Assembly: GCA_010356995.1 (NCBI GenBank)
Contig: ML996707.1
Span: 372,001 to 436,000 of the forward strand
Source of the DNA: Trichodelitschia bisporula
Taxonomy: Eukaryota > Ascomycota > Dothideomycetes > Phaeotrichales > Phaeotrichaceae
Direction of reading: 5' to 3'
Length of the DNA: 64,000 nucleotides
The first letter of the stretch is position 1; the number at the start of each line of letters is the position of its first letter. This document shows positions 1-64,000 of this stretch, piece by piece. The notes under the pieces are model-generated. The model was given only the letters and a program-made list of their open reading frames with translations, did no database searches and was not told the origin of the DNA. Position numbers and translations under genes: made by a program.

Positions 1-106
1 CGTACATTCTCAAACGAATTATTTTCCTCCTCACCCCCAATATCCCCAATAACCCCAATACCCTCAACGCCCTCAGCACCCTCTCTCTTCTCCGTCTTCC
101 TTTACT

Positions 107-454
107 ATGGCTCCCAGTTTCTGGCAACAGCTGAAAAAGCAGGCCACCGGCCTCCGCGAAAAGACCGCTGCTTACGCTCTCACGAAGAAGGATAGTAGTA
201 AGATAAAGGCTGCCCCCCAGCCTCGCACCTCGCGGGATGCAACCGCCGGTATTCCTCGCCGGCACCAGAACGCGGACGCGTACGTGGCGGTCCTGGGCGA
301 CATCTGATATCCTGAAGGGTTGGATGATACTTATAACCCTGGTTGGGTATCATTTACTATTGTGCCCACGCGGCGCTGGAGCTGGGCTGGCTTCGAGTGT
401 ACCCGTGAGAACGATGCGGACTCCGAGTATAGCGATAGGGAATCCGAATTTTAA
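107..454 (+). pseudogene. Small MAPxxW/SWAG family gene, copy 1, interrupted by an in-frame TGA
   Basis: The reading frame starts at ATG 107 with the family N-terminus (MAPSFWQQLKKQATGL) and meets TGA at 305-307 after 66 codons. The same frame then stays open to TAA at 452-454. It encodes a tail with RRWSWAGFE and an acidic end (DADSEYSDRESEF), matching the RRRSWAGFE tail of copy 4. Most simply this is a family member with one nonsense mutation. A GTACGT donor-like site at 280 lies before the stop, but the nearest acceptor gives a 38-nt intron that shifts the frame, so splicing is not a convincing rescue. There is no signal peptide. The function of the family is not recognised. Confidence 0.6.
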
Positions 455-800
455 GGAAGTTGGAGCGATCGATGCGATGGAGAGGATCGAGGATATCCCA
501 TTCGGTAAGGTACCTTTGATGTCGAAGAAGCGATTGTTTTAGGGACTTAACTGCGGTAGGAGAGTGGGTTGAGATTAGCTGCAATGCTAACAACAATTAA
601 GAATCGAATATGGTCTAACTCGGATAGCTGCCATGCATCGCGTGATGTGAAGTGAACTAAACTGAAATAATTACCCCCACCTTGGTGATATGATGAGCCA
701 CAGATTGGCCTTGCGTACTGCTTAGGAAGGAACATGATCTATTGTGCGTATAGTGGGAGGAAGGGGTAGAGGAGGATACTTAGCATCTATCGTACATTTG

Positions 801-905
801 GACTCGAGAGTCTCTATTCTCTTCTATCTGCCCAGATTATGGGTTCGAGTAAGCACATAGCAGAATCGATACATCGAGACATTATCCGCCCTAGGTCATA
901 TTATT
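801..905. repeat. Conserved noncoding module, unit 1
   Basis: Contains GACTCGAGAGTCTCT, then CCCAGATTATGGGTTCGAGTAAGC, split here as CCCAGATT and GGTTCGAGTAAGC, then a TCGAGACATTATCC stretch. The same series recurs about 1525-1612 and 2813-3021. No open frame is conserved across the three copies. Confidence 0.5.
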
Positions 906-961
906 CGTTTCTGGGCGTTAGAACTTCACATTCATCAGGCTATACTTGAAGACTCACATCA

Positions 962-979
962 GTGATGAACTTCCATCAC
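962..979. promoter_or_regulatory. Inverted repeat GTGATG-N6-CATCAC upstream of copy 2
   Basis: A perfect 6-bp inverted repeat with a 6-bp spacer (AACTTC), 169 bp before the ATG of copy 2. The same palindrome recurs at comparable distances before copies 3 and 4, which suggests a binding site for a dimeric regulator (inference). Confidence 0.45.
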
Positions 980-1130
980 GCCCATCAACTTCCAAACCTC
1001 ACGAAATCTCAACCGTTATCACAATCTCAAGGGCCTAGGAAGTATATATACACGCCGTCCATCCTCCAACGAATCTTGTTTTCCTCGCCAGTCCTCTCTA
1101 CACCCTATCTCCTCTCCTTCTTCCTTCAAA

Positions 1131-1316
1131 ATGGCTCCCCGCCTCTGGTCCCTGCTAAAAAGGCAAGCCGCCGGCCTGCGCGACGAGCTCCGCGAAAAGA
1201 TCGAAAAGCAAGCCGCTGGGCTCCGCAACGAGCTCCGCGACAAGCTCCCCACTCGCATTCTCACGAAGAAGGGCCGTGGTAAGATGCCTAGGCTTGCGAA
1301 GACGCGGTCGGTTTAG
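1131..1316 (+). CDS. Small MAPxxW family protein, copy 2 (short form)
   Basis: 61 residues, beginning MAPRLWSLLKRQAAGLRDEL. W6, L9, A13, L16 and L20 have 3-4-3-4 spacing, predicting an amphipathic helix with a basic face. The helix segment is repeated inside the protein (KQAAGLRDEL then KQAAGLRNEL). It ends in a Lys/Arg-rich stretch at TAG 1314-1316. The SWAG tail of copies 1, 3 and 4 is absent and was not found further downstream in this unit, so the copy is a natural short form or a truncated gene. The start is supported by a leader conserved with copies 3 and 4 and a TATATATA stretch about 90 bp upstream. Function unknown. Confidence 0.55.
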   Translation: MAPRLWSLLKRQAAGLRDELREKIEKQAAGLRNELRDKLPTRILTKKGRGKMPRLAKTRSV

Positions 1317-1524
1317 GAGTTTAGCTGCGACGGGGTGTTTGATCTGGGGCCTTTTTGCGATACCGACTTGGAGTTAGGCGTTTTTGGGTTGGTGATAGAA
1401 ATCTAGAAATTGAAATTAGTCCGATGAAGATAGCAACCATGTGGAAGTGAAATGAAATGATTACCACTAACTTAGAATATGAAGGGAGAGGAGAGGAGCA
1501 AAGGATATTAGTATCGTACATCTT

Positions 1525-1612
1525 GACTCAAGAGTCTCTACTCTTTTTTGTCCGCCCAGATTGTAGGCTCGAGTAAGCGCGTGTCGGCTCTGGAAAATCG
1601 AGACGTTATCCG
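1525..1612. repeat. Conserved noncoding module, unit 2
   Basis: Same order of blocks as at 801-905: GACTCAAGAGTCTCTACT, CGCCCAGATT, GGCTCGAGTAAGC and ATCGAGACGTTATCCG. Confidence 0.5.
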
Positions 1613-1894
1613 GTTGAACTCATTTCCTTAATATACACATTCTTCGTCAATAGGCGTCAGTCTTCCACTAGGTGGAGGCGCCCGCCTTGTGGACAGTCAA
1701 AGACTTCATACATATGAAAGACGTGTTGAAGACATCGTACGCTTCAAAGAGTAAGCGTTGAAGGCTTTCACTACGTTCCTCTGCGAGCGTTCCTCTCAAG
1801 CGTCTCTACGAGCGTCTTGCTAGAGCGTAGTGAGCGGTGGCATATTGAAAAGTGTGAGGATACTCGCCAGACTCCACCAAAAGGCCCAGCATTA

Positions 1895-1912
1895 GTGATG
1901 AACATCCATCAC
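1895..1912. promoter_or_regulatory. Inverted repeat GTGATG-N6-CATCAC upstream of copy 3
   Basis: Same arms as at 962, spacer AACATC, 170 bp before the ATG of copy 3. It is followed by CGTCCATC, also shared with the other units. Confidence 0.45.
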
Positions 1913-2064
1913 GTCCATCCCCTCCCAACCCTCAAACCCCCTCACAATCCCGCAGGCCTAGGAAGTTTTAAATAGCGCCGTACGTCCTCCAGCGAATTCT
2001 TCCACCACCACCTCTCTATACCCTCTCTCCTTTCCTTCTTCCTTCTTCTCCTTCTTCCATCAGA

Positions 2065-2538
2065 ATGGCCCCAAACCGCTGGAACTCGCTAAAAAAGCGA
2101 GCCACCGAGCTCGGTTCGAAGCTCGCCGTTCACACTCACATAAAGAAGGAAAGTAGTAAGAAGAAGAGCACCCCTCGGCCTGTCTCCAAGATCTATGAGT
2201 GGGACGTGACCGCAATGATGTGGCGCCGGATCAAACCTCTTAACCCCGACTGCGCCGTCCAGAGGGATTTCAGGGAACCCGAGCGGGTGTCTACGGCCGA
2301 CCCCGTCCAGAGGTCCTTTAGGAAACCCGAGCGCGCGTCCACGGCCGTCAACGATGCGGAACACGAGCCCATAGACACGCCCCCGCCCTCGCCCGAGCGG
2401 CACAGATCCTGGGCCGGCCAGTCGAATCCATCCGAACATCCCTCCGCAGACTCCGACTACTCAGAACTCTGCGCGGCCATAGAGGCGATGAAGATGATGA
2501 AGACCCCCTCTGAAGAAGCCGCCGAAGACTCCGACTAA
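2065..2538 (+). CDS. Small MAPxxW/SWAG family protein, copy 3
   Basis: 157 residues. The N-terminus is the family amphipathic basic helix (MAPNRWNSLKKRATELGSKL). A middle part carries a tandem duplication (VQRDFREPERVSTA, then VQRSFRKPERASTA). Then come HRSWAGQ and an acidic tail with ELCAAIEAM. Just past the stop TAA (2536-2538), the frame repeats this tail as EELAGAIEAM and stays open to TGA 2665-2667. The tail was therefore duplicated and the second copy cut off where TAC became TAA. No signal peptide or membrane segment is visible. Unknown function; likely intracellular by composition. Confidence 0.6.
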   Translation: MAPNRWNSLKKRATELGSKLAVHTHIKKESSKKKSTPRPVSKIYEWDVTAMMWRRIKPLNPDCAVQRDFREPERVSTADPVQRSFRKPERASTAVNDAEHEPIDTPPPSPERHRSWAGQSNPSEHPSADSDYSELCAAIEAMKMMKTPSEEAAEDSD

Positions 2539-2812
2539 GAGGAACTGGCGGGGGCTATAGAGGCGATGGACACGATCGGGGGTAGGCGGTACCGTAAACA
2601 GCCCCCGGGCTATCGCAGAGGCGATCGGTTTAGGGAGTTGATTTTCTACGGTAGTAGAGGGGGTTGAGATTATGTAGTAATGCTGACTGGAATCAGGAAT
2701 TGGATATGGTTTAACTTTGGATAGATGCCATGTATCGCGTGAAGTTAAGTGAACTGATGTGCGCATGATGGGAGAAAGGGGAATAGGTGAGGATACTTAG
2801 CATTGTTGTGAT

Positions 2813-3021
2813 TAGACCCGAGGGTCTCTACTCTCTTCTTTTCTTGCCTTCATCTCAATCTTCGCTTAACACAAGTCGCCCATTGCCCGTGTCAAGCCTT
2901 GCTCCCATTTCGTTTCGTTCGGCGCCGTAGCAAGCAAGGCTGACTTTCGTTCATCCGCCCAGATTCCGGGCTCGAGTAAGCGCATGACAGGCTCAGTACA
3001 TCGAGATGTTGTCCGATCTAT
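2813..3021. repeat. Conserved noncoding module, unit 3, split by about 100 bp of extra sequence
   Basis: GACCCGAGGGTCTCTACT begins the module. An insert of about 100 bp follows, and then CGCCCAGATT, GGCTCGAGTAAGC and CATCGAGATGTTGTCCG. The insert shows no recognisable terminal repeats. Confidence 0.45.
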
Positions 3022-3105
3022 GTCGCGTTCTCCGTTAATACGCATTCTGCGTCAATAGGCGTTGGACTTCCATACTCACCAAGCCGCACCAGAATCTCAG
3101 CACCA

Positions 3106-3123
3106 GTGATGAAGCCACATCAC
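3106..3123. promoter_or_regulatory. Inverted repeat GTGATG-N6-CATCAC upstream of copy 4
   Basis: Same arms, spacer AAGCCA, 190 bp before the ATG of copy 4. The arms are kept while the spacer has changed at several positions relative to units 2 and 3. Confidence 0.45.
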
Positions 3124-3295
3124 GTCCATCAGCTTCCAAACCTCACGAACCTTGAAGTTATATCACGTCCACCCCTTTCCAGCCCTCACACCCTCTAACC
3201 CCCCTCACAACACCAGATTCCCTAGATCCATATAACGCCCCCCCACCCACCCCCTCATCTCCCCCCCCAAACCCCCAAACCTCTCCTCTTCAAGA

Positions 3296-3736
3296 ATGGC
3301 TCCTTCGCTGTGGTCCTTCTTAAAGAAGCGCGCCTCCGGGCTCCGCTGCAAGCTGACCTCGCGCAAGCTCACCGGGCGCAAGTTCTCCCTCCGCCGCAAG
3401 AGAAAGTCCCCCCCTCATCCCACCCCCTCCCGCCTTGGCTCCTGGGACTCGATAATTTCGGGCGCCCACCACCGGCGCTACGACCCTGCTCATCCGGATC
3501 GCAACACGCACTTATGGGATGTAGAAGAAGATACTGGGAGGCTGCACGAGCCGGATTGGAAGTTCGTGGTGCCGCGCGAGGAGCGGAATGAGTACACGCG
3601 GCGGAGATCCTGGGCCGGGTTTGAGCTTGTCGATGAGGTGAAGTCGAGCGAGTCTGGTGAGAGTTTTGAGGAGATTGGGGCTGAGGAGGGGGATGAGGCT
3701 GTCAGTATGGAACTCGCGAGGGCGTGGACGAGATAG
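3296..3736 (+). CDS. Small MAPxxW/SWAG family protein, copy 4 (longest intact-looking member)
   Basis: 146 residues in one exon. Residues 1-20 (MAPSLWSFLKKRASGLRCKL) give the family amphipathic helix. They are followed by a strongly basic stretch (RKFSLRRKRK), a middle part with HLWDVEEDTGRLHEPDW, the tail motif RRRSWAGFE and an acidic end. The polarity (basic N-terminus, acidic C-terminus) is shared by copies 1, 3 and 4. No known domain is recognised. The gene has the shared GTGATG/CATCAC palindrome 190 bp upstream and a CATATAA stretch before the leader. It is the best full-length representative of the family here. Confidence 0.6.
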   Translation: MAPSLWSFLKKRASGLRCKLTSRKLTGRKFSLRRKRKSPPHPTPSRLGSWDSIISGAHHRRYDPAHPDRNTHLWDVEEDTGRLHEPDWKFVVPREERNEYTRRRSWAGFELVDEVKSSESGESFEEIGAEEGDEAVSMELARAWTR

Positions 3737-3857
3737 GGGTTTGGTCTGATGGGGAAGAACAGTTTGAAACCTGGAGTACTTGGAGTTGGGGTACGGGCTT
3801 TTGGGACTAATGATAGGAATTGGAATTGAACTGACTTGGCTAGCAACTGCATATATC

Positions 3858-3885
3858 GAAGTGAAGTGAAGTGAAGTGAAGTGAA
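3858..3885. repeat. GAAGT pentanucleotide microsatellite
   Basis: Five GAAGT units plus a partial one, 3' of copy 4. The same position in units 1-3 has one or two GAAGTGAA-like motifs, so this is an expansion of a family-wide 3' motif. Confidence 0.8.
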
Positions 3886-4514
3886 CTGACTGCCGCTAAC
3901 TTACATAGTAGACAGAGATGCCTTAGATTAGCCCGCATACTATTTGTCCCTGCAGTGATCGGCACTGTCATTATGCGGCCCTTCTTTAGCGTCGAACGTA
4001 CCGGCGGCTAAAAGGTAGTGCATAGCTATCCGGCGACCTTTGACTTAGATATCGATCAGCTTAGCAGCACTCAACCGAGCCGTGGGAACGACCACTCACA
4101 TAGAACTCTGCCCAAGGAGCACACCAGTCGACACCCCCCCCTCATTCACCATCAGTACAACAAGCGGAAGAATACCTCATCCATTGACACGATTTTACAT
4201 ACCCGCCATCCCCTCATCTCATGCACACTCCAAAACACCGTATCCGTGCGTATATACCATAACCTCATAACCCTCATCCCCAGCCCATCGGCCCGCTCAT
4301 CTCAATCATCGTGGGTATCAAGAACCTTTGTCTCGGTCCAAACGTGCCCAGTAAGCCATCATGCCCCATATCCCATGCCAAGTTCTTCTCACTCACACTC
4401 CACAAGCTCTAGGCGTAAACAGGAGTAGGGAGCTCGCACAGCCACCCCCCATCGGCCCACAAGCATCATGCCGCAAAGAAACAGCACCAAAGAAAAAATG
4501 CCACCGAAAGTCGT
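3886..4514. other. Intergenic, no gene seen
   Basis: C-rich sequence between the array and the 3' end of pbs2. Short open frames here have no recognisable content. It probably includes the pbs2 3' UTR. Confidence 0.5.
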
Positions 4515-6706
4515 CTACACCCCATCGGCCTTCTCGCCATCGACCTTCTCCCCATCAACCTTCTCATCCCCCCCACCCATCTCCTTAACACTCTCCTTAC
4601 TCGGACTAACAACCGCATCCAACGGCGCCGCATGAAGCGCCGGCTTCTCACTCCTCGCCAACCTACCACTCCGCCTCTTCTCAATCGCCTCAATCACCCA
4701 CTCCGCAACCTCCGCGTCAACGACATTGTGAGGCAAGAGCGGGTTGCGGGTAATAGGCTGAGCCTCGGAGTCAGCCGTAGGCAAGGCCGGGGACTCGTTT
4801 TCGTCCGATTCAGACCCGGGCTCGGGGGTCACTTCCTCGTCCTCGTCCTCCTCGACGATGGCACTCGGCTTCGCGAGCGACGTCAGCCACGGGTGCAGCA
4901 GCAGCATCGGGTACGTAGGGCGCAGCTTGGGCGTCTTGTTCAGGCAGGAGCGGACGAAGTGGCGCGCGGGTTCGGAGAAGGAGCCCACGGGGAGATCAGG
5001 CGGCTCGCCATCAACAATGGCCTAGTATGTCAGTCACGATCTCTCTCACAGTAGGTAAAACTGACACTCAGTTGGCTGAAGATGTTGTTGTACGTCTCCG
5101 GCGGGTACGGATACCGCCCCAGAGCGCACTCAATGATCGTCAACCCCAAGCTCCAAATATCGCTCTGCACGCTGTACGTGCCGTCGCCAAAGCTAGCACC
5201 GCCCATGCCGCCCGTCGAGATACGTTCCGGCGCCATGTAGCTCTGGCAGCCGATGTTTGTCTTGGCGAAGCTGGCGACGAGGTTGCCGCTGACGCCGAAG
5301 TCGCAGATCTTGATTTGGCCGCGCGTGTTCATGAGTATGTTCGTCGGCTTCACGTCGCGGTGGATAATGTTGTGATCCTCCTTGAGGCACTTGAGGCCCA
5401 TGGTCGTCGCGTAGGTAATCTTGCGCAGCACGTTCTCTGGGATCCCGTCGCCGTACAACTTGTCGATCGAGCCGCCGTCCATGAACTCCATGCAGATGTA
5501 CACCGCGCCTTCCTGGAAGAAGGCGCCGTAGAAGTCGACGATGTAAGGTGATATGCAGCGATGCAGCACGTCGAGTTCCATAATGATAGCGGCGAACTTG
5601 GCGTCATCGAGCTCAAGCCGAATCTCCTTCATGGCCATGATGGCCCCAGTGGTGCCTTCCGATTTAGGCGACTGCGAGTCATCACCGTCCCCAGAGGCTT
5701 TCCGCACAGGTCCCGACGGTGTGTGTCCGAACTGGGGTCGGTTGCCAGCCAAACCCATTCCCGGCCGCCGTATCTTTGGCCTGCTATGGCGCACCTTGTA
5801 GACAGTGCCGTAGTTGCCCTTGCCTAGCTCATCCATCGTGTCCACTTCATCAAGCGATATGCTGAAGCTGGTGCCGTTCGTGAACTGCACGCCCTGCGAG
5901 TTGAGCACGGCTTTGCCAGCGAAGCGCAAGCTGCCAGTCTTCGCATCCAGGTAGTCGGCGTACTTGTCCATCATGGTGCCGCCTGTGCCTCCATTCTTCT
6001 GCGGCTCCTGGTCCTTGTTCTCGCCGCCGCCTTGCATCTGCGACAGCGAGAGGCCAGGCTTTTTCCGCCCAACAGGCACGGGCGTCCCGTTCGGCGTTGC
6101 CCCAGGTAGACCACCAGGAAGCGCCAAACCACGCTTCTCCGCCAGCGACGGCTTGTTCCGCCCAAGGCGCATGTTCGGCACCGCAGGTGCCGAATGCAGA
6201 TTTTTGAGCGCCGGTGCGCCATTCGGAAGCTGCAGACTCAGAGAGCCCGGCATGCTACCAGGGCCGGATGGGGAGGTGGGGCTGGTGATGCCTCCCGTGG
6301 GACCGTGAGCAGGCAGATCGGACGCCAAACGAGCGGGATGCTGTGGAGGGCCCTGTCGTGAGAGACGCCAGGCTGATACGCGCGCCAGCAGCTCCGACGA
6401 TTGCCGGCTAACGGGCTCACCGCGGCTGCTTGCGAATGTGGATTGATTTGACGGGCGGCGTGCGGCCATGATATTACCGAGCGGTGTAGATGAAGTGGTC
6501 ATGCCTGCTGTGGTGGCTGTCGATTCGGAGACGGAACGGGGAGAGAGTGGGGGATGGGGTGGCTGGAGAGACGAGACGTTGGGAGGCGAGATGGGAGATG
6601 TGGGCGTTGGCGTCGAGGGAGCGGGTGATGAAGACATTGCGGCGGAATCGGTGGGGGGTTGTTCTGCGTCAGGTTCGGTGATGGCAGGAGGGGGATCGGT
6701 AGTCAT
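4515..6706 (-). CDS. pbs2: MAP kinase kinase of the HOG osmostress pathway (Pbs2 type)
   Basis: Exons 6706-5066 and 5021-4515 are separated by a 44-bp intron (GTCAGT donor, CTGAC branch, CTAG acceptor), giving 715 residues. The first 280 or so residues are Ser/Pro-rich and disordered. The kinase domain starts near residue 285 with SFSISLDEVDTMDELGKGN, and the G-loop is GKGNYGTVYKV. The active-site signatures are HRDVKPTNI (about 449), DFGVSGNL (about 470) and the activation loop SFAKTNIGCQSYMAPE. An insert of about 50 residues lies between the G-loop and the AMKEI lysine, as I recall for filamentous fungal Pbs2. The acidic C-terminus ends in a short EKVDG repeat. In the family, Pbs2 phosphorylates the Hog1 MAPK in the cytoplasm during osmotic and oxidative stress. 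The product looks intact. Confidence 0.9.
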
Positions 6707-8540
6707 AATAATGCGAGTGTCATGTACGAGAGGAGCCGCTGGATCCGAGGGGTAACAGTAAGCACGCCGCAGACGATTTAATGCAGGTGATGTTTGAAGA
6801 GCGAGCGGGGTAGGTTGGATTCGTCTGGGCGGGTTTCTTCAGCGACGTAGGATTGGGGAACACTCAGAGCTGGTGGGAAGGGAGGGCGGAGAGGGGTAAT
6901 GTAGGAAAGGGAGAGTGTACGGAGTAGGTTGACGATGGAAGTGGAGTAGGGAGGGGAGGGAAAGTAGGAGGGGAGAAAGTGGAGATGGTGAATGTTCAAG
7001 GCGGGGCGGCCTTTTTTGGTGGGGCCTAGTTCTAGGGTTTACATACGAGATGGTGAAAGGGAACGTAAGGTTTTTGGCAGGGAAAGTCGACAAGATCAAA
7101 ATGAGTTGCGTCACGGCTCGCGCTTTCGCCTTTGCTGGTGTGTTTCCGTGGCGCTGAACTGCAGGTGGGAATGGCTGAACACTTGTTTCGACATGTGAGC
7201 CTGTTTAGTGCCGCCTTTCCTCCTCACGGGGCAACATAGGTACTTTCATGTACTTTTGCTATGCATTTTATGCATTGGACATGGAACAGTCCGCGGAGAA
7301 AGCGGTATTATAGGCTGCGAGGGTTCTTTCGGATAGCGGAAAGACATGGGACGGATGGCAAATCATGGCCCGAGAGTGGAGGAGGGGAAGGGAGGGGAGG
7401 GGAGGGGAGAATAAGGGAGCAAAGGAGCTTGGAGATAGGAGGCAAAGCAACTTGGAGGACAAAGAGATTGCATATGCGGCTCTTCTGCATGCTTTCTGCT
7501 GCTTTTTCCGTCAGGGAATAGAGTCGGATACGTGTTGCTGCCTGTCGTTTCGCCCCGGTGGTACAGGAGAGAGTGCTGCTTCAGACTGATACTCCGTGGT
7601 TGATTGTCCGTCCATACACATATTGCCTCTCTGCCTCTTCTACCCTTTTGCCATCACTTCAACTGTTTACAAGTGGTAGGGTAGGGGAGATGGACGAGAT
7701 TGTGCAAAATCACAGATATCCTACCTATCGCCCGATGGCCGTGTTAGATACTCCAGACACTCCAGACGGCACTAGACCAGTAAGCACACCAAGCATTGAA
7801 CGAGACGTCTCTCGGTCCTCTGGTTACTTCGGGCCCTCCCGTACCGCTTCGGTATCTCGTTGTCGCCGCACCGACTCCACATCGCCGCACCATCAAGCAA
7901 ATTTTTAGCTGGAAATCGCCGCACTCGGGTCTAGATGCTGGTGGCGATCATCCTCTGAATCTTCTCTGGATCGGGCGAGCTGCAATTACCAAAGTTTGAA
8001 GCATGCTCCGAAGTATGTGCGCCATATTGAAGCAGTGGCGAGTGAGTCAAGCCACGCATGGGACGTTATTTAGAGGCCCAGGCTTGGAAACCAAGAAGAG
8101 CTTAGGCCCACCCCGCCTGTGGTGAAGAGGAGAGATTCGATGACGTTACCCTGCAGCTGGCCGTCTGCACCAGCGGACAGCATTGCAAGCAACAGGTCCA
8201 GGAACAAAGCTGCAGCGCTGCTTGGCCAGCTTTCCCACCAAACAGGCCCCGCGCAGCGTCATCGCCATGCCAGAGCGCTACTGATTGAAGGCACGGAGGG
8301 CGAAAGGCAGAGAGTCGTTCATTAATATTCTGCCGAAGTACATTTCTACATAACCCGCCGTGCCCGCTTCCCCGGTTTATCACCCAGTTAAATTCCGCCT
8401 TATTATAAAGAGTGCATCCCATGAATAAGCCCTCAATGAAGGCGCCTTTGTCACCAAGCCGACGGGATCTACAGGAATATCAATCCATCAGAAATAACTA
8501 GTCGTGCTATTATCAATAGAACAGCAATTGAGCTTGTACC
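6707..8540. other. Upstream region of pbs2 and intergenic, no gene seen
   Basis: On the minus strand 6780-7110 is strongly pyrimidine-rich, as expected for the leader/promoter of pbs2. The rest holds short open frames in several phases without a recognisable product. Confidence 0.5.
7384..7407 (+). other. G-run tract with G-quadruplex potential
   Basis: Five runs of 3-4 G separated by one or two A (GGGG, GGG, GGGG, GGGG, GGGG) within 24 bases. This fits the common G4 pattern with very short loops. It lies about 680 bp upstream of pbs2 on the opposite strand. Confidence 0.5.
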
Positions 8541-8695
8541 TCATACACACCACCCTGACATAACCAATGCCTCGAGTTTGGGACTTTTCCGGCAGATCAT
8601 CCCCTTGCTTCCCAAGGAGTTACCGCTTTCAACCTCCAGCGAACGGAGGTTCGGTAACTCAGCGAGCCAGGTCGTAAGATCTTCAGCCCCACCAT

Positions 8696-9912
8696 TTAAC
8701 CATAAAGACATGAACAGCCCAGCGTTCGACCATAAGGACATGAACAACCTAAATTATGCACCGCACACCGAAACAAAGAACGAGAGAGGGATAAGTAATC
8801 ACCACCCCTTCCGTCAAGACAAGACCGACACTTTCCCACTACTTCCTGACCTCTTCCAAACAGTACGTCGTGACTGCCCCCAACAAAAACATAGACGCCC
8901 AAAGGCATCTGCGAGTACGGGTATGCCTCGTTCCGCTGCGCAGCTTGGACGAGATTTTCCGCCCTCAGAATGGCCATGTCACCTAGCGCGACTGCAAGGT
9001 CCGCTTCCAGCACGCTGAAGTTCACGGAAGCCTGGAGAGATGCGTCCAGGCTTAGAAGCCTGCCGACGTCGATCTGGAACGGGCCAGCGTGGTTGAGGAG
9101 GCCCTGAAGTTTTAGTAAAATAACCCTCGAATGCTATGCGCGCGATGACTTACGATAGGACCATCCGTTCTGGCCGCTATACCGTTGACCCGCTCCCGGA
9201 CGCAGAGCTTCACAGCCGCTAGGCGGCCGACGAACACCTTGCCAGCCAGGGTGATTGGGCCCAGCGCTGACTCCGCCTTGAACCCCCCTTTCCTCGCCTC
9301 GCACAAGGCGAAGGTATGGGGGAGGTTGAGCGCCTTGCAGGCGCTCAGGGTCGGGCGCTGGAATGGGGTGCGGTATGACGGATACTCCGTCATTTTGACC
9401 AGCACCACTTGGACGACCTCCGGCCAGCCCTCCAGTCACATCCTGGCCATGTCTCGGAGCTGCCTCTCAGTCTGTGAGAGGCCGACCTCCAGCACCCAGG
9501 GGACGCTGGTGCCCATCACTGGGTCACGTTGGTGAAGGCAGAGGTCGGGGACCCGGGTGCTCCTCATGTACTTCCCGCTGACGGAACGAAGGTGCGTTTG
9601 CGGTCGTGTAAACGCCTGACTCTTGTCCACCGCCCTCGCGAAGGCCAGGAAAAACAGGCCCCCGATCTCTTCGTGTGGCGGGAAGGGGGGTGCCAGCACC
9701 TGGAGGGTTTCTGTGACACTGTCGTAATTCGCTTTCAGCCCGGGCCTATTAAGTTATGAAGTTAGTACATGAGTGCCGAATGAAGGGAGCCCGACTGCTT
9801 AGTAGGAGTCAATGAGTTCACAAAGGCGCTCCGCCTTGCCCGGGGGCGTTGCGGTAAAGGTTAAAACAGCTCCCACTTCCTGGGAACAGGCCTGGATCTC
9901 TTCATCCTCCAT
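8696..9912 (-). pseudogene. Broken fungal PD-(D/E)XK-like protein gene
   Basis: Possible start at ATG 9912 (MEDEEIQACSQEVG). An intron probably ends at 9746 (ACTAAC branch, TTAATAG acceptor); its donor is not resolved. A long frame runs from 9745 to 9154, then a clear 50-bp intron (9153-9104, GTAAGT donor, CTTCAG acceptor), then 9103 to about 8696. The long frame shows STRVPDLCL, VPWVLEVGLSQ and EVVQVVLVKM. I read this as the PD...ExG...K layout of a large fungal family of putative nuclease-like proteins (family call from memory). One in-frame TGA at 9438-9436 interrupts it between RDMARM and LEGWPEVV. CGA to TGA would explain it, so this is probably a recent pseudogene. Confidence 0.45.
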
Positions 9913-12027
9913 GGTCCTAAAAATCTGTTAGGAAGAAGTTCCATCATGATACATAACTCATCCCAACTCACACGTGAAGGAGGGTCACAATCGTACTTCA
10001 TGGAGGTCGGACGTCAAAAAATAACAATTCCTTCGTGAGAAGTCTATACTGGTAAGGATGTGATGTTGTTGAAAGAGAAATGGGATGTGATGTGAAAGAT
10101 GTTGGAGGTGGGGATGAGCAGAAGATATGCATCACTGAATGTGGAGTGCCTTCCTCCCAGTGCATGGTGCCTCCCTCTCGACGCTAAGGGAACTGCGGGG
10201 GAACTGACTTACTTGAATGGCAGGTACTAGCTGCTCCGGTGTGAAATGGCAAGTGCGTATGAACAGTGCTGGGAGAAAGAGGGAAGAGCAATGGAATATA
10301 TATGCAGGAGCGAACAGAGTAGCAAGAGCGACCATGCGCGAACCGCCAGTGGCTCACAGGGAAATGTCAGCCACACGCCGGCCTCAGGAAAGGATATCAA
10401 CTCGCGACCACAGAAAGGATATCAACTCGCGACCATGGAAAGGAATCAAGTTAACTTGCTAGGCGTAATACTACCATTTAGGTGTAGCACAAACCAAGTT
10501 TAAGCAAATATCTATCGCTAGTTAGGATTCTAACGGCGTTGCGGACATACGAGTCCACCATGGTACGTTGTGAAGTGCGAGGATGGCTTGCGTGGACCAT
10601 TTTTGTTGCGTGCGCGTCTGATTGGCCGCACCGACGTGCCTGGCGCGACGGGTTGAGGTGGAAAGGCCAAAAGACCACGGGTAGAGTACGATAGAAGTGA
10701 CATTCCCGTCCGCCATGCAACTTTTGGGTAGGGAGGGGAGGTACAACGTAAGCTCTTTCACAGCCTGCTTCGGACCAGCGTTCGCGGAAGCGACTATCAC
10801 CAGCTGCTCGTGCTGCTGTACGTGGTAGTCAGGACCGAAGGGCCAAAGGCCACCCCAAAAGGTCGTGGCCAGCCCCGCCCGCAGAGATGCCCAGGCAGGC
10901 AGTCACGATTTCTGTCGGTGACTCTTCGACAAGGCTTGATATGTATCCCATAACATGCGGCAGAGCTCCCCTGTCAACTCCGCGCAGTGCCATTGGGATG
11001 CGAAAACTGCTTGAAGGGGCAGAGGATGGGTGAGGTTGACGTGGGGTACGGAAGGACTCCACGACGCGGCAGCAGACGGACCTTGGAACAACTTGGGCAA
11101 CCATATGTACTGTAGTTAGTACTTAGAACTAGTACGGAGTGTTGTACTATGCTGCTCCAATAGACCGCTAGGTCGGAGACTGTTGGTGGTTGCGTCACAG
11201 CACCAGTTCCCATGTCGTCCATATTATTGTTTACGTCCGGTCCGCAAGCTACTCCACCAGAGTCAGTCGAAGCCACTACCCTGCAGATGGGTTCGATGGA
11301 GGAGATCGTCTTTGCATAAAAGCTGCAGTCAATGAGCTGCAAGTTAAAAGATAAGTGACAGCATGCAGCCAAAAGGAATTCAGAGTTGGGGCTGGTGAAG
11401 ATTGACAAGGAACGAATGGAGTGGAGTTGAATGGATCGCCACCTTCTGATATGACCAACTACCCAATAACCTGCCGTAATTCTAGCCCGTGCACCGTCGC
11501 ACATAGCGATGGGCTGGACGAATCGAAGTAGCTGAGGCGGTGCAAATTCTGCACTCGCCACACTTGCACCGCCCCGTCCGTGGGGGGCGCTATGCCTTTC
11601 GCAGTTAAGCGCTAACCTGGAGCACGGCGTTAGTTGCGTGCTTTGCCGTCATAGATGCCTCGTACGATAGGCTTCGCGCGTCGCTTCATTCGCCGGACCG
11701 CCCAGCCCGTTCTGCCTTGGAGAAGGAACAAGTCTGAAGCCAAACACCAGAAGCATCTTCTTCTTCCCCCCGTCAACCAAAGCGAGCTGAAGTCGTAGCA
11801 GAACTCTCAGTCAACGCCAACGCACTTATCCGTCGCCTACTATCCCTCCTTCCCCATCTCTTTGGCTTTCCTTCAACTCTCTTCCGCTTCTCCTTCCATC
11901 TTCCGTCCGCGTCTCCGCCACCCTACCAGCGTCCCCTTTGAAACAAACCCTTCATCAATTACCAACACACCCCGACAACAACGTGATCGGGCCACTGCGC
12001 GAGTTCCAACAGCTTTAGCACCCCTTC
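9913..12027. other. Intergenic, no convincing gene
   Basis: Many short frames on both strands. Minus-strand frames at 10,522-10,800 and 10,829-11,104 look slightly protein-like but are in different phases and match nothing I recognise. The last 250 bp before 12,028 are CT-rich and are probably the promoter and leader of the transporter gene that follows. Confidence 0.4.
10388..10450. repeat. Short 25-bp tandem repeat
   Basis: Two near-identical 25-bp units (GAAAGGATATCAACTCGCGA core) at 10388-10412 and 10413-10437, followed by a partial third. Confidence 0.7.
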
Positions 12028-13756
12028 ATGGCACTCTCCTCTGCCTGCCATGACACTCCAGCACTCCTCAACATGGCCGGCGGTGCCAGCGCCTTTGTCG
12101 CCGCTGTTCCGCACCAGTCGCATCCGCCCTTCCTGAACCTATGTCTGCTCGTCTTCGAGGCCGTTATGGAGGTCGTGTGCGTCAGTCTGCCGGGTTACAT
12201 TTTGGCCCGCCAGGGCATGTTCGATGCGGAATCGCAAAAGTTCCTCGCCAACTTAAACACGATGCTCTTTACACCGTGCCTCAGTGAGTACACCGGCCTG
12301 CGCGCACAGGCCCTGCTAACGGTGCAGTCTTCTACAAGATTGGCGACAAGCTCGAAATCAGCCAGCTCGGCGACCTCGCCATCATCCCGGTCATCTTCGT
12401 CGTGCAAACCGCGGTTTCCTACGGCTGTGCTAGGGTCGTGTCTCGCATGTTCGGTTTCAAAAAGCGTGCGACCAACTTCGTTACGGCTATGGCGGTGTTT
12501 GGTAACTCCAATTCGCTGCCCATCTCTCTCGTGACGTCACTCGCATACACCATTAAGGGCTTGCACTGGGATAAGATCCAGGGCGACAACGACGCCGAGG
12601 TTCAGGCCCGTGGTCTGCTCTACCTCATCGTCTTCCAGCAGCTCGGCCAATTTGTGCGTTGGAGCTGGGGCTTCCACGTGCTCCTGGCGCCGCCGGAGGC
12701 ATACGCGGACGATGAGGATGGCGAGCAGGGTCGTTTAGAGGGGGGCCAGTACCAGGACGAGCCGGAGGCGGAAGCGCTGCTGCAGGAGTTCGCGGATCCA
12801 GTCGCCAACGGCAACGGCAAGAAAAATGGTCTCCAGACGTCGCGCTCCGACCCGCAGCTCTCGACATCGGACTATGGATCGGGGGCCGCGACGCCGATGT
12901 ACCAAGATGACGGCTCCTACGAGTCCGAGGTGGACTCGGATGCTCTCAGCGGTAACTCCCGCAACGGCTTCAATGGGTTCCGCAAGCCGGATCCCAAGGG
13001 CTGGATCAAGCAGGGGAGGCACTGGATGCAGAAACAGTCCGATCGCGCCTCGAGTGGCACTGTCAATGCTTGCCATAAGGCGTGGGCCTCGCTCCCGCCT
13101 AAGGTTCAGACCGTCCTCAGCGCTATCTGGCGCCCAGTTAGCAAGGTCCTCAACGCATGCTGGGAACTCATGAGTCCGCCGCTGTGGGCAATGATCTTCG
13201 CGCTCATCATCGCCGCCGTCCCCAGCCTGAAGCATTACTTTTTCACCAAGGGCACTTTCGTCAACAACTCCGTCACCAAGGCCATCAAGCAATCCGGTGA
13301 CGTCGCCGTGCCATTGATCCTCGTCGTCCTCGGCGCCAACCTCGCGCGCAACACCCTGCCGCAGGACCAACTGGATGCTGAAGACCCGGTGCTGGAGAAG
13401 CGCCTCGTGTGGGCTTCGCTGCTTTCTCGTATGCTTCTCCCGCTTGCGATCATGGCGCCGCTTTTCGCGCTCACGGCGAAGTACCTGCCCATTAGCCGGC
13501 TCGAGGATCCGATTTTTGTGATTGTGGTGTTTTTGCTTAGTGGTGCGCCGACGGCGCTGCAGCTCGCTCAGATCTGCCAGATGAACAATGTGTACATGGG
13601 CGCTATGTCCCGGATTCTGTTCTCGAGCTATGTTGTTTGGTATGTTGTATCCTTTTACGTGGGGGGACGATTACTGACTGTTGCAGGATCCTTCCTTCAA
13701 CCATCGTGCTCGTCATGCTCGCTCTCGAGACGGTCGAGTGGACTGGTGCGGTGTAG
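12028..13756 (+). CDS. PIN-like auxin efflux carrier family membrane transporter
   Basis: Three exons, 12028-12283, 12328-13639 and 13687-13756. The introns are 44 and 47 bp, with GTGAGT and GTATGT donors, CTAAC and CTGAC branches and CAG acceptors. The product has 545 residues. The N-terminal half has several hydrophobic segments, with the family stretch LNTMLFTPCLIFYKIGDKL created by splicing. The middle is a long hydrophilic loop (about residues 215-370). The C-terminal half has more membrane segments with VPLILVVLGANLARN and FLLSGAPTALQLAQICQMNN. In fungi this family (yeast Ecm3-like) lies in internal membranes, and its substrate is not settled. An alternative start is ATG 12073. The short last exon, ending ETVEWTGAV, completes the last helix. 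Confidence 0.85.
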
Positions 13757-14127
13757 GCGGCATTTACGCATGCTGCGTACGGCGGCGTTTTAGCGGAGGT
13801 GCTTCAACTTGCTTTCCTCATGGCGGCGGCGTTTGGTGGAAAAATACCTTAGATTCGGGGGCGACCTTTTCGACTTTACTGCTTGGAGGCTTTGCGGATG
13901 GCGCGCTGGATATCTTGTATCAATACGCGTGGACCGGGGACGTTCGTGGTTGAAGGGTGGGTACATAGCATAGGCAATAGCTCATAGGCAACAGATAAGC
14001 GATTTCAGTTCTGCTTCTCGTGTGCGTGCGGGGTACATGTGACGAATATTGGCATCAGGAGAATGATATGGAGGAAATCAACATATTGCAACTTCACCCA
14101 TGGGCGTGCGAGGCTTGAGGTGTGTAT
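13757..14127. other. Intergenic, 3' side of the transporter gene
   Basis: No gene seen; probably the 3' UTR of the transporter. Confidence 0.5.
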
Positions 14128-14835
14128 TTAACGCCCCCTTAAGCGATCGTCGAGAGCATGGTCGGCCTTGGCCTCATTCCCATGGTCGGCGGGTGCGGCT
14201 GATGTTTCAGCGCGCTTACTGTGTCTTTCAGCCTCGCGCGAGGTATTGGATATTGGGGATCGGCATTGGGCGTTGAGGGTATGAGCTGGAGTTTGTTGGA
14301 CGAGTGAGGTGAGGCAGCTTTGGCGCTGGGAGTCGACTGGCGAGACATTGCATGGAGGGCAAGGTGATTGCGTCAGTATCTTCACTGTCGGGCAAGGGAA
14401 GGAGAAAACTGTACGTGGACATGTAATGATTCGGACTACGTGACAGTCGCCCTGCTCGCCTTGCTCACTCTCCACTAAGCTACCTAATCCTGAATACTTG
14501 CACTTCTTCTCGAATTTCGGCAAAATTTGGTCGAAGATGCGCTCGAGATGTTGCAGTAGTGTGCGGCATTCCGTGATAACGGCGCTTAGCTGCCCCTCAG
14601 CGCTCTCGCTCGGCGGATAATTCGTAATAGTGGATGCTGTCCGCTCCAGAGCCTCGGCGAACAAAGGCAACTGCACAGCGATAGATCGGAGTGATCTAGG
14701 GGTAGTTGTGGAATCGTCGCCGAATTCATTCCAGCGGCCAATGAGTTGATGTGAGAAGTGCGCGAGATGATTGCAAAAGTTGATCAGCCCGATATTTGAT
14801 TTGCCGGCGCTTGAGGGTGGATGTCCAGTCCCCCG
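14128..14835 (-). pseudogene. Fragment resembling the SesA/NACHT N-terminal domain of fungal NLR-type proteins
   Basis: One frame stays open from 14835 to TAA at 14128 without an ATG, so any start must lie in an upstream exon that I cannot find. The conserved-looking part runs from LINFCNHLAHFSHQLIGR through RSLRSIAVQLPLFAEALERT to LLQHLERIFDQILPK. It is Leu-rich and helical, in the style of the domain found at the N-terminus of fungal STAND/NLR proteins and in SesA (comparison from memory). No NTP-binding domain follows. The last third reads as low-complexity sequence and may include an intron. It lies beside repeats and element remnants, as is common for decayed incompatibility-type genes. 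A non-homologous helical protein is possible. Confidence 0.35.
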
Positions 14836-15084
14836 TTATCCTGGTACCGGGAATTGGCGTCCGGTCCTTCATTCCATCGCGCGAGCATGTAGCTGTTGGC
14901 CCGAGCTATCTGCATGAGGTAGTGGAAGACTCGGCCATTCATTGGCCTTCAGGTCCGAGAAGGCCTTCTCAGCCTTCAAAACTTTGCGCTTCAAGACGTG
15001 TCTACGGTTGCACGCCCACTCCAGTATCAAGTATGCCCGGCTTCATGGCCTGGGGGAAGACGACGTGCCATGAAACCCTGAACC

Positions 15085-15113
15085 CTGAAGCCATGAAGCC
15101 ATGAAGCCATGCG
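15085..15113. repeat. CCATGAAG octamer repeat
   Basis: About three tandem CCATGAAG units, with related copies of CTGAA and GAAACC just upstream. Confidence 0.65.
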
Positions 15114-15151
15114 TATCCCTGATCTATAACAACGTGTGCAAGCATCGTCCC

Positions 15152-15216
15152 CCATGTGGGTTGACCCATCAATGCCACGTGTGTGTAGACCCATTAATGC
15201 CATGAGGGTTGACCCG
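15152..15216. repeat. Degenerate tandem repeat of about 26 bp
   Basis: Two full units containing (T/A)GACCCATYAATGCCA and a third partial unit ending GGGTTGACCC. Confidence 0.55.
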
Positions 15217-15422
15217 AACAAACAGAGAAGAACAACAACCGGAATGCCTGTCTGGAAATATATGGACTGAGGGTTCAGTAGGGTACGGTAAGTAAGAAAG
15301 AGAAGTGCCTTACTCCTAAGAATTGGCAGAGCCGTCCGTCCCGACGCCGCGGCCGCGCAGCCGGCGGTGTACTAGGCCGTTCCATCCCGGAGAAATGGGT
15401 GTTGTTGAGAGTAAAGAGCAAG

Positions 15423-15586
15423 GATGACGTCGATAGAGCAATCGAAGGAGGGACGACGTGATGAAGCAATCGAAGGACGGAGGACGTCGATGAAGCGATC
15501 GAAAGATGACGTCGATAGAGCAATTGAGGGAGAGATGACGTCGATGAACAGTCGATGGGTGACGTTGACAAACAGTCGAAGGAGGG
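15423..15586. repeat. Minisatellite, about six copies of a 25-30 bp unit
   Basis: The recurring core is GATGACGTCGAT followed by RAGCAATCGAAGGA. Unit length drifts between 25 and 33 bp and units differ by several substitutions, so the array is old or slowly evolving. The units can be read as protein on either strand, which explains the repetitive open frames here. They hold no spacers and are not a CRISPR. Confidence 0.8.
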
Positions 15587-15626
15587 GGCTCAACCTCGGC
15601 GTCACGGTTTTCGGGAGGATCAGAAG

Positions 15627-16469
15627 TTATGACACTTCAGCCTTCTTAAACGCGACGGTCAAAGGAGACTTCGGAGGGCCGTTTCGGAAGAGAGTCCATC
15701 TGTCGACATATACCTTATCTAAGGCGTTGCCAACGGGGTCGCCTTGGTCCCGGATAAGGCACTTGACCACCGTATCATGGCACTTTCTTAGGACCTCTTC
15801 GTGGCTAGCAATCTCGAGGTGAAGGATTCTCTCAACCTCACGGCTCGGCGGATAATACAGCGTGCGTTGGACGTCGAAACAGGAGTTCATCTTGAGTTGC
15901 GAGAGCTCTGTCAGCGCATTTCTGAAGACAATCACCAGGGTACTTGAACGAGGTGGGGTTGACCTTGTGCAGGTACGTATAAGAAGCGAGATCGTCCACT
16001 GAGACGGAGCCAACGTCGATGACGTTCCCGACGAAATTGCTCTTGGAGATCATCTTGGGGTTAAGTGTGCGGCAGTGGCACAGCAGTGCATGCGTTTGTC
16101 GGAGAGTGCCTGGCACCACGTCTCTGGCGGGACATTCTGTCATCCGATCTTTGCTTGACTCTCTTGCTGGTTCTAGCTGATCTGCCGATTGAGGTTCTTT
16201 GATTGCTGGTTAACTGATACGTCAACGAACTGCTGCATGAATTCCCACAAGCTGTAGAAGTTCTCCTTCGAGTACGTCTGGGCAAAGTGGCTGGTGAGGA
16301 CATCTTCATCATTGACACTACAAAGGCAGGTGTTTCGCTCCAGCTGCTCCCGAACAGAGATCTCCATATGGCGGAGAGCCTTCTTCACCCGGTGCTGTAC
16401 GGTCCCCCAGGCATTCCCCGAAAACCTGGCCCTGGTATTGGGACTTGTGGCTCGACCGTTTGCACTCAA
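15627..16469 (-). pseudogene. Unidentified degenerate coding sequence
   Basis: Three minus-strand frames in different phases read like real protein: QHRVKKALRHMEISVREQLE (near 16,400), NPKMISKSNFVGNVIDVGS (near 16,050) and DKVYVDRWTLFRNGPPKSP (near 15,680). They overlap in series and suggest one gene now broken, or one with introns I could not fit. I do not recognise the family. The region may be part of the neighbouring element fossil or a separate host gene. Confidence 0.35.
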
Positions 16470-16569
16470 AGATGGACCAAGGGTCCGTTGGGTCTTAAGC
16501 GTTTAGACAGACGATTGATCCATCCGTCTCGGAGTTGACGCTGCGATTGCCGATGAAGACCTTGTTACT

Positions 16570-17350
16570 GACTGCTTCAGGGCTCCAGCACATATCGTAC
16601 TGGCGGTTCTCGATGCCGCCCTTTTCCTTCGCCCTCCAGCTTAAAAGGACCATTCTGATGAAGCCAGCAGCGACTGCTACCGTCGCTTGCTCGGTCTTTA
16701 TGGCGGACCCTGGATTTGTATTGGCGGATGCTGTGCATATTGCGGGCCCTAGTCTCCTGGTAAGGGTGCCGATGCTGCGATACCTGATCACCGAAGACTT
16801 CATTCATGATCTTCTCCAGCGGATGGCGAACTGTTCTAGGGTCTCTCCCTGGACCCTTTGCCCTACGCCGGACTTTGGATTTTAAAGGCTCGCTCTCACC
16901 TTCTCCTTGTAGTTCTTGTCGGAGTACATGGCATTCAGGTCTTCGAAGAGTTGGTCGGCGCTTTGTACGCGTTAGGATTGGTCTCGTCGGCACAGTCATA
17001 GACTGTATCGAAAGCCATACCCTTGTATTTTGTAACGAGATAATCCAGCTTAGTCCTGTCCGACCTGAAGTGCCCCGGCATAGCTCTGAACCGCGCCTGT
17101 GCTTGAAGGCGCTATGCTCGGTACTTCGTGTAGGCATCCTCCCCTTCGCCGGAGAACATCGGAATGTCCGGCAGCTTGAGTGGCTACAAGCTAGAGCCGT
17201 ACATGAAGGCTTCCCAGCGGGTCTCCTCGGCGACGATACGCGGCATCGAATCAAAATCCGTAGCGGCCGTTCGTGCTGTCGGTCCCGGCGGGTATCTACA
17301 AGCTTGGTTAACGGTGACTTCATACTTCCCGAGGTCTGCTGACTGAACTG
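16570..17350 (-). mobile_element. Probable gag-like remnant of an LTR retrotransposon (fossil)
   Basis: Minus-strand frames contain a stretch reminiscent of fungal retrotransposon gag proteins (an FSGEGEDAY-type entry into a helical region, followed by RSDRTKLDYLVTKYKG). No terminal repeats, integrase or reverse transcriptase were seen nearby, so this would be a partial copy. It is broken in several places and looks old. The family (copia or gypsy type) cannot be decided by eye. Confidence 0.3.
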
Positions 17351-17470
17351 TTTACGGCTTGAGTCTGCCGAAGAGTGTATTCTCCACAACTCTGGGCCCA
17401 GGTGGAACGTAAAGACAGTAAACGTGGTTGAATTCCAGCCTAAGCAGCAGAGCCAGCATTTTGATGCCAA

Positions 17471-18533
17471 TGTCGTCGAGATGGTTGTCGCTGGACTTTG
17501 GAGGGAAACATACTATCAAGCTTCTTTCGCCGTTCAGCGTGTTCGGGACTGAGGGCAGGCAGGCCTGCTTGGTTATGGCTGATGATGGCTCGCGACATAA
17601 GCGGCGAAGGTCTGAGGTGGGAGGTACGTACCTTGAGGGGTGCTGAGAGACGAGTATAAGAAATGGCGATGAAAGATGATAGTGTTGATTCGGCTGAAAT
17701 TTCGAATGATGCATCTTCACCATGACGATTACTTGGCTCCTATATACGAGTACCGTAAGAGTTGATAATGGTTGGTGTTGATGGATGGTTTGATGGTGAT
17801 GTGGTTGGTCGGAGCAAGAATTGATGTGCAAACTGCAGCCCATATGGTCGGAAATAGAGTCACGTGACACGGAGACAGCCTAAGTGGGGAAGGAGCGGTC
17901 CAGACGTCATACGATCCCTGCCGGCGACAGTGGCTGATGCCTTTCTTGGCCTCGTGAGTGCGTCTTTGTCCGTCACTCTCCTCCACTCTCCTCAAGCCTT
18001 ATCCATTTGCAATTCATATCTTGCGCGTCCATGCCTCATGAGCCTCCACATATTTGCCTGAGGAGGCTGTGCAGGCCTCAGGCTCACCTGCAGCCCTGTT
18101 GGACGAAGCAAAGACGCGCAAAAAAAGTGACCTTGTGAGTCGTGGCGAGTGCACAGCCACTCAAGTATTCCCAAGCCCAATGACAAGGCAAAGAGCACAC
18201 ACCAACTCCACCCCCGTCACACGCCCGTCTCGGCCTTCGCCCAGAGCCCGTTGACTCACGCCGGTCCACGTCGAAGGCCACCGTGTGTGGGTGGGTCAAT
18301 GTGATCAGTCAAAGACTCCGTCAGGTCAGTCAGTCAGAGCCAGAGAGCCAGAGACTAGTCCCAAGTATATAATTCCCTTCGCACCACCACCCAAGCCATG
18401 TTTTCCTCTCTTCCTGCTCGTTACACTCCGCTCGGGGGACTTCGTCTCTCCTCTCCTCTCCTCTCCCCTCCTTCTCTACCATCTCCCCAACCCAACATTT
18501 TCTCAACTCTTGAACCTGATACCGCAGTCTGCT
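17471..18533. other. Intergenic, no clear gene
   Basis: A minus-strand frame around 17,350-17,600 ends with a protein-like stretch (LLLRLEFNHVYCLYVPP) that may belong to the decayed region to its left. From about 18,370 the plus strand is CT-rich, as expected of the leader of the next gene. Confidence 0.4.
18366..18372 (+). promoter_or_regulatory. TATA-like element
   Basis: TATATAA about 160 bp before the ATG of the polyQ protein gene, followed by a CT-rich leader. Confidence 0.4.
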
Positions 18534-18917
18534 ATGGGTGCTCGTCACAATCGCAAGCGCACGCGTAGTAGACCTCGCAACCGCAATTCGCAACGCATCC
18601 AAGCGTTGTCAGTCTGTCCCACACCTGTACCGGCCTCAATCCCCGCCGGCGCCTTCCACTGGCAGCATCTGCATCAGCAGCTCAACGCCTGGCCAGGCCG
18701 TATTCCTCAGGTTCTACAGCAGCAGCAGCAGCAGCTCCAGCACTCTCCGCATACTCTGCAGGTCCAGCAACATGCCAATCACCAGCCCTACATGCCTCTA
18801 GCCGACCGTCTGCGGCTCTTCGGCGGCTCGGCCAGCGACGAAGTAAGCCTTTGCGCCCCGATGCTGGAGGTTGTCATGGGCCTGTTCAACGGCCAGATCG
18901 ACTATGAGGATCCTTGA
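18534..18917 (+). CDS. Small conserved fungal protein with basic N-terminus and polyQ middle
   Basis: 127 residues, one exon, starting at ATG 18534. The N-terminus is very basic (MGARHNRKRTRSRPRNRNSQ). The middle is Gln-rich, with a run of five Q encoded by a CAG-rich tract. The C-terminus is compact and acidic (RLRLFGGSASDEVSLCAPML, then NGQIDYEDP). This layout, with conserved ends and a variable middle, resembles a small hypothetical protein family I recall in filamentous ascomycetes, with no assigned function. The basic N-terminus could be a nuclear or RNA-binding segment (inference). A TATAA box and a CT-rich leader support expression. Confidence 0.65.
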   Translation: MGARHNRKRTRSRPRNRNSQRIQALSVCPTPVPASIPAGAFHWQHLHQQLNAWPGRIPQVLQQQQQQLQHSPHTLQVQQHANHQPYMPLADRLRLFGGSASDEVSLCAPMLEVVMGLFNGQIDYEDP

Positions 18918-20580
18918 ACATTTTTTTTTGTTCTACTTCGTCTTTAATCACACCCTCCCCTCCGCACACTTGCACCCTGCAATCTTTCCTTAGGCCCTCA
19001 CAAGTCTTTTTGGTTATCCAACACCACACTACTCGCCACTCTTCTCTTTTCTCTCGCTCTCTCATCGCACCTTCCCTGAAGTCGGTAGCTCATAGCCTCG
19101 CGCGCAGGTCAGCGCCGGCCGCCCCGGCCGGGGGACGCTCTCGCCATCACCGAGGCAACCGAGCACCGCAACACAACACGGAGGAAGCACACAGGCACAG
19201 GCATCAAAGGGAGGGTCAAGTCACGGCCGCAAACACAACTGTCATAGCACAAAATGCAAGCCCCCCTGTCCCCATATCACCCTTGCCCCCGCGGCCTGCC
19301 AGTGGCGATGACGCGAGCGAGCGGGCGCGGCAAGGCTGCAGCCTGGCCCGCCCGCCAAGAGACGGGAGAAACGTCTTCCACTTCCACACAACTTCCACGA
19401 TCCGCAGCACTGAACTCCGTACTTGATCTCACACCTTGACCGATCTCACACGCACACACTCAACGACATGACTCACCCACATCCTACTGTACCCTAGGCC
19501 ATCACAGCCCACCGGACTCGCAGCAGGTGCCTCCCCTCGCTTCCCGCGCCGGCGCGTGCGGCACAGCGGGGGCGGCATTGGTTCATGCGGCTGGGCCTTT
19601 GGGGGAGGGATACGCGTTTGGGGGATTTTGGGGGGCTGCCTGAGCTACAGGCGGCGGATTAAAAAAAGGGTTACGGCTGGGAAGAGGGCGCTAGATGCAC
19701 CTGCCTACCGGTAGTGAGCGTCGTGCCTGTTGACTCATGCTGTTGGGGCACGGGGAAAGTCAGTCGTTGGTGTGTCTGTATGAATGTGTGGAGGGGGTTG
19801 GGTGTGTGGAGGAGAGTGGGAATTTCCTTTGATCTTTGATACCCCGTACTGCGCAGTACGCTTTTCGCACATATCCCGAATCTGATTATTTGGCCACACA
19901 TGCTTTGAAACTGTGATTCTCGCTCAGAACCGTGATCCTCGCTCCGAACTGCGATCCTCGCATCTGAGCCATGAATCCGTCTAAACCGCCCCTACGTCCT
20001 CGGTGTCAGTTCCCAGACCCCGCGCCTTCTGCAGGCACCGACACCGCAGGCAGGGCCACGCGGCAAGCGCCCACCGTCCGCGCCTTTCCTCCCCGCCTCA
20101 AGCAGGCGGTCGTTACTTCTAGATACGTAGCTCGAGCGGGTAGTCACAGTACAGATACGTAGCATCAGCGCAACAAATAGCATCACGCCAGACGGGCGGC
20201 CGCCTACCCCACAGTGCGTGTCTTGCGGACACAGGGCGCGGGCACGAATGCAGGTCCGCTGCGGGGCGTGGGGCGGTGGCCGAATCGGGGGGGTACACAT
20301 CATATCGGAGACCTCATCTGATGACTGAGATCAAGGAGTGCGGGCGAATGAAGTTCCATTTTCAATGTATCTACGAGAGGTGACTACTTTGGGTTGATAT
20401 CTACAGTTTTGCGGGGGCCTTGCGCGGCGTAGGGTTTCTGGTGGCACGGGATATCAGCGATGTTCACCACAATAGGCGTGGGTGAATTAGGGATGTCTAT
20501 CGTAACTCGTTGTCGTTTATGGTTTACATGTCCATTGTCTCATATCCGCCCTCGCACTAGGTCTAGAGTAAGAAAAGCGC
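18918..20580. other. Intergenic, no gene seen
   Basis: C-rich low-complexity sequence up to about 19,500 gives long but featureless open frames. The rest is unremarkable apart from a short repeat at 19,911. Confidence 0.5.
19911..19967. repeat. 19-bp tandem repeat, three copies
   Basis: Three successive units with the core TG(T/C)GAT(T/C)CTCGC. Confidence 0.6.
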
Positions 20581-21790
20581 TCACCTGTTGCGCCCATACG
20601 TCGGCGCCTTCGCAGGCTTGTTCTGCAACACACCCTCAATCTCCTCCATCACCTCCGGGGTGAGCTTCTCCAGCAAGAGCAGCGCCTTGCAGTTATCATG
20701 AATCTGCTGCACCTTCGTCGCGCCCAAAATAACGCTCGACACATTCTCATTCTTCGCTGCCCAGGCCAGGGCCAACTGACTGGCGTTTCCACCCAGCCTC
20801 TCCGCAATGGTGCTCAGCTTGCGCACCTTCTCGATCTTGGCCTGGCCCTCGGGGGTCTTGAGTTCCTTGACCGTCTCGTTGAAGAAGCCCGGGTTGGTCG
20901 CGAAGCGGGAGTCCTCGGGAATGCCGTCGTTGTACTTCCCCGTCAGCAGGCCCGAGGCGAGAGGCGACCAGATCGTGGTTCCGTATTGGAATTGCTGGTA
21001 CAGAGGCGCGTACTCGGCTTCGAAGCGCTCGCGGTGGAAGGCGTTGTACTGCGGCTGCTCGGCGACGGGCGCGATGAGGTTGTACCGCTCGGCGATGGCG
21101 GTGGCTTCGGCGATTTGCACGGCTGACCATTCCGATGTGCCCCAGTAGTAGGCGAGGTTGAGGTTGCGGATGACCTGCGTGAAGCCCTCGACGATTTCCT
21201 TCATCGGGGTGCTAATTATGATTAGATGCTTCCTGACCGCGAGGGGAAGAAACCACTCACCCCACATCCGGCCGATGCGCAAACACAATATCCGCATACG
21301 GCGTCTGCAGCCGCTCGAGACAGCTCTTCACCCCCTCGACAACATGCTTCCTGCTCAAGCCGCGCGTGTTCGGCTCCTTGCGCCCCGTGCCAAAGAACAC
21401 CTTCGTGCTGATCACGTACTCGTCGCGTGGCCAATCGAGCTCCTTCAGCGCCTGACCCATTTCGATCTCGCACTGCCCGTTCGCATACACCTCCGCAGTG
21501 TCGAAGAAATTGATCCCGTTGTCCCAGGCCGCCTGCAGGCAGTCCTTCACGATACTGCCTTTCTGCGTCCCGCCGTAAGTGAGCCACCCGCCCAGGCTGA
21601 AGATGCTGACTTTGAGACCGGTGGGGCCTAGGTGCCGGAAGACCATGTTCTTGGGGTCGTAGGCGCTGCGCACGGCAACGGGCATGTGGGCGGAGGCCAT
21701 AGTTGCGGAGACGGTGGAGGCGCGAGTGGTAATTGCGGGAGTAACGGTCTTTGGGAAGGAATTGAGCAGTCGGGTGGTGCGGAGGAGCAT
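20581..21790 (-). CDS. Aldo-keto reductase related to voltage-gated K+ channel beta subunits
   Basis: Exons 21790-21261 and 21211-20581, with a 49-bp intron (GTGAGT donor, TTAG acceptor), 386 residues. AKR tetrad residues are visible: D97 and Y102 in [12 protein letters not shown]130 in VISTKVFF and H172 in VFAHRPD. Further signatures are [33 protein letters not shown] and [12 protein letters not shown], the NADP-binding end. Family members are soluble NADPH-dependent oxidoreductases. The first 40 or so residues are extra compared with the usual start near [12 protein letters not shown]. They are rich in Arg, Ser and Thr ([14 protein letters not shown]), like a mitochondrial presequence. Translation could instead start at an internal Met (residues 31, 36 or 49). 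Confidence 0.85.
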
Positions 21791-24484
21791 ATACTGGTCC
21801 TGAGCTGTGGATGTGAGAAGCCGAGGTTTGAGATCCTGGCGCAGAGCCCAGACCTACTGGACTTTATAGCTGCGGTGAGGAGGGAGCGCGCTGTGCGGGG
21901 CTAGTCTTGCGATTAATGCGCAGGGGTGCCAACGTCATTGCGGGTCGGGAGTGGGGTTCGGGTATGTTCCCTGTGGAGAAGAAGGTCGAAGGTGGGGTGC
22001 GGAATATCAGCCCCGGCCATGGCATCGGAGAGGATGTGAAATGCTTGATGAGTTCGGCTGACGCTCACCATCGCATTGTGTTTAGCGATGCCTTTTTGCT
22101 GCAATGGATGAAGCACGTTGGATGACTGCATGCAAGGCTTTGAAGATGTGATCGGCGCTTCGTTTCTCCCATTCCGGATGCGACGGGGAAGAAATCCACG
22201 ATCCCGGAGAATTTTGCCTCTGAACTCTCGTTACATCCGCAGGAACACACGCAAGAGAATGGAGATCGAGCCAATGGCTAGCCCGGATCTTTGAACTAGC
22301 ACGATGCTTACGATGAAGTGGTGGGAATAAAGCCAGCTTAATTCCTATCACCGTCGTAGCGCATCCGATCTTCCGGCATTGATATCGCACGCAATTTGAT
22401 ATCTCGGCATCAGAGCCTTCATAAGATTCGGTATCAGCATCCCTAGGGACACCGCTTCCACGTCACCTCGTGTTCTTTTCCATTTCTGACTACGGATGCA
22501 CGTACTCGAGTCAGCTGCAAAGCCGTGAAGAGCTTAAAGATACGAAATGAACTTCGAATTATCGGGGGAATATGATGTCCAAATCCCCGGGTCCCGAGTC
22601 CGGGCTCTCTGGAGTCTCATCTCAGCTTGACATACCGCGTGTTAGGCATCACGATACCAGCCAAACACGAGACAGTCGCGATGCGAACGGGTGAGCTGAG
22701 CAGTCGCTCCGGAGCGCTCATCGTCCTTCAGACGACGCTCAGATCATATCAATTTGCGAGGGATATTTCCTCGACAGCGAGGACGGTCGCATGTCCAGAT
22801 GAAGGCAGCGCATATGTTAAGGACGTTGCATATTGGCGCAGGCGATGGCGATGGCTGGCCATCAAGTCGATGGGTTGTTGTTGAAGTGTCTGATCAGACT
22901 GGACCCCGATTAGCGCGAGTCAAAGCGCTAGACTTGTCGTCATCGCGACTTGCCGCTTCCTTTCATCTTCAACCTCTTCTCTCTCGTATGTACTGTATCG
23001 CTCACTCTGTTCTTCGTCATCATCATTGCAAGATGTCGTATCCTATACCACCTTGACCGGCATCACCGAAAAGCCATCTGCAAGCAACCTGCAGGCCATG
23101 AGGTCACTTCACCCCTTTGTGTCACTGTGGCAGCGCCAATGGCCGGCTGCAACATCCCATACTTCAAAGCCTTGTGTGTGCCGATGAGTTGGACGGAGGC
23201 AATAGGTGACTCTTCGTCTGCCACTCTGTTCTCCCGTCAAACACAGTTCCCAGGCATCAGGATCGGATACTCTCTAGGTGACTATCTGCGTGTCCAGCCT
23301 GCACCAACGCCTCATCCTCTGCAGACGGCCGCCGGCATCGCATCCGGGAGAGCGCAAAGGACTCCGTCATGACGTTGCAGGCAAGCAACATTACTGCACC
23401 TCTCGTACAACGGTCCAAACTCCGAATCGTAATGACCTGTTCCACACTACCGAAGGCCGCCGTCTTAACCTTATCTCTCCCGGACCAACTCACAGAACTA
23501 ATGATGCTAAAAGGGAGCACTGCAATATATATTGCCTTTCTCAAAATGCAGTTGGATGCAGGCTGCGCCCAGTCTCACCAATCCATAGCTATATTAGGCT
23601 CATGCAGTAACAGGGCTCGTTGGATTCAACCATGGATTTGCAGGCCCGATCCGCTGCCTGTAAGCCCAGTCTTGCGGGACACCCCTCGGAGCGATACCTC
23701 TATGCGTCTACACTAGAATCCTTCGCGTCCGCCATCTTCCCATTAACGTAAGGAGCCAGGAACAGTCTGCAGCGGCAGCTGAGCGGTCGCACCGCGCAAA
23801 ATCCAACAGGAATACCCCTCGCAGGAAAACGCAACGCAGCGCACACAGCACAGCCCATCAATTGCAGAATCGCACAAGGCCTGCCTCGCGCCTCGCGGAA
23901 AGGCCGTATCTTCGCAGCCGTTGGTGGTTCGCACAACCCGCTTCCGTGGACAGTGTACACCGAGCCCTCCATAAGCGAGCGCTTGAACGACATCAGCACA
24001 AATACCACGCCAATAGATTCGTGTAGTCGCTCAATCACCCGCCCGGCGGCAACCCTCGAGGCTGTTGGCCGTACTCCCGCCCATCATCGTCTGCCGTCGC
24101 TTCGTCCACCACCCAGCCAGCCTCGCCCCCTGCCGCATTGCCCTGCCACCCCACCCCGCACCACCCGCCGCCACGGCAGCATTCTCGAACCTCGCTCCTC
24201 GTCCTATCGCGACGGGCGGCCTGGTGGCCCGCAGGCTGAGCTGCGTGATCTCAATCCGTCCGCTGATGCGCTGCCGTCCGGACTAACTGCATTGTGCGTC
24301 CTGATTGCCATTGGATCCTGTGGGAGCTTTAAGTGTGCGACCCCGCGCGTGCCTTCTAGTTTTCATTCATCGTCGTGGTTTTCACCTCTGAAAACCTTCA
24401 CTTCGAACTGCCCCTCCATACCCCGCCGTCCTGACCTTCTCGCCATCCCCCACACCATCACCATCTCCACCTCCAACCGCAACA
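21791..24484. other. Intergenic, 2.7 kb without a recognised gene
   Basis: Several open frames of 80-230 codons occur on both strands, but none shows a recognisable motif or a consistent splice structure. The last 120 bp before 24,485 are CT-rich, as expected for the leader of the cupin gene. Confidence 0.4.
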
Positions 24485-25347
24485 ATGCTCTCCTTCCTCG
24501 CTCGCCACCCCCCGCGCACAGAAGTCGCGCACCTAACCCACGTCTCCCTCGACGAAGGCCGGGCATCAATAACCTTCCACCCCCGCTCCTCCGCCTACCT
24601 CGTCACCGAACGCATCCCACCCCAAGCCTCCGATGAGGACGTACGCAGCGGGCGCGCCCCCACCAAAGCCAACAGCGCGCTAGACCCACCCTTGCACTGG
24701 CACGCCCACCAGGACGAAACCTTCCACGTCGTGCGCGGAACCGCGCGGTTCTTCGTAGAGGGCAAGGCGTCATATGCAACTGCGGGCGCGCAGGTCACGG
24801 TCCCGGAGCGCGCGTATCATTCGTTTAGGAATGCGAGCGAGGAGAATGAGCTGGTTATTGAGTTTGTGCTTGAGCCTAGGTTTCAGGAGAGGGATGAGAG
24901 CTTTTTTCGTACGCTGCCCCCGAGCCCCCGGGCGTAGGTTCAAGCTAACACCAGACAGGCAACCTCCAAACCTACCGCGACGACTGCCGCAAAGCCGGCA
25001 TCCCCTTCGCCCTGCCACAGGTCCTGCTCTTCCTCTACTACGCAGACACATTACTCGCTCTCCCGGGACCGCGGTTCATAGCCCGGCCACTCGCCTTCCT
25101 GATAAATTTCCTCGGCGGGTTGGTGCTGGGCCATTACATTCTTGGCTACCAGAATTGCTATCCCGAGTACTTCCAGCCCGGGAAGGTGGCGGAGGAGGTT
25201 AAGGAGAGGGATTTTGCGGAGGTTAAGAAGCTAGAGTTGAGGGAGGAGGGGCAGGGTGGAAGTCCGAAGGGGGGGAAGGAGGGGGGGAAGGAGGGGCGCC
25301 CGGTCAGGAGGACGAGGGGGAGTAGGGAGGTTAGTTATAGGGATTAA
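24485..25347 (+). CDS. Cupin-domain protein with C-terminal membrane segment
   Basis: Exons 24485-24908 and 24959-25347, with a 50-bp intron (GTACGC donor, GCTAAC branch, GACAG acceptor), 270 residues. The cupin motif 1 is clear: HWHAHQDETFHVVRG, giving H73-x-H75-x2-E78 and a closing glycine. Motif 2 is VPERAYHSFRN. The second exon adds a helical part with QVLLFLYYADTLLALPG and a hydrophobic stretch near FLINFLGGLVLGHYILGY, probably membrane-embedded, then a Lys/Gly/Arg-rich tail. Substrate unknown; the metal-binding residues are present, so it could be an active dioxygenase or isomerase-type cupin. It converges with the eIF2B-gamma gene 396 bp downstream. Confidence 0.75.
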
Positions 25348-25743
25348 GTTGGGGGGGGTGTACTTTTAGATGTGTGGGGAGGGGAAATGGAAGGGTAATA
25401 TAATGGGGCAAGGCTGAATTTAGTGTACTGCTCGCTGTCTGGTGCTCCGTGAAGCTGTATCGCCAGCCTATCGGCCAATTTGGCCCTTCTATCCAATGGT
25501 CGGCCCGAGCCGGATCGCGGGGTGCTGCATCCGTTCCTGAGGCCTAACTCGGCACGCTAATTGCAACCTCACGGGTGGATTCCGGTAGGCTCAAGCATTG
25601 GGGCTCCGGGAAAGGCCCCGGCACGGCAGCTTCACTTGTGAGACTTCCATGCATGGAGACTGAGTGTGCATTCGTTCAACGCTATGCCGTAATCAAGATC
25701 ACCACTCCCCGGCGGCACAGGTCGATGACCACTATACCAGCCC
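25348..25743. other. Short convergent intergenic region
   Basis: Between the 3' ends of the cupin and eIF2B-gamma genes; no gene or repeat seen. Confidence 0.5.
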
Positions 25744-27578
25744 TCAATCCTCATCCTCGAGCATCTGATCAATACTCCTCCCCTCCCCCCCCTGAACACT
25801 CCCCTCATCCTCGCTGTACCCCTCGAAAACCATGTATTTTTGGTTCTTCTCCTCCGCTGCAAGCTGTCAGCCTCATTCATCGATTCACAGCCAAAATACT
25901 TACTGCCCCACGGCACCAAAAACCCCTCCTGCACCTCACACTCCTTCAAACTCGTCTTCGCGCGATCCGTCCTCGCACCACCCTCAACCTTCGCCCGTCG
26001 ACCAACGACACACCCGGCAAGCGTAACATTATCACCCACAACAACGCCGTCCATGAGCAGGCAGCCCTGCATCCGCACGCCGCTCCCAATCTCGCACCCC
26101 ACCCCTATGACGCTCTCTTTGATATTCGTCCGCTCGCCGATGGTCACGTTCTCCGCGACGAGGCTGCTCTCCGTCTCGACACGGGTCTGCTTCCCCAGCG
26201 TCGCGCTCGCCGCGATTTTCGCTGCGTGCGCGTACGGCCCGGCCGCTGCCTTGCTCCCGGCTTCAGCGACGGACGGGAGCTTCGCGAGCCGCAGGGAGAT
26301 GGCAAGTAGCAGCGCCACATTATCCACGCGGCGGATAACCGGACCCTCGGGGTTATCCGGATGCACATACGCCAACAACTTCGGCACCTTCATCTCCTCC
26401 TCGACCATCACCGCCCCCTGACCACGCACGCGGGTCGCAAACGTCCGCCTCCCCCCCCCCGGCTGCGCATACTGCGTCGTACTATAATCCGCCACATTCG
26501 GCTCCGGCTCCACCTCCTCCTCCTCCATATCATCCTCAGGATTCGACGCACTCCGTCTCTTAGGCCGGCGGACCGCCTTATCCATATTCAATTTCCGCGC
26601 GAGCCCGGTCTGCCACGACGCTTTCGCCCACCAGCCCAGCGCGTCTTCGGCTAGGGAGTCGAATGCGTTGAGCATGAAATACCGCGCCGCCCAGCGGGGC
26701 AGGAAATACACGCCTGCGTCTCTGTGCGTGGTGAGTAGGCGCGCGCGCCCGGCGGGTCGGAGGAGCGCGAGACGCATGGCGAAGTGCCCTTTTTCTTCGT
26801 TGCTTTCTTTGAGGCTGTCCGTCGGGATGAGCAGCGCCAGCTGTGCCATCTCACTGCGCAGACTAGCGGGAGGGCGCGGAACCACGGGCGGCGGGAGGGG
26901 AATCAGCGCCGTGAAATCCGTCTGCTCGCCCTTAACTGCGTCCGCGCCGCGGGTCGGATACAGCACGGCCAGGCCGCCGCGGCGCCCGATCAATTCCCCA
27001 GCCGGGCCTGCGTCGTCGTCGTCCTCGGAGCCGAAGCCCGCTTGGCTGATCATCCATTCCTGCAGGAGGGAGGTGCCGTTGAGTTGGCAGACTAGATCGC
27101 AGGGCAGAACTAGGAAGTCTTTTTGGATTAGGGATTGGACCTCTGGGAGGCGGAAGATTTCGGCGGTGCCGGTGGTTTGGGTTAGGGCCGCCGGGGCGAG
27201 GACGGAGGGGTTGGGGAGCGGGGTGAAGTGCGGGTCTAGGGAGAGGGCGGAGGAGATGGCGGATTTGGATTCGGGGGGGGTTATGAGGGTTATATCTGAT
27301 GTATGTTAGCGTGTATGAGAAATTTGGGAGACGATATATCGCTTCGCATGTGAAAATCAAAAATCTTCCGACGAGTAAAATCGGTTGACTGGAAGCTGAC
27401 CTGTGATGCCCATCCGCGCACACCATTCGATCGGATACCACACCATAGGCCGGTTCGCGATGGGCACGAGCGCCTTGGGGAAGCCCCGAGGGTTAGACGT
27501 GAAGGTGTTGAAGGACACGCCCGGTCCGCAGAGGATGAGGGCCTGGAAGCCCGGGGACGGCATTGTGGCGTGTGGCAT
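25744..27578 (-). CDS. gcd1: Translation initiation factor eIF2B subunit gamma
   Basis: Three exons, 27578-27401, 27295-25904 and 25856-25744, with introns of 105 and 47 bp, 560 residues. The N-terminus is MPHATMPSPGFQALILCGPG, then PKALVPIANRPMVWYPIEW, the nucleotidyltransferase-like domain. LVLPCDLVCQLNGTSLLQEW is also typical. The C-terminal part carries hexapeptide (left-handed beta-helix) repeats, such as TLGKQTRVETESSLVAENVT and IGSGVRMQGCLLMDGVVVGD. The acidic tail ends YSEDEGSVQGGEGRSIDQML. In the family it forms the catalytic subcomplex with eIF2B-epsilon for GDP/GTP exchange on eIF2 in the cytoplasm. A Lys/Arg and Asp/Glu-rich insert (about 300-340) separates the two domains. The symbol follows yeast GCD1. 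Confidence 0.88.
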
Positions 27579-28207
27579 GCAATGCTCAAGTACTTAACCA
27601 AGCTGCAAACCTCACTGTTTACTGTCTAGGAAGAAGAGGCGTGATGGTGGTGGTTAGTAAACTTCAAATTATGGGTTTGATGAAGTGACTGCCGCCCGGT
27701 GACTGGACGCTTGCTGTGGCTGAGGTTGTGGCTGTTGATACTGTGGCGGAATGATGGTGCCGTTTAGGGTAGGGTTACATATAAAATCACGGCTTCACGT
27801 CTGCTCCTTCTTCACTCACCGACATCGCCAACTCTTCCCCGGCTCGAGCCTTCATAATTCCACAATTTGTGTATGGAACGAGATCAAACTGTAGAGACGG
27901 GACCGCAGAAATAGGATTTTAACTCGGAGTCCGTTTCGGTCCCTATCGGTCCAAGCTAATACGGACTGATATGCTCTAGGAAACGACGTCTTCGCCAGTT
28001 AATATGTCAAGGAACCACCAGCAGATCAGTCCGCAGAGCGTCTCTATTACTCGCCAACGCAGCCTAGCGGACACCCAGCTTTGTACATGACGGACATAAA
28101 ACGCAGAACCAAACGCATAACCTCATTCGCAGAAACATAGCATCAAACCAAAGATCGCGATCGCAAGAGGTACCCAATCCCACATCCCCACAACCATCTC
28201 AACCCCC
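27579..28207. other. Intergenic region upstream of the eIF2B-gamma gene
   Basis: Separates two minus-strand genes. No gene seen. Confidence 0.5.
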
Positions 28208-29599
28208 CTACTGCCTCCCCACCACACGCCTCTCCCAATCATCCCCCACCCGCACCCCATCCACAACCTCCACCCCCTTCCCAAGTCCAATCATATCACT
28301 CCGTTCCCACCACTTACTCTTCTTCTCATTCCGCCCCTCACTCTCATCCTCCGTATCCACCAGCGCGCCCAGTCCGCTCCCATCCCCACCCACAACAACG
28401 CAAACCGTCCCATGCACCCACCCCTTCACCGCCTCAATATTCTCTCCCCGTTCCCCCGACAGCGCATCCACGACGTACACAACATCCGGCGCAAGATGCT
28501 TGAGCATGTGCACCCAGCCCGTGCGCGTGCCGAAGGGCATCACCCCGCTGGGCTCCGTGACATGCGCTACGGCGCTGCGGTACACCACGTCGAAGTAGCT
28601 CCCGCCGCTCGCACGCGTGGAGCCGGGCGTGCGGCTGCCGGGCGTGTAAGGTGCGGGATCCATTGAGGCGAGTTCTTCGCCGGGCGTGACGGCGGGCGTG
28701 TTTACGTTGGAGTAGGAGGAGCCGAGGGAGGGAGGCGCCGTGGTGCGCAGCGGGCCTTGGGCAGGCGATTTGTTGGCTTCGGGGTTGTAGATTAGGATTA
28801 AGAGTTTGGTGGTTGCGGGGTTGACGGGCGGGAGCTGCGAGAGGAGGGACTGCGGTGGTTAGACTGGTGATACCGTAAAGGGGGGTGGGGGACTTACGAC
28901 GTGCTCAGTATACGCTGCGCCTTGCGCCTCGTCCTCCTCGCCGCCTAGTGTCTCGCCAGATAGCACAACGACAACAGTCTTGCGCCTCGCATCCGGCGCG
29001 TACTTCTGCGGCCCGTCGCGACGGGTCTCGGTCGCATTGTACGTCGGCACAACAGGCGCAACAGCCGGAATGTTCTCAGTCTCCGTAGTCGACACCTCCC
29101 GGCGCGTAACCTCCTCACTCCACTGCCGATGATCATCGAACTCGCCCTTATGCTCCTCATCCCCCTCCCTAATGGCATTTAACGCCGTCCCCACCACCGC
29201 TCCCGCAGCCGCAACCCCCGCCACCACCCTCTTACTGGCTGTATCGAAAACCTGCTGCGGGGAGGGCGTGCGCCGGAGCACATCCGACACGCGCGTCATC
29301 ATATCGCCCTGGCCCTGTTGCTCTCCCGGGCCAGCACCGCGCGCCGCCGCGCCGTAGCCCGGTTGGGCGTCGAAACCGGGCGGCCCGTCGCGCCCGCGCG
29401 GGTCCTCCTCAGGGTAGGAAAGGTCATCGTCGTCGCTGCTGGAGGTGCTGGACTCGTGGTCGTCGCGCGTGGACCAGATCCAGGCGGCGAGGCCGCCGGC
29501 GGCGAGGACGCTGGTTACCAAGAGCGGGACCCAGTATCCGAGGGTGGAGCGGCGGGTGGAAGAACGACGGGAGTCGTAGCGGTCGTAGGAGAAGGACAT
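28208..29599 (-). CDS. Pex22-like membrane protein
   Basis: Exons 29599-28898 and 28849-28208, with a 48-bp intron (GTAAGT donor, TCTAACC branch, CGCAG acceptor), 447 residues. It starts MSFSYDRYDSRRSSTRRS and has one N-terminal membrane segment (about 22-42, WVPLLVTSVLAAGGLAAWIW). An acidic linker follows, then a soluble region with KTVVVVLSGETLGGEED, TTKLLILIYNPEANKSP and PDVVYVVDALSGERGENIE. This alternates hydrophobic strands and helices in a Rossmann-like way. The layout matches the Pex22-like family of ascomycetes as I remember it. Pex22 anchors the E2 enzyme Pex4 at the peroxisome for receptor recycling, so the role here is inferred. Confidence 0.6.
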
Positions 29600-30199
29600 T
29601 TGGGCGGATTTACATGCTTTGGGGGGCGATGATAGTGTAGGGCGACGGCGTGAGGTTGGGGGGAGCGTGGTTGTTGAGCAGCTGAGATGGGGTGTTTTCG
29701 TGGAGGCTGGAGATGCTAGGAGCTTGGGGGCCGGGTTTGAGGTGTGATTGGCTGGCCCGGGGGGTGGCCGAGGGCTTCGATAATTCCGAGACTGACACAG
29801 CAACACACATTGCTGTTCGGCCTGTGAAGCTGGAACAACAACAATATAAACTCTACTCACTGATAAAGCGCATAGAGATACTTATTCCTAAAAATGAGGG
29901 GCCAAAATACTGCGCATTCGATCTTGATCTTGCACGCATTCACTCGAAAAATCGCCACTGCTTGTCCGAGTACATCGTGGCCATGAGCATGTGCGAAGCA
30001 GCTGGCGCATGATGTTTCCAACCACCTCAGGGTCTTTTACTCACGATCCACAGCTAAGGAAACCTTCTATTGGTGATATCTTTTCCAGGAGACATCTCCG
30101 ATAAGCGAATTCATTACCTTCCGCATTCGGTACCATCCAGTTTGATCTAGCGAATACCGCACAAAAGCAGCAGCACTCAAACTATCTACAGCAGCTCTC
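29600..30199. other. Intergenic region upstream of the Pex22-like gene
   Basis: No gene seen. It also includes the 3' side of the permease gene. Confidence 0.5.
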
Positions 30200-32096
30200 T
30201 TACGACTTCAAATCTTTCGAGACCTCGCGCTCCTGCGTCACGTCGTCAAGCTTCTCCCCATCAGTCCCCTCCGGAGTTTTGCCCTCCAGCGTGACATCCA
30301 AGCCCTCCTCGCGCAAGGCCTCCTTCTGCTCCTCCGTAAGCGTCGACTCATCAAGCGTGATCCTGGGACCAGTGAACCTGCTTTCATCAGCATCCTGTTA
30401 TCTCCAGGCACGAGACCGGGGACATACCACTTGCGCGCATCAATATAATAGTACGCCAGCGAGCCCCCCCAGACCGCCGAATTGATAACGACTGTGTAGT
30501 TCATGGTATCCGCGTCCGGATTCGGCCCACCGACCGGCATCATAGACAGCACAATACCGAAAATCAAGAAAATGATCGCCGTCCACGCAATCGGAATACT
30601 CAACTTCCCCGTGTAAAACGGGCCGGGCTTGAACTTATGCTGGCCCCAGATCACACGGCAGGCAATCGGAACCCCCCAAGAAAGGTTATTACCCGCCACG
30701 GCAAGACTGAAAAGGGCTTGCGCGGCCGCCGGCGCAATCAGACACAGCAACCCCAGGATCGCGGCTAGGATGACGCACCCCCACGTCGTGCGCAGAGGGA
30801 TGTATCCGAAGCGCTTGGAGATGGGGCGGAAGAAGGAGGAGAAGGGGAGGGCACCGTCGCGACTGAAGGCCCAGGACTGGCGCGAGGCGGCGACGGTGAT
30901 GGACAGGCCCATTAGGAACTGTGTGAAGGCTAAAAGGAGCATGAGCGCGATGGTTGCCTTTTTGCCTAGGGAGTCATAGTATATTTGCGCCATGGGCTGG
31001 CCGAAGGGGGTGGTGAGGAGGTGCTCTAGGTCCTGAGACATGCAGGCGGCAAGAACGATGGTTATGATCCAGCCGAAACCCCAGCAGGCCCCGATGGACA
31101 TCAGGATACCGTACGGCACGGCCTTTGTAGCATTGGTGGCCTCCTCTGAGATGTGGACTGTGCTATCAAAGGCGCCTAATGCTGTTAGCTGGAAATCATG
31201 GCTTGCACGGACAATACTTACCGATTGTCCAGATAGGGGAGAGCCAGGAGAGCATGAAGGTCCACCCCGTGGGCCAAGTAGTGAGGTTGGCGGTTGTAGC
31301 GAAGATATACTTCCCATCATTCCTGTGATGGCGACTACCGATCGGAAGCGCAATGACGGTAATGGCAATGAGGAGAAAATTGGCCACGACGAATACCGTC
31401 TGGAGTTTCCCCATGACTTTGGACAGCACCGAAGCGAGAACCCCATGCATCAGCACGCATGCAAGGAACACGGCGTACGTGACTCCATTCGAGGGCTTCC
31501 ATTCTCCGTCCCGAGCCACGACTACGACGGACAGGAGCATCAAGGAGAATCCATAGTCAATGGAGCAAAGACCGCCGATGAGACCGAGGGTGTTGGAGTA
31601 CCCGACCAGGAAGCTCAAGGGATTGCGCGCCTTCGGGCTGGCGAAGAAATGTGTCCACCAGTAGAGACCACCGGAGGTGGGCATGGCGCTGCCCAGATCG
31701 GCCATGGCGAGGCCCACGATGAAGATAAACATGCTGGCCAGAAACCAGCCCTTATCACGTCAGTACCGGGTAACCAAGGCGGAGCAACCAAACTGGGGTC
31801 GACGTACCCACACCAGTCCCACCGGCCCAGCAGGAATGCTGTATGCCAGCGTACTGGCAATTGAGGGGAGCAAGCCCATAATGCTAAAGGCAAGACCAAA
31901 CACTTCAATCAGGGTAAACGATCTCCTGAGCTCCTGCTTGTAACCAAGCCTCGCTGCGCATCACGGTGAGCTAAGATTCATACTAGAGAGCTTGGGCGGG
32001 CATACCAAGGACTGCAGCATCATCTTCGCTAGAAAGGTTAAGTTCAGGCGTATCAGCGTGGTGAGCCGCCTCTAGCGATGCCTTCGATTCAACCAT
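30200..32096 (-). CDS. Amino acid/GABA-type permease (APC superfamily)
   Basis: Five exons, 32096-32006, 31953-31808, 31750-31222, 31175-30428 and 30377-30200, with introns of 52, 57, 46, 50 bp, 563 residues. After a polar N-terminus comes LGYKQELRRSFTLIEVFGLA, the entry to TM1 in this fungal family. Then come about twelve hydrophobic segments with GLAMADLGSAMPTSGGLYWW, DSTVHISEEATNATKAVPYG and VAASRQSWAFSRDGALPFSS. The C-terminus is acidic and ends EVSKDLKS. These signatures fit the GABA/choline/polyamine permease branch (Uga4/Hnm1-like), a plasma-membrane or vacuolar proton-coupled importer. The exact substrate cannot be told from sequence. All junctions keep the frame, so it looks functional. 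Confidence 0.85.
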
Positions 32097-33062
32097 GGCG
32101 ATCCGTTGTATTGGAGTGTGAAAGTGCAAAGCAACACAGAGTCACTGCAGAACAGGGGATCCTCACCAATAAGTAGGGCCAGATTTTCGACAGCTTGGTT
32201 CAATCCAGATCTGCGGGCGAGATTGACGTCGGTGAATTTACCATAAGCTCTCATATCTGCACGATTATTGGCTCAGACGGTCATCATGATAGGCACTGCA
32301 CACTGATAAGTGATGGGCGGCAGGGTTCAAGCTGCAGCGTGTCAGACTCCGAAGACAGGCGTGGGAGGCCAGCCGCGGGACCAGTGCGCGGGATATTGCG
32401 GGGAAGATAGCTTCCACGTTGGAGAGATAGGCTCCGGAAAGGTTGTGTTGCTCAGCGGTAATTGCGTCTCTTTCGCGGCTGCTGTCGTGATTTCGCGATC
32501 TGGGTAACATCCCGATTTTGTGGGAGCATGGCCGGTTTGAGAATAAAGGTGGTATGAGCTGGCGCAGTGTTACCCAATCTCATCTTATGACACTGGGTGG
32601 GATGTAGGGTTGTTGCTACCAGCATCTCAGCACGACATGGAGGATAAGAGATCCCCGCATCGCATGTTTGGTAACGAGTTAACGTTAGTCCTGAATCGAA
32701 GGAATGCGGGCCATGTCTTGGTGGCGGGGCAATTCCGCCGTAGCATCCGCTAAACTCGGATTGGCATCTTCAACCATCCTCTTATAAGCTTGACAGCAAG
32801 AAGGCGTGGAAGGCTACCAAAGTTAGGCTTGGTGCGCGATGTTCATCCTGCTTTATTCCCGTGCTTTAATCTACGGCCAACGAGACAGCCAATCATCAAT
32901 GCGCTAACGTCGACGGTGAGCTGCAAGGCTATCAGTCAATGATAGCGTTTCACAACGGCCGCAGAGGACAACAAAAGCAAACTCCAAATGCTCCAACAAC
33001 CTTGCGACTCCAAAAACCAACCCGAGGAAACTCGACGCCACTTGACTTCACATGCCACCGGG
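32097..33062. other. Intergenic between the permease and cupredoxin genes
   Basis: Promoter side of the permease and 3' side of the cupredoxin gene. No other gene seen. Confidence 0.5.
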
Positions 33063-33858
33063 CTAGAACATCACAGCCACACCCGCCGCAACTGCCAACA
33101 ACCCAAGCCCAGTCCGCGCCCGCTCGCCCGCACTGCGCGGAGCCGTGGTATTTGCCGCCGCGGCTCCGCCTCCGGCCTGCCCGCCCGAAACCGATGGCGT
33201 ACCGGCCTGGCCTGGCGAGACGTTGTTCGCTGCTTGCTTGGCCTTATCGGTGTACTGCTGGAGCGTCTGTCCCGAAGCCGGCCTATTTCTGTCAGCTCTG
33301 CCGGGTGGTGCCCTGAGGTAAGTCTTACGGGTTGATAACGCCCACCATGCCGTCCTGGCAGTGCCGGGCCTGCGAGCAGTAGAACCAGATCGGGTTGGTG
33401 TCTTTGATTGGCAGGGTATAGGTGAGTTGGCCCTCGGCGTTGGTGGGCATGAAGCCGGAGAAGAAGGCGTTGGGTGCGCTTTGCACTAGAGGCACGCAAG
33501 GCTGATCGAAAGATGATGAGACGACGGAGTGATTCTATCTGATCAGTACAGTGTCGAGCATCGGCAAATGACGCACCTTTGAGTAAAACTGGAACTGGAC
33601 CATCTCGCCCGGCTTCGCCATGATGCTATTCGGCGAAAACACCAGGTCGTTGTTCGCGCTTCCCACTTTGACAACCCACACGGGGACCGCTCCGGCCGCG
33701 CTGTTGCCGCCGTTGCCACTTTGCCCAATGACACCGCTGGCTGTGCTTCCTGCGGATGTGCTCACTGGTGTTCCGGTCACGCCCATGGTGAATGTCTGCT
33801 GGGCGGCGAGCGCAGGCGCGAGGAGCGCTGCTCCGAGAAGGAATGTCTTGAGCTGCAT
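33063..33858 (-). CDS. Secreted cupredoxin-domain protein with predicted GPI anchor
   Basis: Exons 33858-33577, 33534-33329 and 33282-33063, introns 42 and 46 bp, 235 residues. A signal peptide is evident (MQLKTFLLGAALLAPALA). The cupredoxin domain carries VKVGSANNDLVFSPNSIMAK, then KNHSVVSSSFDQPC and WFYCSQARHCQDGMVGVINP. The His, Cys, His and Met positions match a type 1 copper site. A Ser/Gly/Ala-rich stretch precedes a hydrophobic C-terminus (GLGLLAVAAGVAVMF), a GPI-attachment pattern. This is the fungal 'extracellular serine-rich protein' family, found at the cell surface, with unknown function. The product looks intact. Confidence 0.85.
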
Positions 33859-35118
33859 GACTGCGGCCGTGGATTACTAGTAGAAGATAGCCTGATAGGT
33901 TGGGTTGCGAGATGAATCCCTATTATACGGCGTCAAGGCAGCGTCTAGGGCCGTGAAGTCGAAGTAAAGACTACCGGAATCAATGGACGAGAAGTGGAAA
34001 GGGACCGAGAGATTGAGCCACAGCTTCGACAGCGAAGCAGTAAAGGGTGGGAAGGAGAAGAAAGCCATTGTCACGGCGGAGAGCAGCAACCGCATTAAGA
34101 GTTATGTACGCCACAGCCCCCAGCTGTAACGCCGTGAATGTCATAATGGTGTTGCATCCAAACTGCTCCGGACCGGGTAGAGAGTCAATGAGTCTGGTTT
34201 GTTGCAATCTCGAAACGAAACTGTACCTGTGTCGCATTACAGCTGGAGGGCTCGCCGTCTTTGACGGGGCCGTGTGACGCTCGGCTCTCCCCAGAAGGCA
34301 TTTAGGTGAAGTAGGCGTCTACTCAAACTTTCTTGGATTCCCCAGCATTCTAAGTGCCTAGAGTTATGGATGCTAACAAGATGATTAAGAGGTTAGATTG
34401 GATAGCGCTTCTTTCATCGCGCTGAGGCCCGGCAAGGAATAGGGAGTACGGGGTTTGAAGAGGTCGGATGGGGAGCGTTCCGACGTTTGATCGTTTGAGG
34501 CCCGAAACACGACCCCCCACCGCCACCCGGGACGCCACCATCCGCAAGGCTATCACCGTTCATGATGCAGGTTCCGATCAGGAAACCGAAGCAAAACGGA
34601 AAGCTTATTGTTAAAGGCAGATTGCCCGGTGGGAAGAAAGTGTTCAAAGTCAGAATGGGATAAGGCGAGCCAGCCTTCCAAACCTTGGGACCGTCAATTG
34701 GTCGCTCCTCCAGCCTTCCCTTTAGTCCCTTCACTGCCAGTATCAGATAAAGCTTCAGCAACCAGAAGGTCAACCTCAAAGCAGTCCAGCCCTAAATAGA
34801 CCATGATTCTGGGCACTCCCCCAGCATATCGTGCCAGGACCGCAAAAGCAGCAGTCGATCTTCGCTTTGATGATCACAAGGTAAAGCAGAAGTCTAATCT
34901 GATGCCAGCCTCTCATATCCACATCTTGAACGTCTGATGCTCCTTCACAATCCAAAGATCATCAGCTCCATGGCAATATGAGAATCTTCAGCTGAACGTA
35001 CCATCTCGAAGGGTATTGCAATATCGCCGCCCATGACCGGACGCAACTCCATGCGCTTGAACGCCGCATCGATGCCCCACCCCACCATCTCAGTAGCCCA
35101 ACGTCATGCTCATGCCCG
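33859..35118. other. Intergenic, no gene seen
   Basis: Lies between the cupredoxin start and the end of the CENP-X gene. An uninterrupted minus-strand frame at 34,414-34,779 has no ATG start and no recognised content. Confidence 0.45.
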
Positions 35119-35678
35119 CTAAAAGTCAAGCACAAGCTGCGGCGCCAACTTCTCCAAATCCTCAACCTGCCCCTCATTAGCCCATCCCCACCTTCACGGC
35201 GCGCACTAACCTGCAAGAACCCCGCATCAGGCCCCATATCCCCCGCCTCCCTCTCCGCCGCCCTCCTCTCTTCCATCGCCCGCGCAATCGCCTCCCTCAC
35301 AAACGTCTCCACATATTTCCCCACAACACTCATAGCCTCCGCCCCAATCTTCGTGCCCTCGTCCTCGAACCCATCGCGCAGTAACCGGGCAAGTAGCTTC
35401 TCTGGTATCGGCGGCGGCTCGTCGTCGTCTACTATCCCGCGCCGCGCGGGCCGAACCTCCTCCTGCTCCTCGATCTCTGATCCTTCGGTCGAGCTCGCAT
35501 TTTCGTCGTCGGAGGCAGGTGCGGCGCGGGCTTTGCCCTTCCCTTTTGCGGTGGACTTGGTGACACCGCCGCTGGTGCGCGCGCTGGTCGCTTTGGTCCT
35601 GGAGGTGCTAGCCGCGGCGGGCTTCGCGACTGGACGCGGGGGCTTGAAAGGCGCGTGGCTGGCGCCTTTGGGAGGCAT
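35119..35678 (-). CDS. CENP-X / MHF2-type histone-fold protein
   Basis: Exons 35678-35211 and 35166-35119, with a 44-bp intron (GTTAGT donor, GCTAATG branch, GCAG acceptor), 171 residues. The histone-fold part starts near residue 93: IPEKLLARLLRDGFEDEGTK, then AMSVVGKYVETFVREAIARA, and ends VEDLEKLAPQLVLDF, formed by the last exon. The family binds CENP-S (MHF1); the pair acts at kinetochores and with the FANCM/Mph1 helicase in replication-fork repair. The first 90 or so residues are an Ala/Lys/Ser-rich disordered extension followed by an acidic patch, so the protein is about twice the usual length. Confidence 0.85.
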
Positions 35679-36296
35679 GATGTATATGCTCCGTTTGGAG
35701 GTCGTATGGAAGCTTGCGCTACTTCTTTGCTAGTAGGAGAACGACAGAAACTTTGCAGGCGTTTGAGGGGTGGCGCTCGCTACGCCGTAGAATGGGGCCC
35801 TTGAGAAAGTGGATGCGCGTTTGAGGCGCGTCCAGCAACGCGTCGCATAAAGAAAGTCACGTGATTGATATAGAGACAGCAACCGTGAGTGAGAGGAACC
35901 GCTTCGCTCGCTAAGAGCCTTGTGAACCATCAATGCCAGTGGCCTATTACTAGTTATGTTATCTCACTTTTGTTACGAAAGAGTCCAGAAGGCTGGAACA
36001 TTGTTCGAGCCTCTCCGACGCGATTGACGTCATCAGGCCAGCACCCAGAACTGCATTAATCATAAAAGGCAGATGCGCTCCGCCGCTATCGTACACATCT
36101 AGGGAAAGAACACCTGCCTAGCCAGACCTCCATCACCGGATATCTAGAATGCGACCATAACCGTTACGCCGAACCCATGCTGACGCCATGAAAGATACCC
36201 GAAACCTTCGCGACAACCCCACTCACGCAAAGACACGCAGTAAGTAAGAGGGAAAGGGGACAGACCAAGATACAGGAGAGTTACCCCGATCAGCGA
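35679..36296. other. Intergenic, no gene seen
   Basis: Upstream of CENP-X and downstream of the MIF-domain gene. No distinctive sites recognised. Confidence 0.5.
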
Positions 36297-37619
36297 TCAG
36301 CGTTTGAATATTGCGGCGAGGCTCTTGCGTTTGCCGAGCTTCGGGGGACTGCTCTGAGGAATAGGCGGCGGCGGTGGGATTCGCGGAGTCTCGTTTTTGC
36401 TAATAGAGCTTTGCTCTACAGCAGCCGCCTTCCCGTTACTGCTCATGGGTGACTTGGAGCCGTCGTGGTTCGGGGGAGCGGGGGAAGGGGTCATGCGGCC
36501 ATCGGCACGCTCGATCGAAGCCGGAATCGCCGGGACGGCGGGATCTGTGGGTTCCGATGTTTTAGCGGATTTGTTTGACTTGAGGGACAAGATGGATTTG
36601 GCGGAAGATTTACGATTAAGGTCTTTGATCGACGGCTTTTTGCCCCCCAGGAACGACTTGCGCTTCTGCGATGCTACTTCACGCCCCTTCGCTTCTTGCT
36701 CTTTCTTCTCCGCCTTGCTCTTCTTGCGGGAACGGCCCGTCAGCGCACGGCGGATGCTGGGAGTAGTCTCTTCGGTATGGATCTTCTCCTGGCGCTCAAT
36801 CTCGCCAAATACGGTGGTGCCTCTCGTCGCGAGGCGTTCTTCCGGGATGGCCATGAAGCGCACGACTCCGCGCTCCGGCGGAACCTGAAGCAGCTCTGCC
36901 ACATACTGCTGAAGCAGGTAGGCGTTGCGCTTGTTGGTCACGGGCTGGACATCCACCGGAATCGTGGAGATGGCGAGGACGTAGGTGGGGTCAAAGGTGC
37001 CACCCATGAGCATGCAAAGGGAATGCTCAACAGTAAGGTGGATGTGTGCCTCGGAACGGCGATAACGCTGCGCTAGGTAGCTGGACAGGCCGGTGATGAC
37101 TGCGTATTCATCTTTTATCTAGCGTTCAACGTTAGGTAAAGCGGGTACGCACTCGGAGAGGCTCACGATGACGTTGCTGCGAAGCTCGACCACAACGGGC
37201 GATTCCCGGCGGACGCGCTCCTTGACATGGCTGACATGGTCCTCCTTGTAGGCAAACTCATCCTCGAAGTACTCAACCCGTTTTTTCGCAGCACTATCGC
37301 CAGACGTGATGGCCATTTTGTGCTCTTCCCCCACTAACCGCGGCCTTGCTTCAATGACTTCCACTTGTACCGCTGCGTCGAAGCGGGCTTCAAGAACCGG
37401 GTGGTCGTACGGGTCGATGTCAGCTGGGAGATTGTGGAATGAGAATCCAGACAGCGCACGCGAACGCTCTTGGCCGTCGCCGTGCGCCAACGAAAGTATC
37501 GTCTCGGCAGTAGCAGGTGAAGTTTCACTGCGCTCGCTCGGCGATGTGGATGAGTGTGTCGAATAGGTGTCAAGAATATCAGAGTTAACGGAAGAGTCTG
37601 AGCCAAACGAAGTCCTCAT
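36297..37619 (-). CDS. MIF/tautomerase-fold domain protein with long disordered flanks
   Basis: Exons 37619-37167 and 37118-36297, with a 48-bp intron (GTGAGC donor, CTAAC branch, CTAG acceptor), 424 residues. The intron interrupts the domain. The domain (about residues 140-260) reads SPVVVELRSNVI, then YAVITGLSSYLAQRYRRSEA, HIHLTVEHSLCMLMGGTFDP and TNKRNAYLLQQYVAELLQVP. It ends VVRFMAIPEERLATRGTTVF. This follows the beta-alpha-beta pattern of macrophage migration inhibitory factor. MIF enzymes use a free N-terminal proline, but here the matching Pro is internal, so tautomerase activity is doubtful unless the protein is processed. The C-terminal 150 residues are Lys/Ser/Pro-rich and end LGKRKSLAAIFKR. 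Role unknown. Confidence 0.75.
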
Positions 37620-40354
37620 GGTCAACGAAACCAGCGCGCCCCAATGCGGTGAATGTCGGACAAATTCCAAAAAAAGCGGCCGAGCTCAACGGTCGCGGGG
37701 TTCCGCTGATACGGCGCCGAGAATAGCGGACAACGTCCTGTAGGATCAAGAAGGCGCACAGAAGCTACGACGCTGATGATCGGGTTTTCAGCTAAGCTGT
37801 CTTCGTAAAAGCTATTCCTATGCAAGTGTGGTGGTCGAAAGATGGTTGGTTCCCGGTTTTAACGGTGGGAGGACAAGTGCTGAACCGGGATCGAGGATGA
37901 TGATGTGTGTCTCCGATGGGTCGGCATCGGGTGGTGTTTTCGTCTGAATGTGCGCAACGAGCGGTAGACTACTGTAGGGCACTGCCGTCGATGTGGCGGG
38001 AATGCTTCACCACAGGGGATGAGGGATGATCACGATGAGGGGAAGTAGGAGGAAGTACGGATGGTAGTGAGAATGGTAACGACAAAAAATGACCGCAGTA
38101 CTTGCTTCAGACGTATAGCAGTACTTCAATGCACTTCCACTTATATCATAAGTGGTGAGGGAGGAAATGAAGAGGAAGAAAGATAGGACGCCCTTTTCAC
38201 GATGATGGCTTCACGGTACGACATAACCCCGACCATTCCCATGCCCGGCACTTACGCCCCTCTTCTTACTACTCCTCGACTTTGTTTGTTCTTGCCGCAC
38301 ATTATTCACGCTTGACTTCTTGAGGTTGTGATGTGAAAAGCACGACCCGCATCACACGCCTTACTACTTTGCGTTAGCACTGTGCGGCGTTCCTGGTCCA
38401 GTGGAGTGGTGCGGGCTTGCACCCCCTGCGACGACCTCTCCGTACCTCTTCAATTGACCAATAAGCAATCAGACGAGTTTTCATGCCAAGGCCCCTGAGA
38501 AGCGGGGGGCTTTTGTGCCGCGAACCGGAAGACAGGTCAAAGACATCTCGGTACGTGCCCTCTGGTCCTCCCGCTGCAGTTCGATGCATCTGCGATGAGA
38601 TGACAGCCGACGTTTGAGCAACTCATCTGTTCGACTTTGACGCGCTTCACAAACCTTCTGCAAAAAGGCGTATGCAGACAACCGCTGTCGGTCGTCGACC
38701 TCTAGACGCGGATAGCGACAGCTGGCAGCCCCCCACCGGCCTCACCCCTTCCAGCAAATTAAAAAGCCTCAGAACCGCGTTGATGCACTGGTCCTGTGTA
38801 TCTATTGACGGGAGATCAACTTCAAGGATCAGAACTCCTGAGCAATACGGATGTAGCCCAGTGAATTAAGGGCCTTGGTCTTTCAGCTGAACAAGAACTT
38901 CAGCTTCCAACGCGAGCCTGTATCCTGCATCGTCTCCTATATCAGACTTTTCTCAATAGTGTGGCGAAGGGCGCCCTATCATACAGCCCCCATCGCGCAC
39001 AAGAAGACTTCATCCCCCCTGAACCTCTATCCTGGATGTCCAACTGCATGCTGCCGTCGGTCGCGAAATCCGCCACTGGAGTCTTATCGCCTTTATATTC
39101 GCATCTGATCGTAGCCCTTTGCATTCGCGGCTTGAGCCTTGGCCCTTTTAGTTTAGAGCGATGCAGTTAGGTTGATCGCAATCTGCTATTGGCCTGGTCT
39201 AGGCCAAAAAGTAGCTGTCTGGATTGCGTCATGGTGGCTCCCGTAGTTCACTTCCGACTTTGGGGAGATCTACAAACCGCCGAGAATATTTTGTCTTGCC
39301 AGTTAAGGCTTACCAACAACCTCAAGCCTGACAGAGATCCCTGAATGCCTGAAGACGAAGGATTATTCCCGAAAAGCCTGGAGCTCATCGGATCAATTGA
39401 CTCGTATGAGTTGAATTGGTAGGTATCCGAATGCAACCGGTACTCCTGATGCGCTCCGTCCGCTGCCGAACCGTCAATCAGGGGTTTGAATGGATGCTAC
39501 TCGACGATGCGGACAGATGTGGTAACTACACATTGACGTCGATGCTCGTCACACCGGATGTCCGAGGAATATGAAAAGCCCATATCAAGTCGTTCTTCCC
39601 GAGCTTCTACTCTATATTCTACGAAAGGCCGTACACAGCGATCATTGAACAGAATTATCTTCAGCATGGACGGTTCGCCATATCAGGATATCGATCGAAA
39701 AAACTCGCTGATTATTGCTTAGGTGACAGTTCGGCCAGAGCCATGGAGCGTGGTGCTTCAACGTAAAGCTACGGGACCAGCCAGTTCGTCTGTTGACTCT
39801 TGAACAGAGCCATCAAAAATACCGACTTTACGGATGGCATATACGAAGATTGCGCGCCGGTTGTGGTGCGACAACTCCCTGGCTAACCTCCAGTGCTGAT
39901 GGCCTTTAGGAGCCGATGGGCGAAAAGACATCGGGCGATCCACCTCCAGCCATGAGCCCAAAGGGCTCCATTGGAAAGCATTTCATGTGTCCGCAGCACC
40001 CCTCCCTGGAAGCACAAGTGCTGATTATTTCTAGCCGAAGGGAGCATAGGCCGAGCCGCGCAAAAGAGTAAGGATAGAATGATTATGAATAAGTCTGGTG
40101 ACAACGGAGCATCTGCACCTATGTGGGAGAGGCATTCTGGGACTAGGAACTAGAATATACTACTACGTAGAGAACTGGTCTCGAGCATCCCAAAGTTGCT
40201 TCAAGGGAGGTTCCAGCATCAAACCAAACCTGTTGTCCATATCAGTCACGTGATAGGGCGCTCGGATAGAATCCGTGAACCTTAATTCCGCACTACGGGC
40301 AGCGAATGAGTCTTAGCTGCGGCGCTTCCAACGACTGCAAGTCAACAACTCACG
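37620..40354. other. 2.7-kb divergent intergenic region, no gene recognised
   Basis: Lies between the divergently transcribed MIF-domain and SWC5 genes. Short frames on both strands show no motif or splice structure. It is unusually long for the gene-dense half of the window. Confidence 0.4.
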
Positions 40355-41417
40355 ATGCCCCCGCCGGTGGAAGATGACGAGATTTACGATTCCGCCTCAG
40401 ACGGTGACTTCAACCCCGATTTGGTCCTAGCGGATGCCGGATCCTCCTCGGACGATGAAGACGCAGCACCGCGCGTGAAGAAGGCGGCACGGAAGCGCGT
40501 CCGTGATGACGACACCCTTCCCGACGCCGAGCTTGACTCCGGAGACGAGGCTACAATACAGGAGAGAAAGAAGAAGCGCCGGAAAGCAGAAAGTGATGCT
40601 GCCGAGGCTGATGATGAAGTGCTCTCTGATGGCGAAGGCGGGGAGGGCGGGTTTGTCAAGACGCGGGCACAGCGGCGGAACGAGTACGCCATACCTGCTG
40701 GATTCCCACGGCGCCCTACTGACTACCTATAGAGTACAGGAACGGAGACCGCTCGCTCGAGTGGACGGTGCCACTATTGACGTCGATGCGCTTTGGGCGC
40801 AAATGAGCAGCGCCCCGGTCGGCAAGCCTCCAGAGCCGCCTCCTGCCCCTCGCGAAAATCCCGGCGATTACATTGTGATCAAGCGCTCTACGGCCTTTGC
40901 GGGCCAGGTCACAACGGAGGAGCGGCGCGTGCTTAAGTCATCCAAGGAAGCGCAACTGTACCTAGCGGAGCAGGAGGCGCTCAAGAAAAAGGAAGCCGAG
41001 AAGGAGGCGGCACAAGCTGAGGCTCCTATGGATGATCGTGACGGCCCGAGCCGCCTACCGCTCAGACGGCCTTTGAAGCGACCTCAACGGTTTGAACCGA
41101 ATCCATCTGGACTAGTTAAAGGTCTCCCAGCCCACCAGCAACTGCGGTGGCCCCGAAGCAAGCCTGCCGTCTCAGACGCGGAGAACAGTGATATCCAAGG
41201 CGTACAAGTCAGGTCGAACCTTGCACCTGCGACAAAGCTCAACACGGTCGATAAGTCGAGACACGACTGGGCTGGCTTCGTGGACAAGGAGGGTATCGCG
41301 GACGAACTGGACGAGTACGGGAAGAGCAAACAGAACTACTCAGGCAGAGCGGACTTCTTGAATCGGACAGAGCACAGGCGCGAGCAAGAGAGGAGGGCGG
41401 CCAAAGCCAAGGGCTAG
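40355..41417 (+). CDS. swc5: SWR1 chromatin-remodelling complex subunit Swc5 (BCNT family)
   Basis: Exons 40355-40683 and 40733-41417, with a 49-bp intron (GTACGC donor, CTGAC branch, TATAG acceptor), 337 residues. The N-terminal third is acidic and disordered (EDDEIYDSASDGDFNPD and further Asp/Glu runs), suited to histone binding. The C-terminus is the BCNT-C domain: TKLNTVDKSRHDWAGFVDKE, then GIADELDEYGKSKQNYSGRA and DFLNRTEHRREQERR. In yeast, Swc5 activates the SWR1 exchange of H2A for H2A.Z in the nucleus. The product looks intact. Confidence 0.88.
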
Positions 41418-41922
41418 TCAGTTGTTTGGGCATCTTGTTGCTGGCGTTTGGCTTTGTGATACCCCGGTTGTTCACGCTTCTTCGCTTATATCTGCTGGTC
41501 TCTTGTTGGTCTGAAAAGCGGACATGTTTTGACGGAGAACTGAAAGTAAAGGTACGCTTTCAGCATAGGAGTAAGAGCGCTACATGGAAACTATGAGCTA
41601 GTAGTAATATTATGCAGCTCCTAATCGTGCTATGCAGACTGCAGTGCCCCGATCGGCGGTCCGACCCCGCTTGTGCTGACTGGAGCTGTCCGATGAGGGG
41701 TAGCTGCCCCCGCCGCCTGTGTGGCAGCTGCTACGAGGTATGTGCAGACACGTCTCTCTTCAACCTCAACCAGTCAAAGCAAGAAATATCTTGAGCACCA
41801 GGAAAAATCAACACTGTCTGAGCGGCGTCTTCAATCAAAGTTTGCGTTCTCGCACTTCAGCCTCGCGGCCAACCTCGTTTCAAGCTTCTAAACCGTATCG
41901 CCAGCTTCATATTCGATCCAAA
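41418..41922. other. Intergenic between SWC5 and the amidohydrolase gene
   Basis: No gene seen. Both flanking genes run on the plus strand. Confidence 0.5.
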
Positions 41923-42948
41923 ATGGCTTCAATGATCCCTCTCATCACACTCGAAGGTATCTACTCCTCTCGTCTCCAAACCATACCCTAATCCCCCGTA
42001 GAGCACTTCTTCTCCACCGCAATCGGCACCCCCCAAACCTACGCCGAAATGTACAAGCACCTCCCGGGCGTCGAAGACAAACTCCACGACGTCAGCGACC
42101 TGCGCCTGGCCGAAATGGCCAAAGGCGCCGTAACCAAGCAAGTCATCTCCCACGCCCCCGGCATGGGCGCCCTCTCGCCGTCCGACTGCTCTAGCGCAAA
42201 CGACGAGCTGGCAGCCAGCGTCCGGAAGCTCCCCAGCCGCTTCGCCGGCTTCGCGGTGCTCTCGCTCCGTGACCCTGAAGCGGCGGCGGCCGAGCTGCGC
42301 CGTTGTGTAACGGAGCTCGGGTTCGTGGGCGCGCTGATCGATAACCACGTCGAGGGGGTGCACTACGAGGGGTCCGCGTTTAAGCCGATCTGGGCCGCGG
42401 CGCAGGATCTCGATGTGCCGATCTACCTGCACCCCGTATTCCCGACGCGCGAGATGCAGACGCGGTATGCGGGGGAGATTTCAGTGGGCGCGGCGAGTAG
42501 TTTGGGGACGAGTGCGTGGGGATGGCACTCGGAGACAGGGCTGCACGTGCTGAAGCTGTTTGCCGCGGGGGTGTTCGATGAGTTTCCGCGGCTGAAGATT
42601 ATAGTGGGGCATTTCGGGGAGATGTTGCCATTTATGCTGGGTCGTGTGGTGAGGCTTTCGCAGAGATGGGGCCCCCGTGAGAGGCTGTTTAGGGAGGTGT
42701 ACCGTGAAAATATTTGGGTTACGACTAGTGGGGCGTCGAGTGATTGGGGGGTTGATGCTATGGGGACGATTCTGAGGAATACGAAGATGGATCACATACT
42801 GTACAGTGTGGACTATCCGTTCGCGAAGAATGAGGATGGGCTTACGTTTATGGAGGAGCTGCGCGAGAGTGGGCTGGTGACGGAGGAGGAGTTCAAGGAT
42901 ATCGGGTATCGGAATGCCGAGAAGCTGTTGCGGATAACGGTCGACTGA
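41923..42948 (+). CDS. ACMSD-type amidohydrolase (probable aromatic decarboxylase)
   Basis: Exons 41923-41956 and 42002-42948, with a 45-bp intron that splits the EEHF motif, 326 residues. Metal-site candidates are the E/H of ITLEEHFFST, H in IYLHPVFPT, H in IIVGHFGEMLPF and D in LYSVDYPFAKNEDG. This is the amidohydrolase-2 pattern of the ACMSD, 2,3-dihydroxybenzoate decarboxylase and uracil-5-carboxylate decarboxylase group. Such enzymes remove CO2 from aromatic or heteroaromatic acids without an organic cofactor. The substrate is not predictable here. No pathway genes lie beside it. Confidence 0.85.
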
Positions 42949-43145
42949 GGTGGGATGGCCCGAGGCACTGGGTCTACTCCCTTGCATGGACGAGAGTTGC
43001 TCGATAGCATGGGTGGGTCAAGTTGCGTCGAAGCGGACAGAATGGGAGTACGAACTCATGGCATGGCCATGCAAAATTATGTTTCCTAGGTTCTCCAAGA
43101 GTGATGCCCAAACCGGCATGTCTACAAACCAAAAATTTCCGTACC

Positions 43146-45962
43146 CTATGTCACTGCTAACCAGCAGCCTAAGGAAGTTAGCTGGGAACTATCGAATGCG
43201 AGCTGAACGGTACCTACCAAGTTCAAAAACCACAACAGCCCCACCAATGCCCCAAACCTCATCTTGACATTCCTCACCTCGACCCTTTCCGTTTCGTTCT
43301 CCGTAACAGGCAGTCCAGACTTCAACCTGGACAGCTTACGCTTGCCAACAGGCCGCTCCGAATCAGACGGCCTCTCCACAACCGGCCCGTCAACAAACCA
43401 CTTAGCGAGGATATTGCTCGCCCACGAGACATTACTGCACATCCAGAAAAAGATGGGCGCGAGCAGTGCAAGCTCCACGTACCGATCAGCCAGGCTGCGA
43501 CCAGTACTCTGGAGTAACCCTATTCTTAATATGCCCTTTCCGTCCGCCGCCATCAGCAGGTGGTTCTGCAGCGTCAAGGCTTCCAGGGAGCACCCGCCGA
43601 GCCAGGCTAACGGCGGGCTGTAGTAACTCCGTAGCAACGAGGTCGAGTTTCGCAAAACGACGAAGGATAAAATGGGCACCCAGGCAAGGATGGGTTGCCA
43701 CCAGTTGTAATCCGCTTCGTCGGGAGAGGCGCGCGTGAGGATCCAGAAGACCGGAAGCGCGATTGCTGCGAGGATGGCGAAGATGGTGCGGAGGAAGGGG
43801 AAATAGAGCCAGATGAAAGAACGTAGCCGATCGCCGCTGGACTTGATTAGCAGTTGCAAAATGGACGAAATAGGGGGCATACCGGAAGTACTGTGGAGCG
43901 TCGAGAGCCTGCCGAGTCCACACTTGCAGAAATGCCACCAGCATGCCCACGTGGACGATGTACTGATCCAGAGAAACCCAAGTACGCCAGGCAGATGCAT
44001 CCCAGCTAATCCCAAATGCTGTGCGTAAAATGTGGAAAATTAAGTCTGTCGGTTCCGACCAGAAGTGGAGAAGTTGGCAGAGGATAGCTGAGATTATCAG
44101 CTTACCGAAAAGCCAAAATGGCTCGCTATTCAAATGTGATGCAACACGCATGGTAATCCAGACAACCAAGAACCAGAAGGTCAGGAGAGCGGCGTAGAAG
44201 TAAGGAAGGTAGCGGGTGTACATGAGGTAAGTCATCAAGCAGGTGAGAACATTGAGCCTGATGAGCACCGGAGCAGCCCGGCTGAAGGAGTAATCTGCCC
44301 GTTCATAGAAGTAGAGCGCATAACGGTACCCCAAGATGAAGAGGTATGAGGCGATGAGAAGTCTGGAGACTTCATAGGCCCAAAGCTCCTTGGTTGCATT
44401 GGTCCAGTTGAAAACTGTAAAGATTAGTGCACGCGGCGGGAAGAGTGAAGGCCGCTTACCGAGCATAAAAAGTGCCACCACGCCCTTCATCTCCTCCAAT
44501 ATTTCAACTGGAAGAAATGCATGCTGGGCAATATCCAAAAGCTCATCGGCATCCTTCCGGAGCGGGGAGTTCCCGGTCGGCCGCAGGTACAAAAGACCGC
44601 ACACCAAAGGGACGAGGAAAAGAAGCTTGAAATCTGACGGACGATAAAGCTTCGCATCTTTCTGGAAAAGAGTAGATCGATCCGCCAAAAAACTGTAAGC
44701 AAGGGCCACGCCAATGACGGCCAGCGCCTTGATCGGTACTTTCAGTTGGAAGTCGTGCTCTCCATGTTGTCAGCATGGTTACGTCGCTGAGGGGGAAACT
44801 TACTTCCAGCTGACCACAAAGCGGCAATGGGTAGGGCCGTGATGCTGACAATAAAAATGACCCATTGGAGCCAGTTGCCGGAAGTATAATTACTGCAGCA
44901 TGTCCGCTCATACGGTGCGCCCATGGAGCTGTCGACCTTATGGTTGCACCTCAAGTTGAGGAGTACGTCGGCTCTTAGGTTGGCGATGGTCTCGATTACA
45001 TGCAGCCCGCTCTGTTCATAGCTCCATTTCTTGCTACTCATCACGGACCAGACCCAGGGGATATTCACCCCTTGGGAAGGATCCAGCTGGTGCAGATATC
45101 CGTTCATCTGCTCGATTTCCTGCGGTTCAATTGAGCGTTGTCTGGCCGGCGACAACCGTTCATACAGAGGCTCCTCCACCGGGAGAAAGAAAACCAAGTC
45201 CCCGAGGCCCTCGAACCCAGCGGTGAACGGGTCAGTGGATTGCCAGGCGGCGCCATCAAGCCGTTGGGTGTAAGCCAGGACATCGTCCACGGCCGACTTG
45301 AACCGACGGACCGCGTCGGAATCGAAATGCCTCGCATAGGACATACCGCTTCCGATCACAATCATAATGGGGACATTGCCTTTGCTAGCTTGCGGGTCAT
45401 TGATGCTCTTCGAGTACGCCTGCAGCTCCGTGAATAAATCGCTGCTGTTGAGGAAGGGATCCGGTATGAAGTCCAGGCGTACATCTCGAGATGTGTAGTT
45501 GGTGTTCGAGTACTTGTTGCTCAGCTTCTGCTTCTTCAATGCGTCACCCTTGTCCAACTTTTTCGCCGTGGTCCAAAAGAGTTGGCGCACGGTAGAGTCC
45601 CCAGCAAACAGGATTCTTCTTGTGCTGCAGTGGGAGATATCATCGCTGTTGTACTCGCGCAAAAAGCATCCCAGCGGTTGCCATGTCTGGGGCGGATGTC
45701 TGACGGGACGGGAGGCGGGTAGATCGAGCCATCGGCCTTCGTTCATGAGCGCACTGCATTTGTAGGGATCGTGGACATCTACGGCTGTCAGTAAATTCCA
45801 ATGCGCGATTGAACGCAACGTACCGAGCGCATAGCGACGATGCAAGGCAGTGAGGAGCACAAAGGCCGTGAGAGCCAAAAGGCTAGGCCGGAGGACGCTT
45901 GAGAGGGTCCAAGATCTCGTGGAGGAGGACTGAGGTACAGCAGTCGGCGAGAGCTTCCCCAT
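43146..45962 (-). CDS. Cas1-type polysaccharide O-acetyltransferase (CASD1-like), multi-spanning
   Basis: Exons 45962-44804, 44759-44460, 44414-43883 and 43836 to about 43146, with introns of 44, 45, 46 bp. The product has about 893 residues if the 3' end is unspliced. A possible further intron near the end (GTAGGT or GTACCG donor, CTAAC branch, TTAG acceptor) would change the last residues. One N-terminal TM precedes a lumenal SGNH-like domain with GDSTVRQLFW (Ser about 123) and, near its end, QSGLHVIETIANLRADVLLN. Then come about 10-12 TM segments with LASHLNSEPFWLFGKLI-like family stretches and LQNHLLMAADGKGILR. In Cryptococcus, Cas1 O-acetylates capsule polysaccharide; in animals CASD1 acetylates sialic acid in the Golgi. 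The substrate here is unknown. Confidence 0.8.
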
Positions 45963-47303
45963 TCTTCACGACCCTGCTAGGCACGCGACCCTTGTCCACA
46001 CACTGAAGTCGAAGAGGGGGCGCAAATGCGCGTCATTCAGCATCGAATCTGCAGAGACGATGACTGAGACGCTGTGCTTCGAGGTATTGCAGCAGGGAAG
46101 GTTGTAATCAGACAACTTCCCCTTTCGCTCGTACAATGGGAGACTACGGGCAGTCATGACGCGGCCTTGACCTGGGACCAAAACGAAAGCGGGACGGATT
46201 TCTAGTGCCAATCAGGTCTGACGCAGCCAAGAATCCAAGATGCACCAAACCCTCAAATCTTTGAAGGTTTGGATGGGGCAGTGATAAGGTGATGTGTCTT
46301 GCGGTGGAATTAACGCTCGAAGGCCTGCTGGAGGCTTTAACAACGGGCTCCGAAATCAGAGCATGGCATTTCCCATCATCCCGTGATCTTCACGATAAAC
46401 TTCCTCCTACTAATTTATCTGCAGCCAGCTCCAGTGCTGCTCCAACAGATTCCTTCAATTCCAGGAGCCTCAAAAGCGTTGCTATATATGTATCGACAGA
46501 TAAATTACGAGGAGGCCGCTGGACAGGTATCGACCGTCACCGTACTCAAAAATCGTCGAAGTTGATATGGTCTCGTGCACACAGTGCATCCAGCTCCAGA
46601 CCTGCCAAAGGGAAGCGAGGCCGAGCGAGGCAAGAGACGTTGGATGTCTACGTGGGTGCGAACAACGGTTCGGATGGCCCTGTCTACAGCTTGAGATGGT
46701 CTTAGACGAATGCCATACAGGGTAGAGCCGCTTCTGTTCGTAAATCTCAAGCGGCTGCAAAGGCCTACGGCTGAGGGTTGGTGAAGTTGAGAAGATTTGC
46801 AGGCCAATTTTAGGAAAGCTTGGTCATTGAGTGGAGCATCACGTGCTGATACGGGCACTCGTCGTCGGTATTCCGGCCCGGAGCCGGATGGAGGAAGCCA
46901 TCACGGGTGCGTGGGTATGTCTTGCCCAACAACCACGAGGCAACCGCATGCGACGGTAGGGAGAACCGCACGAGACGTCCGGCCTGCATCACCGGACCCA
47001 AGGTCGCATCAGCAAGGAAACTACATTCGCTCATGGAGAGGTATCATATCAAATCAAAAACACTCCGAACCCGAAAACCAGAGAGCGACACGAAAGCCTC
47101 CTACCCATCAACCCGCAACATATACTCCCAAGCCCCCAAACATCCGAATCAGCTTTACTCCTGCGGGGGAGGGATGGCATCAATGCGCCCGCTTCAACTC
47201 CCTTAGCACCAATGCAAACTCCGCCTTGAATGCGTACAACAATAGGAAAAGCATGATTCACGGGCAATATACATATCCAATTCATTCCATGTCGTCGTTA
47301 TCA
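45963..47303. other. Intergenic, no gene recognised
   Basis: Promoter side of the Cas1-type gene and 3' side of the SSH4-like gene. Open frames on both strands have no recognised content. Confidence 0.4.
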
Positions 47304-48937
47304 TTACCGCCGTCCTGTGCGTGTTCCGCTCCGGCCCCGGCCGTGCTCACTCTCCGCCACCGCAGCATCGTAGCTCGGGATCGGCGGCCCGTCCGGCGGC
47401 TCATGACCTCCCAACAGCGGCGCGCGCTCACCGTCAAAAGTACCGCTCCGCTCGCGCGTCGGCGAGCTCTGCGGACTTTCGTAGTCGGGCGGGGCCTCAG
47501 GCATTCTGTAACCCATCGCTGCAGCGCCGCTGCTCGTACCTTCGCCCGCGTCATCGTAGTTCCCTTCGTGTGAGTCAACGAGACTGAGCTGTGCAAGCGA
47601 TATGTCGGTCGGTGAACGCTGGGGGCCGGGACTGGTAGGCTGGCGCGACGCGAGTCGGAGCTGGGCACTGGTTGAGCGAACATGCTGTGTATAGTGATGC
47701 ATGCCCGCGGCGCCGGCGGCGAGATACCCGCCCATGCCCTCACGGATACCATCTCGCCCTGCATCCAAGAGGATGCTGCCCTGCTCGCTACCGTAAGGGG
47801 GCGGAGGTGCCAAACTCCCAGTTGTGGGAGCCAGGCCCCATTTCTTGACGTTTGCCTCGATAAACACAAAGCCCAACTGGCCGAAGTTGACGTGCACTTG
47901 GCAAGGTCCGTTGGCACCCACCGTGGGGAAAAGGTTTTGCGACTTAAGGCCATGGACGACGTCCTCCAGCTTCTTTCCATTGCGGGTGAAGAAAACGGTG
48001 CCCGTGCGGGGGCGGTATCCGACTCCGATGACATCTCCTTGCACGAATTCCGGACCGTATGAGGTAGCACTAAACGGCTGATTGTGACGCCGTTGGCCTG
48101 TAGAAAGATATGCCACTGATTGCTTGTGATAGCCTAGGAGAGTTAGACGAAGTATAGAGAGACGTAAAGGACTCACCTGGTAGACGGAAGAGCGGGTAGG
48201 GCTTCGTCGTCATACCCACGCTGATCAACGTGTGCTCTGGCTTGTCGTAAATCTTTGCTTCCCAATAGTACACATCGTTCTGCTTCGGGACCGGAAGGTT
48301 GCTCTGCACGCTGCATTCCGAATCGAAAAACTCAATCTCGGTGCGCCCTTCCACAAAGCAATTCGCGATTTCCAATTCCGGCTCGAACTCCCATGCGGAG
48401 ACGCCCTTTTCTTGAATGGCTAAGAATTGCGACAACGATATATCGGTTTGGACGGACTCGGGTGGATTCGCCTGTATGAATGCTACCAAGTTATTAGGCT
48501 TGCGCAACGAACAGAAATGAAGACAAACCTTTGGCTCTCAGATACTCCATTCGCTGCATGTCATCCATCTCTTCCAGCGCCTCCGCCTCTTCTCGAATAA
48601 AGGCTTGCTCATCGTCAAATTCTCCAGGCCGGCCCATGCGATCCAACAAGATCCTGCCCCGTTGTGTGTATTGGAAAAAGTAGATGATGAGGAGTACGAG
48701 GGCTACAATCCCAGCTGACCCAAAAGCGGAGAGCATCCCAATAAGAATGCCTTTGCCGGTCGAATTCGCGACGGTTAGTATGCGCTCAGACTGCCAGGTT
48801 CGGTCAGGGACGGCGACATGTTGGGAGTTGTCGGCTGGATCGCTGGCCAGTATACTGGCGACAGTTGGGAGGGAGGAGTAGTAGCTGGTGGAGAAGGTCT
48901 CCAGCGACCGCACTGGGAGTCGGTCGACCCGACTCAT
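47304..48937 (-). CDS. SPRY-domain ubiquitin-ligase adaptor (Ssh4/Ear1-like)
   Basis: Exons 48937-48529, 48482-48177 and 48133-47304, introns 46 and 43 bp, 514 residues. A lumenal N-terminus and one TM (about 63-88, GSAGIVALVLLIIYFFQYT) are followed by the conserved ANPPESVQTDISLSQFL and EKGVSAWEFEPELEIANCFV. A SPRY domain follows, with YYWEAKIYDKPEHTLISVGM and GDVIGVGYRPRTGTVFFTRN. The C-terminal tail holds PY-type motifs (PPPPYG and PPDYES) for WW-domain binding. In yeast, Ssh4 and Ear1 sit in endosomal and vacuolar membranes and recruit Rsp5 to sort cargo into multivesicular bodies. The product looks intact. Confidence 0.85.
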
Positions 48938-51900
48938 ACTGCCGGTTGCACCAGTGTAGAGATGTGTTCAGGGAAGCCTTTACTCGTGTAGTATGATGAG
49001 GAGATGCGGAGAAGGATAGTGGGTGATGGGCTTTCGCAGTCGCTGCCAATGCAAGCTGACAGGTGCTGATCGAACGGTCTGGCGTGGGGTGTGACGTTGG
49101 CGGCAAGCGACCAAGAGCTGGGATCACTGGCGTCGGGGAGCGTCGCAAGGCAAGAGGATAGCGAGTAGCAGTGAAGTGGGAGTTCGCTTGGGAGATATGA
49201 TATGGTATCAGAAGGGATGGCGAGATGGAAGAGGGGCGGAGAAGAGAAGCGGTGGATGTTGTTGCGGACGTGTGGGGGAGCGGCGGAGTGTGGAGAGCGG
49301 ATGGAGAGGAGAAGGAGCTTGGTTATCGTTCACTCTTCATACGACTTGGCGAGTCTAGACCCGGAGGCGTCACTCGCACACTTACGATGGGAGTGCCGGG
49401 TTAGTTTGCCGCCGACTACTTACTCGCCTCTCTGCTTGTGGATTGAATCCTCACGCAAAGATCATCCTTCACTCCTTCCGCTGTCGCAGGAGTCGATTTC
49501 TTGCGTGTTTTGACCTCCAAAATACGACTATTTGCTGGCCTGGGCGGCAGCGCTGCCGACACGCTAGGCTCTTGAAACCGTCGCACAATGGCTCCTCTCA
49601 GCCTCAGCTTCCCTCGCCCTTCTCATACGAGTATGAGAAGAGATAATTACATAGCCGCGCTTCGACCTTTACCAGCACGAAAGCGCGCCAACAGTAAACC
49701 TTTGCTTTGTCCTAGTATTTGAGGGCCTGGTGCAGTAAGCGCCTGTCCTAAACACTGGACCTGGGACTTTCGTACCAGTCCCTCCAGCACAATGGCTGCC
49801 TACGTCTCGAACCACGTAAGTCAATCGAGGGAACCTAACCACAGCCTCCTGCAAATGTGCACCCGTTCATGTTCTACTCCATACCTCATATCTTCATACC
49901 CTCAGAAGCCGAAGTGCTGTTTCCTCGGCAAACGCCTCAAACGTGTGGATGCTCAGATGTTGACATCTTCTGTAGGGCTTTCACACAGGGCTCCGCATGG
50001 ACTAGGGCTTGCCTTCTGGAACAACGGATCGAAGCTCAGTTGTCGCGGGTGTCAGGCACTTGTTCTGGCGGGCCGAAGCTTTAGATCCGTCCCGCAGGTT
50101 GCGCAGGGATGCCTTTGTACGGTTGACCTAGTTCTAGTTACTCCTAGACCTGAGATGTCGACATGGACGGCTTTCTCCACTCTCAGACACCCATTGACCA
50201 TGCTTATGAGGACGAATTCCGGTATCGGTAACCTAGAATACGAGGTGATGCAAGGTACACAACCTCATGCCTCCTCACAGGAGAATGGCAAGCTCAAATC
50301 ATCGAAATCCCGAAAAAGGTGTATTTGTCAAAACTAAATGCAACCCGGTGGTCGTAACTGGCAGGACACATATACAGGCGAGAGGCTGTCCGGCATCAAA
50401 TCCGTACTGCCTTATAACCTTTCTCGCTATTACCCTTACGACGTTGCTTCTGTGCGACCGGTAGTACATTCCAGAATTTTAAGCCTGGAGGCACCAGATT
50501 TCAAGCCATTCGGCGTTACCACGAGCTCGTGCATGGCGCGGGTTCCACGCCTGCTTGACTGCTGACGTGCCTTTGGAGACGGGTAGCCGCATGAAATCCG
50601 CGGTATTCCGACGTAGAGAAAGCCCGGGACTACCTACAAGGAATGGAATGTGGATACACATGAAGCTAGTCAAATTGAAGCTCGCGAGACGGCAGTGTCC
50701 ATGAAGATAGGCCTTGCCCATGTTCCAAGCGGACTATGGGTCAGTGTAACTGCCACTGGGCTCGCTGGGGTCTCATTCTGGACGACTTGGAGACTGTGAT
50801 ATGCCTGTTTCGGTATGCCTATTTGGAGAGTCTCCGGATGGCTTTACGGTTGATGCCCGTCCCAAAGCTGAGGGGAGGTCAGCTTGAGCCTTCTGTAACT
50901 GAGGTATGTCACCTTGGGGTCTGCATCGCAAGGAAACTGGAGTAGGACGTTGGAGACGTGCAATAATCCAGAAGAGCAAAGGACTTCTTGGCGGATGCCT
51001 TCATCGCTTCAGGCACCGATTGATGTCTCATGCACCCCGCAAACTGGGCAACTGTAATGAGAAAATGGCAACGAGTTGCAGGAAAGGGTAGGAGCGTTAA
51101 GAGATGAATTATATAAGGTCCCGGGGCATATCGGGTGCATATTTGGCATATGAGATGCAACGGAGAGTGGTCGGCAAAGGGCGTACAGCAGCACTGTACG
51201 GATGTATGGCGTAAGTACGCTATGGTAGAGGTGTACGGAGGACCGCAACATTTCGTGATGCGTCCAACTTTCAAGGCTAGTACTGTAAGCTCCTAGGAGC
51301 GGTTTCATCAGCCCGTGGCCGCGGTCGAGGCAGTACAGTGCTATAAGCCTGTACTCTGCTCCATACTCGTGGCAGAGGTTACGAACCCCAGCTGAAAGGC
51401 CGGTTTTGGACATTCTTTGCATCATTCACGACGTTCGCATCGCCTCCATTGTTCCATTGTCCGGGCGTGGAAGAGTCGGCAACAAATAGACCAGCTGAGA
51501 GGGAACGAAACTCTATCAAGCAAAAAAAGCCGCCTCAAAATCATCCGAACAGCCCATCAGGCGATAAAGGTTCTAAGAGGCATCAGACGTCCAGTCGAAA
51601 CTCACCGAAAGCTCTTGCTCTGCGCCTTGGCCAAATTCTTCCCCCACCTACTGCGCACGCACGCACGAGAACGCTCAAGTACTGGACCTTGACTACCCCC
51701 CCCCTCACTCACACCCCTCCATCCGCCTCTCAGTCGGCTGCCACACACGTCTGCACCGCTCTCTCGTAGTCTCTCCCCTCGCCCAACGAAGCCACATCCC
51801 GCCTTTGCCCACCAAAACCAAACCTCCACCAAAAACTCACCCCCCCCTCTTCCCCACTTCACAACGTCTACCCAAACCCGACGACTTCACACACCCAAAT

Positions 51901-52459
51901 ACTCCTTTACAAATACCTAAAAGCACCTCCAATACCCATTTTTCTACTCTCCAGTTACACACCGTGTTTCAACACATTTCCTCTGTACACCGTTGAACGT
52001 CTTTGCAGTCCATCTCCTGCACGCAGCCGCTCGCAGCATCATCCTACCCCTCCGGTGTCAAGGATCTTCACTCCCCTGGGTACAAACGGCCGTACTAAAA
52101 GCTCTACCTTCACGCTTCAAGGCGCCGTAGTTTGTTGCTTAGAAGATGGTTGTTGCACACATAGCCTAGCAACAGGACAGTCGCGACAAATTGGAGCGCA
52201 CCATCGATAAAATCAGGTCTCAGCGTTCACATCTTAATTAGGTGGGTATGTCGAGTTTTTTTGCTCCCTCGCTTCTGATAGCTTCGCCTCACACTTGCTT
52301 GCCTAGGGTTCCATACTCGCTCCTCCACGCACGAATCTCTGTTTGGCTTCAGCAAACACATCCCGCCGACTCTTCACCTGCCGTCAAGTCGCGACCCACG
52401 CGGATACGCATCCCGCACCTCTTTTCCCTCCGATCTTCTGCTCAGCCTCTCCGAGTATC
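48938..52459. other. 3.5-kb intergenic region, no convincing gene; includes the kap104 leader
   Basis: The divergent region between the SSH4-like and kap104 genes. From about 51,650 to 52,000 the plus strand is strongly C-rich with few G, as in promoters and leaders of highly expressed fungal genes. Around 49,790-50,560 several plus-strand frames look weakly protein-like but cannot be joined by normal introns. Confidence 0.4.
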
Positions 52460-55384
52460 ATGATGACTTGGCAGCCGGAGACCGAGCAGCTGCGCCAGCT
52501 GGCACAGTTTCTCCGAGATTCGCTTAGTGGACGCGACCAGAATGTGCAGAAGAATGCGGAGCTGGTAAGTTCCCCGTCATCCAGATCAAGCGTTAGGCGT
52601 GGTTTGCTGACTATATCATAGATGCTCGCCAGTGCCCAAAACTCACCCGACTTTATGAATTATCTCTCATACCTCTTCTCCGAAGCCCAACCTCCCGCCG
52701 TCATCAGCATGCCGGCAGACGCTTATTTCGTTGCGCGGAGCGGGGCCGCTATAATGCTGAAGAACAACATAAAGTCGTCCTACAAATCGATCCCTGATGT
52801 CAATAAAGCCTACTTCCGCTCCGTTGCCATGCAGGCGCTGCAAGACACGAACGTTCAAATTCGGAACTTTGCCGGTAACATCATCACAGAACTCGTGCGC
52901 CAAGGAGGCATCATGGCCTGGCCTCAACTGCTTCCCGAACTTGTCGCCTTGATTGAGAACAAGACCGGGGCCATCCCGCAGCGGACACAAGAGGGTGCTC
53001 TAAGCGCGTTGGTGAAGATCTGTGAGGACAACAAGCGTGCGTTGGATCGTGACTACCAAGGAGAGCGACCGTTGGGATTCCTTTTCCCGAAGCTGTTGGA
53101 CTTCACAGCGCTTGCGAATCCCATCATTCGAGCGAACGCTTTGGCCGCTATAGGCATCTTTCTGCCTGAGAAATCATCCGTGGTTTATTCTCATCTCGAG
53201 GACCTACTCTTGCATCTCTTTCGGTTAGCGTCTGATACCAGCCCCGAAGTTCGCAAGTATGTCTGCAGGGCGTTCACGCGCATTGCCGAGATTTCTCCTG
53301 AAAAAATCGCTCCGCACATGGCAGGCCTCGTGGACTACACCATCTCTCAGCAGCAGCAAATCGAGGAGCCGGAGCTTGCCATTGACGCTGCCGAGTTCTG
53401 GCTTTGTGTCGCCGAAGATGACCACCTTTCGGAATGCTTAGCTCCATTTCTATCCAAGATTGTGCCTCTGCTCCTCGATAGCATGGTGTATGACGAGGAT
53501 GAGGTTTTCCGGTTGGAGAGCGAGCAAGAAGATGCAGAGCAGGAAGATCGAGAACAGGACATTAAGCCGGTGCACGCTACTAACAAGGGCTCTAGACTCG
53601 GCTCAACTCTGAACGGGGATGCACACACCCTAAAGCCGAATCCGGAGCTTGTTCTTGACGACGAGAACCTCAGTGATGGTGAAATTGAAGAATCAGACGA
53701 TGAGGATGACGGCGATGACCCTGAAGATCAGTGGAATCTCCGGAAATGCTCAGCGGCCGCGCTCGATGTTCTGGCTTCTCAGTTCCACCAACCCGTTTTT
53801 GAGGTTACGCTGCCATGGCTGAGGGACAATCTGAAGAACTCTGAGTGGCCAAAGCGGGAAGCTGCCGTGCTCGCGATTGGCGCCATTGCGGAAGGCTGCA
53901 TGGAGGTGGTTCAGCCGCACCTCCCGGAGCTGACGCAATATTTTCTGTCGTTGCTACAGGACAATGTCGCTGTCGTGCGCCAGATCACCTGCTGGGCCCT
54001 TGGCCGCTACTCCTCCTGGCCTGTTCAGATGGATGAGAGCGGTCGCCAACAGTATCTGCTGCCTGTCATGGACGCTCTCCTTGGCCGGATGCTTGATAGG
54101 AACAAGCGGGTCCAAGAGGCTGCCGCTTCGGCGTTTGCGAATCTGGAAGAAAAGGCCAAGGGGCAACTGCAGCCTTATTGCCCAGTCATCGTTCAGCGCT
54201 TCGTCGAATGCTTCAGCATTTACAAGGATCGCAACATGTACATTCTGTACGACTGTGTTCAAACTCTGGCGGAGCATGTTGGCCCCTCTTTAAGAGATCC
54301 TGCAATGGTCGACCTCCTTATGCCGGCCCTGCTTCATAGATGGAGCCGGTTGACTGAACAGTCCCGGGAAACACTTCCTTTGGTGGAGTGTCTCTCCTAC
54401 GTCGCCGTCGCGCTCAGCACCTCGTTTACGCCGTACGCAAAGCCGATTTTCAATCGCTGCGTAGGTATGATCCACCAAAACCTGGAGGATACCTTCCGTG
54501 CTGTAAACAACCCAGGATTGGAAAGGCCGGACAAGGATTTTCTTGTTACCAGCCTCGATCTCCTCTCTGGTATCATTCAGGCCCTCGATATGTCCAAGTC
54601 CGCTGAGCTTGTGGCCGCGTCACAGCCGAATCTTTTCCAGCTTCTTGTTTTTTGCATGAAGAGTCCGCATAACGACGTGCGCCAGTCAGCTTACGCGGTT
54701 CTCGGTGACTGCGCTATCTATGTGTTTGACCAGCTTCAGCCCATTCTACCCGAGCTGATGCAGCTTGTCCTCGATCAACTCGAGGTTAGCCAGATCAACT
54801 ACGATGCCGAAGAGACTGGCTACGGTGTCATCAACAACGCGTGCTGGTCACTGGGGGAGATTGCTATGCGCCATGGCAGTGGCATGGCCGACTACGTCGA
54901 CAGTCTGCTTGAGAAACTGGCCACAATACTGTTCAGCGACAAGGTGCCTCCGTCGCTAAACGAGAATGCCGCGATTGCCCTCGGTCGACTCGGAACTGCG
55001 TGCCCGGATAAGTTTGCACCCCACCTGGAGATGATTGCACCGCCCTGGATTCGTGCCATCAGCCGCGTAGGCTGGACGGATGAAAAAGCGCATGCCATGC
55101 TCGGGTTCAATAAGGTGGTCATGCTCAATCCGCAGGCCATGGAGAAGTGCTTGCTTGAGTTCTTCAATGAGATCTCTTTGGCGCCGACCGAGTTCCTGCG
55201 TTTGGGCCAAGACAGGGTAGTGTCATTCAACCAAGTAAGTCCATTTCCCGTAGTGATTGTGCCAAAATTTAACACTTCATAGCTCTTCGTCCAGTACAAG
55301 AACATGATCCCCGACTTTGAGGCCTTCCTCCATAACCTCCCCGCCGACCGGCAGCAAGCTTTACGGCACAATTTCAACTTGTGA
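52460..55384 (+). CDS. kap104: Transportin (karyopherin beta-2, Kap104 type)
   Basis: Exons 52460-52564, 52622-55234 and 55283-55384, with introns of 57 and 48 bp, 939 residues. The N-terminus is MMTWQPETEQLRQLAQFLRD, the HEAT-1 start of transportins. HEAT repeats run the whole length, e.g. GAAIMLKNNIKSSYKSIPD and DTSPEVRKYVCRAFTRI. The acidic loop specific to this import receptor lies near residues 380-405 (ENLSDGEIEESDDEDDGDDP), followed by WNLRKCSAAALDVLASQ. It ends FLHNLPADRQQALRHNFNL. In the family it imports PY-NLS cargo such as hnRNP proteins and is released by RanGTP in the nucleus. ATG-ATG at 52460/52463 leaves the start ambiguous by one codon. Confidence 0.92.
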
Positions 55385-58300
55385 ATACGTACTTTTTACT
55401 TCTCCCCTGATGGCTGGTCAAACAGCTTAATGGTTCACGCGCATGGATGAACGAAAGGACAGGCTTATGGCACGGTTATGTAATTGCGGGCGGCATACGG
55501 TCAAGAAGTGTGTACTGGACCTGGATCGGAGGGTTTATGCGGGGCTACTCAGCATGGCGGACAGGCTGGGCCATCGGGAGTGGGCGTTTTCAGTTCAAAC
55601 GGCGGATATCATAGAGGAGTTGTGGGTGGTGGGATACATACTGGACCCAGCGGATGGTTCTGCCCCTGTTACGTATTTGAGGAAGAGAAGGAAGTTCTGC
55701 GGTTTGTAGCCTGGTGTCGAAGGAGCCGAAAACTCTGGTCATTGGGAGGATGGCTCCGCCGTTGTTGCCGTGGGGTTTGTCGCGTGCATCTTTAAATCAT
55801 TGTGGGCGTTGGCTTGCTGCTCTCTTCGAGTACTGGCTTCCTTAACTTAGCTTAGCATGCAGTAGGTAGATTCTCTTCGTGCAGGTAGTCTTTTGCGTTT
55901 TCCGAAGGCCGCTGGGTCTATTTGGAGGGTGCAACTCATATGGCGCGGGGGTGGTTGAGTAACAATGTCGGACCTGCGTCCGCTTTGAGGTATCTTCTTC
56001 GTCCTGAGTCTGCTGGTGGAGTGAACGAGAACATGTCACAAGTTCATTGCCATGACTGGCAAGGACGACACGTACTTCGCAAGACAGGTGCGGATTGCCG
56101 AAGGCGTTCCATCTTCGGCAATTGAAGAAGAGTTGACATCGTTGTCAGCTCAGTGCGTGATGCTATGCCGACATGATGGATTATCAGGCTGAGTTATTGT
56201 GACAGATCAGGCTTTGGAGAACTTCATCCTGCTAATCGGTAGCAGATGACCCAGTTGGTGCTCCAACGTGTTTCCTCACGCCTGGCAACATTGTTTACAA
56301 GCCAGTTAACATTGACCTTTTTGAAGTCTGTTTACGCTGTCGCTAAGCTCCAGCGCAGCTAAATGCGACCGAATGCCCATCTCCACTGGAATACGTCAAG
56401 TAGGTATCCGTCCTGGCTTCACCTCCACGGAATCTCATATCCTCAACACTCACGGAGCCATGCTTAACCAAAGCATACCCACAACCAACAGGCCTCCGCC
56501 AGACTGTCTTCTCCCTTTTGTGAATGGCTTCATTCCGCTAAACACAACCATTGCCTCTTTCTGTTCCTTCCACTCCGGCGGACATAGCTCCCAAAGCTCG
56601 AGCTGAAGCTGGCTGTCCCCGGGAAGCTCAGAAGTCACTCCATATTGCCTACTTAGATCCACCCAAGGTTCCGATGACCACTGGGTTAGCCATGATATCA
56701 AGCTTCGAATAGCTGATCCTCACAGACCGCCACCTCTTTCCTTCCGCCAATTTTCCCCGCAAGATGCTATTCCCGTCCACCCCCGCGGCCCTATATTCAG
56801 CTCAGAAGCTTGATATGTGCCGCCGAGCCCAGAACGTAGGCCCTATTCCCCCGAAAACCGGAAGCGAGATCTTCTTTTAGCAGCGCTGTCGATCAGCGGG
56901 CCTGACGGCTACATTGGCTCCACGCGCCCGCAAGGCCAAGGCGACTGTATTGATCTGATCAGAGCTTCGCAAGCTTCTATATATCATTTCCGGTCGCAGC
57001 CCAACATCGCATGGGGATTAAGGTGGACATCTACCTAGTCCCGGATCTTCATCGTCTTCATCAGGGTTCTCCATGTGGGCACATCATATAGCCCCCATGT
57101 TCATATATACCTGCGACTGCCCTGCTCGCACAAAACATCCCGAACAGACGTCGAACAGAAAAACCAACCTCTTAGCCCCCAAAGTCCATACTTGGAAAGC
57201 GACTTTTGCTTTCCCTTTCCCCGAGTTTCGGCAGCACCCGCGTTGCGATAGATTAAAAGATCCAGACAACCGGCATTCCAGCAAGGGAACCGGTCATTTC
57301 TGTATCGCACGAAACTCTAACAGATATCCCCAGCATCCCATAATACTTTTCCCGATGACCTGATTACCGCCATCATAAGCTTTGCCCTTTGCGAGTAGAA
57401 ATTCACGTTTCTGGCCGCTCACTTGATCCTTCACCCTCAAGCCCACCCCACTCAGACTAAACTTCGATATGGTCTGCCCTAAAGCGGGTCCATCTCGGCA
57501 CTCGCAAGGTCCCAACTCCCTAGTAATCAAGATCTACAAGCGTCAAGCACCTCAGGACCAATCCTCACAAAGTGCAATTGAAAATAATCTGTATATCCAC
57601 ATGCCCTCGACCCCCACCAACCCCATCTCTCCTCTGATCCATAACTAATCCTCACACCCCCCCCCACCGCACCTCCAATCCCACCCCTAACTACCCATCC
57701 CACATATATACAGCCACACTCTTCTCACCCACCGGGTCCCACCCCACCTAAAAATACCCCGGCCCAATCTTGCCCCTGCAGCAAACGAACCCCCCTCAGT
57801 ACAATAGTGCGTACCACAGTAGAGAGGATGGCCATCCATCAGACCACATCCCAACCAAAGCCACTGCTTTACCCTACCCCGGGCACTGCTTCAACCCCCA
57901 CAACGTCACCTCCCCCCGGCCCCAACCCGCCATCCCGCAAGGCAGAATAGGGCTGCCAGCCTCCCGCTCACCCGTATCGGCCCGCAGTCTGCCTTGCCCT
58001 ACGCTGCACCCGAACCCGAGGCTTGGGAGGCATGATGGTGCAGGCGCGCGCGACGCGAAGAGGCAGGAACGCGTGGGAGTCTCGTGCCTGGCGCGGATGT
58101 GCCAATGGGGGGGGCGGGGGAGGAGTGACCGGGAGGAATGGCCGCGCAACCGCGTGCGTGGGCGATGATTAAGGGCGAAAGGTCCGCGGCTGTGGATGAG
58201 TGGGAGGACGTAGGCTGTCGCAGGGTTGAAGAAGGAACTGCGTACAGGAATTTCGGGAAGGTGGTGAGGTGGTGTAGATGGCCAATGAAATCGTTCGGAT

Positions 58301-61300
58301 TAACAACTGTCGTGGCATCGTGAGCATCCACTTTCGAATTCAGCCTTACTGTCCCTTCTAGCCTGGCTGATATTCACTGTTTGGCTCGTCAACCTCTCTC
58401 TCCTCGACGTTTACTTACTGGCCCGGTTTGGGTTCCGAGCGACCCACTTATTGTCTCCTTTGAGCCTGTAACGGCGTTTGCAAGGTTGCACAGCCACACT
58501 GGCCGTTGCGCGTCAACCGCATGTGCCGAGAACGGGCTCCTTTGGGGTGCATCACTGCGTCGTCCACCTTGTCACTTCGCGACCAGCGTCTAGATTCAGT
58601 GTCCTACCCGACTCCATCATCGCGACAGACGATTACCAATCTCCTCGTACCCCACCTCCTTTCTCAGTCCCTTCTGCCGGAAGACACGCCGCTGCGCCTC
58701 CTGAAACCTGTGTGCATGCGTCAGTGACGTTGACAATGCTGCCTGGGTGTTCCGATGCTTCGGTGGAGAGTTGTGAATGGCCTTGGCCCATTGAGGGGTC
58801 AGCCACATCATCCCAAACGGTTGGATGTGGGGGCCAGGGTTCAACTGCGTACGGTAGACAGGTACGTACCTGGAACGTCTGGTGGGGTCGAAGCATCGGG
58901 TCCCCCTCGGACCCACCCGTCGTATATGCGGGCGGGCCGGGTCTAGTTCGCCAGCGGGAGCGGAGGCGAAGTCGGCTATACCGGTATGGCCCGACCCTGG
59001 AAGCTTAGGACGCTCGTAATCGTATCATGGCAATTCGACGCGAGGAATACAGTGAGGGAAGTCATAAAGTTAAGCCTGTGCTTCTGAACTGTGGGGAGAT
59101 CGACAGGATAAGGTGCGACACGTGTCGCGATCATTGCGAGTTAAATTTGGAAGCGGTCTATCGGGTTTTAGATCTGTACCAGCAATAGGATCGTATCGCC
59201 GGTGGAGCATGGTCCTTGCAAATGCCGTTTCTGAGGAACAGTGGGTCTCCGTCGCCAATCGGAGGGCAGGTCTGCATTTATGTCATCAATCATCCTGACT
59301 GAAAATAAAGCAAGCAACAGGAGTGGTGGATGCAGATGAGATCGAGCAATTGTTGGACTCCTCCGTGGCCATGACAATATGGAACTGGACGAAGTTTAGC
59401 CATAGTTGTTCAGGAAGCGGGAGTGGGATGTCGGGGGCAGATGCATCAGACATCCTAATGCTGCATTCTGATATCTCAATCAGAACCGGTACGTAATTGC
59501 AAACTGCCGACGGGAGGTCGTCTCGAGAAATCGCCGACATGCAATTTACACCCCCATGAAACGGTTGCATGGGACGAAGAGTGCAGAGCGTGGCTGAGTC
59601 CGAGAGGGTATGCTTGCAGTTTGGCCGTCACCTATTTCTTCATTTCCTGACCGGCGAAAGTGGAGCAGTCGTCGAGCAGGCGCTTGCATCGGTTGATAGT
59701 ATGAGGCGTTTTAGCGCAACACTAACCAAACCTTAGCCCAAAGAGCAACACGACGTTCGGTGAATCGTGAGAGTGTGAAGAGCAGTGACATCTGGGGGAA
59801 AGAAGTCGGTGACCGCTGGCGAGTTACAGTAGGAAACCCTCAAGGCCGTCAAGGAGTGGAGGGCTACTTCCATAGGCGGCATGTCTCCGAACGTAGGAGG
59901 GAAAGTGGAGCTGCGGAGAAGACAAAAATAGACTGCCGAGCTAGGGGTGCAGACAGCCACAAGACCCCACATCGCTGGGCAAGCTTGGCATCGTGCGACG
60001 ACGGGGCATTTGCGGCTGCTCGGCACATGAAGTCGCCTGGCTCTGTTCGTTTGTGTTGATGTACTTTAGAGTATTCGCATTGAGGTCGCATGTACTAAAA
60101 GAGACGTTCCCTGTTATCCTTCGCTCCATTGACGATGATGAACTCAGGATGCTAAGGATTACGCTGGTGGCGATGGGTATATAACTCAAGGTTGGCGATA
60201 CCATAGGTCGTAGTAACGGCTTAGTGGGTTGCAGGATCGGCTACAACTGCTGCAATGTCCTTGTCATCCTTTTAGGAGTGATACCAGAAGCAGATGTAGC
60301 AAATGCGCCTTGCTTGCTTGACATGCGACGCAATACAGCGCAAAGTAACTGTGCAAGGCGTACAGCTACGGAAACCGAACCTTCGTGGATGGAAGTGAAA
60401 CGATATCAGAAGCATTGGACAACGAAGCCGCGGAGAAAGGTAACGGACAGTTATCTGCGACGTCAAGAAGTTCGGACAGGGTGCGGCATATCACAACAGG
60501 AGCGTGTGGAGATGAGGCTGCTGGCTGAGGCGCATGCCACCGTCCTCCAACAAGGCTGAGCCTTACCGCCCTGAATCCTAAATGCTCCGAATAACATGCC
60601 ATGAAGGACAGGAGGGAAGCAGAACTTCTTGTTGGCCATTAGAGCGGGAGAAGTCGGATGGAACTAGCCAGAGAAAACCCGTGACGACGATGGTTACATG
60701 GTACCACGCTTACCGCGCATGCATACTCGCTGGATATGGACATGCAGGAGCCGGGCGAAGCGGTCTTTCCCACTGTGCCCGCGTGGGTTGCACTCCGTAG
60801 GGCGAAGCTGTCGCCTGCACGCCTCGTACAACCGATCGTGCGTCGGGCGCGGTACAACTGTTAACCATGTCTCCATACCACTACTTTCGGAGGTGCAACC
60901 AACGTCCTAAAGAGACCTCGTCTCAGCATAAGAATTCTTGCCACTTTCTCAACCGGATTAGATGCAGACTATCAAGAATTTCCAGGATACACAGTCAGTA
61001 CTCATTTCCTAGATCTGGGCCAGTGTTACCAGATACGCCCGCGGTGGCTCCAACTGCAGTAGCTAGTGGTTCTGTTTCCAAACCTAGCCGAAACGCCGTG
61101 GAGATGCTCGTGCAAGGCAGACCCGAACGACAGCGGCCACGGGCAGAAACGGTGCCCGGCTGGGCGCATTAGGTATGAGTGGTACAGCAGAACGTTCCAA
61201 CTTCACCTGCAGTAAATCCCTCTAAATCTAAAGTGTTGCGAACGATTGCTTGTACGGTGAATTATAACTTGGCAGCCGTCCTCGGAGCCACTTGGGATTC

Positions 61301-64000
61301 GGTCCAAGATTCCTGTGAAGAATTGAGTCCTTTCCCTTATAATTATCTCGAAAAAGGTGTCCAGAGTTAGTTTGGACGGTTCTAGGAGCAGGAAGCGTGC
61401 CAAATCACAAGAGGTTGCCTATAGGCAGGGAATCTAACGGAGCAACTGTGGCGAAGCTTTGACGTTTCTTGTGCTCGCATTTTGCTCCGCCTGGGGAAAA
61501 GGCCAGGACGAGGGTCTGACGACAGCGCGATCGCAGGTCTAACCTTAGACATCTGCCCTATTGCGTGGGTCAGCGAACCTGGTTGTTGGCCTTTCTCCGG
61601 AAAATCTCGAGGTTGTTGGGGCGAACGTCCTATGGTTCCGGGGCCAGCTCCGCAACATCACTTCGTCAGCAAAACGCTCTTCCTCCCTAACTTACTCTCG
61701 AAGTAGTGGTATTGCAAGGTCACACCCTCTCAGTTGTAAACTACGGATGTAGAACTAAGGTCCTTTACTATGCGTTGCGCAACAGGACGATCAGTGCACG
61801 TCGGCCGGCACTTGCCCGCAAGCCTCTTTGCGGGCCGGGGCAGAGGTGCAGTACCTGGTGACCACGGCGGGAGTGAGTCAAATGCGCGAAAGTGAAGGGG
61901 TGCAGCCGTGTGGAAATCCCGGCTTCAGAACGTGCAGGTTTAAAAGCGACATGTTGATGGAGGGATGTCTGGCATGCGCTAGACAAAGAAGGCAAAGGCG
62001 GCCGTGGCCGCAGGCCAGCTCGGACCCGGGCCCGGTGCTATATTTAACTCTGGCTCGGAGCTTGGCGAGTACAAGACCATCGCAAATACCGGGTGTCTGA
62101 TGGGGTTGTATTTTGCAGCATCTTTGTACGGGAGAGAAGATGTCAGAGGGCAACATTCCGTCGCGGTTGTGCGGCAGCGCAATCGGTCCTTTCGGCCGGG
62201 TACCGGTGCATCTTATTATTCGGAGATCCCGAACCCCACGTCCCTACAGACGCTCCACTTTTGTCATTTGTTGCTAGGACTGATCGGTAACAGCACTGCC
62301 CGAAAATAAATGGAAGAGGCGTCGACTCTAAATCATCGCTCGGGCTGGCGCTTTCATCTCACCTACACTATGGGATTCTGCCCCACATCGCGGCAGACGG
62401 CCTGACGGTTGAAGGCTGCCAGAGAGGTGAACAGTGACACTCCCGGGCTTGTTGTATTGGGAACTGGTAAGAGGACGCACATCGCATTCCTACACCTCAT
62501 TAGCTTTGACAAAAGACCTTTGGACTGCTACCAGGATTGCTATGGGGACCTCCTAGGTTCCTGGCAGGTCAACGGCGTGAATAATGTGTAGGTTGAAGCA
62601 GTGGATCACAGCACGGGGAAGGTCGCTTGACTGGCGAAGGGTGCGAGCATACACTCGTACTTTACATCTGCTATTGGCGGTTACAGTCTGCATCGCATGA
62701 TAGAGAGATCCTCCAGTTTGCGTAGGGGGAAATAGATGCTTGTACATAATACATATCTAATGGAGGAGCATCACCGCCGCCTTTTCGGAGCAAAGCGAGG
62801 GTGACAATTAACAAGGGACTTTCAATTCGGCGCACGTAGATGGTACATAGAGGCGCGGCGGTGACAGTAAGCGGTAGATACGATGCATGTATCAGCGACA
62901 TCTATGAGGACGACGACATCGTCATCGTCATCGTCATCGTCATAATTCCAGATCAGAAGAACACCCGGATAGTAACGGGCGAGTCGGTGGCTGTGGTGGA
63001 TGGTAGTGGTGAATAATATTGATGGACGGTGGTCAAGCCCCCTCTCCCCTGGCAGCGGAGGCGGAGCGGGAAGGAAGGCGCTGTACGGTCTGAACCCCCG
63101 GCCCGGTCCCTCCTACCTTTCGCGTGGGCTGTGGGTCCAGTTGTGCTTTTCCTACTGCGAGGGGTTGGCATATCTGTCAAGCATAACCGGTGACCAGAGG
63201 GAAAGCGCGACTTGAGCGTCAGGTACAGTACAGTACTTGTGCATGTCGTCATTTCGAGTTCTTTACGGATGTACGTACAGAGGCGAAGGTGGAGGACACT
63301 GAGGATTTGATACATCATGGAACAAACTCAGAATATCATGACTTGAAGGAAGTTACATGAAACGACTTCCCTTACCTCGCTATACCATTCAACACAAGGC
63401 GAGCATGTCGCCCTGGCCGTGCTTGATTTCCCCATGCCTCGCGGAGGAGAAGGAACAAAAGTCCTATACCCCTCCCCATGCATTCACCCCTCCTTCCCTA
63501 CCCTAGCGCGCCAAACTGGCAACGCTCTGAGCCTCTATCGAAATCTCCGTTCAGTTCGCCCATCCGTTCAAACAAACACTCTCCCTACAACCCCACCGCC
63601 TTCGCTTGTCTCCGACAGCGCTGAGGTTTTAACTCGGGTCTAATAATCTTCGTTCCCCCACCTTCTCTCTGGCGGTAAACGCAGGCGCGTGGCGGTTCTT
63701 TTCTCGTCTTTTCCCCTTTCTCTTGGGCATGCTGCCCGAATGGCATTTCGATGTCGGTCAGCGGCTTGCTGGACCAGAAGTTACACGCCCGTGGGGCTAT
63801 GCATACGAGAGCTGGCCGGGACACTGGACCACTGAGGCGACTCGAAGTTTGAAGCTTCATGCACGCCAATGTCGTCGAAGCTCTTCAAACCTTCCACCCC
63901 GTCTTCCTAGTCCCCAATGGGCTAAAGTGGCTTTTTTTTCTATTTTCAGGCATCTTCACTTGTTGTTACAACCATGCAATCCCTGACCCTTTACACTCAC
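55385..64000. other. 8.6 kb without a recognisable gene
   Basis: Open frames of 60-176 codons occur at random in all six frames. None has a recognised motif, a clear start with leader, or a consistent intron. C-rich stretches occur at about 57,600-58,000. I saw no terminal repeats, long tandem arrays or A/T-rich blocks. It may hold lineage-specific noncoding or small genes that cannot be called by eye. Confidence 0.4.
62910..62943. repeat. ATCGTC microsatellite
   Basis: Four to five ATCGTC hexamers preceded by a short GAC run. Confidence 0.8.

Follow-up and report, generated by a model that had tools for sequence, protein, structure and literature searches.

A tandem array of small protein genes was found at about 366.3-375.9 kb of contig C21, with at least seven recognizable copies and eight promoter-like units, all on the + strand. 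Several signs indicate that the copies are, or recently were, coding genes, and it is highly probable that they represent a real coding family in turnover. Our best explanation, which we hold tentatively, is a family restricted to this locus that evolves by birth and death and whose product acts via its N-terminal helix. That is, a short and apparently intronless protein gene would have been copied in tandem as whole units at a single locus, presumably by unequal exchange, and the units would then diverge and decay one by one.

Four of the copies had been proposed by a sequence-only reading of the window (the whole stretch of 64,000 nucleotides analyzed here), and all of them are present on the + strand, starting at positions 107, 1131, 2065 and 3296 (copies 1-4, or c1-c4). 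When copies were counted further to the left, as that reading had suggested, the array proved larger than claimed: three additional + strand copies were identified, namely a (C21:367874; open frame from ATG, tail block absent), b (C21:369145; GTG replacing ATG) and c (C21:370336; in-frame TAG), together with an eighth, leftmost unit, z (C21:366577, +), in which the upstream module common to the other units precedes a different frame of 203 residues. Start-to-start spacing of the units is 0.9-1.8 kb, and each has its own upstream and 3' module. DNA alignment between units confirmed that these modules are shared and that whole units were duplicated. The upstream modules and the helix-coding part are about equally well kept (mean identity 0.65 and 0.67, respectively), and upstream-module pairs involving unit z have a mean identity of 0.67. 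The idea that unit z is related in its coding part was rejected: residues 1-20 of its frame scored 0.7, which ranks 36th among 1885 ATG-started stretches in a 104 kb region (within-sequence shuffle p 0.02), whereas leave-one-out scoring of six members gave 47-53. What z demonstrably has in common with the other units is thus the upstream module alone. The peptide M-A-x-x-x-W-x-x-[LF]-K-[KR], used as a DNA pattern, matched the 25.65 Mb genome exactly at five sites, all within the array and on the same strand, and the reversed-pattern control had none in the same 25.65 Mb. No second locus of the copy family was found by the genome searches run.

Within the window, all array features lie on the + strand. 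Positions 1-106 contain the end of the upstream module and the leader of copy 1, which align with the modules of other units; this module starts to the left of the window, at about C21:371902. Copy 1 begins with an open piece of 66 aa (MAPSFWQQLKKQATGLREKT...; 107-304) that is closed by an in-frame TGA at 305-307. A second piece in the same frame (308-454, ending with TAA at 452-454) has the SWAG block and is likely a relic, and a loose remnant of the C-terminal tail block follows in the +1 frame (IPFGKVPLMSKKRLF; 458-542), supported by DNA alignment with the region downstream of copy 3 (C21 372462-372658 to 374551-374755, 73%). The upstream module of copy 2 (957-1130) contains GTGATG-N6-CATCAC at 962-979, a TATA-like box at about 1043-1050 and a TC-rich leader; a TCCTCCAACGAATT-like box comes after the TATA-like element of the upstream module. 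Copy 2 itself (1131-1316) encodes 61 aa, with the helix block duplicated internally, the middle and SWAG missing and the tail block kept. Its tail-coding end and downstream module (1278-1484) were aligned to copy c (C21 370618-370819 to 373278-373484, 71% over a length of 210). Copy 3 has an upstream module at 1890-2064, an open frame of 157 aa with SWAG (2065-2538) whose TAA lies inside an internal repeat and is followed by out-of-frame tail-like DNA, and a downstream module at 2551-2755 (73% to C21 372462-372658). The upstream module of copy 4 (3101-3295) is, in its part near the ATG, the most diverged in the window; the copy is an open frame of 146 aa (3296-3736) with SWAG and an acidic end, and its tail block is absent. 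A weak last trace of the downstream module at 3850-3900 (C21 375850-375894 and 375866-375900), partly a simple GAAGT repeat, marks the right end of the array.

Comparison of the copies revealed a few well-kept blocks. The N-terminal motif described for the four window copies was borne out, M1, A2, P3, W6, L9, K10, A13 and L16 being invariant in all four, and position 20 is indeed usually L (three of these four copies and six of all seven). Over the entire array, the proposed fixed positions W6, L9 and L16 held in all seven copies, whereas A13 was present in only five; the residues invariant in every copy are thus W6, L9, K10 and L16. An SWAG motif followed by an acidic end had been assigned to three window copies. 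This is true of the open copies 3 and 4, but the SWAG of copy 1 (about position 377) comes after the in-frame TGA, and copy 1 is therefore not a single open gene. Copy 2 lacks both SWAG and an acidic end; because its tail, GKMPRLAKTRSV, matches the C-terminal block of other copies, it looks like the result of an in-frame internal deletion. This tail block, FG(K/R)(M/V)PxL(A/S)KTxS in its best-kept form, is a third shared block that had been missed previously.

Evidence for protein coding came from several measures. In flank-anchored nucleotide alignments of the 21 (non-independent) pairs of seven copies, gap lengths were a multiple of three in 58 of 107 cases inside frames versus 33 of 140 in flanks; two other MAFFT settings gave 60/111 versus 40/157 and 71/123 versus 49/176. 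This count superseded an end-anchored one (58/109 for coding regions, 17/85 and 16/69 for the flanks). Between 75% and 80% of aligned coding columns are in a shared frame. GC3 was 0.62-0.75 in all eight frames versus a G+C content of 0.41-0.56 in the 200-base flanks, and the exon of a neighboring kinase has a GC3 of 0.72. In six copies (c was left out for a one-codon gap), dN/dS over the first 20 codons was 0.38 in frame, whereas the five remaining frames gave 0.60-1.50. Of the six frames, the proper one also scored best, both for the N-terminal block in six copies and for the SWAG block in four. Two results weigh against coding: third-position changes in the N-terminal block were in excess, but not significantly so (permutation p 0.13), and dN/dS over whole alignments was 0.58, with silent sites near saturation. 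A stop-count simulation for seven frames gave joint products of 9.4e-4, 2.4e-6 and 1.6e-8 at 0.1, 0.2 and 0.3 substitutions per site, respectively, values that carry little weight because the frames were chosen by stop positions and the copies are not independent.

The array is partly a relic, since a number of its copies look broken: three of the seven (b, c and c1) are disabled, four (a, c2, c3 and c4) are open from ATG, these open copies end differently, and in no copy does an open frame starting from ATG contain the three shared blocks together. Repeat-induced point mutation (RIP) was not supported as the cause of the stops, since the RIP indices of the array (composite mean -0.40, none of 10 windows above 0) resemble those of the rest of that 104 kb region (mean -0.55, 1 of 91 above 0). 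A rather unlikely alternative is that the array was once coding, came under relaxed selection and no longer has a function in any copy. The GTG start of b, the in-frame stops of c and c1, the internal deletion in c2, the stop of c3 with out-of-frame tail-like DNA behind it and the missing tails of a and c4 would all fit such decay, as would the divergence beyond the first 60 bases, where gaps make up 45% of columns and mean coding identity, at 0.50, is close to the 0.46 of pairs with the unrelated frame z. However, four copies keep an ATG and an open frame at synonymous distances of 0.89-1.80 from one another, and the gaps tend to keep the frame. It is also conceivable, with a still lower probability, that a promoter-plus-helix cassette was copied in tandem while the remaining coding part was replaced, deleted or reframed; the unrelated frame behind the common upstream module of z and the different endings of the open copies could be cited for this.

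The product of the favored birth-and-death family is probably intracellular and disordered for the most part, an N-terminal helix (residues 3-20) being its main folded segment. An AlphaFold prediction for copy 4, proposed earlier as a check, yielded an N-terminal helix and low confidence for the rest of the chain: helix 3-20 was the best-modeled part (with a pLDDT of about 79 in residues 1-10 and of about 63 in residues 11-20), pLDDT reached 70 in only 12 of 146 residues, and a C-terminal helix (133-145) was also present at low confidence. The suggested amphipathicity of the N-terminus was supported in most copies. The hydrophobic moment of residues 3-20 exceeded that of shuffles at the 0.05 level in five of seven copies, the exceptions being copies 1 (0.057) and 4 (0.29). 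One 80-degree arc of the helix holds W6, L9, A13, L16 and L20; 18 of 8568 five-position choices do as well, the five positions having been chosen after their conservation was seen. The basic-to-acidic polarity claimed for the copies stands out in copies 3 and 4, but the end of copy 2 is basic. With these five residues on one face and Lys/Arg around them, the helix would dock the protein on acidic membrane surfaces and leave the central part and the acidic SWAG terminus in solution, where they may interact with partners. We regard docking as a plausible but tentative mode of action.

Other roles of the helix appear less probable. Binding of DNA or RNA by the basic N-terminal 40 residues, modulated by the acidic end, would agree with the net charge of these residues (+4 to +14 in all seven copies), but of the four invariant positions only K10 is not hydrophobic (the others are W6, L9 and L16), and the Pfam search matched no nucleic-acid-binding family; this role is improbable. 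An organelle address, such as a mitochondrial presequence, is suggested by copy 4, which starts with MAPSLWSFLKKRASGLRCKL, predicted to be a helix and free of acidic residues, and whose first 40 residues have a net charge of +14. Acidic residues are unusual in presequence helices, and yet D or E occurs at helix position 15 or 18 in every copy except copy 4; furthermore, presequences usually vary, whereas no part of the copies is better conserved than the helix. We consider an address quite improbable. Least probable of all is a membrane-disrupting helix of an antimicrobial-like or self-recognition peptide family, a role that would account for fast turnover. Although the cationic Trp/Leu/Lys helix, the rapid divergence after residue 20 and the short copy 2 (61 residues, duplicated helix block, basic end) are compatible with it, inspection by eye shows no signal peptide, the long acidic disordered ends of copies 3 and 4 are atypical, and there was no match in Pfam or NCBIfam.

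The earlier remark that no described family with this layout was known is consistent with our searches. Nothing exceeded the curated cut-off in Pfam for all eight units (broken ones searched as pieces) or the cut-off in NCBIfam for c2, c3, c4, z, a and b; the best Pfam hits below cut-off were PF16907 for copy 4 (18 versus 29.1 bits) and PF24210 for z (17.2 versus 27). A profile search of PDB with the copy family gave no match, and one peptide pattern had no confirmed match in viral and prokaryotic contigs. No Rfam family reached its gathering score in window positions 1-4500, and a structured RNA reading was rejected accordingly. No account of the family was found in the literature searched, whose scope left out most subscription journals.

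Fungi have a general class of lineage-restricted (orphan) tandem gene clusters that evolve by birth and death, and young gene rows of this sort are common. The array resembles them in its single locus, whole-unit copies, fast divergence, mixture of open and broken members and lack of library matches; it differs in its helix, SWAG and tail blocks, which were unmatched elsewhere in what was searched, and in upstream modules that are preserved to about the same degree as the helix-coding part. In proposed mode of action only, a disordered chain that begins with a lysine-rich and probably amphipathic helix resembles alpha-synuclein and yeast Hsp12; the Pfam scans gave no match to a family of this type. 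Alpha-synuclein also shares an acidic end with copies 3 and 4, but it has 11-residue repeats, in contrast to the one short 18-residue helix of the array copies. If the frames are expressed, the making and loss of a young protein family would be visible in one place, the promoter and the 20-residue helix being conserved while the C-terminal part changes, and the copies would be natural variants for asking whether a single Trp-Leu helix suffices to keep a disordered protein useful. If the array is a relic, it would be an ordinary decaying gene cluster. In addition, a foldback element sits between copies c and c1; it was rejected as a dispersed transposon, matching only itself in this genome.

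The array is a real tandem family in birth-and-death turnover, without counterpart in the libraries searched; it is ordinary as a kind and new as a sequence. On the basis of self-comparison, alignment of upstream and downstream DNA, and translation, eight units were called, all on one strand and spaced 0.9-1.8 kb from start to start. The window takes in positions 372001-436000 of contig C21, and its gene style suggests a filamentous ascomycete. Four units lie left of it on the same contig: z, with its ATG at C21:366577, a (start at C21:367874), b (C21:369145) and c (C21:370336). The other four are copies 1-4 (c1-c4), which start at window positions 107, 1131, 2065 and 3296. The left edge of the array is about 5.7 kb left of the window, and its right-hand part occupies window 1-3900. 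Some 600 bases beyond the right end (approximately window 3900) is the 3' end of an opposite-strand protein-kinase gene (Pkinase, Pfam), probably a MAP kinase kinase of the Pbs2 type judging by its sequence. An 856-residue open frame just left of the array (C21:363458-366025) is Thr/Pro/Ser-rich with internal repeats, and a Pfam scan of it gave no match. Between c and c1, left of the window, is a 256-base foldback element (C21:370868-371123). Its terminal inverted repeats are 14 bases long and perfect (TTGGGTGATACGCT), its arms measure 88 bases and are 91% complementary, and its loop has 49 bases; a genome search with it matched only itself.

What is unusual is that the upstream module and the N-terminal helix were retained and the rest rewritten. 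Pairs drawn from the seven copies (all units except z) had a mean identity of 0.65 in the upstream module, 0.67 in the first 60 coding bases, 0.50 in the remaining coding part (45% gap columns) and 0.57 in the 180 bases downstream (39% gap columns); the corresponding values for pairs with z were 0.67, 0.47, 0.46 and 0.55. Unit z is unusual too, pairing the shared module with an unrelated frame. Most units share a series of elements ahead of the start codon: GTGATGAA, followed by ATCAC (exact or nearly so), a stretch resembling TTCCAAACCTCACG, a TATA-like box that is plain in a, c2 and c3 and less so elsewhere, a box resembling TCCTCCAACGAATT (absent from c4) and, last, a TC-rich leader. When the c2 module was used as a DNA query against the whole genome (25.65 Mb, 30 contigs), seven places including itself were found, all within the array (z, b twice, c, c1, c2 and c4); the modules of a and c3 were missed and were visible only in self-comparison and module alignment. 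An inverted element, GTGATG-N6-CATCAC, is present in the modules of copies 2, 3 and 4 (window 962-979, 1895-1912 and 3106-3123) and of copy 1 (left of the window); the remaining units show altered versions. The element resembles a dimer-binding site.

Three protein blocks could be recognized. In block 1 (the N-terminal 20 residues), W6, L9, K10 and L16 are invariant in all seven copies, position 11 is always K or R, and position 20 is L in six. Its core pattern had five matches genome-wide, all in the array; b was missed because of its GTG start and second codon, and c because of a one-codon deletion. Block 2 (the SWAG block) reads WSWAG in c1, RSWAG in c3 and c4, RSCAG in b and RSWAI in c, and is absent from c2; NWDGF in a is perhaps its counterpart. 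The C-terminal tail (block 3) takes the forms FGRMPALSKTQS (b), FGKVPCLAKTQS (c) and GRGKMPRLAKTRS (c2), and c1 has a looser version, FGKVPLMSKKRL, in the +1 frame; the block was not recognizable in the translations of a and c4.

Four tests speak for coding. Gap length was divisible by three for 58 of 107 gaps inside the frames vs 33 of 140 in the flanks (nucleotide alignments anchored by 220 bases on each side), counts that are not independent because the 21 pairs are drawn from seven copies. Third codon positions are G+C-rich, like those of the neighboring kinase exon. The dN/dS of block 1 (six copies, c being omitted for its one-codon gap) was 0.38 in the proper frame, the lowest of six frames (0.60-1.50 in the others). 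BLOSUM scores were also highest in the proper frame, both for block 1 (2.67 vs at most 2.18; six copies) and for block 2 (2.98 vs at most 2.70; four copies), and the observed values were reached by 0 of 3000 and 0.4% of column shuffles, respectively. On the other hand, the whole-alignment dN/dS of 0.58, with silent sites near saturation, counts against coding, and the codon-position test by itself was not significant (p 0.13).

Several copies show decay. GTG replaces the ATG of other copies in b, whose frame also stays open where the tail normally stops; in c, codon 47 is TAG; and c1 has TGA at 305-307 and TAA at 452-454, with its tail in another frame. The c1 stop might be removed by splicing, but in alignments c3 stays open at that point. 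In c2, block 1 passes almost straight into block 3 and the DNA from 1278 onward aligns with the end of c, which indicates an in-frame internal deletion. The c3 frame closes at a TAA within the latter half of an internal repeat, and out-of-frame tail-like DNA follows. Therefore, four of the seven recognizable copies are open from ATG, and none holds all three blocks in one ATG-started open frame. Copy 3 contains two internal tandem duplications (window 2255-2347 and 2428-2576). They are listed as repeats of 45 and 71 bases at spacings of 48 and 78, each spacing being divisible by three, and the present stop codon of the copy lies in the second duplication.

No array match above the cut-off was obtained from Pfam in two scans of five array pieces each (alongside two kinase pieces in the first and among ten proteins in the second), from NCBIfam with six array proteins (z, a, b and c2-c4) or from Rfam with window 1-4500, and the PDB held no match to a profile built from c1-c4. 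One peptide pattern matched two viral and 11 prokaryotic stretches, none of which was confirmed. Four of the eight units served as protein queries against the genome that carries the array: c4, with a limit of E 0.001, and z, b and c3, with a limit of E 10. These searches, which score best candidates only, returned array members and two chance-level matches (E 0.70 and 0.32). The family is thus an orphan only within these libraries, which do not include fungal proteome collections.

AlphaFold, run on c4 together with c1-c3, placed a helix at residues 3-20 (pLDDT averaging 79 over residues 1-10 and 63 over 11-20). It added a low-confidence helix at 133-145, with the remainder near 50 and a pTM of 0.16; the model amounts to an N-terminal helix on a probably disordered chain. 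W6, L9, A13, L16 and L20 fall within an 80-degree arc. Of 8568 sets of five positions, 18 do as well, and 72 of 3060 sets of four equal W6, L9, A13 and L16. The hydrophobic moment exceeded that of shuffles at 0.05 in five of the seven copies, c1 and c4 failing. The predicted helix, its one-sided residues and these moments suggest that it may dock to a membrane.
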